This document shows, piece by piece, positions 1 to 38,726 of a stretch of DNA of 38,726 nt (position 1 is the stretch's first letter; each line of letters starts with the position of its first letter). Made by a program: the position numbers and the translations under genes. Source of the DNA: [Eubacterium] cellulosolvens LD2006. GTDB lineage: Bacteria; Bacillota; Clostridia; Lachnospirales; Lachnospiraceae. The stretch spans positions 211,278 to 250,003 of the forward strand of contig NZ_KK211309.1 in NCBI RefSeq assembly GCF_000621585.1. The letters run 5' to 3'. The notes under the pieces are model-generated. The model saw only the letters and a program-made list of their open reading frames with translations. It was not told where the DNA came from and searched no databases.

Positions 1-230
1 GCAACTGTAGACAAAGCAAAAAAGAAAATTAGCAACACGCAACTGTAGACGAAACAAAAAAGAAATAAGCAATACGTAACTGTCAACAAATAATCAGAAA
101 AACCAATTAGTTCGTAACTGTAGACAAAAGCACTTGATTTTTTAAGAAGTAACCAGCAACTGTTAATTAGCATTAGAAACACGTATTTAGCAACAAAACT
201 ACATAAAAGCAACTCGTAACTGTAAACAAA
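1..230. repeat. Degenerate array of a 15-bp motif
   Basis: The motif GCAACTGTAGACAAA, or variants such as GTAACTGTCAACAAA and GTAACTGTAAACAAA, begins at about 1, 39, 76, 114, 156 and 216. The first four starts are 37-38 bp apart and the last two are wider. The DNA between copies is AT-rich and mostly not conserved, with short AGCAA and TTAG words recurring. The array begins at the first base, so it may extend to the left. No open frame spans it. It is too short and too variable for a CRISPR repeat. It could be a decayed satellite or a protein-binding array. Confidence 0.6.
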
Positions 231-346
231 AAGCAAAGGTATATAAATCAGGATATATCTTTAAAGAATAGTTTGGCTTTATTAAATTAGAAAAAATATC
301 TCAATAAGCAACGAATAAATAACCTAATCAATTATAGTCAGTAAGG

Positions 347-386
347 CAATGGCCCGGTGGATACTCAGATCTGCCGGGTCATTCTT
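347..386 (+). other. tRNA-like remnant or terminator hairpin
   Basis: Bases 347-360 (CAATGGCCCGGTGG) are identical to the start of the tRNA-Glu gene at 34683 plus four upstream bases. Bases 374-381 (CCGGGTCA) match its last eight bases. Only 13 bases lie between, where the real tRNA has 54. The element folds as a 12-bp hairpin, 351-362 with 369-380, including G-U pairs, followed by ATTCTTT. It therefore looks like a collapsed tRNA that could also act as a terminator. Whether the likeness reflects ancestry is inference. Confidence 0.45.
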
Positions 387-389
387 TAT

Positions 390-653
390 GTTATAAGAAA
401 TTCCTCCGGAATTTCTATAACACAAAACGCTCCGCCGGGATGCGCAGCTCGCAGATGGGTGGATCGCTAACGCGATTCTGCTCGTGCGCCTTTCGTCCGC
501 GTGCGCTCACAGGGGGGATTGAGGGGATGGGGGAGACAAAACGCTCCGCGGGATGCGCAGCTCGCAGATGGGAAGATCGCTTCGCGATTCTGCTCGCGCG
601 CCTTTCGTCCGCGTGCGCTCACCGGGGGGAATGAGGGGATGGGGGAGTCGAGG
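390..653 (+). repeat. Dispersed repeat, hairpin plus two tandem modules
   Basis: A hairpin (390-404 with 408-421, loop TCC, arm core GAAATTCC/GGAATTTC) is followed by ACAAAACGCTCCGC and a GC-rich module. The module at 424-537 recurs in tandem at 538-653 with a period of 114 bp. It contains the words GATGCGCAGCTCGCAGATG and GCGATTCTGCTCG. Copies occur at 21808-22025 (partial) and 38578-38726, and the hairpin part alone at 34474-34525. Open frames run through the modules, but their phases differ between copies and I see no ribosome site, so I treat the element as noncoding. Confidence 0.8.
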
Positions 654-677
654 TCCGCTTGCGGACTTTGTTCTTTT
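651..677 (+). terminator. Small terminator-like hairpin
   Basis: AGGTCCGC (651-658) pairs with GCGGACTT (661-668, one G-U pair) around a two-base turn, followed by the T-rich run TGTTCTTTTCTTC. It lies at the right edge of the duplicated repeat. The same words (cttgcggactttgatcttt) recur near 21931-21949, so it may belong to the repeat family. No gene upstream obviously needs it. Confidence 0.35.
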
Positions 678-682
678 CTTCT

Positions 683-799
683 ATGGATAGAGATGTTTTG
701 GAAGAAATGGCGGAGAGTGTCTGCGTGAAATGTGGTGAGGATGGCGTGATTGATATCACCCCGTCACATGTTTTTTTGAAAAGCTTTATGTCCGGATAG
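683..799 (+). CDS. Possible 38-residue ORF, unknown
   Basis: A short frame starting at ATG 683 encodes an acidic peptide with a CxxC pair (Cys-Val-Lys-Cys-Gly). Its composition is protein-like, but there is no ribosome site: the bases just upstream are pyrimidine-rich. It may be a gene remnant or chance. Between about 700 and 1030 I see no other gene, only AT-rich DNA leading into the next promoter. Confidence 0.15.
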   Translation: MDRDVLEEMAESVCVKCGEDGVIDITPSHVFLKSFMSG

Positions 800-1038
800 T
801 TATGTTTACTACCTGCGCAGAATGTTTGAGATCGGTGAAGTGCCTGTGCAAAGGGTGTTTCAGAGGTCACACGAGTGGAATGAGTGTATGAAAACAACAA
901 ATTATGTTACAAATCATTCCTGCGCAAAAGTTACCGTTAAAATTCACAGATGTTAAATTGTATAAATTTTGTGAAATAAACAAATAATTTACACAAAAAA
1001 GAAAATTATGGTGGTAAAACTTGCAAAAGAGTGTATAA

Positions 1039-1069
1039 TTGAAAACATACTTTAAAAATAGTATACAAT
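1039..1069 (+). promoter_or_regulatory. Likely promoter of the 1209 gene
   Basis: TTGAAA (1039-1044) and TATACA (1062-1067) are separated by 17 bases in an AT-rich stretch, leaving a 5' leader of about 135 bases before the start codon. A second TATAAT at 1034-1039 has no good -35 box. Confidence 0.5.
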
Positions 1070-1182
1070 TACGCGAAGGATGATCAGAGCGGATTGTATA
1101 CAAATTCGAGCATGGTTCACGGGGGAAGCGGTTTTGTTCACGGCCGGGGATTTGACTGTTTACGAAAGAGGACGATGCAAAT

Positions 1183-1212
1183 ATGATTGAGGGAGGAAAT
1201 AGAAAGGTATGA
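1183..1212 (+). CDS. Possible 9-codon leader peptide
   Basis: ATG at 1183 opens nine codons that contain the GGGAGG ribosome site of the next gene. The frame ends in TGA overlapping that gene's start as ATGA (1209-1212). An AGAGGACG sequence 8 bases upstream could serve as its own ribosome site. Translation would place a terminating ribosome exactly on the start of the large surface-protein gene. The geometry is seen directly; its use is inference. Confidence 0.25.
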   Translation: MIEGGNRKV

Positions 1213-4200
1213 AAAACAAAAAATGCCTGGCGTTGATTCTGTCGACGTCAATGGTGCTTGCAAACGCCGCGCCTGTGTATGCCGACGGGAATGTCAATGT
1301 CGACAAACCGGCAGACACAACGGTTGAGGAGACGGTAGAGACCGGAAATGGAGAGGCCGGATCGGAAACTGTTACGACACCTGCACCGACGGGTACCCTT
1401 CCGGCGCATATTCCGGGACCGAACCCTGAGGAGACTACGGAAGTAACTGTAACACCGGAAGTGACTCCGGAAGTAACACCGGAGGAAGAGCAGGCGGTAG
1501 TTGTGTGCGGTGATCAGAAATATGCGAGTCTTGCAGAGGCTGTAGCGGCAGCACCGACCGACGGCACAAAGACAGAGATTACTCTGCTCGACGATGTGAC
1601 AGGAGATGGCTTCAAGACCGTAAAGGGACAGAACATCGTCATCGACTTCGCGGGACACACCTTTGAGGCAGTGAAGACGGTAGGATCACCGAATACTCAG
1701 ACACAGCTCTGCCAGCTGAACAAGGGCTCGGATGTGGTTCTGAAAAACGGAAAGCTGACATCCAGGACAGCGCTGATGCTGGTGCAGAACTACTCGAACC
1801 TGACTCTTCAGGATATGTATCTGGACGGAACACAGAATCCGAAGATCCAGTATGTACTCAGCAACAACTGCGGACATGTAAATGTTCTTGGAAACACAAC
1901 GATCAAGGCTGCAAAAGGACAGAACGCGTTTGATGTATGCTGGGCTCCGACAAAGAATTATCCGGAGGGCGCGCAGGTTGTCATTGATACAACCGGAACG
2001 ATCGACGGAAACGTTGAGTTCGACCTCTGGGGCAGCAATGTCGAGGGAGAGGTCAAGAGCAACCTCACGGTAAAGAACGGAACCTTCACAGGAAAATTCA
2101 ACGTAGATAAGAATGTATTCTCCGACGACAACATCACGATTCTCGGCGGAACGTTTGCGAACCCGGTGGAGGAAGGATACTGGGCAGAGGGCTGCATCCA
2201 GAAAGAAAATGTGGATGGAACATACAGCATCAAAGCCGGAAAATATGCAGTAACAGCCGGCGACAAGAAATATGAGAGTCTTGCAGAGGCTGTAGCGGCA
2301 GCACCGACTGACGGCACAGAGACAGAGATCACCCTGCTCGACGATGTGACCGGCGACGGCTTCAAGACCGTAAAGGGACAGAACATCGTGATCGACTTCG
2401 CGGGACACACCTTCGAGGCCGTGAAGACGGTAGGATCACCGAATACCCAGACACAGCTCTGCCAGCTGAACAAGGGATCGGATGTGGTTCTGAAAAACGG
2501 AAAACTCACATCCAGGACAGCGAAGATGCTGGTACAGAACTACTCGAACCTGACCCTTCAGGATATGTATCTGGATGGAACACAGAACCCGCAGATCGGG
2601 TACGTATTGAGCAATAACTGCGGCCATGTGAATGTTCTCGGCAACACAACCATCAAGGCGGCAGAAGGCAAGAACGCATTCGATGTTTGCTGGGCGCCGA
2701 CAAAGAATTATCCGGAGGGCGCGCAGGTTGTCATCGATACAACCGGAACGATCGACGGAAACGTTGAGTTTGACCTCTGGGGCAGCAATGTCGAGGGAGA
2801 GGTCAAGAGCAACCTCACTGTAAAGAACGGAACCTTCACCGGAAAATTCAACGTAGATAAGACGGTATTCTCCGACGACAACATCACAATCCTCGGCGGA
2901 ACATTCGCAAATCCGGTAGAGGAAGGATATTGCGCAGAGGGATATATCCCGAAGACAAACGAGGACGGAACCTTTGGCGTGAAGGAAGGCAAATATACCG
3001 TAACGGCAGGAGACAAGAAGTACGAGAATCTTGCAGACGCGGTAGCGGCAGCACCGACCGACGGCACAAAGACAGAGATCACCCTGCTTGAGGATGTGAC
3101 CGGGGACGGCTTCAAGACCGTAAAGGGACAGAACATCGAGATCGACTTCGCGGGACACACCTTCGAGGCCGTGAAGACGGTAGGATCACCGAATACCCAG
3201 ACACAGCTCTGTCAGCTGAACAAGGGCTCGGATGTGGTTCTGAAAAACGGAAAACTCACATCCAGGACAGCGAAGATGCTGGTACAGAACTACTCGAACC
3301 TGACCCTTCAGGATATGTATCTGGACGGAACACAGAACCCGAAGATCCAGTATGTGCTCAGCAACAACTGCGGTCATGTGAATGTTCTCGGCAGCACAAC
3401 GATCAAGGCAGCAAAGGGACAGTATGCGTTCGACGTATGCTGGGCTCCGAAGGTAGGCTATCCGGAGGGCGCACAGGTTGTCATCGACACAACCGGAACG
3501 ATCGACGGAAACGTTGAGTTTGACCTCTGGGGCAGCAATGTCGAGGGCGAAGTAAAGAGCAACCTCACGGTAAAGAACGGAATCTTCACAGGAAAATTCA
3601 AGGTTGATAAGAGCGTATTCTCAGATGCCAACATCAATATCGCCGGCGGAACTTTCGCAAATCCGGTAGAGGAAGGATTCTGCGCAGAGGGATATATTCC
3701 GAAGACAAATGAAGACGGAACCTTCGGCGTGAAGGAAGGAAGATACGTTGCCGAGATCGGCGAGAAGAAATTTGAGTCCTTCGCGGAGGCTCTTGCGAAT
3801 GTACCGGCTGACGGAACAGAGACGACGATCAGACTTCTTGTGGCAGAGACCGGAAACGGACTCCGTGTGAAGAAGGGACAGAACCTCGTCCTTGATTTCA
3901 ACAAGAATACTTACACGATTGACAAGAGAATTGCCTCAAACGGCAAAGTGGTCAACGGATTCTTTGTTGAAGACGGCGGTACACTGACGCTCAAGAACGG
4001 AACACTGACATCTGAGACAGCAAAGACACTGGTACAGAACTGCGGCAAACTGAACGTTGAGGATATGCATCTGGACGGAACAAAGAGCGGCGCGGTTTAT
4101 GTCATCAGCAGCGATAACGGAAAAGTAAACATCACAGGATCTACATCGGTTACCGCTTCCGAGGACGGCTATGCGCTTGATCTCGGATGGGCACCGAAGG

Positions 4201-5384
4201 TATATGCGGCAGGAACACAGGTGACCGTCGATACAACCGGAACGATTTCCGGAAAAGTAACCCTTGACCAGTGGGGTGCAAGCACAAGCGGAACACCGAA
4301 GACAACACTGACAATCCGCAATGGTCACTTTAACGGCGCATTTGAGGTGGATGAGGATACGTTTAAGAATGACAAGAACGGAAACAATCCGTACATCAAT
4401 ATCAGCGGCGGTACATATGCTGAGAGCGTTCCGAAAGAGTATTGTGAGAAATACTATTCACCGGTAGATCAGGAGGTCGAGGGAGAAACCGTACATACTG
4501 TTGCGAAAGTAAATGCAGTCTTCAAGGGTGCCGCTCTTGAGATGAAGGGCTCCATCGTCATGGACTTCTATCTGGAACTTCCGGAGAACGTACTCGCCGA
4601 TCAGGACGCATATGTACTCTTTACAATGAACGGAAAAGAGACAAAAGTTCCGGTTTCCGAGGCGCAGCATGACGGAGCCGACTATGTATTCACTCAGACA
4701 GTGAAAGCATATATGCTTCACGATAAGCTGGATCTCAGAATCTATGCGAATGGTGAACTTGTGGAAATGTATTCCGGTAATGCAAAACAGGAAGTATACT
4801 CCGACTCCATCGACGCGTTCTGCAAGAGAGCGCTGAAGGGAGCCTCTGACGAAAAAACAAAGAATTTTATCCGCTCGATTGCGAACTACGGAAATGCAGT
4901 GGCAGCAAGCGCGAACTATGAGACGGACGTTGCCAAAGTCGATGAGAGCCAGTTTGAGGGAATCACGGCAGATAGCTTCAAGCCGTACAAACCGGAAAAG
5001 ACGGAAAATGCTTCCAGTATCCGGCACTGGGGAACATCGCTTACTGTAACACAGGATACATCCATTCTCTTTACCTTCCTTCTTGGAAAAGGATCAAAGG
5101 CGGAGGATTACACCTTCACACTGAACGGAAAAGAGATCACTCCGGATGTGGATGGAAGCTACATCGATATTGCGACAGAAGGTCTTTCCTCCCAGAAGCT
5201 CACAGATGTATATACACTTGAGGTTGTCAATAAGAATGATCAAACAAAGACGACGATCAAGTATTCTGCTATGAGTTATGCATACAGCATCATGAGCTCC
5301 AAGAACCCGGGTAAGGCACCGAGCGACATCGCAAAAGCACTTTACAACTACAGCAAATACTCTCAGGAGTATTTCGCAAAATAA
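1209..5384 (+). CDS. Large secreted repeat protein, beta-helix type
   Basis: A 1391-residue protein with a signal peptide (about residues 1-26, ending VYADG), then an acidic Thr/Pro/Glu-rich spacer. Four repeats of 250 residues start near residues 98, 348, 598 and 848. The first three are nearly identical even in DNA and the fourth has diverged. Each begins with a KYxSLAEAVAAAP-type motif and has many short Asn/Gly-turn strands and a GGTF motif, as in right-handed beta-helix surface proteins. Residues from about 1098 to the end form another domain, shared with the protein encoded at 7708. There is no LPxTG motif, SLH domain or C-terminal membrane anchor, so the protein is secreted or held by the C-terminal domain. 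The start is set by GGAGG at 1192-1196 and AAAGG close to ATG 1209. An adhesin or glycan-binding role is plausible, but no catalytic motif was recognised. Confidence 0.85.
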   Translation: MKNKKCLALILSTSMVLANAAPVYADGNVNVDKPADTTVEETVETGNGEAGSETVTTPAPTGTLPAHIPGPNPEETTEVTVTPEVTPEVTPEEEQAVVVCGDQKYASLAEAVAAAPTDGTKTEITLLDDVTGDGFKTVKGQNIVIDFAGHTFEAVKTVGSPNTQTQLCQLNKGSDVVLKNGKLTSRTALMLVQNYSNLTLQDMYLDGTQNPKIQYVLSNNCGHVNVLGNTTIKAAKGQNAFDVCWAPTKNYPEGAQVVIDTTGTIDGNVEFDLWGSNVEGEVKSNLTVKNGTFTGKFNVDKNVFSDDNITILGGTFANPVEEGYWAEGCIQKENVDGTYSIKAGKYAVTAGDKKYESLAEAVAAAPTDGTETEITLLDDVTGDGFKTVKGQNIVIDFAGHTFEAVKTVGSPNTQTQLCQLNKGSDVVLKNGKLTSRTAKMLVQNYSNLTLQDMYLDGTQNPQIGYVLSNNCGHVNVLGNTTIKAAEGKNAFDVCWAPTKNYPEGAQVVIDTTGTIDGNVEFDLWGSNVEGEVKSNLTVKNGTFTGKFNVDKTVFSDDNITILGGTFANPVEEGYCAEGYIPKTNEDGTFGVKEGKYTVTAGDKKYENLADAVAAAPTDGTKTEITLLEDVTGDGFKTVKGQNIEIDFAGHTFEAVKTVGSPNTQTQLCQLNKGSDVVLKNGKLTSRTAKMLVQNYSNLTLQDMYLDGTQNPKIQYVLSNNCGHVNVLGSTTIKAAKGQYAFDVCWAPKVGYPEGAQVVIDTTGTIDGNVEFDLWGSNVEGEVKSNLTVKNGIFTGKFKVDKSVFSDANINIAGGTFANPVEEGFCAEGYIPKTNEDGTFGVKEGRYVAEIGEKKFESFAEALANVPADGTETTIRLLVAETGNGLRVKKGQNLVLDFNKNTYTIDKRIASNGKVVNGFFVEDGGTLTLKNGTLTSETAKTLVQNCGKLNVEDMHLDGTKSGAVYVISSDNGKVNITGSTSVTASEDGYALDLGWAPKVYAAGTQVTVDTTGTISGKVTLDQWGASTSGTPKTTLTIRNGHFNGAFEVDEDTFKNDKNGNNPYINISGGTYAESVPKEYCEKYYSPVDQEVEGETVHTVAKVNAVFKGAALEMKGSIVMDFYLELPENVLADQDAYVLFTMNGKETKVPVSEAQHDGADYVFTQTVKAYMLHDKLDLRIYANGELVEMYSGNAKQEVYSDSIDAFCKRALKGASDEKTKNFIRSIANYGNAVAASANYETDVAKVDESQFEGITADSFKPYKPEKTENASSIRHWGTSLTVTQDTSILFTFLLGKGSKAEDYTFTLNGKEITPDVDGSYIDIATEGLSSQKLTDVYTLEVVNKNDQTKTTIKYSAMSYAYSIMSSKNPGKAPSDIAKALYNYSKYSQEYFAK
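1500..3749 (+). repeat. Three 750-bp in-frame tandem repeats
   Basis: The word GTAGCGGCAGCACCGAC recurs at intervals of exactly 750 bp in three successive units, and long stretches between are identical. A fourth, diverged unit follows from about 3750. Copies this similar are substrates for recombination, so copy number may vary between strains and short-read assembly may have collapsed some units. Confidence 0.85.
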
Positions 5385-5431
5385 TACAAATACAAGGCGT
5401 CTGTCAGGCGTAAGCCGGCAGACGAACAGGG

Positions 5432-5464
5432 AGCCCTCCGCGAAACAAAAGCGGGGGGCTTTCT
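5432..5464 (+). terminator. Rho-independent terminator
   Basis: AGCCCTCCGC (5432-5441) pairs with GCGGGGGGCT (5451-5460, one G-U pair) around a 9-base loop, followed by TTCT. It ends the 1209 transcription unit. A second hairpin with arms GTCTG/CAGAC lies just upstream at about 5400-5423. Confidence 0.8.
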
Positions 5465-5510
5465 GCGTGAATGGAAATTTCATCCATTTTGTGAAAACTG
5501 TGTAAAAAAC

Positions 5511-5540
5511 TGGATTTTCACGGGGCAAAAAGCGTATACT
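5511..5540 (+). promoter_or_regulatory. Possible promoter of the lipoprotein genes
   Basis: TATACT (5535-5540) is a good -10 box. The -35 candidate TGGATT (5511-5516, 18-base spacer) is weak. It lies between the upstream terminator and the AAGGAG ribosome site (5566-5571) of the next gene. Confidence 0.4.
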
Positions 5541-5582
5541 AAGAAGTGCTTGTATTTTGATTTTTAAGGAGAAGGAAAATAA

Positions 5583-6347
5583 ATGAAGAGAAGATATCTG
5601 GCTGCGGCAATTGCGCTGTTCTGCGCAGTAGCGTCTTTGGGTGGATGCGGCAACACAGACGGAAAAGAGAGCAACAAGGTGTCGGCTGCGTCGTCGAGCG
5701 AAAATCTGAATGGGGAGTCTGTGGTGAATGCTACCTCCGATCCTGTGACCAGTGCCTCGTCCATAGATGCGTCCGAGTCCCTGTGGTCTGTGACATCCTC
5801 GTCGGAGAAGATCGATAATGGCTTCCACGGAGATATGCAGGCGGATGGAATCTACGTTAACAAGAGACTCAATATGAGAATCCAGCCGACGGTGAATATG
5901 ATCTTTAACGTTACCGGCGACGCCTTCGCGACGGCCGACGCACGGGTAAAGGGGGCGTCTTATACAACCTGGAACGAGATGATGCCCGGATATAACTTTG
6001 AGTTCGGCGAGTTCATGCTGGAAAATGAAGAACTCGCGGGTGAGATGTACGGATTTACCTTTCGCTCTACCGGTGAGTGGGACAGCATGAGCTTTGCGGA
6101 TTCTGTTCGGAAGGGTTACGTGGGACAGGAGGGCGTCAAGGCCGATGAGCCTGTCAGCGTGAAGATCACGGACAAAGACTGGGCGAGAGTTCATATTGTC
6201 ACGGAAGGTGACAAGGCGACTACCTACGACTACTATGTCTATGCGGAAAAAGGAACGGAGGAGATCATGATGATGATCATCTCTGAGGGAAAAGACAGCA
6301 CAAAGGTAAATGATGAATTCATCAAAGTAATCCAGCCGGCAGAGTGA
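5583..6347 (+). CDS. Putative lipoprotein of unknown function
   Basis: A 254-residue protein starting with a lipoprotein signal: basic MKRR, a hydrophobic stretch, and lipobox L-G-G-C with the modified Cys at residue 22. A Ser/Thr-rich linker of about 50 residues follows, then a compact alpha/beta-looking domain from about residue 75 to the end, rich in aromatic and acidic residues. I do not recognise the family. It is probably exported, acylated and tethered to the outer face of the membrane. It precedes a second lipoprotein gene by 92 bases with no terminator between, so co-transcription is likely. Confidence 0.75.
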   Translation: MKRRYLAAAIALFCAVASLGGCGNTDGKESNKVSAASSSENLNGESVVNATSDPVTSASSIDASESLWSVTSSSEKIDNGFHGDMQADGIYVNKRLNMRIQPTVNMIFNVTGDAFATADARVKGASYTTWNEMMPGYNFEFGEFMLENEELAGEMYGFTFRSTGEWDSMSFADSVRKGYVGQEGVKADEPVSVKITDKDWARVHIVTEGDKATTYDYYVYAEKGTEEIMMMIISEGKDSTKVNDEFIKVIQPAE

Positions 6348-6439
6348 TCCCGGAAATGGAGAACATCTGACGATCTGTACCTTTGCGCGAGAAAGACGCG
6401 GGAAGGAACTTGGAAAATTCACCACAGGGGGGAATTGTT

Positions 6440-7327
6440 TTGAAGAAAAGAATAATCTCATCACTTTTTGTAGTCGCGGCAGGAATCATTATGTGCGCCT
6501 GCACGAGTAAACTGGAACAGGCTATCATCGAGAAAAGCAAACATCACGCGTCCGGAGAACTGACAAGGATCGGAGAAGAGATTATGACGGTCTCTTCTGA
6601 TTCAGGCAACAGTGTCCTTGTCCGTCCGTACGACGCGGACAGCACAGGCGGCGCAGGCACAGGGGAAGTAGAATCCGGCGACATTGATATTTCCGAGATT
6701 CGAGAGACCTCGGAGGGGGAGGATCCGCTGGACTCCGGTTTTTCCGGGTATTCGAGGCTTGGAACCGGGGATGGCTTAAGCGGAGAAGAGGATCCGGGAT
6801 TGTCCGGAAGTGATCCGGATCTCACCGGAGGTTCCGGTTATTCCAGAGGAGATCACGGCCCGTCGGATGGCGGGACTTCGGGAGGTACGGCAGAGAATCA
6901 GGCACGGATCCCTGCGGAGTATGTCACGGACAGGACGGCTCTTGAGAAAGCCGCGTCAGCGGCCGGCGTCACTTTGATGTTTGACTCGGACGGAAGCGCC
7001 ATCATTGCGGTCGACAGTGAGTCACAGCGTTCGTCTGCGAAGAAACTGTATGCGGCGCAGATTGATCAGGCACTGAAGGAAATTTCGGCGTCCGGCAGGT
7101 ACAAGAATGTGTCCGAGGTGACGGCAAACAGGATCTACACGAAGTTCACGATTGTTCTCAAGGACAATCAGATGGATCCGAACATGAACGTCCTTGCGTC
7201 ATCGCTCTACGAATTCGGTATGGGATATGCAAAAGTAAGAGATGCGGTGGTGACCAGCATCAAAGTTGAGTACAAGGACGCAAAGACCGGACAGGTGATT
7301 GACAGTTTAGACAAGACGGAAGCCTGA
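6440..7327 (+). CDS. Putative lipoprotein with acidic Gly/Ser linker
   Basis: I choose TTG at 6440 because AGGGGGG (6426-6432) sits 7 bases upstream and the protein then begins with a clean signal (MKKR, hydrophobic core, Cys at residues 19 and 21). A longer frame from TTG 6383 would put 19 polar residues ahead of the signal. The protein has about 295 residues. The lipobox M-C-A-C is atypical, so lipidation at Cys21 is likely but not certain. A long acidic Gly/Ser/Asp-rich spacer (about residues 60-150) leads to a C-terminal domain of about 130 residues, predicted mixed alpha/beta, of no family I know. It is probably in an operon with the lipoprotein upstream. Confidence 0.7.
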   Translation: MKKRIISSLFVVAAGIIMCACTSKLEQAIIEKSKHHASGELTRIGEEIMTVSSDSGNSVLVRPYDADSTGGAGTGEVESGDIDISEIRETSEGEDPLDSGFSGYSRLGTGDGLSGEEDPGLSGSDPDLTGGSGYSRGDHGPSDGGTSGGTAENQARIPAEYVTDRTALEKAASAAGVTLMFDSDGSAIIAVDSESQRSSAKKLYAAQIDQALKEISASGRYKNVSEVTANRIYTKFTIVLKDNQMDPNMNVLASSLYEFGMGYAKVRDAVVTSIKVEYKDAKTGQVIDSLDKTEA

Positions 7328-7369
7328 ACCGCTGCGGTTGCGATGGAGCAATGTGTAAAAGAAATATGT

Positions 7370-7414
7370 AAACGAAGAGGAAGGAAGACGCGAAGTCTTC
7401 CTTCCTCTTCGTTT
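7370..7414. terminator. Strong bidirectional-looking terminator hairpin
   Basis: A perfect 20-bp stem (7370-7389 with 7395-7414) with a 5-base loop GCGAA. The arms start AAACGAAGAGG and end CCTCTTCGTTT, so a short T run follows in either direction. It closes the lipoprotein unit. Confidence 0.8.
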
Positions 7415-7538
7415 ATGTACCAACGAGCCGGGGCTGTAGATCTGGCGGCTGTGAGCGTCGGAAGGTTTTGCTTTTTGGTGGACAATCGTGTGTCAGCGTG
7501 AGGGAGGAACTTTCCTGTCCGTCCGATATAAGAAAAAC

Positions 7539-7649
7539 TTGCAGAATACAAATTTTATGATATATATCGCAACAAATTGTGTGTAATATAGAAAATAACA
7601 GAAAATACGAGACAAAATAGAGAAATTGTATCGCATATATGCAATTTCT
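7539..7649 (+). promoter_or_regulatory. Promoter region with inverted repeat
   Basis: TTGCAG (7539-7544) and TATATA (7561-7566) are 16 bases apart. Downstream, AGAAATTG (7621-7628) pairs with CAATTTCT (7642-7649) around ATATATG, a hairpin or operator about 60 bases before the start codon at 7708. The remainder of 7415-7707 is noncoding and AT-rich. The promoter is moderate; the inverted repeat is seen directly. Confidence 0.4.
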
Positions 7650-7707
7650 ATGAAAAAACGGTACAGTGTTTTTGTAATGATGAACCAATGGGGGGAATGG
7701 AAAGACA

Positions 7708-10700
7708 ATGAAAAATGCAGCGAAGTTTTTGGCACTTGGACTGTCTGTGTGCATGCTGATGGGCAGCGTGCCTGCGGTTGTATGTGCGGAGGATCTGAGT
7801 GTCCCGGCAGTGGAGATGGGCAAAGAGGATGCGGAGATTCGAGGCTCGGAGGTGGATGTAGATGCAGTGACCGGTGATGACGATGGCGAGTCCGGCTCCG
7901 GCTCCGGCGGGTACAGCGGCCTGATTGATCAGGGTACGGTTTACGACGGAACGATGAACTACGACCCCGGAATCACCTATCATGTATCCGGAGCAAGGGA
8001 ACTGAGAACCATGGAGATCTCCGGAAACGGAGAGTGGAGGGGAACCGGTCTGCTCTTTAGTCCGGATCCCGCGATTATGCAGTACGCGAATGTCCGCAAC
8101 ATTGTTGTAAATGAGGGAATTACCAATCTTCCGGACTGTGCTTTCAAACTGCTGGAGGGAATCCACCACTTTACGCTTCCGGACGGCCTACTGGTAATCG
8201 GATCGAGAGCTTTTCAAAACAGCACCCGAATCACGGAGCTGCAGATACCGGATTCCGTGACGACGATTGGCTCGCACGCCTTTGCGAGCACTTTCAAGCT
8301 TCAGAAGCTGAATCTGCCGAAGAATCTGGAGAGCGTCGGCGATTACGCGTTTTATTTCACGACCGCTCTGGAGGAGGCTGAGATTCCGAGTACAAAAGTG
8401 AAACTCGGAAAACACCTGTTCCAGTATTCCGGCATTAAGAAACTGACTCTGCCCGGCGTCATGGAGGACTGTCCGGATGATTTCTTCTCATATCTGGAGG
8501 AGGTGGAGAACCTCTATTTCAAGGGGACAAAGGAAGAATTCTACAGCTGGACGGCGGATTACGACGTGAAACTTGCTGAGAACTGTGTTCTTCACTTCGG
8601 TGAGAATGGTGAGCAGAGCGAACCGTACGATGCGGAGAACTACCGGACAATCGGAATGGAGAAGACAACGGAGGGATCCGAGGAAGACGGAACCGCTGTT
8701 ACAACATACCGGCAGAAGCTTGGCTGCAACAGGGAAATCACCTGGGAACTCACAGGCACAGGGGATGATCTCACACTCACATTCACGGGAAGCGGAGCAC
8801 TTGGAACAAAGGCGTCCGACTTCGAGGGCAAATTCGCCCCGTATTACCTCGGCGAGGCAAAAAAGATAAAGAAGGTTGTTATCGGCGACGGAATCACAGC
8901 CATCGGTCCGAACGCGCTGAAGGGCTTTGAGAATCTGGAGGAAGCAGAGCTTGCGGATTCCGTGAAGGAGATCGGCGACGGCGCATTTTCCGGGTGCGGA
9001 AAACTTCAGCTTGTCTTCCCGAAAGAACTTGAGACGATTGGAGCCGAGGCGTTCGCAAACGCCGGACTGCAAGGAGAGATTGCGCTTCCGAAGACTCTGA
9101 AGAAAGTGGGACAGCGAGCGTTTGCGTCTGCCGGCGTTCAGAAGATCTCGTTTGCGTCCGAAGATGTGAGGTTTGGGAAAGAGACTTTTGCCGACTGCCC
9201 GTCTCTGTCAGAAATCATACTTCCGGAGAATCTGACGGCGATTCCGGAGGGGATGTTCTCCGACTGTAAGAATCTTGCAACCTGCAGCATTCCGGACAGC
9301 GTCGAGGAGATTGGTGACGGTGTGATTGCGGGTTGTGAAAGCCTGACCGAATTCCGGGTGCCGTCATCTCTGAAGGGAGTTCTCACGGAACGTGTATTCG
9401 GAGGAGATGACTGGGAGCAGAAGATCACGAAGTATTACCTTCCGGTGGATCTCAAAGTGGATAACAGCTTTATCCGGGCTTCTTTGCTCGGCGTGCAGTC
9501 CGAGAATTATCCGGCATCTCATCCTCTTTCGGACAAAAGGGAAATTTATTACTCCGGCAGCAAAGAGGATTTCTATCATGCGGTTCAGGAAAATGAGATT
9601 TTTTCCATTAATAAGCTCACATGGCTCTATTTCAACGACGACACATCGGAGATGATGGATACCGGAAAAGAGAGGATCGATAAGAGCGGCGCCGTGAACG
9701 ACTGTGTGAACTGGAATCTCCGGGGTACGGATGATTCCATGATGCTGCACATCACGGGTACGGGATCGTCCGCTTTTGACAGGGAAAACCTGAAGGAATT
9801 TAAAAAATATGCGGGCGGAAATGTCGCGCTCATGATCTTCGACGAAGGCATCACGGATCTGAAGGCGAATGCGGCTCTCAAAAACCTGCTCTCCGAATCG
9901 GATCTAGTGAACAATTATCATGTGGGGATCTTTGAAATTCCGTCGACAGTGAAAGCGATTGAATCACCGGATGAGTTCTGGAATGTATACCGGAAGGGAA
10001 AGGAAACGAGCATCTCCTATCACGGCACACCGGAGCAGTGGGATAAGCTTGCCCTGAATTCCGTGGATGTCATGCGGCAGGCCACAGAAGAAAATCCATA
10101 TGTGATTTACTGCAGCGTTGAGGAGGGAAGCATGACCACTTACCGCTTCAGTGCGGAGGGGTGCAAAGTAAAAGAATCCGGTACCTGCGGCAACGGTGTC
10201 AACTGGTATCTTGACGGAAATCTTCGGGAACTTGCCCTGGTTGTCAGCGGCAGCGGTTGTATGGACGATTATCAGGCGAAAACAGCGGACGGGGTTTCTG
10301 TCTATACACCACAAAGGCCCTGGGAGAAGTACGCTTCCTGTATCACGCTTGTAGAGGTGAGCGGAGTGACGAGTGTCGGTGCGAACGCCTTCCGGAATCT
10401 TCCGGGCCTTGAGACGGTGAATCTTCAGGGCGGTGTGGGCAGGATCGGCGCATATGCGTTTGCGGACAATAAAGGACTTTCGGAGATTACCATTCCGTCG
10501 GGCGTCGGCGAGATCGGAACAGGAGCTTTTGAAAATGCGGAAAATCTCTCGAACGTTACTTTCTCCGCAGGAAAACTCAGAAGCATCGGAAAAAATGCAT
10601 TCGCCGGCACAAACCTCGCGGAAGTAAGAATTCCGTCGAGCGTCGCTTCGATCGGCTCGGAAGCCTTTTTGGTGGAGAGTCTGAAATCGGTTGTTCTTCC

Positions 10701-12351
10701 GAAGGGTATCCCGTATCTTGCTTCGGACGCATTCGGTGCGGAGGTGGAAATCGTTCCGGGCGAAGAATACTGCGAAAGAGGAGTGGAAGAGAAAGAGACC
10801 GGCTTCGGCGTGTGCGGAAACAATGCCGAGTGGAGGTCGTCCAGAGAACTTGTTGAGGCTGACGGGGATGACGCCGGTGCAGAGGAACAGCAGGGAGAAC
10901 CGAAAGATTACAGCTATCTGCAGATTTCCGGAACGGATGATCTCTGGAAATATCAGCCGACCTACACGGAGAAGGGAAAGAATTCCTATGCGAAATCCAA
11001 AAACGTCCGTGAGAACGGCACAATCTACAGCGTGCAGGTGGCGGACGGAAGACCGTGGGCGACAAATATCAATAAGATCTGCATCGGGGAAGGAATCACC
11101 GGGCTTTCGGAGTATGTTTTTGCCGGTATGACAGCACTCGATGAAGTGAAACTTCCGGAGAGCCTCACGCGAATCGATAAGGGAGCCTTTATCAACTGTA
11201 AGTCGCTTGCGAAGATCGAGATCGGAAAGAACGTGAAGAGCATCGGAAAATACGCCTTCTACAACTGTGCAAACCTCACGGATATCTACTACGAAGGCGG
11301 TGAGACCGAGTGGAACAGGATCGTAGATCAGGAGACGGAGGATGGTCTGTACACCTACGATGCGTCGAAGGTTACGGTTCACTTCAACAGCGGATCGGAG
11401 ATTTCGGAAGAAAAAGCGGATGAAAAAATGAACACGCATGTTGTGGGAGCAAATCTGACCCTGCGTGATTCGATTGATGTCCATGTGTATCTGACGCTTT
11501 CAGAAGAACTTTTCAAGGATGAGGAGGCCTATGCGACCGCGACTTTGGAAGGTGGAGAAACAAGACGCTTTGCGCTGGCTGATCTGGAAAGAGTTTCCCT
11601 CGGAAAGGATGATGCGGCGGATCTTATCTTCAGTGTCAATGCGAAGGAACTTCATGATAAGTGCGCGATCCGTGTCTTTGACGGAAATGGAAAAATTGTT
11701 TCTGTGTTCGACATGAGTGGAAAAGAATGCGGGAAGGACATCTATGAAATTACCGGTGCGGACTGTTGCGAGAGCGCTCTTGCCATCAAGAGCCTTGGGA
11801 AAGAACAGAAAGATCTGTTGAAGTCCGTTCTCAATTACGGGACGAAAGTGCAGAAACTGCTCGGATATAAGACGGAGAATCTGAAGAATGTCAAGGGAAT
11901 GCCTTCCGTAGACGGGAAGGAACTGCAGAGCTTTGAGAAGCAGATTACCGGCAAACTGCCGCAGGGGATTACGTACTGCGGTATGAATATCGAGATGAAA
12001 TCAAAGAATGAAGAGATTTTCTATTTCAAGGCCGGGGAAGGAATGGAAGACAAGGTGTCCTTTACGATTGACAGAGGGATTGCTGTTCCGGAAAGGAACG
12101 GCGAATATCTGATCGTGCGGATCCGGGATATCCGCGCGGCGGATCTCGGCATTGACCATGTGATCGGTGTGAGGGAGAAAGCCTCTCAGGGTGACGGAGA
12201 ATCCGGTGCAACCTGGAGAATCAACGCAAACGCGTTCTCCTATGTTTACGAGGTTCAGACGAACAGGAATGCGTCGAAAGAACTGAAGGATGCTGCAAAA
12301 GCTCTTTACATCTACGGGACAACTGCGGAAAGAGTACTTCGCAAGGCGTAA
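7708..12351 (+). CDS. BspA-like leucine-rich repeat surface protein
   Basis: A 1547-residue protein with a signal peptide (about residues 1-27). It contains several blocks of BspA/LRR_5-type repeats of about 23 residues with the pattern I-G-x-x-A-F-x-x-C-x-x-L-x-x-(I/V)-x-(I/L)-P. Blocks lie near residues 100-255, 370-560, 660-800, 860-1010 and 1110-1200. Each is introduced by a short W-x-L-x-G...L-x-(I/V)-S-G-x-G beta motif that precedes LRRs in related Firmicutes proteins. Residues from about 1245 to the end match the C-terminal domain of the 1209 protein. There is no LPxTG motif or membrane anchor. Known BspA-like proteins bind host matrix or other bacteria, but the ligand here is unknown. 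The ribosome site is GGGGGG at about 7690, and a terminator follows directly. Confidence 0.88.
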   Translation: MKNAAKFLALGLSVCMLMGSVPAVVCAEDLSVPAVEMGKEDAEIRGSEVDVDAVTGDDDGESGSGSGGYSGLIDQGTVYDGTMNYDPGITYHVSGARELRTMEISGNGEWRGTGLLFSPDPAIMQYANVRNIVVNEGITNLPDCAFKLLEGIHHFTLPDGLLVIGSRAFQNSTRITELQIPDSVTTIGSHAFASTFKLQKLNLPKNLESVGDYAFYFTTALEEAEIPSTKVKLGKHLFQYSGIKKLTLPGVMEDCPDDFFSYLEEVENLYFKGTKEEFYSWTADYDVKLAENCVLHFGENGEQSEPYDAENYRTIGMEKTTEGSEEDGTAVTTYRQKLGCNREITWELTGTGDDLTLTFTGSGALGTKASDFEGKFAPYYLGEAKKIKKVVIGDGITAIGPNALKGFENLEEAELADSVKEIGDGAFSGCGKLQLVFPKELETIGAEAFANAGLQGEIALPKTLKKVGQRAFASAGVQKISFASEDVRFGKETFADCPSLSEIILPENLTAIPEGMFSDCKNLATCSIPDSVEEIGDGVIAGCESLTEFRVPSSLKGVLTERVFGGDDWEQKITKYYLPVDLKVDNSFIRASLLGVQSENYPASHPLSDKREIYYSGSKEDFYHAVQENEIFSINKLTWLYFNDDTSEMMDTGKERIDKSGAVNDCVNWNLRGTDDSMMLHITGTGSSAFDRENLKEFKKYAGGNVALMIFDEGITDLKANAALKNLLSESDLVNNYHVGIFEIPSTVKAIESPDEFWNVYRKGKETSISYHGTPEQWDKLALNSVDVMRQATEENPYVIYCSVEEGSMTTYRFSAEGCKVKESGTCGNGVNWYLDGNLRELALVVSGSGCMDDYQAKTADGVSVYTPQRPWEKYASCITLVEVSGVTSVGANAFRNLPGLETVNLQGGVGRIGAYAFADNKGLSEITIPSGVGEIGTGAFENAENLSNVTFSAGKLRSIGKNAFAGTNLAEVRIPSSVASIGSEAFLVESLKSVVLPKGIPYLASDAFGAEVEIVPGEEYCERGVEEKETGFGVCGNNAEWRSSRELVEADGDDAGAEEQQGEPKDYSYLQISGTDDLWKYQPTYTEKGKNSYAKSKNVRENGTIYSVQVADGRPWATNINKICIGEGITGLSEYVFAGMTALDEVKLPESLTRIDKGAFINCKSLAKIEIGKNVKSIGKYAFYNCANLTDIYYEGGETEWNRIVDQETEDGLYTYDASKVTVHFNSGSEISEEKADEKMNTHVVGANLTLRDSIDVHVYLTLSEELFKDEEAYATATLEGGETRRFALADLERVSLGKDDAADLIFSVNAKELHDKCAIRVFDGNGKIVSVFDMSGKECGKDIYEITGADCCESALAIKSLGKEQKDLLKSVLNYGTKVQKLLGYKTENLKNVKGMPSVDGKELQSFEKQITGKLPQGITYCGMNIEMKSKNEEIFYFKAGEGMEDKVSFTIDRGIAVPERNGEYLIVRIRDIRAADLGIDHVIGVREKASQGDGESGATWRINANAFSYVYEVQTNRNASKELKDAAKALYIYGTTAERVLRKA

Positions 12352-12367
12352 GTGAACGAAAGAGCTG

Positions 12368-12412
12368 TTTTAAGGGAAGGCTGATGGAGCGGTTTTCCCT
12401 TAAAATTTTTTC
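12368..12412 (+). terminator. Rho-independent terminator
   Basis: TTTTAAGGGAA (12368-12378) pairs with TTCCCTTAAAA (12395-12405), followed by six T residues. It is the classic form and lies 17 bases after the LRR gene stop. Confidence 0.88.
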
Positions 12413-12486
12413 TTTCGCAGAACGATACATGCCTGTATTTCGGCGTATGTTGTCTAATTTTGTCAATAACTGCGGTCACATAGATA

Positions 12487-12524
12487 ATAATATTGTCATT
12501 AATATATAAATGTGATAATATTAT
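12487..12524 (+). promoter_or_regulatory. Palindromic promoter-operator
   Basis: ATAATATTGTCA (12487-12498) and TGATAATATTAT (12513-12524) are inverted repeats with one mismatch in 12. The -35 TTGTCA (12493-12498) lies in the left arm and the -10 TAATAT (12516-12521, spacer 17) or GATAAT (12514-12519) in the right arm. A dimeric repressor bound here would cover both boxes. The palindrome is seen directly; its operator role is inference. Confidence 0.55.
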
Positions 12525-12544
12525 AGTAATCACTATTTTTACGG

Positions 12545-12757
12545 TTGGTATCCTGCGCGTGGGGAATGCCCGTGACAGTCATGTGTCTTACGGGGGATTC
12601 GACGGATATACCGCGCAAAGCCGGATGCCGGTGTGGGTGGTGAGGCAGAGACTGCGCATCTTGAGATCCCTGCCTGATGGAAATAACAGAAATAATGGAA
12701 TAAGAACCGGGGGTATATGGCCGGCATCGCGAAGGCACGGCCGGTCAGAAAAGTTGC
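12545..12757 (+). promoter_or_regulatory. Structured leader before the RelA/SpoT-like gene
   Basis: This stretch of about 210 bases contains nested inverted repeats: TGCGCG (12554-12559) with CGCGCA (12612-12617), enclosing CCCGT (12569-12573) with ACGGG (12590-12594). Then AGGCAG (12643-12648) pairs with CTGCCT (12670-12675), and a GC-rich GGCCGG pair lies just before the start codon. The start has only a weak ribosome site (AGAAAAG) directly after the last stem. I match it to no known riboswitch. Confidence 0.45.
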
Positions 12758-13864
12758 ATGATAAAATTAAACGACTATCTGTACGACGGAAATACGATTT
12801 TTCAAATAATACAGAAGTATGCTCGTGATCTGGAACTGCACGGACGCAGGACAGGAAATGCAATCGATATAGACCACAGCAAGTTTCTGAGAAGTATTTC
12901 TGATTTATTGGAGCACAGCGATTTTCTTACATCACAGTCCGAGAGGATTCGTAATTTCTATATGGACATGGCAGTGGCATATCCGACACTGGCATTTACA
13001 TTTAAGGGCAGAATCAAATCACTGATTCGCGCGGAGGAGAAGTTCAACGGTTATATTGTTCAGTTCATCCATGATTACTACGTGATTAACAGGAAATTTC
13101 CGGAAGTTGAGGAATTACGGGAGTACCTGAAGAGATTTCATGATTTTATCGCGTACCGAATCGTCATATCCGTTCCGAAGTGTCATTTGAAGCCGGGAGA
13201 GGACAAGGATGAGGCGGATATCCGCTATCTCTATGAGATTGCCAATGAACTTCCGAAGTTTATGGAGGAGCACGGATTCAGCAAAGAGGTCGCCAAGCTC
13301 GGCGATCACTACCGCAATTACCGGAATACGCCTCGTTTGAAAGAGGATGTTCGAAAGTACTACAGAGACTTTGTCGAGAATCCGCAGGAATCGAATTATC
13401 AGGCTCTGCACATCGTATTCTTTGACAATGTGGCGCACTGTTATATAGAGATGCAGCTACGCACAAAGAAGATGGACGACAATGCGGAGATCGGAAAAGC
13501 GAACCACAGTGTCTATGAGAAACAGCAGAAGCTCGAGAGAGCCAGAAGAAGTCTGATTCCTGTGGGCGGAAGCGTGTATTTCGATGAGGCGTATGAGCGG
13601 GGGATGGAACTTCAGCATCTTGACCTTTCCGGTCTGGATGTGGATATGTTCGCCGCACTGGATAACCATCTGATCAACGACGGCTGCGGCCTTTACAAGA
13701 GCAGACTGGTGCTGCCGTATGAACATCTGTCCCGTCATCAGAGTGAAACCTACGCCGCGCTCGATAAAGCCGAAAAGATCGAAAAGATCGACAAGATCGA
13801 CAAGATCGTCCGGAAAACCGGCGTCGGAACCGGAGACTTCCGGGTGCTGACCGGAACCGTCTGA
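12758..13864 (+). CDS. RelA/SpoT-type (p)ppGpp synthetase-like protein
   Basis: A 368-residue protein with the alarmone synthetase core and no HD hydrolase, TGS or ACT domain, so it resembles the small synthetases. Motifs seen: G-R-I-K-S (Arg85, Lys87, Ser88) with Lys95 ten residues after Arg85, Asp129 in D-F-I-A-Y-R-I, N-Y-Q-A-L-H (Tyr214, His218), and E-M-Q-L-R-T (Glu231, Gln233, Arg235). Compared with classical Rel enzymes there are about 20 extra residues between Lys95 and Asp129. The predicted reaction is pyrophosphate transfer from ATP to GDP or GTP, but activity is inferred. The C-terminus has an odd charged run built from 9-bp DNA repeats encoding EKI/DKI. The start is ATG 12758, with a weak ribosome site after a structured leader. 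Confidence 0.78.
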   Translation: MIKLNDYLYDGNTIFQIIQKYARDLELHGRRTGNAIDIDHSKFLRSISDLLEHSDFLTSQSERIRNFYMDMAVAYPTLAFTFKGRIKSLIRAEEKFNGYIVQFIHDYYVINRKFPEVEELREYLKRFHDFIAYRIVISVPKCHLKPGEDKDEADIRYLYEIANELPKFMEEHGFSKEVAKLGDHYRNYRNTPRLKEDVRKYYRDFVENPQESNYQALHIVFFDNVAHCYIEMQLRTKKMDDNAEIGKANHSVYEKQQKLERARRSLIPVGGSVYFDEAYERGMELQHLDLSGLDVDMFAALDNHLINDGCGLYKSRLVLPYEHLSRHQSETYAALDKAEKIEKIDKIDKIVRKTGVGTGDFRVLTGTV

Positions 13865-13951
13865 AGGCGCAGGATGCCGGATTCACAGATAAGAAGACCA
13901 ATAACGCGATACCATTCGCGAGCGGCTTATCCGCTTGCGGATGATGGTCTG

Positions 13952-13998
13952 AAAAGAAGACAGCCGCTGATCCTTTGGATTGGCGGCTGTCTTCTTTT
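13952..13998. terminator. Bidirectional terminator between convergent genes
   Basis: AAAAGAAGACAGCCGC (13952-13967) pairs perfectly with GCGGCTGTCTTCTTTT (13983-13998) around a 15-base loop. A T run follows on both strands, serving the synthetase gene and the minus-strand regulator. A second hairpin with arms ACCAT/ATGGT lies upstream at about 13909-13949. Confidence 0.88.
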
Positions 13999-14046
13999 TG
14001 AGATAAGGTTGAAAATAGAATGTGATACGGATGTTTCTGACGTGCT

Positions 14047-16404
14047 TCAATGGTGGACGAGCCCCAGCTGGTTTGCGATCCGTTCTGCTTCGGCCCGGGA
14101 TGTTGCTCCGAGTTTCCGGTAGATACTGCTGTTGTGTTTTTTGAGCGCGCTGTAGGATATGTTGCACATTCTGCAGATACTCTGCATATCCACGCCGCCG
14201 CAGAGGAGCCCGAGGATCTGCGTCTCGCGGGGGGTCAGGCGGATATCTGCTTTGGGAATGTATTTGAGGTAGTCCGGATAGAGCAGAGCCATCCGGCTGG
14301 TCTCGTCTGTTACCCTGCGCAGGAAGCTGCCGGAGACCGGTGGCTTTTTCAACTGATGCAGAAGAGGCATGACAGCGTGGCCTTCCATGGAGATGACACG
14401 CACAAAATTGTATTTTTCCGCTTTCACAAGCGCCTCTGTGAGTGCATCTGCCCAGCGGAGAGAACCGACGTTGTAGAGAATACGCGCGCGGAGAAGTCTG
14501 TTCTGAATCCAGTAGATTGTTCTGCGGTAAGAAGTGAAATAGCCGTCGAGGAAGGTGCAGAGATCGCCGGCTTCCGCTAAGCGGTCGGTTGCGATCAGAC
14601 AGCGGAGTCGCACCATGGCGCGAAAACGATCCAGAACACAGAAGTCCTCGTGAGGATCTGTCGATTGCTGCAGATAGTCTTCGATCATGCCGGTGTCGCC
14701 GGTGTAGAGGGCAAACCACGCGTTGAAAGCTTCGAAGTTTGCGGTCAGCTCTGTGACGCATGCTTTCTCGATCTTTGCGCGAACCGTTGAGATCGCGGCT
14801 TTTGCGGCAGAGAGCTGGCCGGAACACAGATGCTGTCTTACCAGCACGCCGGTGGCTGCGAAGCACATCTGCGGGGAACCGTTCGCGGCTGCCTGTTCAT
14901 ATCCGATATTCAGGTTTTCGCAAATGGAGTAGGCATTGGATTCCGCGCGGATGAAGCTGGTTTCCGCGGTGACGACGGCAACCAGACCTTTGCCGGATGT
15001 TCCCAGGATGTTTTCGAGCGGCGCGCCGATGCTGGCGGCCAGCTGCGGAGAATGCAGAGACCATTCGCTGAAATCCAGAGATCCGTTCAGAATGGAAGGC
15101 ATAGCGCTCGTGACGGAAATCGGAGGCAGGAGGATGTCTCTGTGAATCGACATGGCGCAGACCGACCGGAGGGTTTGCAGAAGCTTCTTGCCGTGCCGGT
15201 GCGGAAGCGTCATATTGAGCCAGGCGATTCGCAAATGTGCTTCGCGGCACTTGTCCGCCGGGTTGCTTTTGTTTTTTTCGTAGGACCGAAGCTCGTTGTA
15301 CCACTGCTCCGAGTCTTCGGTCTTCATGGTCAGAGAAGCCAGCATACTCATGCCGGCGATGAGGGTCGGTTCGGATCGGATCTCTTCGTCGGAGAGGGCA
15401 AAGAAAAATTCTTTCATCTCGCTGAGCCGGTTTACGCCCGGGTGATTTGCGGATGCCTCAAGGAGAAGGCGGCGGATGCTCGCCCGGTCCCCGGCCTTTT
15501 GATAATACAGGAGGGAGCGGATGGTATCGCCGCTTTGTTCATAGTAGCCGGCTCCCCGCAGATAGTTATCTCTGATTTGCGCAGGACTGAAGGTGTGATT
15601 TTTCTGCCACTTCAGGGAGAGTGCGGCCTTCGGAAGAAAGCGCCACATACCGTTTTTCTGAAGCTGGAGAAGGGCACCGATGTCTTCACACCGGTGAATG
15701 AGCTTCCGGGCGTCTGCGAGACCGGAGATCTGTATGGCCATCGGCACGGAGAACTCCTCGAATTCGCACAGGGAGAGCAGGAGCGTCAGAATGTCTTCCG
15801 GCCATGAACTGTAGACTTTACTGCTCACGTAATTGCAGATGTCATCCCATACTCTCGCGTTAAAGTTCTCTCCGTATTCTTCCCCGTTCTGCATCCGGAA
15901 TGCATAGAAGCGAAATGCGATCGGGTAACCTTCGCAGGTTTCGACCATCGCCTGAATCCGCGCGGTGTCCGGAAAGAGGCCGTTCTGCTGAAAAAAAGCA
16001 CGCGCCTGTTCGATTCCGAAGGCGAGATCTTCCGAATGGATGCGGATGAAATCGAGGTCGACGGCCTCCTGAACAAGCCAGCGCGGAAAACGTCCGCGAC
16101 CGCACAGGACGACTCTGACACCTGGAGTGTCGAGGAGCGTGTGAACAAAGTCCATGGATGCTTCGTCCGTGATCCAGTTGATATCGTCAATGATAAAAAT
16201 GTTGTCGCTGTTGGATATCGGATCCGGAGTGTCACTGAGCTGTCCGCTGACGCCGGTCAAAAAGATGGCGGACCGTCTCTGATAATAATTCCGGAGCAGC
16301 GCGGTTTTTCCCCAGCCGGTTGGAGCAGACACATATACAGGGAGTCTTTCGACGTCGGCTGTCCTTAACTTTTTATAGGCAGATGGGATACGGATATATT
16401 TCAT
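14047..16404 (-). CDS. MalT/LuxR-family ATP-dependent regulator
   Basis: A 785-residue protein on the minus strand. The N-terminus has a Walker A motif, A-P-T-G-W-G-K-T (residues 27-34), and a Walker B, I-F-I-I-D-D (Asp73/Asp74), as in STAND-type ATPases. The middle (about residues 250-710) is helical, compatible with TPR-like sensor repeats. The last 67 residues form a LuxR-type helix-turn-helix with the typical L-T-P-R-E-x-(Q/E)-I-L-x-L-L start. MalT-like proteins bind an inducer and ATP, oligomerise and activate promoters. The inducer here is unknown. It diverges from rmlA, and nearby surface-protein genes are possible targets. No usual partner gene adjoins it. It shares a terminator with the convergent alarmone gene. 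Confidence 0.85.
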   Translation of the reverse strand: MKYIRIPSAYKKLRTADVERLPVYVSAPTGWGKTALLRNYYQRRSAIFLTGVSGQLSDTPDPISNSDNIFIIDDINWITDEASMDFVHTLLDTPGVRVVLCGRGRFPRWLVQEAVDLDFIRIHSEDLAFGIEQARAFFQQNGLFPDTARIQAMVETCEGYPIAFRFYAFRMQNGEEYGENFNARVWDDICNYVSSKVYSSWPEDILTLLLSLCEFEEFSVPMAIQISGLADARKLIHRCEDIGALLQLQKNGMWRFLPKAALSLKWQKNHTFSPAQIRDNYLRGAGYYEQSGDTIRSLLYYQKAGDRASIRRLLLEASANHPGVNRLSEMKEFFFALSDEEIRSEPTLIAGMSMLASLTMKTEDSEQWYNELRSYEKNKSNPADKCREAHLRIAWLNMTLPHRHGKKLLQTLRSVCAMSIHRDILLPPISVTSAMPSILNGSLDFSEWSLHSPQLAASIGAPLENILGTSGKGLVAVVTAETSFIRAESNAYSICENLNIGYEQAAANGSPQMCFAATGVLVRQHLCSGQLSAAKAAISTVRAKIEKACVTELTANFEAFNAWFALYTGDTGMIEDYLQQSTDPHEDFCVLDRFRAMVRLRCLIATDRLAEAGDLCTFLDGYFTSYRRTIYWIQNRLLRARILYNVGSLRWADALTEALVKAEKYNFVRVISMEGHAVMPLLHQLKKPPVSGSFLRRVTDETSRMALLYPDYLKYIPKADIRLTPRETQILGLLCGGVDMQSICRMCNISYSALKKHNSSIYRKLGATSRAEAERIANQLGLVHH

Positions 16405-16645
16405 AGAATCGTCCTCTGAATAAAAAGTATAGATTTGCAGAAAATAACGAACGTTTTTTGTCTATTATAACGTAAGCACAGAAAGAAAGGAATCATTTGG
16501 TAAAAAAAGTGTGATAGATATCGCAAATCCCCGATAATAGAGCGAAAAACGACGATTATTTGCAAAAAATCAACAAATGCAGGACAATATGAGATATAAT
16601 AGATAGGTGATATTGCTCGAAAAATAGAACTTAAGGAGAGAATAC
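16405..16645. promoter_or_regulatory. Divergent promoter region
   Basis: AT-rich region between the minus-strand regulator and rmlA. For rmlA, TATAAT lies at 16595-16600 and AAGGAGAG about 8 bases before ATG 16646, but no good -35 box is visible. For the regulator, ATTATA at 16464-16469 (TATAAT on the minus strand) is a -10 candidate. The words ATCGCAAAT and ATTATTTGCAAA recur without clear symmetry. Confidence 0.45.
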
Positions 16646-17509
16646 ATGAGGGGAATTATTTTAGCTGCAGGAAAGGGAACACGTCTGTATCCGATCACGT
16701 TACCGTGCTGCAAGCCGCTTTTACCGGTATATGACAAGCCGATGATTTATTATCCGCTCAGTGTACTGATGGAAGCAGGCGTTCGCGAGATTCTCGTGAT
16801 CACACCGCCGGATGAAATGAGTTCGTTTGAAAATCTGATGGGAGACGGATCTCAGTACGGCGTGAAGATTTCTTACGTTGTTCAGAAGGTTCAGAGAGGT
16901 ATAGCCGACGCTTTTATCATTGGCAAAGAATTTATCGGGAATGACAGTGTCTGTCTCGCGCTCGGCGACAATATTTTTTTCGGGCCAGATTTTACCGGAA
17001 AACTTCAGCAGGCCGTAGAGGGGATGGAGAAGAACGGCGCGTCTGTTTTCGGTTATTATGTTGAAGATCCGAGACCTTTCGGCGTCGTGCAATTTAACGA
17101 AAACGGCATGGCGGTTTCGATCGAAGAGAAACCGGCGCAGCCGAAATCAAATTATATTGTGCCGGGGCTCTATTTCTACAACAATAAAGTCGTGGAGATC
17201 GCTGCCGGCGTGCAGCCATCGGCGAGGGGTGAGCTTGAGATTACCAGCGTGAACAACGCATATCTGGAGAACGGCGAGCTGAGCGTGGTTTCGCTCGACA
17301 GGGAATTCTCCTGGTTTGACGCAGGCAATGCGAACAGCCTTCTGGAGACTGCCGAGGCGGTAAAAGCGGCACAGGTATCCGGAAAAATGATCGCCTGCCC
17401 CGAGGAGATCGGCTACCGGAAACAGTGGATCACAGCGGACCAGCTGAAAACCTGCGCGGATAAATTCGGAAAAACAGAATACGGAAATTATTTGGCGAAG
17501 CTGATTTAA
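16646..17509 (+). CDS. rmlA: Glucose-1-phosphate thymidylyltransferase
   Basis: A 287-residue protein of the usual RmlA/RfbA length. It has the nucleotide-binding start G-I-I-L-A-A-G-K-G-T-R (Arg13), K-P-M-I-Y-Y-P-L-S, L-G-D-N-I-F metal-binding region, and E-E-K-P and F-S-W-F-D-A-G motifs. It makes dTDP-glucose from glucose-1-phosphate and dTTP in the cytoplasm, the first step to dTDP-rhamnose and other cell-wall sugars. The segment after G-D-G-S-Q-Y-G reads V-Q-K-V-Q-R-G-I-A, where many homologues have Q-P-S-P-D-G-L-A. rmlB, rmlC and rmlD are not in this window, and a strong hairpin follows, so it is transcribed alone. The ribosome site is AAGGAG. Confidence 0.93.
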   Translation: MRGIILAAGKGTRLYPITLPCCKPLLPVYDKPMIYYPLSVLMEAGVREILVITPPDEMSSFENLMGDGSQYGVKISYVVQKVQRGIADAFIIGKEFIGNDSVCLALGDNIFFGPDFTGKLQQAVEGMEKNGASVFGYYVEDPRPFGVVQFNENGMAVSIEEKPAQPKSNYIVPGLYFYNNKVVEIAAGVQPSARGELEITSVNNAYLENGELSVVSLDREFSWFDAGNANSLLETAEAVKAAQVSGKMIACPEEIGYRKQWITADQLKTCADKFGKTEYGNYLAKLI

Positions 17510-17529
17510 AACTTTGTCAAACGGATAAA

Positions 17530-17578
17530 ACAGACAACGCGGAGACCGAAAGAACGAACCGGTCTCCGCGTTGTCTGT
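17530..17578. terminator. Strong hairpin after rmlA
   Basis: A perfect 19-bp stem (17530-17548 with 17560-17578, arms starting ACAGACAACGCGG) and an 11-base loop. No long T run follows on the plus strand, but its size and position 20 bases after the stop suggest a terminator or an mRNA 3'-end stabiliser. Confidence 0.65.
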
Positions 17579-17679
17579 GTAATGGCAAAGGAAAGCTTTC
17601 GAAATATGCGGGAAACAAAATTCTCTGCTGAATTTCGCTGTGTGGTTTCGCTGTTATAGCTGTGTATATATCATAAGAT

Positions 17680-17707
17680 TTGGATATATTTTTTAAAATT
17701 ATATGAT
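17680..17707 (+). promoter_or_regulatory. Likely promoter of the 17800 gene
   Basis: TTGGAT (17680-17685) and TATGAT (17702-17707) are 16 bases apart in a very AT-rich stretch. The start codon lies about 90 bases further. The other boxes nearby have poorer spacing. Confidence 0.45.
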
Positions 17708-17799
17708 TATAGAAATATATTGCGATTCATGTTAAAATATATGCATGTAATATCCTCGGTTTTGGAGCTTATTTGTTTGAAAACAGGAGGAGCGATCAT

Positions 17800-20211
17800 A
17801 TGAGAAGCAAGTTGGTTACGTTTTTACTGAGTGCTGTAGTATGTCTGGCCGTTCCGTCCTGTCCGGTTGCGGCAGAGGAGTGCGGCGGGGGACAGGAGGT
17901 TCCGGCTGCAGAGGAAGCGGCGGCGAACGGGAAGGAAGAATTGGCCGGCTCTTCCGTGGCTGTTCCGGAGGGAGAAGATCCGGAGGAAGCGCCTCAGGTA
18001 TATGAAGATGCAGCGACGGAGGAGCTGACCGGTGACGGAGACGTGTCGGAAACGGGAACCTGCGGAACGAATCTTCGGTGGAGCCTGAGCGGTCCGGAGA
18101 ACAGCAGGACACTGACAATTTCCGGCTATGGAAAAATGACGGATTACACTCGGCCGGGCGACAGGCCGTGGAACAGTTCAAGCTCCTGCATTACAGGCAT
18201 AGTGATCGAAAACGGGGCGACATATATTGGAGAACAGGCGTTTTCCGGTTTCGTTTCTCTTCGGTCTGTGGAAATGCCGGAGACGATGCTTACAATTGGC
18301 GGAGATGCTTTTTTTGGCTGTGCAGCGCTGGAAAGCGTGTCCCTTCCATCCAGCGTGACGATTGTCGGATATCGCGCATTCGCGAATTGCGGGAAACTCC
18401 GGGAATTGAAGCTTCCGGATGGGCTGCTCACAATCGGAAACGCGGCTTTTTTCGGATGCGGGAATCTTTTGCGTATCGGGATTCCGGCCTCGGTTGAGGC
18501 GATCGGATGGAGTGCGTTTCAGAACTGTTCTTCGATCACGTCGGTTCAACTCCCCGCGGGGCTGGAGAGGATTGAGTCGAAGACTTTCTGCGGTTGTACA
18601 TCTTTGTCAGAGGTCTCGGTTCCGTCTACTGTCACGGAGATCCAGGCCTATGCGTTTTCCGGCTGTGTCTCTCTCGGGAAGATTTCTCTTCCGGAGGGAT
18701 TGAATAAAGTCGGAGATTTTGCTTTTTCCGGTGATACAAATCTTACAACGGTCACGATTCCGGCAGGGGTGCAGAGGCTCGGCACAGCCTGCTTTTCCGG
18801 TTGTGTGTCGTTGCACACGGTGACGCTTTCGCAGGGGATTGCGGAGATCGGAGACTCGGCCTTCAGCAGCTGTTCGTCTCTGCAAAACGTGATTTTTCCG
18901 TCGACGATTGTCACGATCGGAAATTCGGCCTTTTATAACTGCGGTTCGCTGAGGGATGTGACGCTTCCGGATGGGCTGAAAAATGTGAAGGCAGCCGCTT
19001 TTTACGGCTGTGCTTCCCTGACACAGATTCGTCTGCCGTCCGGGATAACGACGGTTGCCTATAAGGCGTTTGAAAACTGCAGCGCACTGTCACAGGTAAG
19101 CCTTCCGGCCGCGTTGACAGAAATCGGATATTACGCGTTTTCATCATGTCCGTCATTGGCGCAGATCAGTCTTCCGTCCGGGGTCACGGAAATCGGAGGC
19201 TATGCGTTCGCCTGGTGTTCGTCCTTGAGAGAACTGGCGTTTCCGTCAAATGTGCGTGCGATCCGGGAGTATACCTGCTATGGCTGTACGCAGCTGCAAA
19301 AGGTTTCCGTGCCGCAGATTGCAAGTGTGGACGAAACTGCTTTTCTTGGGTGCACAGCCCTTGACGCGCCATCGGTTCCCGCTCCGGGAAGCAGCAGTGC
19401 GGGCACAGGCGGTAGCGGAAACGGCAGCAGTGCGGGCGCAGGCGGGACCGGAAACAGCAGCAGTGCGGGCGCAGGCGGCAGCGGAAACAACGGCAGTGCG
19501 GGCGCAGGCGGGACCGGAAACAGCAGCAGTGCGGGCACAGGCGGCGGAAACAGCAGCAGTGCGGGCACAGGCGGGACCGGAAACAGCAGCAGTGCGGGCA
19601 CAGGCGGCGGAAACAGCAGCAGTGCGGGCACAGGCGGGACCGGAAACAGCAGCAGTGCGGGCACAGGCGGGACCGGAAACAGCAGCAGTGCGGGCACAAA
19701 CGACAGCGGCAACGGCGACGGCGCAGGCACGGCGAATAACGGACAGGATCTCGCGGTAGAGAAGAAGGCGGTTCCGATGTACCGGATGTATCTTCCGGCA
19801 ACGCGCGAGCATTTTTATACTGCGTCGACCAATGAGAGAAATGTACTTCGAAGAATCGGATGGATTTACGAAGGGATCGGCTGGTATGCTCCGGAGACGG
19901 GAGAACCGGTATACAGGCTTTATAATAAGCGAACGACGGATCATCATTACACCACATCGAAACACGAGAGAGATGTGCTCTCCGGTCTCGGGTGGAGGTA
20001 CGAGGGAATCGGCTGGTACTCGGATCCGGACAGGGGAATGCCGATGTACCGTCAGTGCTATCCGTATATTACAACAGGCGCGCATAATTACACGAGTGAT
20101 ACTCATGAAAGAGACGTGCTTGCTGCCAGAGGATGGAAGAACGAGGGCGTCGGCTTCTACGGTCTCGACATTGAGATGGTGAGGAGAACCGGGCAGGAGG
20201 TCGGGTCATAG
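17800..20211 (+). CDS. BspA-like LRR protein with DUF5648-like C-terminus
   Basis: An 803-residue protein. ATG 17800 is chosen because AGGAGG (17785-17790) lies 9 bases upstream and a clean signal peptide (about residues 1-25, ending PVAAEE) follows; the frame is open from TTG 17773. A W-x-L-S-G...L-T-I-S-G-Y-G motif at about residue 90 precedes about 17 LRR_5 repeats (residues 133-525). A low-complexity Gly/Ser/Ala/Thr linker covers about 527-647. The C-terminal 140 residues hold three repeats with motifs such as H-F-Y-T-(A/T)-x-x-x-E-R-(N/D)-V-L...G-W-x-(Y/N)-E-G-I-G-W-Y, typical of DUF5648-type beta-propeller-like surface domains. It is secreted, with no membrane anchor. It lacks the C-terminal domain shared by the 1209 and 7708 proteins, so any attachment must differ. 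Adhesion is the likely role; the ligand is unknown. Confidence 0.87.
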   Translation: MRSKLVTFLLSAVVCLAVPSCPVAAEECGGGQEVPAAEEAAANGKEELAGSSVAVPEGEDPEEAPQVYEDAATEELTGDGDVSETGTCGTNLRWSLSGPENSRTLTISGYGKMTDYTRPGDRPWNSSSSCITGIVIENGATYIGEQAFSGFVSLRSVEMPETMLTIGGDAFFGCAALESVSLPSSVTIVGYRAFANCGKLRELKLPDGLLTIGNAAFFGCGNLLRIGIPASVEAIGWSAFQNCSSITSVQLPAGLERIESKTFCGCTSLSEVSVPSTVTEIQAYAFSGCVSLGKISLPEGLNKVGDFAFSGDTNLTTVTIPAGVQRLGTACFSGCVSLHTVTLSQGIAEIGDSAFSSCSSLQNVIFPSTIVTIGNSAFYNCGSLRDVTLPDGLKNVKAAAFYGCASLTQIRLPSGITTVAYKAFENCSALSQVSLPAALTEIGYYAFSSCPSLAQISLPSGVTEIGGYAFAWCSSLRELAFPSNVRAIREYTCYGCTQLQKVSVPQIASVDETAFLGCTALDAPSVPAPGSSSAGTGGSGNGSSAGAGGTGNSSSAGAGGSGNNGSAGAGGTGNSSSAGTGGGNSSSAGTGGTGNSSSAGTGGGNSSSAGTGGTGNSSSAGTGGTGNSSSAGTNDSGNGDGAGTANNGQDLAVEKKAVPMYRMYLPATREHFYTASTNERNVLRRIGWIYEGIGWYAPETGEPVYRLYNKRTTDHHYTTSKHERDVLSGLGWRYEGIGWYSDPDRGMPMYRQCYPYITTGAHNYTSDTHERDVLAARGWKNEGVGFYGLDIEMVRRTGQEVGS
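19380..19722 (+). repeat. Gly/Ser-coding minisatellite
   Basis: Tandem units of about 27-33 bp with the core AGCAGCAGTGCGGGCACAGG (sometimes GGCGCAGG) run about ten times in frame and encode the linker between the LRR and DUF5648-like regions. Unit lengths are multiples of three, so gains and losses keep the frame. Copy number probably varies by slippage. Confidence 0.85.
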
Positions 20212-20283
20212 GCGCGACGGTTCGCAGGTGATGCTCTGTCGAATGTTTTTGATCAAGAAAAAACCGTAAAAGACTTTAAAGGG

Positions 20284-20312
20284 CTTTGGGAGCGGCGCTT
20301 CCAAAGTCTTTT
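20284..20312 (+). terminator. Terminator after the LRR gene
   Basis: CTTTGGGAG (20284-20292) pairs with CTTCCAAAG (20298-20306, one G-U pair) around CGGCG, followed by TCTTTT. An outer AAAAGACTTT/AAAGTCTTTT pair could form a competing, longer stem. Confidence 0.7.
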
Positions 20313-20370
20313 AAGTTGTGGTATATTTTTTTACAGTGGCTTGAATTTTCAGAATTTGAAGAGGGTATCA

Positions 20371-21003
20371 ATGGAAAGAGGAAATGCGATAGTATCAGAT
20401 GCGGAGAGCTTCCGCCGCAGCGCGGTTACTTTTGCTCTGTGTGTGATCAATATTATTGTCTTCCTGTTGGAAGAACTGAACGGCGAAAGCGGGGCCACGG
20501 AAGTGGCCATCCGGTTCGGGGCAATGTACCGGCCGCTGATGCTGGGGGGAGAATGGTGGAGGATGGTTACTTCCATGTTCGTGCATTTCGGACTGGATCA
20601 CATCATTTCCAACACGATCTCTCTTCTTTTGATCGGGATCTCACTGGAGCAGCACTGCGGACACATTCGTTTTCTGGTGATTTATCTGTTCGGCGGTCTG
20701 GCGGGGAACGTTCTGTCGTTTCTGGTAGAGGGCACGCGCCGCGTTCAGGCGGTTTCCGCAGGTGCGTCCGGAGCGGTCTTTTCACTTCTCGGAGCTTATC
20801 TCGCACTGGCGCTGATCTGGAAGAAAACAAGGACGGCGAATGTCAATCTGGTGTTGACTGTTGCGGCTGTCGGCTATATGTTTTACCGCAGCATGGGAAC
20901 GGGCGTAAATGTAGAGGCTCATCTGGGAGGCCTGATCGCGGGCTTTCTTCTCGGACTTGTTCTGTGCAGACCGGGAAAGAGCAGCACTGTGTTTGAGCGA
21001 TAG
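20371..21003 (+). CDS. Rhomboid-family intramembrane serine protease
   Basis: A 210-residue protein with about six membrane segments. It has the rhomboid signature: H-F-G-L-D-H-I-I-S-N after the first segment (His77 and Asn81), the catalytic G-A-S-G (Ser133) and A-H-L-G-G (His184). Rhomboids cut single-pass membrane proteins within or near the membrane. A possible local substrate is the single-pass surface protein encoded at 29207, but that is speculation. ATG 20371 is chosen for the GAGGG five bases upstream; the frame is open from TTG 20341. It follows a terminator, so it has its own promoter, although I see no clear boxes. Confidence 0.85.
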   Translation: MERGNAIVSDAESFRRSAVTFALCVINIIVFLLEELNGESGATEVAIRFGAMYRPLMLGGEWWRMVTSMFVHFGLDHIISNTISLLLIGISLEQHCGHIRFLVIYLFGGLAGNVLSFLVEGTRRVQAVSAGASGAVFSLLGAYLALALIWKKTRTANVNLVLTVAAVGYMFYRSMGTGVNVEAHLGGLIAGFLLGLVLCRPGKSSTVFER

Positions 21004-21102
21004 GGGCGGCTCCTGGCGGAGTCTTTATAGAATTTTTGGAATGGAAATATGGGGAAGCAGACCTGGAAAACAACGGAAAAGATTATGGGGAGGTAGGATC
21101 AA

Positions 21103-21366
21103 ATGAGTTCTTTTGAATATATCAGCGAGCACTACGGCAATGTCTGCCGCAGATGCATCAACCGCATGTGCAACGTTCACCTGGTGCCGGATGACGTGAG
21201 ATATCAGCAGTATCCGTATGAGTGTGATCAGTGCGGAAAAATGGCGAACATCGTCACCGGCGTGCGCTTTTCCGGGAAGCTGAAACTCTTTGGGAAAAAG
21301 CTGACCGAGGAGCCGAACCGGGTGGAGAAAGTCGCCGACGAAATCAGCTGGTACGACATAGACTGA
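21103..21366 (+). CDS. Small Cys-rich protein, possible zinc ribbon
   Basis: An 87-residue protein with ribosome site GGGGAGG about 10 bases upstream. Cys15-x-x-Cys18 (plus Cys23) and Cys41-x-x-Cys44 could bind one zinc as a ribbon, followed by a basic segment and an acidic tail. It has no signal peptide or membrane segment, so it is cytoplasmic. The function is unknown. It lies 99 bases after the rhomboid gene with no visible terminator, so the two may be co-transcribed. Confidence 0.65.
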   Translation: MSSFEYISEHYGNVCRRCINRMCNVHLVPDDVRYQQYPYECDQCGKMANIVTGVRFSGKLKLFGKKLTEEPNRVEKVADEISWYDID

Positions 21367-21449
21367 CAGGAAATTTTTGTTACCAATAAAATATTTCAAA
21401 ATCTAACAAAAATTAGACGAAATGTGATTTTTGTGTGACTCCCCTCGTC

Positions 21450-21455
21450 TATAGT
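21450..21455 (+). promoter_or_regulatory. Possible -10 box for the ncRNA
   Basis: TATAGT at 21450-21455 follows a GTGTGACTCCCCTCGTC stretch; no good -35 box is visible at normal spacing. If used, the transcript would start about 40 bases before the closing stem of the structured RNA. Confidence 0.3.
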
Positions 21456-21499
21456 AAGGTCATGCAAGATGATTGCAGAACAAATTGTTAATACTCTTG

Positions 21500-21790
21500 T
21501 TACCTAATAATGGAACTAAATTGTATCTGGGGGGATAAAGTTTAGATCGTGATTATACATTGAGCTCTTGCCCGGGCACCCTGCTGAGTAGGCGCACAGG
21601 CAGAGGAGAAGTGTTCAATGGGAGTGAGTATTCCGGCCGGAAGCCGACCTGGTGGTCTGAGACCTGTCTGAACAGACAGCTTCACGGATCGCAGGAAAGG
21701 TGCAAAGGCCGGGAGTGAGTAGCAAAATTCATTAGGTAATCAGGTATGAGAAAAAGCCGGCACGAAGGAGAAGCGTGCCGGCTTTTCTCA
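21500..21790 (+). ncRNA. Structured noncoding RNA, raiA-like or 6S-like candidate
   Basis: The ends pair over long range: TTACCTAAT (21500-21508) with ATTAGGTAA (21731-21739). Inside, GCACC-CTGC (21576-21584) pairs with GCAG-(4 nt)-GGTGC (21691-21703) and CCCGG with CCGGG (21709-21713). Local hairpins include CTGTCTG/CAGACAG (21664-21679) and GGC-CGGAA-GCC. The word GGGAGTGAGTA occurs twice (about 21620 and 21711), placed symmetrically in the fold. No coding frame or ribosome site is present, and the next gene is 370 bases away behind a terminator, so it is not a cis leader. Size and form suggest a conserved RNA such as the raiA motif or 6S RNA. I cannot decide which without a covariance-model search. 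Confidence 0.6.
21752..21790 (+). terminator. Terminator of the ncRNA
   Basis: AAAAGCCGGCACG (21752-21764) pairs perfectly with CGTGCCGGCTTTT (21774-21786), followed by CTC. A separate hairpin, CTCATCCAGG/CCTGGATGAG (21787-21810), follows at once and leads into the dispersed repeat. Confidence 0.85.
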
Positions 21791-22025
21791 TCCAGGTAAA
21801 CCTGGATGAGATGCTCCGCAGGATGCGCAGCTCGCAGATGAGAAGATCGCTGACGCGATTCTGCTCACGCGCGCAAAGTCCGACAGCGCTCTCCCAGAGA
21901 GTACGTTTGTGGGCGAAGAAAACACGCTTGCGGACTTTGATCTTTGCGTAAGAGACGATGCCTCTTACATGAGAAAAGCCGCATAGATGCGCAGCTCGCT
22001 GACGCGATTCTGCTCGTGCGCGAGA
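21787..22025 (+). repeat. Dispersed repeat copy, interrupted
   Basis: The hairpin CTCATCCAGG-TAAA-CCTGGATGAG is followed by ATGCTCCGCAGGATGCGCAG and CTCGCAGATGAGAAGATCGC, the module also seen at 424-653 and 38613-38726. A second partial module with GATGCGCAGCTCGC and GCGATTCTGCTCGTG lies at about 21985-22022. Between them are CTTGCGGACTTTG and a stretch not found in the other copies. The leading hairpin differs in sequence from the other copies while the module is kept. Confidence 0.7.
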
Positions 22026-22047
22026 ATATCCCGAATTGTTGTTTATG

Positions 22048-22076
22048 TTGAGAAAATTCCTGTATTATAATATAAT
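22048..22076 (+). promoter_or_regulatory. glmS promoter
   Basis: TTGAGA (22048-22053) and the perfect TATAAT (22071-22076) are exactly 17 bases apart, about 90 bases before the glmS start. The leader is too short for a glmS ribozyme, and I see no ribozyme core. Confidence 0.75.
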
Positions 22077-22166
22077 GTACTGATTGAAATGTCTGAAACT
22101 GACAATCAGGGAAATGCGGATCCGTCCGCGTTGCCCGAAACTTTGCATACATGGAGGGAGCTTAGC

Positions 22167-24035
22167 ATGTGTGGAATTGTAGGGTATGTGGGAGATAAAC
22201 AGGCGGCGCCGATCCTTCTGGACGGCCTGTCAAAATTGGAATACAGGGGATATGATTCAGCTGGTCTTGCCGTTCGAAACGACAGTGATAAATTCGAGGT
22301 CGTAAAGGCCAAGGGAAGACTGAAAGTACTCGCAAACAAAACGGATGACGGAAAGGCACTGTACGGCACCTGCGGAATCGGCCACACGCGCTGGGCGACG
22401 CACGGAGAGCCGTCGGAAATCAACGCCCATCCGCACACATCGGCTGCGGGAGAGATGGACGAAGACGCGGATGTTGTCGGCGTTCACAACGGAATCATCG
22501 AGAATTTCCAGGAAGTGAAAGAAAAACTGACCCGTCGCGGATACACGTTTTATTCGCAGACGGATACAGAGGTTCTGATCAAACTGGTGGATTATTATTA
22601 CAAGAAATACAACATGGGGCCGATCGACGCGCTCGCGAAGACGATCGTTCGTGTCCGCGGATCCTATGCGCTGGCGGTCATGTTCAGGGATTATCCGGGG
22701 GAAGTTTACGTCGCAAGAAAAGACAGCCCGATGATCATCGGCGTCAATGAGAATGAGTCATACATCGCCTCCGATGTACCGGCGATTCTGAAACACACCA
22801 GAAATGTCTACTACATCGGCAACCGTGAGATGGCAAAACTCTCCGGAGGAGAGGTGACTTTCTTCAACCTCGACGGAGACGAAATCGAGAAAGAACTTGT
22901 CGAGATCAAATGGGATGCGGAGGCTGCGGAAAAAGGCGGCTATGAGCATTTCATGATGAAAGAGATCCACGAGCAGCCAAAGGCCGTGAAGGATACACTG
23001 AACAGCTACATCAAGGCGGATGGAGACAGAAAGAGCATTGATCTTGCCGATGTCGGACTCTCAGAGGATGAGATCCGGGAGATCGAACAGATCTACATTG
23101 TGGCCTGCGGTTCCGCATGGCATGTCGGCATGGCGAGCCAGTATGTGATTGAAGACCTGGCGGAGGTTCCGGTGAGAGTTGAGCTTGCGTCTGAATTCCG
23201 ATACAGAAAACTTCCGGTAAATAAGAAGGGACTTGTCATTATTGTTTCCCAGTCGGGAGAGACGGCGGATTCCCTGGAGGCGCTCCGTCTCGCGAAACAG
23301 AACGGACTGAAGACGCTTGCCATCGTCAATGTTGTCGGATCTTCGATTGCCCGCGAGGCGGATCACGTGATGTACACACTCGCCGGACCGGAGATCGCGG
23401 TTGCGACGACAAAGGCCTACAGCACACAGCTTATCTGCGGCTACCTGCTGGCGGTACAGTTCGCGAAGACGAGAGGCCTTGTCGATGATGAAAAATACGC
23501 GTACTATATCGAGGAGCTGCTGGCTCTTCCGGAGAAGATTGAAAGAATCCTCAGTGACAAGGAGAGACTGCAGTGGTTCGCTGCCAAGTTCTCGAATGCA
23601 CACGATATCTTCTTCATCGGACGCGGCCTGGATTACGCGATTTCTCTCGAGGGAAGTCTCAAGATGAAGGAGATCTCCTATATTCACTCCGAGGCCTATG
23701 CGGCCGGAGAGCTGAAACACGGAACCATCAGTCTGATCGAGAACGGCACGCTTCTGATCGGCGTTCTGACACAGAAACAGCTGTATGAGAAGACGGTGAG
23801 CAACATGACCGAGTGCAAGAGCCGCGGAGCCTATCTGATGGGACTCACAACGTACGGTCATTATGAGATCGAGGATCACGCGGATTTCGTCGTATATATC
23901 CCGAAGGCGGACGAGCACTTCGCCGGCAGTCTGGCGGTTATTCCGCTTCAGCTGCTCGGATACTACACAAGTGTCGCAAAGGGTCTGGATGTGGATAAAC
24001 CTAGAAACCTCGCGAAGAGTGTAACGGTCGAGTAA
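22167..24035 (+). CDS. glmS: Glutamine-fructose-6-phosphate aminotransferase
   Basis: A 622-residue protein starting M-C-G-I-V-G-Y, which leaves Cys as the N-terminal nucleophile of the glutaminase domain. E-Y-R-G-Y-D-S-A-G, G-H-T-R-W-A-T-H-G and H-N-G-I-I-E-N-F follow. Two SIS domains (about residues 300-610) contain S-Q-S-G-E-T-A-D-S and the C-terminal K-S-V-T-V-E. It makes glucosamine-6-phosphate from fructose-6-phosphate and glutamine, the first committed step to UDP-GlcNAc for peptidoglycan. ATG 22167 is chosen because GGAGGG lies 8 bases upstream and family members begin exactly there; a longer frame from 22089 would block the Cys. It is monocistronic, between its own promoter and terminator. 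Confidence 0.96.
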   Translation: MCGIVGYVGDKQAAPILLDGLSKLEYRGYDSAGLAVRNDSDKFEVVKAKGRLKVLANKTDDGKALYGTCGIGHTRWATHGEPSEINAHPHTSAAGEMDEDADVVGVHNGIIENFQEVKEKLTRRGYTFYSQTDTEVLIKLVDYYYKKYNMGPIDALAKTIVRVRGSYALAVMFRDYPGEVYVARKDSPMIIGVNENESYIASDVPAILKHTRNVYYIGNREMAKLSGGEVTFFNLDGDEIEKELVEIKWDAEAAEKGGYEHFMMKEIHEQPKAVKDTLNSYIKADGDRKSIDLADVGLSEDEIREIEQIYIVACGSAWHVGMASQYVIEDLAEVPVRVELASEFRYRKLPVNKKGLVIIVSQSGETADSLEALRLAKQNGLKTLAIVNVVGSSIAREADHVMYTLAGPEIAVATTKAYSTQLICGYLLAVQFAKTRGLVDDEKYAYYIEELLALPEKIERILSDKERLQWFAAKFSNAHDIFFIGRGLDYAISLEGSLKMKEISYIHSEAYAAGELKHGTISLIENGTLLIGVLTQKQLYEKTVSNMTECKSRGAYLMGLTTYGHYEIEDHADFVVYIPKADEHFAGSLAVIPLQLLGYYTSVAKGLDVDKPRNLAKSVTVE

Positions 24036-24059
24036 TCTGAAACAGAATAGAAAAATAAT

Positions 24060-24091
24060 CGGCGGGGCGGCTCAGGCTGTCCCGCCGTTTT
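24060..24091 (+). terminator. glmS terminator
   Basis: CGGCGGGGC (24060-24068) pairs with GTCCCGCCG (24079-24087, one G-U pair) around a 10-base loop, followed by TTTTGC. Confidence 0.85.
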
Positions 24092-24093
24092 GC

Positions 24094-24137
24094 TGTGACA
24101 ACGAACCGGGTATGCGTCGCCAGGCTAGCTTCAATGA
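24094..24137 (+). repeat. Short post-terminator repeat, copy 1
   Basis: TGTGACAACGAACCGGGTAT and the following bases (CGCCA, GCT, GC) match 35128-35170 at roughly three of every four positions, with nothing coding in either. Both copies begin within a few bases of a terminator's T run. A shorter CAACGAGCCGGGG at about 7421 follows the 7370 terminator in the same way. Confidence 0.45.
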
Positions 24138-24261
24138 CACATATTTGCCATGGGAATTTCTTTCCGTGATAGAAAACGAAACCGAATGGTAGACTTTGCT
24201 GGACTTTGATTCCTGAATTTGATGGAAAAGATATGAAAATAATGTAAAAGAGTTAAATAAT

Positions 24262-24512
24262 CTGACACTTTTGAGCGGAAACGTAGTAAAATATAAATGA
24301 TAATGCTTTTGAAAGGTTTTTGTAACCGCAGATCTATCGGAAAACGGATGTGGGTGCGGCAGAACGGGCTGCGGTCTGAGGGAGCAGATACGAAAACGCG
24401 GAAGAAAGCTTCCGGCAAGAAGAGAGGCGCTGTCACGAAAAGCGGCTCCCGCCGGCAATACCGAGACGTGAATAATTAAAAACGAAAAACAAAATGAAAC
24501 GGGGGAAGATGT
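24262..24512 (+). promoter_or_regulatory. Promoter and long leader of the xylanase gene
   Basis: TAAAAT (24287-24292) with CTGACA (24262-24267, 19-base spacer), or TATAAA with TTGAGC (15-base spacer), is the likely promoter. The leader of about 200 bases holds GGAAG-AAAG-CTTCC (about 24400-24413), CCGCAG/CTGCGG and CCGGC/GCCGG pairs and no convincing ORF; a 60-codon frame at 24297 lacks a ribosome site. The fold matches no riboswitch I recognise. Confidence 0.4.
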
Positions 24513-26534
24513 ATGGTAAAAGAGCGCGTGAAACGGCTGCTGCGCACCACCTGTGCGACACTGGCAGTCATTCTCGGAGCGACTCTCGCGGCGCCGGCAG
24601 CGACGGCAACCGTTGAGGCGGCCGGGAATTGTACGGCAAACACAACGAAGACGTATCAGGAGATCAAAGGTTACGGAGGAATGAACTTTCCGGTATGGGG
24701 CGTGGATCTGACGGATGCTCAGGCAGCCACTGCTTTTGGAAACGGCTCGAACCAGATGGGGCTCGACATTCTGCGAATCCATGTCGATCCGAACAAGAAC
24801 AATTGGAGCGGAGAGCTTCGCGTGGCCAAGGCGGCACAGCAGAGAGGCGCGCTTGTTTTTGCGACGCCGTGGACACCGCCGTCATCGATGACGGAGCCAT
24901 GTACATGGAACGGCAGACGGACGGTTCGCCTCAAACATGATCAGTACGGGAACTACGTGAAGCATCTCAATGACTTTGTTTCTTACATGAAAAACAACGG
25001 CGTAAATCTCTACGCGATCTCGATTCAGAACGAGCCGGACTGGTCTGCCGAGTGGTGCAGCTGGACGGCGGATGAGATTTACAATTTCACGAAATACTAT
25101 GCGAAGGATATCAACTGCCGCGTCATGTCTGCCGAGTCCTTCAGCTATAACAAGAGCATTTACGACAAGATTCTGAATGACTCTTCCGCACTGCAGAACA
25201 TCGATATCATCGGAACACATTTTTACGGCACACAGGTGTCCCAGATGAGCTATCCGCTTCTGAGACAGAAAGCTTCGAACAAGGAACTGTGGATGACAGA
25301 GGTTTATGTTCCGGACAGTAATCTGGACGCGGATCTCTGGCCGAAGTCCATTGAGCTGGCGACGAACATTCACAACGCCATGGCCAACGGCTTTCAGGCT
25401 TATGTGTACTGGTATATCCGCAGAAGCTACGGCCTGATCAAAGAGAACGGCAATATCTCCAAGCGTGGATATCTGATGGCTCAGTACTCGAAATATGTCC
25501 GTCCGGGCTACAAGAGAATCGATGTTCCCACATCTCCGCAGAACGGACTGACGGTAGACGCGTTTGAGGGAGACGGAAAGGTTGTCTTCGTAGTTATCAA
25601 CACGAGCAATAGTGAGCTGAACCAGACGTTTGAAGTTTCCGGAAAAGGAATCAGGGAAGCGGTGAGATACCGCACATCCGGAAGCGAGAACCATGCATAC
25701 ACCAAGATGACGGTAAACAACAACGCGTTTAACGCGAACATTCCGGCACAGAGTGTATCCACCTTTGTCTGCACGGAGAGCGGTGGTTCCTCCACACAGC
25801 CGACAGCGACGCCGAAGCCTACGGCAACGACAAAACCTTCCGCTACACCGACACCGGCACCACAGGTACCGGGCGAGACGGTGAAGATTCCGGACGGCGT
25901 GTACTACATCAAGAATGTCAACGCGCAGAAATATCTGCAGGTTGCGGACAACACAGGAAAAAATGTACAGAACGTAGAGCTCGGAACTGGAAGCGGAGTG
26001 GCCGGACAGAAGTGGACGCTGACCAATACGTCCGACGGCTACATCCAGCTGAAATCCGGACTCGGTTCCTTCAATATTGATATCGGAAACGGATCGGCAG
26101 AACCGGGAACAAATGTACAGATCTACAGCGCCTACGTCGGAGCGGCGCAGGAGTTCCTGCTCAAATCCGCCGGAAAAGATAACACCTATTACATTGCGAC
26201 GAGAGCCAGTGATCTGACCTGCGTTCTCGACGCCGATCACAAGGGGACGACAGACGGAACCAATGTCCTTCAGTGGACCTACAGCGGAGCGACAAATCAG
26301 CAGTGGGTATTCGAGCCGGTCAACAAGCCGACCGCAACACCGAAGCCGACCGCTACGGCAACGCCGAAACCGACGGCGACACCTCAGCCGACCGCAACAT
26401 CGACGCCGAAGCCGACGGCAACGACAAAGCCTACGGCGACACCGAAACCGACAGCGACGCCGAAACCGCGCAACAAGGTGAAATACAGCAGCATCGATCT
26501 GGACGGAACCTGTTCCCTCGGACGGCTGTTCTAA
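24513..26534 (+). CDS. GH30_8-type glucuronoxylanase with CBM13-like module
   Basis: A 673-residue secreted protein with a signal peptide (about residues 1-37). The GH30 domain (about 45-425) has the acid/base Glu174 in Q-N-E-P-D-W and the nucleophile Glu263 in M-T-E-V-Y. The stretch Y-W-Y-I-R-R-S-Y-G...I-S-K-R-G-Y matches the glucuronate-recognising part of subfamily 8 (XynC-type) enzymes, which cut xylan near methylglucuronic acid branches. A Pro/Thr linker leads to a ricin-B/CBM13-like module (about 453-603, with Q-K-W-T-L and Q-Q-W-V-F repeats). A second, longer Pro/Thr linker then ends in only 20 residues, as if a third module had been lost. The ribosome site is GGGGGAAG. It acts outside the cell on plant xylan. 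It is monocistronic, followed by a terminator. Confidence 0.92.
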   Translation: MVKERVKRLLRTTCATLAVILGATLAAPAATATVEAAGNCTANTTKTYQEIKGYGGMNFPVWGVDLTDAQAATAFGNGSNQMGLDILRIHVDPNKNNWSGELRVAKAAQQRGALVFATPWTPPSSMTEPCTWNGRRTVRLKHDQYGNYVKHLNDFVSYMKNNGVNLYAISIQNEPDWSAEWCSWTADEIYNFTKYYAKDINCRVMSAESFSYNKSIYDKILNDSSALQNIDIIGTHFYGTQVSQMSYPLLRQKASNKELWMTEVYVPDSNLDADLWPKSIELATNIHNAMANGFQAYVYWYIRRSYGLIKENGNISKRGYLMAQYSKYVRPGYKRIDVPTSPQNGLTVDAFEGDGKVVFVVINTSNSELNQTFEVSGKGIREAVRYRTSGSENHAYTKMTVNNNAFNANIPAQSVSTFVCTESGGSSTQPTATPKPTATTKPSATPTPAPQVPGETVKIPDGVYYIKNVNAQKYLQVADNTGKNVQNVELGTGSGVAGQKWTLTNTSDGYIQLKSGLGSFNIDIGNGSAEPGTNVQIYSAYVGAAQEFLLKSAGKDNTYYIATRASDLTCVLDADHKGTTDGTNVLQWTYSGATNQQWVFEPVNKPTATPKPTATATPKPTATPQPTATSTPKPTATTKPTATPKPTATPKPRNKVKYSSIDLDGTCSLGRLF

Positions 26535-26615
26535 AGCTTAGGATAAAGCATCGCTTTTGAAGGAAAGCGGAAAGAAAATGATTTCTTTTATGATATTATA
26601 AAGAAGTCGCATTCG

Positions 26616-26652
26616 TGCCGGGGCATCGCGCCCCGGCATTTCTTTTCTTTCC
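26616..26652 (+). terminator. Terminator after the xylanase gene
   Basis: TGCCGGGGC (26616-26624) pairs perfectly with GCCCCGGCA (26630-26638) around ATCGC, followed by TTTCTTTTCTTT. Confidence 0.88.
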
Positions 26653-26670
26653 TTTAAGATAAAATTTCGA

Positions 26671-26676
26671 TATAAT
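26671..26676 (+). promoter_or_regulatory. -10 box for the deaminase gene
   Basis: A perfect TATAAT, 33 bases before the start at 26710. The -35 region (TTCCTT near 26648) is weak and overlaps the T run of the upstream terminator. Confidence 0.45.
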
Positions 26677-26709
26677 AGGAGAAATATATATCGTGACAGG
26701 AGGAAATCG

Positions 26710-29166
26710 ATGACGTATTTCACATGTTTTTTTCTGGACAATGAAAAGGATATGATCGTGAATCTGTATCAGGATCTCGACCGGCTGTTCTATGAGCTCG
26801 AGACACCGAATCATCACTCGGGCAATCTGATCCGGAATCTGGCGAAGCTCTGCGGATTACCTCTCTGTGAAAATGAAAACGGCTATCTTGTGATCCGCGG
26901 AGAAGTTCCCTGTTATATCAATGCGGATAACGAGGAGGTCTACATTTTCCGCCTCGGCGGCACGAAGATGGCAAACATATACCCGGATGGCCGTGTGGAA
27001 ATGAAGGCCGCGATTCCGGCGATTTCGAAGACGCTGATGAGCCAGACGAAGGACTATCAGCTGGATGTGTCGAAGACAATTTTCAAGACTTACATTCCGA
27101 GGGAACTCAAGTTCCGAAGTGATCTCCACACCCACATGAACGGAAATCTCTCGCCGGATGTTCTGATCGCGCTCGGCATCTATCATCAGATCCGGTATCC
27201 CCTCTACTATGTGCGGAAATTGAATCTTGTTCTCACGAAGGAACAGGAGGAAAAACTGGAAAAGCAGCGGGAGAAAGTTGCCAGACAGTTTGTGGACTCC
27301 GGACTTTCGGGTAAATATCTGGACCGGAAAATCAATGACAATACGTTTATCAATTTCGCGGATCTGATTCTTGGAAATCTGGACAACGCGGAACAGAACA
27401 TTGTAAAAATCCGTACTTCGCTGGTCATTATGAAGGACGGGCAGGCCGTTTTTACCAATCTGGAGAAAGTCTATCTCTACCGCTATGTCTTCACCAAGGG
27501 AGAGCCCAGTGAGGAGAAGATCCGGATCTCTAATATCGACGCGATTCCTGATGTGGATGTCCGTGCGTCCTTAAAGCAGATGCAGAAGGACGGCGAGACG
27601 CCGGACTATCATCAGAACACGATGTTTCAGGATAAACTCCTCTGGATTGCCAGAGGGTTCCGGAGGCAGGGCGTGCGCTATGCGGAGATCAGCGACACGA
27701 CGCTGGTGAAAAAGTATGAGTCGATCGAGATGCTCGAGCAGGTGCATCAGGTGATGCCGAAGATCTACCGGGAGACGGGGGTGATGATCCGTTTTCTCGC
27801 CGCGTTCCGTAGAATTCCGCTCACGATCGTCAAAGACACAACAACGCCGGAAGATTATCTGAGCAGGAACCTCAATGTGCTGCACGCCGTTATGCTCGAT
27901 CCCTATGTGGCCGGCTGTGATTTTGTCGGTGAGGAGATCAACGACATCATCACCTTAAAGCCGGTGATCCGGGAAATTGTCCGGATTGCGGCGGACGATC
28001 CGTCCTTTGTGATCCGGATTCACGCGGGAGAGAATGACAGTCAGAAGGACAATGTCGCCCACAGTATTGCCTGTGTGCGGGATTCCCTGTCGCCCGGGCA
28101 GCCGATGCCGCACGTCCGTCTCGGCCACGGTCTGTACACATACAACCTGAAGTCGAAAAAAGGGCGTCAGGTTCTTCAGGATCTCAGGAAATACAACGTG
28201 ACGCTGGAATTTCAGATCACGTCGAATGTCCGGCTGAATAACCTCAACTCTCTGGAGAATCATCCGCTCCGGCAGTATATCGCGGCCGGCATCCGCTGTG
28301 TGCAGGGCACAGACGGCGGCGCGCTCTACGGGACGAACTCGATCGATGAACAGCTTGCCCTGGAGAAATTCCTGGAGCTGACGCCGGAGGAACTGTCCTG
28401 GATGAAGGAGTCCGAGCGCAGGATTATTGAAGAGAGCGGCAATGCTTTTTCAGAAAAAAAACGTCTTTTCCGCCAGCTCACTTCGGATAAAACCATGGAA
28501 GAAGTGCTTCTCAAGAAGATGGAGGAGGCGGCTGTCGGAGGTTTGAAACTTCACCGCAGCAGATTGGACGCGAACACCGAGCTCAAGGAGAGAATCCACG
28601 ACCTTCCGTGGGATAAGCGGCCGGTGATTCTCATGGGCGGAAGCTTTAATTCCGAGAAGCGTGCGACCCGCGTCATGAAGGAAGGAAGCGAACAGATCCG
28701 CGAGCTGATGGAGAAACTGGATCCGGAGGAAAATTTCTTTGTGATCGGACATAAGATGAACGGCTATGAGAAATATCTGGTGGAGCACAATGAAAAGAAT
28801 TTCCGAATCTTTGCCATCGTGCCGGCGCTGATCACGGCGGAGGAGAAGCGGAAACTTCTCGAGTCTGGGGTCAGCATTCGCGTGTCCACGGAGATCGAGG
28901 GCATGGGAATCTACAAGAGTTTCAACTATGAGATTTTTGAGCGCCGGCCCTCCGTAGTTCTCGGTTTCGACGGAAACTCCGCAGGAGCGAACCTGATTCA
29001 GGAGGCGCGAAACGGAAAAGGCCGCGCCCGGATCTATATCTGGGAAAAATCGGCGACACTTCGTGAGAAGGCGGTTTCCCTGGAAGGTTATGTAAAATTC
29101 TTTGACAAAAACAACCGGCTGGCGGATCTTCTGGAGGAGTCTTTCGCTGCTGCAGAGGGGAACTGA
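26710..29166 (+). CDS. Adenosine deaminase-like enzyme fused to SLOG-like domain
   Basis: An 818-residue protein, more than twice the usual adenosine deaminase length. After a unique N-terminal region (1-130) come the deaminase motifs: His140-x-His142 in D-L-H-T-H, H-A-G-E (His438, Glu441), L-G-H-G (His473), S-N near 505 and T-D at 534-535. Canonical enzymes have two Asp here (T-D-D-P); this one has T-D-G-G, so the metal-binding Asp535 is present but the second Asp is Gly536. A helical insertion occupies about 165-300. Residues 635-790 look like a Rossmann fold of SLOG/LOG type, starting V-I-L-M-G-G-S-F and with G-F-D-G-N-S-A-G-A-N-L-I-x-E at 752-765. The substrate is probably a modified purine nucleoside or nucleotide. 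RdrB of the RADAR defence system is a long deaminase of comparable size, but no RdrA ATPase is nearby. The ribosome site AGGAGG is 6 bases from ATG. Confidence 0.72.
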   Translation: MTYFTCFFLDNEKDMIVNLYQDLDRLFYELETPNHHSGNLIRNLAKLCGLPLCENENGYLVIRGEVPCYINADNEEVYIFRLGGTKMANIYPDGRVEMKAAIPAISKTLMSQTKDYQLDVSKTIFKTYIPRELKFRSDLHTHMNGNLSPDVLIALGIYHQIRYPLYYVRKLNLVLTKEQEEKLEKQREKVARQFVDSGLSGKYLDRKINDNTFINFADLILGNLDNAEQNIVKIRTSLVIMKDGQAVFTNLEKVYLYRYVFTKGEPSEEKIRISNIDAIPDVDVRASLKQMQKDGETPDYHQNTMFQDKLLWIARGFRRQGVRYAEISDTTLVKKYESIEMLEQVHQVMPKIYRETGVMIRFLAAFRRIPLTIVKDTTTPEDYLSRNLNVLHAVMLDPYVAGCDFVGEEINDIITLKPVIREIVRIAADDPSFVIRIHAGENDSQKDNVAHSIACVRDSLSPGQPMPHVRLGHGLYTYNLKSKKGRQVLQDLRKYNVTLEFQITSNVRLNNLNSLENHPLRQYIAAGIRCVQGTDGGALYGTNSIDEQLALEKFLELTPEELSWMKESERRIIEESGNAFSEKKRLFRQLTSDKTMEEVLLKKMEEAAVGGLKLHRSRLDANTELKERIHDLPWDKRPVILMGGSFNSEKRATRVMKEGSEQIRELMEKLDPEENFFVIGHKMNGYEKYLVEHNEKNFRIFAIVPALITAEEKRKLLESGVSIRVSTEIEGMGIYKSFNYEIFERRPSVVLGFDGNSAGANLIQEARNGKGRARIYIWEKSATLREKAVSLEGYVKFFDKNNRLADLLEESFAAAEGN

Positions 29167-29206
29167 GAGGCAGAAGAATCCGGGAGGACGGATCAGGGGG
29201 ATGATG

Positions 29207-31048
29207 ATGGGAAAAATACTGGAGAAAGTATGGCTGTGTCTGTTGATTTTTGCGCTGGCTGTTTCTTCATCCGCGCTTTCGCCCGTGACAGTTTTGGCGG
29301 ACGGCGTGGCCGTCGGGGTTCAGATCGACTGGGACGATGACGGAGATGCCGCGGGGCAGCGGCCGCAGCTTCTGACGCTGCAGCTTCTGCAAAACGGAGC
29401 TCCGTATGGTGACGAGGTGCAGGTCGGCGGACAGAACGCCCTCTGGCATGTGGAATATACGAATCTGCCGAAGGGGCGAAACGAAGAGAAGGGAATTGAT
29501 ATCAATTATCAGGTGGCGGTCACGGACGGCCTCGGAGATCATTATTTCGAAGAGGAGCGCACCGACGACGGACAGACGATCACGATCCGCATGAAATATG
29601 ATCCCGACGGGACACTCGGCGGAAAGAAAGTGAAAGCGAAAGTCTCTTTCGATGACCGCAACAACAAAGATAAGTCCAGACCGCAGCAGGCCTGGCTGAT
29701 GCTGACGAGGAACGGAGAACCGTTCGGGTATACGGCGGAAGTGAATGAGACCGGGAAGTGGAAGTGTGAGTGGACAAATCTTCCGGCGGACGGAGAGTAT
29801 CACGTTGAGGCCGAGACGGTTCCGGAGGGATACGAGGCGGTAACGGAAGTGGATGAAAGCGGAAGTTTTCGGGTGAAGTACACCCACCGGCCGGCACCGG
29901 TGAAGGTGTCCGTCCGGGCGGAACTTCACTGGGATGACGCGAATAACGTGGAAAAGCTGCGACCCGCGAACCTGCATCTTCAGCTGCTCAGAGACGATGA
30001 ACCGGCAGGGAATCCGGTGGAAATCGGCGATGGAAACGGGTGGAAAGCCGGCTGGGAGGATCTTCCCGCCGAGACGGATGACGGAAAGAAAACGTACAGC
30101 TATCGCGTAAAACTGACGGATCTTCCGAAGAAATACAGCGTTGATATTTCCGGAAGTCAGGAAAAGGGATATGTGATCACCGCCACACACAAGCCCGGGA
30201 AACGGGTGGACATCAAGGCACTAATGGCGTGGAATGACGGAGATAATCAGGCACAGAAAAGGCCGGCAATCATTCATCTCCAGCTGATGAAGGGGGATTC
30301 TCCGCAGGGGGATCCGGTGTCGCTCTCGGAGGCGGATAACTGGCGGGCGGTCTGGCCGAATATTGAGATCATGCCTGCCTCAAAGCCCGGCGATGAGGAT
30401 TATTACAGCGTGCAGGTGACCGATAATCCGCCGGAATACGGCTTTGAAATCACCGGGGACGCGGAACAGGGCTTTGAGGTGAAAGGGACCTATACGCCGG
30501 TCTTTGAACCGACGGATACCCCGGTGCCGACGCCGACGCCGACGCTGACGCCGGACGAAGAGGAAAAAGTGAAGATGGAGGGGCTGAAGCCCGTCACAAT
30601 TCTGGTCTTTTTTCTCGCGGCGCTTCTCCTCGGCATGATTATTCTTCTTATTGTCGTTTTGATCCGCAAAAGCGCGCAGGACAGAAGAGAAGAGGAAGCG
30701 GCTCTGGAGCGCAAGGAGCGGCGGGAGATGAGAGAGCCGGACGATGACTATGAAGACAGCGGTTTCTACCCGAGCGATGACTATGAGGACAGCGGATATT
30801 TCACGTCGAGAAGAACGTACGGATCGCGCAGAAGCGGGTATGACAGCCCGTACGGAACACCCGAGACGGCCGGAAAAGACGGAAATCTTTACGGGGACTA
30901 CACGGTATTCGGAAGCCGGGAGGAATACGGCGACCGCTACGGAAATCCGGACGGCGGGGACGGGGAAGACGAACTTCCGGGTGATGATTATGATTTCGGT
31001 TTTTCTTCAAAAAAGAAGAGAAAAAAGGATCACAGAAGCCGGGGCTGA
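29207..31048 (+). CDS. Single-pass surface protein with Cna-B-like repeats
   Basis: A protein of about 613 residues. I choose ATG 29207 (third of three successive ATGs) for the AGGGGG 6 bases upstream and the clean signal peptide after it; the frame is open from TTG 29102, inside the upstream gene. Four repeats near residues 34, 142, 232 and 334 share W-(N/D)-D-x-(N/D)...R-P...L-(Q/M)-L...G, as in Cna-B-type beta-sandwich stalk domains. A Pro/Thr stalk (about 430-455) and a membrane helix (about 463-488) follow. Then comes a cytoplasmic tail of about 120 residues, rich in Asp, Tyr, Gly and Arg, with a repeated D-D-Y-E-D-S-G and a basic end. No LPxTG. It starts 40 bases after the deaminase gene, so the two are probably co-transcribed. 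Confidence 0.78.
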   Translation: MGKILEKVWLCLLIFALAVSSSALSPVTVLADGVAVGVQIDWDDDGDAAGQRPQLLTLQLLQNGAPYGDEVQVGGQNALWHVEYTNLPKGRNEEKGIDINYQVAVTDGLGDHYFEEERTDDGQTITIRMKYDPDGTLGGKKVKAKVSFDDRNNKDKSRPQQAWLMLTRNGEPFGYTAEVNETGKWKCEWTNLPADGEYHVEAETVPEGYEAVTEVDESGSFRVKYTHRPAPVKVSVRAELHWDDANNVEKLRPANLHLQLLRDDEPAGNPVEIGDGNGWKAGWEDLPAETDDGKKTYSYRVKLTDLPKKYSVDISGSQEKGYVITATHKPGKRVDIKALMAWNDGDNQAQKRPAIIHLQLMKGDSPQGDPVSLSEADNWRAVWPNIEIMPASKPGDEDYYSVQVTDNPPEYGFEITGDAEQGFEVKGTYTPVFEPTDTPVPTPTPTLTPDEEEKVKMEGLKPVTILVFFLAALLLGMIILLIVVLIRKSAQDRREEEAALERKERREMREPDDDYEDSGFYPSDDYEDSGYFTSRRTYGSRRSGYDSPYGTPETAGKDGNLYGDYTVFGSREEYGDRYGNPDGGDGEDELPGDDYDFGFSSKKKRKKDHRSRG

Positions 31049-31127
31049 CAGTCGGACGAAAAAAATTACGAAAATGAAAGGGAGCGTATAAACGCCCTAC
31101 AAAAGCCTTTTCTGTAGCACTTTAATG

Positions 31128-31224
31128 TGGTAAACTGAATGAAAATATTCGGGGGCCAAAGCGGCAGCTGCCCTGCAGAGGAGGGGCGGACGCCGCTTTA
31201 GCGGGAACCAAAGAGGAGGCTTAT
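31128..31224 (+). promoter_or_regulatory. Promoter and leader of sstT
   Basis: TGGTAAACT (31128-31136) is an extended -10 box. The leader contains AAAGCGGC (31158-31165) pairing with GCCGCTTT (31192-31199), enclosing a smaller CCCT/AGGGG pair. The GTG start at 31225 overlaps an ATG-TGA pair (31223-31228) in another frame; AGGAGG lies 5 bases before GTG. Confidence 0.4.
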
Positions 31225-32544
31225 GTGAGAGTAATCAATGTCCTGAAAAAAGTGGGCAAAAAGTATATGGAGGTCAGTCTGATCCTGCGCATTCTGATCG
31301 GTATCTGCGTGGGAGCGGCTGTTGCGCTTTTCGCGCCCGGCATGACCTGGCTGGTCGCGGTCGGCAAGATTTTTGTAGGAGCGCTGAAGGCGATCGCGCC
31401 TGTACTTGTATTTGTGCTGGTGGCAAGCGCGCTGGCGAAGGGAACGGGAAAACTGGACAAACGGTTTGCGAATGTCATTTTCCTGTATATGTTTACGACT
31501 TTTGTTGCGGCGTTTGTCGCTGTGTTCGCGAGTTTTCTGTTTCCGCAGACACTCGTGCTTGATACGGTTGCCGAGGCGGACGTGATTCCGCAGGGAATCG
31601 GAGAAGTGATCGGAAATCTTCTGATGAATATCGTCTCCAATCCGTTTGACGCGCTTGCAAACGCGAATTACATCGGTATTTTGTTCTGGTCGGCGCTGTT
31701 CGGCGTGGCAATGAAGCGAATTGCCGAGCCGACGACGAAGACCTTTATGGTGAATGTGGCCGACGCGGTTTCACAGTGCGTCCGCTGGATCATTGATCTG
31801 GCGCCGTTCGGAATCTGCGGCCTTGTATATGAGACGGTTTCGACAAACGGGCTGGAGATCTTCACAACCTATGGAAAGCTTCTCCTGCTTCTGGTCGGCT
31901 GCATGCTGTTCCAGTCGCTGGTGCTCAACGGTATCATCGCCGCTGTTCATCTGCACAGGAACCCGTATCCGCTGATCTTCAGATGCATCCGTGAGAGCGG
32001 AATCACCGCATTCTTCACAAGAAGTTCCGCGGCGAACATTCCGATCAACATGGAGCTCTGTGAGAAACTCGGACTGGACGAGGATTTCTATTCTGTTTCC
32101 ATTCCGCTCGGAGCTACCATCAATATGGACGGAGCGGCAATTACGATTTCCGTCATGACGCTGGCCTGCGCGCATACCATCGGTATTCATGTGGATATCG
32201 GTCCGGCGCTGATTCTCAGTGTGCTTTCGACCTTCGCTGCCTGCGGTGCGTCCGGCGTTGCAGGAGGCTCCCTGCTGCTGATTCCGATGGCATGTTCCCT
32301 GTTCGGCATCAACAACGATGCGGCGATGCAGGTAGTTGCGGTTGGTTTCATTATCGGAGTGGTTCAGGATTCGGTCGAGACCATGCTGAATTCTTCCGGA
32401 GATGCTGTCTTCGCGGCGATTGCGGAGTACAGAGTATGGCTCAAAGAGGGAAGGCGCCTTCCGGGCTTTATGTACTCGGAGAATGAGCGAAAGAAACTCG
32501 GAATCGATAAGGATTTTCGCGGGGACATCCGCGTGAAGGCATAA
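31225..32544 (+). CDS. sstT: Sodium:serine/threonine symporter
   Basis: A 439-residue membrane protein of the dicarboxylate/amino acid:cation symporter family with about eight membrane segments and re-entrant loops. The stretch F-T-R-S-S-A-A-N-I-P-I-N...S-V-S-I-P-L-G-A-T-I-N-M-D-G-A-A-I-T is typical of SstT; the N-M-D-G motif takes part in sodium and substrate binding. It imports serine and threonine with Na+. GTG 31225 is chosen for the AGGAGG at 31214-31219; ATG 31267 would remove the first 14 residues. Its Na+ dependence makes the Na+/H+ antiporter gene next door a sensible neighbour. Confidence 0.9.
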   Translation: MRVINVLKKVGKKYMEVSLILRILIGICVGAAVALFAPGMTWLVAVGKIFVGALKAIAPVLVFVLVASALAKGTGKLDKRFANVIFLYMFTTFVAAFVAVFASFLFPQTLVLDTVAEADVIPQGIGEVIGNLLMNIVSNPFDALANANYIGILFWSALFGVAMKRIAEPTTKTFMVNVADAVSQCVRWIIDLAPFGICGLVYETVSTNGLEIFTTYGKLLLLLVGCMLFQSLVLNGIIAAVHLHRNPYPLIFRCIRESGITAFFTRSSAANIPINMELCEKLGLDEDFYSVSIPLGATINMDGAAITISVMTLACAHTIGIHVDIGPALILSVLSTFAACGASGVAGGSLLLIPMACSLFGINNDAAMQVVAVGFIIGVVQDSVETMLNSSGDAVFAAIAEYRVWLKEGRRLPGFMYSENERKKLGIDKDFRGDIRVKA

Positions 32545-32556
32545 GGCGGCCGGGGC

Positions 32557-32571
32557 GCTGGCCTCGCCAGC
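32557..32571 (+). other. Hairpin after sstT
   Basis: GCTGGC (32557-32562) pairs with GCCAGC (32566-32571) around CTC, extended by GGGC/GCCC with bulges. There is no T run, so it may be a weak terminator or simply an mRNA 3' structure. Confidence 0.35.
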
Positions 32572-32604
32572 CTCGCCCGCAGCGATCTCTGCATGAGGGC
32601 ATAA

Positions 32605-32733
32605 TGGTGCGGGTGCACATCACGAGTTGCATTTTATGTCGTGGAAGTTCCGGAGGGATTTCCATGGCGTGAAAAACGCCTGAGCTGCAGGTGCAGACCC
32701 GGGTGAATAAAATAAAAATGAGAGGGAAAAAGA
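32605..32733 (+). promoter_or_regulatory. Structured leader before nhaC, riboswitch candidate
   Basis: A closing stem joins GGGTGCAC (32611-32618) with GTGC-AG-ACCC (32691-32700). It encloses three hairpins: CACGA (32621-32625) with TCGTG (32639-32643), GGAAGTTCC (32643-32651) with GGGATTTCC (32655-32663), and GGCGT (32666-32670) with ACGCC (32676-32680) around GAAAA. The first two share one base (32643), so they must adjust. The nhaC start follows 33 bases later behind GAGGG. This compact junction just before an ion antiporter is what an ion-sensing riboswitch would look like, but I do not recognise the class and no ligand is shown. Confidence 0.45.
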
Positions 32734-34434
32734 ATGAATAACAAAACAAAAAAAGGCATAAACATCGTGTATGTCGTCTGTGTTTTTGCTGTTGTCGCGA
32801 TCATGGGAATTGCCGCCGCAACAACATCGGCTGATTCGGTACAGCAGACGGCCTGGGCTTTGTTTCCGCCGGTCATCGCCATTGTGCTGGCGCTGGTGAC
32901 AAAAGAAGTTTACAGTTCTCTGTTCATCGGAATTGTGTCCGGAGCTCTACTGTATTCCGGCTTTGATTTCGAGGGGACGTTCAACCACATTTTCTTTGAG
33001 AAAGCGGAAGACGGATCGAACTGGGGGCTGATCACCCAGCTCTCTGATTCCTACAATGTGGGTATTCTGGTTTTTCTTGTTATCCTTGGAATTCTCGTTG
33101 CGCTTATGAACCGCGCGGGCGGATCCGCAGCCTTCGGTACCTGGGCTTCCTCCCACATCAAATCGAGAGTGGGTGCCCAGCTCGCCACCGTTGCGCTCGG
33201 CGTGCTGATTTTTGTCGATGACTACTTCAACTGTCTGACTGTCGGTTCCGTTATGCGGCCGGTCACAGACAAACACCATGTATCGAGAGCGAAGCTGGCA
33301 TATCTGATCGACGCGACAGCGGCGCCGATCTGTATCATTGCCCCGATCTCATCCTGGGCGGCGGCTGTTTCCGGTTTTGTTCCGGGCAATAAGAACGGTA
33401 TCGCACTCTTTGTTCAGACGATTCCGTGGAACTATTACGCGCTTCTCACCATTGCCATGATGATCATTCTCACCGTATCCAAGACAGAGTACGGTCCGAT
33501 GGCACTTCACGAGAAAAACGCGATTCTTCACAATGATCTTTACACTACACCGGATCGTCCGTACGCGAACACGGAAGAGCAGGAGATCAGCGCAAAGGGA
33601 AAAGTAATCGATCTTGTACTTCCGGTAATTGCGCTCGTTGTATTCTGCGTCCTCGGAATGATCTACACCGGCGGATTCTTTGCGAAGGGAGCCGACAAGA
33701 CAGGCTTTATCGACGCGTTTGCCGGAAGTGACGCCTCTGTTGGACTTGTGATCGGATCCTTCTTCGGTCTTGTGTTCACGCTGATTCTCTACCTGATTCG
33801 CCGCGTACTCAGCTTCAAAGAGTGCATGGACTGCATCCCGGAGGGATTCAAGGCAATGATTGCCCCGATCCTGATCCTCACCTTCGCATGGACACTGAAG
33901 GGAATGACGGATTCTCTCGGCGCGGCTCCGTTTGTAGCCGGTCTTGTTGAGAAGTCTGCGAGCGGATTCATGAACTTCCTTCCGGCGATCATCTTCCTGA
34001 TTGCGGTTGGGCTTTCGTTTGCGACAGGTACATCCTGGGGAACTTTTGGAATCCTGATTCCGATTGTTGTAAATATTTTCGATAAATCCGGAAACGCGAG
34101 TGCCGCGGATTACAAGATGATGATCATCGCGATGTCCGCATGTATGGCCGGAGCTGTGTGCGGAGACCACTGCTCGCCGATTTCCGATACGACCATCATG
34201 AGTTCTGCCGGTGCGCAGAGCAATCACCTGAATCACGTGACGACACAGCTTCCTTACGCGCTGACCTGCGCACTGGTATCCTTTGTCTCCTACGTGATCG
34301 CAGGATTTACAGGGAATGCATGGATTGCGCTTCCGTGCGGAGCAGTGCTTCTTCTCGTTGTGCTTCTCTTCTTTAAGAGAAAAGAGGATCACAAGTGGAG
34401 CGCTTCCGAACTCAAGGAAAGAGCGCAGGAGTAA
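32734..34434 (+). CDS. NhaC-family Na+/H+ antiporter
   Basis: A 566-residue membrane protein with about twelve predicted helices. It has family motifs such as F-V-D-D-Y-F-N-C-L-T-V-G-S, A-P-I-C-I-I-A-P-I-S-S-W, G-T-S-W-G-T-F-G-I-L-I-P and C-G-D-H-C-S-P-I-S-D-T-T. This family exchanges cytoplasmic Na+ (or an organic counter-ion) for protons or another solute; some members exchange malate/lactate or arginine/ornithine, so the exact substrates are open. It follows sstT by 189 bases with a structured leader between, and ends at a strong terminator. It could recycle the Na+ imported by SstT. Confidence 0.88.
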   Translation: MNNKTKKGINIVYVVCVFAVVAIMGIAAATTSADSVQQTAWALFPPVIAIVLALVTKEVYSSLFIGIVSGALLYSGFDFEGTFNHIFFEKAEDGSNWGLITQLSDSYNVGILVFLVILGILVALMNRAGGSAAFGTWASSHIKSRVGAQLATVALGVLIFVDDYFNCLTVGSVMRPVTDKHHVSRAKLAYLIDATAAPICIIAPISSWAAAVSGFVPGNKNGIALFVQTIPWNYYALLTIAMMIILTVSKTEYGPMALHEKNAILHNDLYTTPDRPYANTEEQEISAKGKVIDLVLPVIALVVFCVLGMIYTGGFFAKGADKTGFIDAFAGSDASVGLVIGSFFGLVFTLILYLIRRVLSFKECMDCIPEGFKAMIAPILILTFAWTLKGMTDSLGAAPFVAGLVEKSASGFMNFLPAIIFLIAVGLSFATGTSWGTFGILIPIVVNIFDKSGNASAADYKMMIIAMSACMAGAVCGDHCSPISDTTIMSSAGAQSNHLNHVTTQLPYALTCALVSFVSYVIAGFTGNAWIALPCGAVLLLVVLLFFKRKEDHKWSASELKERAQE

Positions 34435-34444
34435 CTAAAGCCTG

Positions 34445-34473
34445 AAAAAAGAGCCGCGGGAGCGGCTCTTTTT
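34445..34473 (+). terminator. nhaC terminator
   Basis: AAAAAGAGCCGC (34446-34457) pairs with GCGGCTCTTTTT (34462-34473) around GGGA, with the T run inside the stem. Confidence 0.9.
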
Positions 34474-34525
34474 GTGTTAAGAGGAAATCCCTCCGGATTT
34501 TCCATAACACAAAACACTCCGCATT
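34474..34525 (+). repeat. Dispersed repeat, hairpin part only
   Basis: GTGTTAAGAGGAAATCC (34474-34490) and GGATTTTCCATAACAC (34495-34510) form a hairpin with small mismatches, followed by AAAACACTCCGCATTCCC. This is the front half of the element at 390-653 and 38578-38726; the GC-rich module is missing. Downstream (34526-34600) the DNA is A-rich with a GCTGCAA/TTGCAGC hairpin. Confidence 0.65.
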
Positions 34526-34601
34526 CCCTGTGAGACAAAGCGCTGCAATTCTTCCGTTTTTGCAGCCGGAGAAAAAAGTTCAAAAAAAGTGAAAAAAGTA
34601 C

Positions 34602-34630
34602 TTGCCATCATAGAACATGTATGATAATAT
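34602..34630 (+). promoter_or_regulatory. tRNA operon promoter
   Basis: TTGCCA (34602-34607) and TAATAT (34625-34630) are 17 bases apart; ATAATA with a 16-base spacer is an alternative. It lies about 50 bases before the first tRNA. Confidence 0.5.
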
Positions 34631-34682
34631 CTTTCTTGCTGATGCACACGGAGCACCGCAGTGCAGAAGCTCTTGGAACAAT

Positions 34683-34754
34683 GGCCCGGTGGTCAAGAGG
34701 TTAAGACATCGCCCTTTCACGGCGGTAACACGAGTTCAATTCTCGTCCGGGTCA
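34683..34754 (+). tRNA. tRNA-Glu (TTC)
   Basis: The acceptor stem GGCCCGG (34683-34689) pairs with CCGGGTC (34747-34753). The anticodon loop CTTTCAC gives anticodon TTC, and the T arm contains GTTCAAT. The length is 72 bases and CCA is not encoded. It is first of four tRNAs in one cluster. Confidence 0.95.
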
Positions 34755-34819
34755 CTTCATCAAATTTGCATAGTCGGTAAAGTAATCTGCTTTTCATCAG
34801 AGGGATTTATATCTGATAT

Positions 34820-34892
34820 GCCGATGTGGCTCAATTGGCAGAGCAGCTGATTTGTAATCAGCAGGTTATCGGTTCGAGTCCGATCATCGGCT
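34820..34892 (+). tRNA. tRNA-Thr (TGT)
   Basis: The acceptor stem GCCGATG pairs with CATCGGC (34885-34891). The anticodon stem GCTGA/TCAGC carries loop TTTGTAA, giving TGT. The T arm contains GGTTCGAGTCC. CCA is not encoded. Confidence 0.95.
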
Positions 34893-34896
34893 TTTT

Positions 34897-34970
34897 GGAC
34901 CTTTAGCTCAGCTGGTTAGAGCAGTCGGCTCATAACCGATCGGTCCTGGGTTCGAGTCCCCGAAGGTCCA
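34897..34970 (+). tRNA. tRNA-Met (CAT), elongator type
   Basis: The acceptor stem GGACCTT pairs with AAGGTCC (34963-34969), and the anticodon loop CTCATAA gives CAT. The paired first base (G1-C72) argues against initiator tRNA. An Ile tRNA with modified CAT anticodon cannot be excluded by sequence alone. It begins only four bases after tRNA-Thr. Confidence 0.92.
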
Positions 34971-35015
34971 TTGCCTTAGTGACAAGGCGAATTATGATGA
35001 TACAATTTAAGAAAT

Positions 35016-35089
35016 GGCCCGGTGGCTCAGCTGGTTAGAGCGCCGCCCTGTCACGGCGGAGGTCGACGGTTCGAACCCGTTCCGGGTCG
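35016..35089 (+). tRNA. tRNA-Asp (GTC)
   Basis: The acceptor stem GGCCCGG (35016-35022) pairs with CCGGGTC (35082-35088). The anticodon stem CCGCC/GGCGG carries loop CTGTCAC, giving GTC. The T arm contains GGTTCGAACCC. The acceptor stem is identical to that of tRNA-Glu in this cluster. Confidence 0.95.
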
Positions 35090-35091
35090 CT

Positions 35092-35128
35092 AAAGAGAGA
35101 TGCGTAAAACGTATCTCTCTCTTTTTTT
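35092..35128 (+). terminator. tRNA operon terminator
   Basis: GAGAGAT-G-CGT pairs with ACG-T-ATCTCTC around AAA, followed by TCTTTTTTT. It lies directly after tRNA-Asp. Confidence 0.88.
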
Positions 35129-35188
35129 GTGGCAACGGGCCGGGTAAGCAACGCCATGCTTGCCTGAAAAAAACGTGGTCGCTATAAT
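35128..35188 (+). promoter_or_regulatory. Post-terminator repeat copy 2 with promoter
   Basis: 35128-35170 (TGTGGCAACGGGCCGGGTAA, then CGCCA and GCTTGCC) matches the element at 24094-24137. Its end supplies the -35 TTGCCT (35160-35165), which stands 17 bases before a perfect TATAAT (35183-35188), so this copy carries part of a good promoter for the gene at 35235. The copy at 24094 lacks that -35 box. Confidence 0.6.
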
Positions 35189-35234
35189 AGACACAGGAAA
35201 CACCGGAATAAAAAAACAACATCGGAGTGTTTTT

Positions 35235-36509
35235 ATGACTAGAGAAAAAGAATGGTACCGGTTGGACAACGCGGCGAAAATCATTCCCTCCTCAATGGTG
35301 GGAGCGGACACCCGCGTGTTCCGTCTGGTCTGCGAACTGAAAGAAGATGTGGATCCGGAGATCCTTCAGCAGGCGCTGGATCAGGCGCTGGAAGAGGCTC
35401 CCTATATGAACTGTTGTCTCCGAAAAGGGATTTTCTGGTACTACATGGATGAGATGGATCACGGCGCGAAAGTGAGAGAGGAACATCAGGGTGCGCTCCG
35501 CGCACTCTATGTGCCGGGAAGGAAAAATCTTCTGTACAGCGTCACCTATTTCCGCAAGAGAATCAATCTGGAGATGTTTCATGTCCTCTCCGACGGAACG
35601 GGAGGCTTCATGTTTTTTCAGGAGGTCATCACCAACTATCTGGTTTTGAAATACGACCTCGATCGTTCCCGGATCCATGAGGGGGAGTCCTCGGTGATCG
35701 AGAAGCAGGCGGATGCTTTCAGCAAGTTCTATGAGAAAGATAAGAAACGGAGCAGGAATTACATCAAAGAGATGTTCCCGGTCAAGGCCTATCAGGTAAA
35801 AGGGCTCAAAGACCCGAATCTGGATGAGCACCTGATCGAGGGAACTGTCTCAGTGAAGCAGATTCTGGAGATCGCGCATCGTTTCGACGTGACGCTCGGC
35901 GTCCTCGCGACCTCGATCTGGATTGAAGCCATTGTAAAGCAGATGAAGCGTTCGGAATATCACCGTCCGGTTGTAGTGAGTGTTCCGGTCAATCTCCGCC
36001 AGTTTTATCCGTCCGAGACCGTCCGGAATTTCTTCGGCGTGATCAACGTGACTTACGATCCGCATCACTACGACGGAACGCTGGAGAGCATCATGAACGA
36101 GGTAGACCGCTCGTTCAAAGAGGAACTCACCGATGAAAAAATCGCGGCGACCATGAACTCCTATGCGGCTCTTGAGCACAACCTTGCAGTCAAGGTCGTC
36201 CCGCTGATCTTTAAGGATCTGGCGCTGATGGGCATCGCGAACAGAATCAACAGCGGCGTGACGACTTCGGTGTCGAATGTCGGGAAGGTTCATCTTTCGC
36301 CGGTCCTTGTGCCGTACATCAACAAGTTCTGTAGTTTTATGTCGAACAAATCGGTCTTTCTCTGCATCAGCACGTTCGAGGACAATATGGTCTTCGGCAT
36401 CGTTTCCTGTTTCGAGAAGCATCCGACGGCGCAGTACTTCTTCCGCAGGATCCGGGAACTCGGCGCGGACGTTGTGATTGCGAGCAATGATTATGATCAG
36501 GAGGTGTAG
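35235..36509 (+). CDS. Acyltransferase-like protein of the condensation superfamily
   Basis: A 424-residue protein resembling the alcohol acetyltransferase/condensation-domain superfamily. The active-site-like motif is F-H-V-L-S-D-G-T-G-G, with His116, Asp120 and Gly121 corresponding to the H-x-x-x-D-G core; the first His of the usual HHxxxDG is Phe here. A later V-S-V-P-V-N-L-R-x-F and a N-V-G-K-V region also fit. Such enzymes move acyl groups from CoA or carrier proteins to hydroxyl or amine acceptors. ATG 35235 is chosen for GGAG 7 bases upstream; the frame is open from 35160, which is inside the promoter. The next gene begins 3 bases after its stop, so the two are translationally coupled. 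Confidence 0.72.
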   Translation: MTREKEWYRLDNAAKIIPSSMVGADTRVFRLVCELKEDVDPEILQQALDQALEEAPYMNCCLRKGIFWYYMDEMDHGAKVREEHQGALRALYVPGRKNLLYSVTYFRKRINLEMFHVLSDGTGGFMFFQEVITNYLVLKYDLDRSRIHEGESSVIEKQADAFSKFYEKDKKRSRNYIKEMFPVKAYQVKGLKDPNLDEHLIEGTVSVKQILEIAHRFDVTLGVLATSIWIEAIVKQMKRSEYHRPVVVSVPVNLRQFYPSETVRNFFGVINVTYDPHHYDGTLESIMNEVDRSFKEELTDEKIAATMNSYAALEHNLAVKVVPLIFKDLALMGIANRINSGVTTSVSNVGKVHLSPVLVPYINKFCSFMSNKSVFLCISTFEDNMVFGIVSCFEKHPTAQYFFRRIRELGADVVIASNDYDQEV

Positions 36510-36511
36510 GG

Positions 36512-37171
36512 ATGCAGAGATGTAACCGGTGCAAAATGGATATCCTCGGATACAAGAAAGCCTGTCCGCTCTGCGGAGGCTCCCTTGTGGGAGAGGGAGA
36601 GGATCCGGCGTATCCGACCATAAAGAGAAAAATCATGACCCGGGCGCTGCTCGTCCGGATCTCGGCGTTTGTCACGATTGTGTTCATCGTGATCATGCTG
36701 CTTTTAAATTCTGTCACAGACGGAAAGATCACCTGGATTCCGCTGGCTGTCATCAGCTCCCTCGTGTGTTTTGCGGACATCTGTCTCACGGTTTATTTCC
36801 GGAGCAATCCGATCAAGACAATCACCTGGCAGATGGTGGTCGGCATGATCCTCAGTGTGCTTGTCGACTATTACACCGGCTGGCACCGCTGGGCAGTTAT
36901 CTGGGTGCTTCCGTTCGTTTTTGTGCTCATGCTGATCACGACGCTCAGTGTCGGTTTTGGGCTTCGAATGAATCTGCGGGATTTCGTCCTCTATCTGATG
37001 CTGGATACCCTGCTCTCGCTGGTGCAGATTCCGCTGATCAAAACCGGAGTCAATACCTTTCCGTATCCGGCGATGTGGGGAGAGGCCGCCGTGGTTCTGT
37101 TTTTTGTCGGAATCGTTCTGCTTCGCTGGAGAGATTTTAAATCTGCCTCGGATCGATACTTTAATATGTAA
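36512..37171 (+). CDS. DUF6320-like membrane protein with zinc ribbon
   Basis: A 219-residue protein. The N-terminus holds Cys4-x-x-Cys7 and Cys18-x-x-Cys21, a small zinc ribbon. About six membrane helices follow from residue 46 to 205, with a short basic tail. It looks like the DUF6320 family, often beside alcohol-acetyltransferase-like genes in Clostridia, as here. GGAGG lies in the end of the upstream gene 11 bases before ATG. The biochemical role is unknown; it may position or partner the acyltransferase at the membrane. Confidence 0.7.
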   Translation: MQRCNRCKMDILGYKKACPLCGGSLVGEGEDPAYPTIKRKIMTRALLVRISAFVTIVFIVIMLLLNSVTDGKITWIPLAVISSLVCFADICLTVYFRSNPIKTITWQMVVGMILSVLVDYYTGWHRWAVIWVLPFVFVLMLITTLSVGFGLRMNLRDFVLYLMLDTLLSLVQIPLIKTGVNTFPYPAMWGEAAVVLFFVGIVLLRWRDFKSASDRYFNM

Positions 37172-37309
37172 GCTGCCGTGGATGGTGGGGCACTCTTTCT
37201 GAAAGAAGATATACGCCGGCTTGCCGGCCGCAGTTTTGACCAATTTGCGGGAAGAGAAAAAGATTAAGAAGCCGGAGGCTGATCCGGCGTCAGAGATAGG
37301 GGTGAATGC

Positions 37310-38476
37310 GTGAAAGATTCAGATCTCAGCCGGAGACAGGCGAGGCTTCAGTGGTTCGGAGACGCTGTCGAACAGACGCTGAGCAGGGAAGTGAAGCGCA
37401 GGTTTGAGGCACCTGTGTTGGAGGGGGAACCTTCCGTCAATACCTGGTACCGGATTCCGATCGAGGACGGACTGGCCGGAGACGGGTCCGAATACCATAT
37501 TTATATGAAGGTGGGAACCTGCGAGCACCTCTGCATTTTTCTCTCGGGGGGCGGCGTGGCCTGGAATGCGTACACGGCGGCGAGGCCGGTGACCGGAGGA
37601 GCAATGGCGGCGGGACTTCCGAATTATTACTGGAGCAACCTGCGGCCGATGACGCAGATCATGAATATTCACACGGGGATCACGGAACTCGACAACCCGG
37701 ACAATCCCTGTTCGGACTGGAATTTTATCGTGATCACGTACGCGACCGGCGACTTCCATATCGGAAACAACGAATTCCGGTATATGGGAGAGGACGGCGA
37801 AGAGAAAATTCTTCACTTCCACGGCTACCGGAACTTTCAGTCTGCGATGCAGAAGGCAAGGCTCTTTTTCCCAATGCCGGACAAGCTGCTGATCGCAGGG
37901 GACTCCGCAGGCGCGTTCGCGGTTCCGGCGGTTACGACGGCGATCCTCGAGGATTTTTACCCGGAGTGCGCGGACGTGACTCTTCTGTCCGATAGCGCGC
38001 AATTGTTGTACCGCAGGTGGAGAGGAACGGCGAAAAATGTCTGGAAGGCGCCGGAAGCGCTCTGGCAGTCGATTCACTCCTCGAACATAACCGTCGACTG
38101 GTACAGGTATCTGCACGAAATCTGGGGAGACCGGCTCCGCTATCTCTACGCCTGTTCGACGCGCGACTATCTGCTCAGCGCCTATTACAACGATGTGCTC
38201 TCGCACAGATACGCCTCGGATCCGCTGGTTCAGAGGAAATTTTATCATCAGATGCAGCTGATGCTGCAGCAGTTGAAGCAGATCACGCCTGCGTTCGGCT
38301 TTTTTGTCTACAAATGGCCGAGCCTGAGGATGCCGATCGGGGGCACGGTTCACACGGCCGTCCGGCACAAGCGGTTTTATTTTCAGACCCCGTCCGGGAT
38401 CACGATGGCGAAGTGGCTCGGCGACGCTCTGGATGGAAATGTCTATGATGTGAACATGGATCTCATGCGGATGTAA
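37310..38476 (+). CDS. Pectinacetylesterase-family hydrolase
   Basis: A 388-residue alpha/beta hydrolase resembling pectinacetylesterases (Notum-like). Seen: the oxyanion segment F-L-S-G-G-G-V-A-W (about 77-85), nucleophile Ser199 in G-D-S-A-G, Asp228 in S-D-S, and His348 in G-T-V-H. It has no signal peptide, so unlike secreted pectin esterases it is probably cytoplasmic and acts on an imported or internal ester. The start is GTG 37310 with AGGGG 7 bases upstream; ATG 37306 is in another frame. It follows the DUF6320-like gene by 138 bases with no terminator, so it probably belongs to the same unit; an acyltransferase and an esterase would act in opposite directions on one ester. Confidence 0.78.
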   Translation: MKDSDLSRRQARLQWFGDAVEQTLSREVKRRFEAPVLEGEPSVNTWYRIPIEDGLAGDGSEYHIYMKVGTCEHLCIFLSGGGVAWNAYTAARPVTGGAMAAGLPNYYWSNLRPMTQIMNIHTGITELDNPDNPCSDWNFIVITYATGDFHIGNNEFRYMGEDGEEKILHFHGYRNFQSAMQKARLFFPMPDKLLIAGDSAGAFAVPAVTTAILEDFYPECADVTLLSDSAQLLYRRWRGTAKNVWKAPEALWQSIHSSNITVDWYRYLHEIWGDRLRYLYACSTRDYLLSAYYNDVLSHRYASDPLVQRKFYHQMQLMLQQLKQITPAFGFFVYKWPSLRMPIGGTVHTAVRHKRFYFQTPSGITMAKWLGDALDGNVYDVNMDLMRM

Positions 38477-38502
38477 AATCGACGGACAAACGCCGATTTT
38501 TC
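38475..38502 (+). terminator. Terminator after the hydrolase gene
   Basis: AAAATCG-A-CG (38475-38484) pairs with CG-C-CGATTTT around GACAAA with one mismatch, followed by a short T run. It overlaps the stop codon region. Confidence 0.55.
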
Positions 38503-38526
38503 CAGTGTTTATGCGGCTTTCAGTGA

Positions 38527-38564
38527 TTGTATTTCGAAAAGACATTGCTTATAATTGTATAAGC
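38527..38564 (+). promoter_or_regulatory. Outward promoter with palindrome
   Basis: TTGTAT (38527-38532) and a perfect TATAAT (38550-38555) are 17 bases apart. GCTTATA-ATTG-TATAAGC is an inverted repeat covering the -10 box. Transcription would run into the dispersed repeat and out of the window. Confidence 0.55.
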
Positions 38565-38577
38565 CTAATGTGGCGAT

Positions 38578-38726
38578 GTGTTATGGAAATTCCTCCGGAA
38601 TTTCCATAACACAAAACGCTCCGCGGGATGTGCAGCTCGCAGATGAGAAGATCGCTTCGCGATTCTGCTCGCGCGCCTTTCGTCCGCGGCGCTCCACTCA
38701 GGAATGAGGGGCTGGAGGAGTCGAGG
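38578..38726 (+). repeat. Dispersed repeat copy at window end
   Basis: A perfect 16-bp stem, GTGTTATGGAAATTCC (38578-38593) with its complement (38597-38612) around TCC, is followed by AAAACGCTCCGCGGGATG and the module with CAGCTCGCAGATGAGAAG and GCGATTCTGCTCGCGC. It ends GAGTCGAGG, as does the copy at 538-653, and the window ends on that base. It is the cleanest copy of the hairpin. Confidence 0.85.

Follow-up and report, generated by a model that had tools for sequence, protein, structure and literature searches.

The 38,726-nucleotide stretch of [Eubacterium] cellulosolvens LD2006 analysed here (the window) very probably encodes a functional structured RNA on its plus strand, at 21500-21739, between the gene for an 87-aa protein (21103-21366) and glmS (22167-24035). 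The structure, its strand and the constraint on it are supported by comparison of two species. The best explanation, which we consider probable on balance, is a lineage-restricted, separately transcribed structured RNA that works in trans.

Locus and second copy

A rhomboid-family gene lies upstream of the gene for the 87-aa protein, which contains two CxxC pairs and has no Pfam or NCBIfam match. Of the 15 other genus genomes, one (G007) has a second copy of the RNA (81% identity by blastn), and the gene order rhomboid, 87-aa protein, RNA, glmS is common to both species. Between the two, the 87-aa proteins are 98% identical, the rhomboid proteins 73%, the GlmS proteins 96%, and a xylanase-like protein 95.5% over the 358 residues covered. 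Fourfold sites of glmS differ at 138 of 277 positions, so synonymous positions are heavily scrambled between the species, and the RNA is identical in 186 of 238 aligned gap-free columns. Elsewhere in the window, a 368-aa ORF (12758-13864) has a RelA/SpoT-type region (Pfam PF04607, 42.7 bits).

Predicted fold

The predicted fold of 21500-21739 has four helices meeting at a junction, and its two ends are joined by a perfect 9-bp stem, P1, in which TTACCTAAT (21500-21508) pairs with ATTAGGTAA (21731-21739). The sequence-only reading had described this long-range stem, and it is exact. Such a stem is uncommon by chance, as 5000 single-base shuffles of 21460-21750 yielded a perfect 9-bp Watson-Crick stem over 200 bases or more in just 44 cases. 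The several internal stems described with it agree with the folding energy: 21500-21742 has a minimum free energy (MFE) of -85.1 kcal/mol, compared with -69.2 on average for its shuffles (z -3.67), and z reaches -5.50 when the hairpin behind the RNA is included. The minus strand folds equally well relative to its own shuffles (z -4.08), so the strand was chosen by pair keeping and not by energy. In the longer folds of both species, P1 is extended downwards (ATAC and CT with AG and GTAT); these letters are invariant and therefore provide no covariation. Among the unpaired columns of the model, no pseudoknot of at least five contiguous conserved pairs was found. Features of the RNA and its flanks are listed in Table 1.

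Table 1. Predicted features of the candidate RNA and adjoining DNA (window coordinates; G007 is the second species).
Feature	Position	Strand	Basis or conservation
Possible promoter region, TATAGT (21450-21455) as putative -10, -35 unclear	21428-21456	+	Conserved block
Small hairpin TGCAA-GATGA-TTGCA, perhaps near the transcript 5' end	21463-21477	+	MFE of both species
P1 lower extension, 5' strand (ATAC and CT)	21491-21497	+	Pairs with 21742-21747, MFE of both species
P1, 5' strand, TTACCTAAT	21500-21508	+	Invariant in G007
P2 hairpin with G-rich loop, 13 pairs	21513-21548	+	MFE of both species; no pair varies
P3 arm, 8 + 6 + 7 pairs	21558-21620	+	1 two-sided and 7 one-sided changes, all pairs kept
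J3/4 joining segment with first GGGAGTGAGTA copy	21620-21630	+	21623-21632 identical at 9/10 in G007
P4 arm, 7 + 3 + 15 pairs	21632-21713	+	4 two-sided and 5 one-sided changes, all pairs kept
Second GGGAGTGAGTA copy	21711-21721	+	Not kept in G007
J4/1, P1 3' strand (21731-21739) and P1-extension 3' strand (21742-21747)	21722-21747	+	26/26 identical
Terminator-like hairpin, 13 bp, short T run	21752-21786	+	40/43 columns kept over 21748-21790
glmS promoter match (context, outside the RNA)	22048-22076	+	11/12 here; G007 L003:1829-1857 also 11/12

Conservation and pair keeping

The curated structure has 68 pairs in eight helices and was fitted with both copies in view, which favours it. A check of the stems for covariation had been proposed from the sequence; in the comparison of the two copies, all 68 pairs form in each, with 17 pairs differing, five of them on both sides. 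When the observed substitutions were re-dealt among positions with the same base, a mean of 54.7 pairs was kept and 68 was reached in none of 20,000 trials. Columns 59-215 alone kept 46 of 46 pairs (mean 36.4), again reached in 0 of 20,000 trials. The structure predicted from the window alone kept 73 of its 82 gap-free pairs in G007 (mean 65.9, reached by 80 of 20,000), and within columns 59-215 it kept 47 of 50 (mean 39.2, reached by 2 of 20,000). Separate MFE structures (83 pairs in the window, 84 in G007) have 49 pairs in common; 10 of the 83 window pairs are broken in G007, and 69 of the 84 G007 pairs form in the window while 15 break. Slid versions of the structure kept 30 to 44% of cells. 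The counting tool's own shuffle control, which is weak with two sequences, was reached by 12 of 500 shuffles.

Read as a minus-strand RNA, the curated structure leaves standard pairs at 58 of 68 positions in the window and 56 of 68 in G007; together with the G-U changes, this favours an RNA made from the plus strand. Neither P1 nor P2 differs between the two copies, so these helices lack covariation support of their own. Identity over the blocks runs from 20/37 at 21367-21403 through 49/57 in the upstream block (21404-21460) and 37/39 at 21461-21499 to 56/57 over the P1 5' strand, P2 and the following joint (21500-21556); P3 is identical at 47/67 positions, J3/4 at 9/10, P4 at 54/82, the tail of the second word (21715-21721) at 2/7, J4/1 with the P1 3' strand at 26/26 and the terminator hairpin at 40/43. 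The P2 loop, TGGGGGGA, is invariant. Hardly any change is seen in the core, made up of P1, P2 and the joints, while P3 and P4 on the outside vary in sequence without losing their pairs.

Selection on the structure is well supported by this constraint and by the compensatory changes between the two species. The conserved DNA block upstream (49/57) would fit a regulatory DNA element under constraint, or a decayed element with a chance fold, but pair keeping is strand-specific and accompanied by compensatory changes, and we regard an explanation other than an RNA gene as very improbable.

Coding potential and sequence motifs

Several other functions for the stretch were considered and rejected. 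An ATG with a Shine-Dalgarno-like word at 21618 would open a 17-aa frame, which has no counterpart in G007. A GTG frame has the same start in both species (21611, 35 aa; L003:1623, 40 aa), with a Shine-Dalgarno-like word in the window only; its first residues are similar, and the two frames then diverge through indels. Tiny frames at 21462-21510 are common to both species because the DNA there is nearly invariant, and a simple test for frames with a Shine-Dalgarno-like word kept in both species returned none. A CsrA sponge was likewise set aside, since GGA is not in excess: nine occurrences against a shuffle mean of 8.2 in the window (reached by 1305 of 3000 shuffles) and seven against 6.3 in G007 (1326 of 3000). 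The word GGGAGTGAGTA does occur twice, as the sequence-only reading noted (21620-21630 and 21711-21721), but the second copy is not kept in G007 (2/7, compared with 9/10 for the first), and its duplication was rejected as a functional motif.

A dispersed intergenic repeat that starts with GATGCGCAGCTCGC and continues ATCGCT-ACGCGATTCTGCTC lies at 439-452, 552-565, 21822-21835, 21986-21999 and 38627-38640. Its 14-base start has four exact occurrences in the window, one with one mismatch and one with two (chance mean 0.45), and G007 has a close copy upstream of the rhomboid gene (L003 ~241-360).

Transcript ends and relation to glmS

The conserved block TGTGACTCCCCTC.TCTATA (21434-21456) upstream of the RNA is single in the window at up to three mismatches. 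By eye, pairing of its TCCCC with the GGGGA in the P2 loop would be possible, provided the block is transcribed. A putative -10 element of the RNA promoter is TATAGT at 21450-21455, and G007 has a 9/12 promoter match, TTGTGA-16-TATAGT, in its upstream block. The promoter scan of the window called nothing at 21428-21456, directly before the RNA; its 10/12 match lies more to the 5' side, at 21363-21392, and is absent from G007. Both longer folds contain the P1 extension and the hairpin at 21463-21477, which suggests that the transcript may start upstream of 21490, perhaps near 21462.

At the other end, the hairpin at 21752-21786 is a perfect 13 bp with 40 of 43 columns kept, in agreement with the proposal that the RNA has a terminator of its own. 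Calling this terminator strong was an overstatement, since its T run, CTTTTCTC, is short and interrupted and a consensus terminator scan did not call the hairpin in either species.

The main rival to a separately transcribed RNA is a glmS leader (an orphan riboswitch or attenuator), in which the hairpin at 21752-21786 would be the expression platform and read-through would add to transcription from the glmS promoter. In both species glmS follows the RNA directly and in the same orientation, with a distance of just some 120 bases from the hairpin to the glmS start in G007, and an invariant junction core with a hairpin immediately after P1 resembles a riboswitch. Against this, both species have a glmS promoter match (TTGAGA-17-TATAAT, 11/12) between the hairpin and the start codon, and in the window about 250 extra bases with copies of the dispersed repeat, absent from G007, lie between hairpin and promoter. 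G007 does not preserve the alternative hairpin (21786-21811), part of which coincides with the terminator arm in the window. An RNA of such length is also long for a riboswitch. We therefore consider a glmS leader unlikely, and independence from glmS, favoured by the promoter matches and the extra bases, is likely. The sequence-only reading, which took the stretch for an independent structured RNA that is no gene's leader, is thus partly supported: the structure is well supported (68/68 pairs), and a separate glmS promoter match speaks for independence, but read-through into glmS is possible.

Comparison with known RNA families

An Rfam scan of the whole window gave no family at threshold except four tRNAs elsewhere, and ARAGORN likewise found four tRNAs and no tmRNA in the window. 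Over the RNA stretch, 12 Rfam matches up to E 10 were obtained, all weak, and 11 of them covered the terminator hairpin or the bases immediately after it. CcsR1, matched on the minus strand, scored highest (E 0.0025; 23.5 bits, cut-off 65.3), and the twelfth match, outside this area, was uxuA, also on the minus strand (21464-21544, 15.4 bits). The G007 stretch gave three matches up to E 10, all at E 3.3 or worse.

It had been suggested that the RNA could be raiA or a variant of 6S RNA, and searches with the Rfam models for raiA, 6S, SRP and RNase P had been proposed; none of these gave a match at 21500-21790 up to E 10. SRP RNA, RNase P RNA and tmRNA, whose models were presumably present in the Rfam library used, are absent from the matches up to E 10. 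6S (RF00013) is also absent, and the genome has a separate 6S match on another contig (G000:C5:57239-57420, 51 bits, cut-off 46.4) in a search that was positive in 5 of 14 controls. 6S RNA resembles the candidate in size and closed ends. It is a long rod with a central bubble, whereas the candidate is a multibranched junction.

raiA (RF03072) is absent from the matches up to E 10 in either copy. It also had no match in the genome of strain LD2006, in a search without a working positive control, and none in 150 genomes of the family, a count that says little about its distribution since the 14 controls were negative too. In the excerpts consulted of PMC11751092 and PMC11706538, raiA (ModT) RNA is described as a stand-alone RNA, 210 nt in one species, closed by P1 and with conserved unpaired nucleotides; it has helices P1 to P8, a three-way junction and two pseudoknots, and its usual neighbours are comFC (74%) or the raiA gene (66%). 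As far as these excerpts go, the candidate is alike in size, presumed stand-alone form, P1 closure and conserved unpaired nucleotides. It differs in secondary structure, with P2, P3 and P4 set on P1 in place of the three-way junction and two pseudoknots, and in its nearest genes, which are those for the rhomboid and 87-aa proteins and glmS rather than comFC or raiA.

Identity with raiA or 6S is not supported by these comparisons. A known large family (raiA, 6S, SRP or RNase P) that has diverged beyond recognition by Rfam would share the similar size, the end-to-end stem and the terminator-like hairpin, but the absence of all of these families from the matches up to E 10 in either copy, the separate 6S match and the raiA search of the genome (with its control failing) speak against it, and we judge this reading highly unlikely.

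The glmS ribozyme shares the position upstream of glmS, but RF00234 had no match in the window or in the G007 locus. The idea that the RNA replaces this ribozyme was rejected: among 15 glmS loci, including the two carriers and some with short flanks or partial glmS, one had a ribozyme match, and this lay on the opposite strand beyond the end of glmS. This match (L017:3439-3587, minus strand, 63.9 bits), just past the glmS 3' end, is oddly placed. By its description in an excerpt of PMC11109978, and not by sequence, the candidate can be likened to the smtA motif, a rare large noncoding RNA candidate that is unusually long for a riboswitch and whose function is open.

Distribution

The genus sample comprised 16 genomes, nine of them at least 90% complete and at most 5% contaminated. 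By blastn the RNA was found in 2 of these 16; in the family it matched 2 of 299 genomes, namely its own and one with a 34-base match inside a protein frame. The covariance model (R1) likewise found it in 2 of 16 genus genomes, and in 1 of 397 family and 1 of 392 order genomes, the single match being its own genome each time; the family and order searches used stricter filters and a loose first look, and diverged copies may therefore be missed.

A search of 18 loci by nhmmer gave just one match, of 3.1 bits. With filters off, the model gave 170 matches up to E 10 at 12 loci of weak relatives of the 87-aa protein, of which the best (L040:1293-1377, 13.8 bits, E 0.011) covers the P4 arm only, has a GC content of 0.71, scores 7.9 on the other strand and was judged a chance GC-rich hairpin. 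The same search of 12 of the 18 loci L008-L025 (the other six being glmS fragments or amidotransferase paralogues) gave 120 matches, the best of 10.3 bits. Pattern searches of viral contigs had no match for three patterns; the P4-tip pattern occurred in two viral contigs, where the model scored 8.9 bits for the tip and 4.0 bits for a second stretch. In genome contigs the pattern search returned two stretches, that of G007 and one from Neisseriaceae without a model match. None was found in the plasmids and phages searched. Among the papers listed in literature searches, none had a title or abstract opening that describes the locus, and a term search of the main text of two discovery papers (one is PMC11109978) gave no mention of glmS or rhomboid.

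The 87-aa protein is present in 2 of the 16 genus genomes and in 12 of 397 family genomes including its own, the other 11 being weakly similar. In other members of the genus the best glmS match does not exceed 73% identity, which suggests that the two carriers form a subclade of their own. By the searches made, the RNA is restricted to two species; it may be older than it appears and unrecognisable elsewhere.

This narrow range is usual for small RNAs (PMC11706538, in the part consulted), and a base-pairing small RNA would use exposed loops such as the G-rich P2 loop to pair with target mRNAs, in keeping with the invariance of P2 and TGGGGGGA. However, conservation covers the joining segments and P1 rather than one seed, and a seed carrier would not need so elaborate a fold, which makes this reading improbable.

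Proposed mechanism and significance

The favoured separately transcribed RNA would be noncoding, stand-alone and some 240 to 330 nt long, with transcription from the plus strand and a 3' end at the hairpin at 21752-21786. P1 would clamp both ends, with P2, P3 and P4 radiating from the four-way junction. Binding of the rigid core by a partner protein or a small ligand would fit the nearly invariant P1, P2 and joints and the drifting but paired P3 and P4; the RNA would then act in trans as a small ribonucleoprotein.

More tentatively, we suggest that it may be the first known member of a class of stand-alone RNAs with a four-way junction, missing from the catalogues and confined to one small lineage, that works in trans as a ribonucleoprotein, ligand binder or ribozyme. 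A new class had been raised from the sequence, and it is possible, with two members at present: no Rfam family reaches threshold, but just these two were found.

Few bacterial RNAs are both large and structured, and where the function of one has been solved, it has in several cases proved to be a basic one. The narrow range lowers the weight of the present example, which may serve as a regulator in one lineage. Where a lineage is represented by just one or two genomes, RNAs of this kind can escape cataloguing, and a well-folded RNA without an Rfam match, kept amid scrambled synonymous sites, is a concrete candidate for a large structured RNA.
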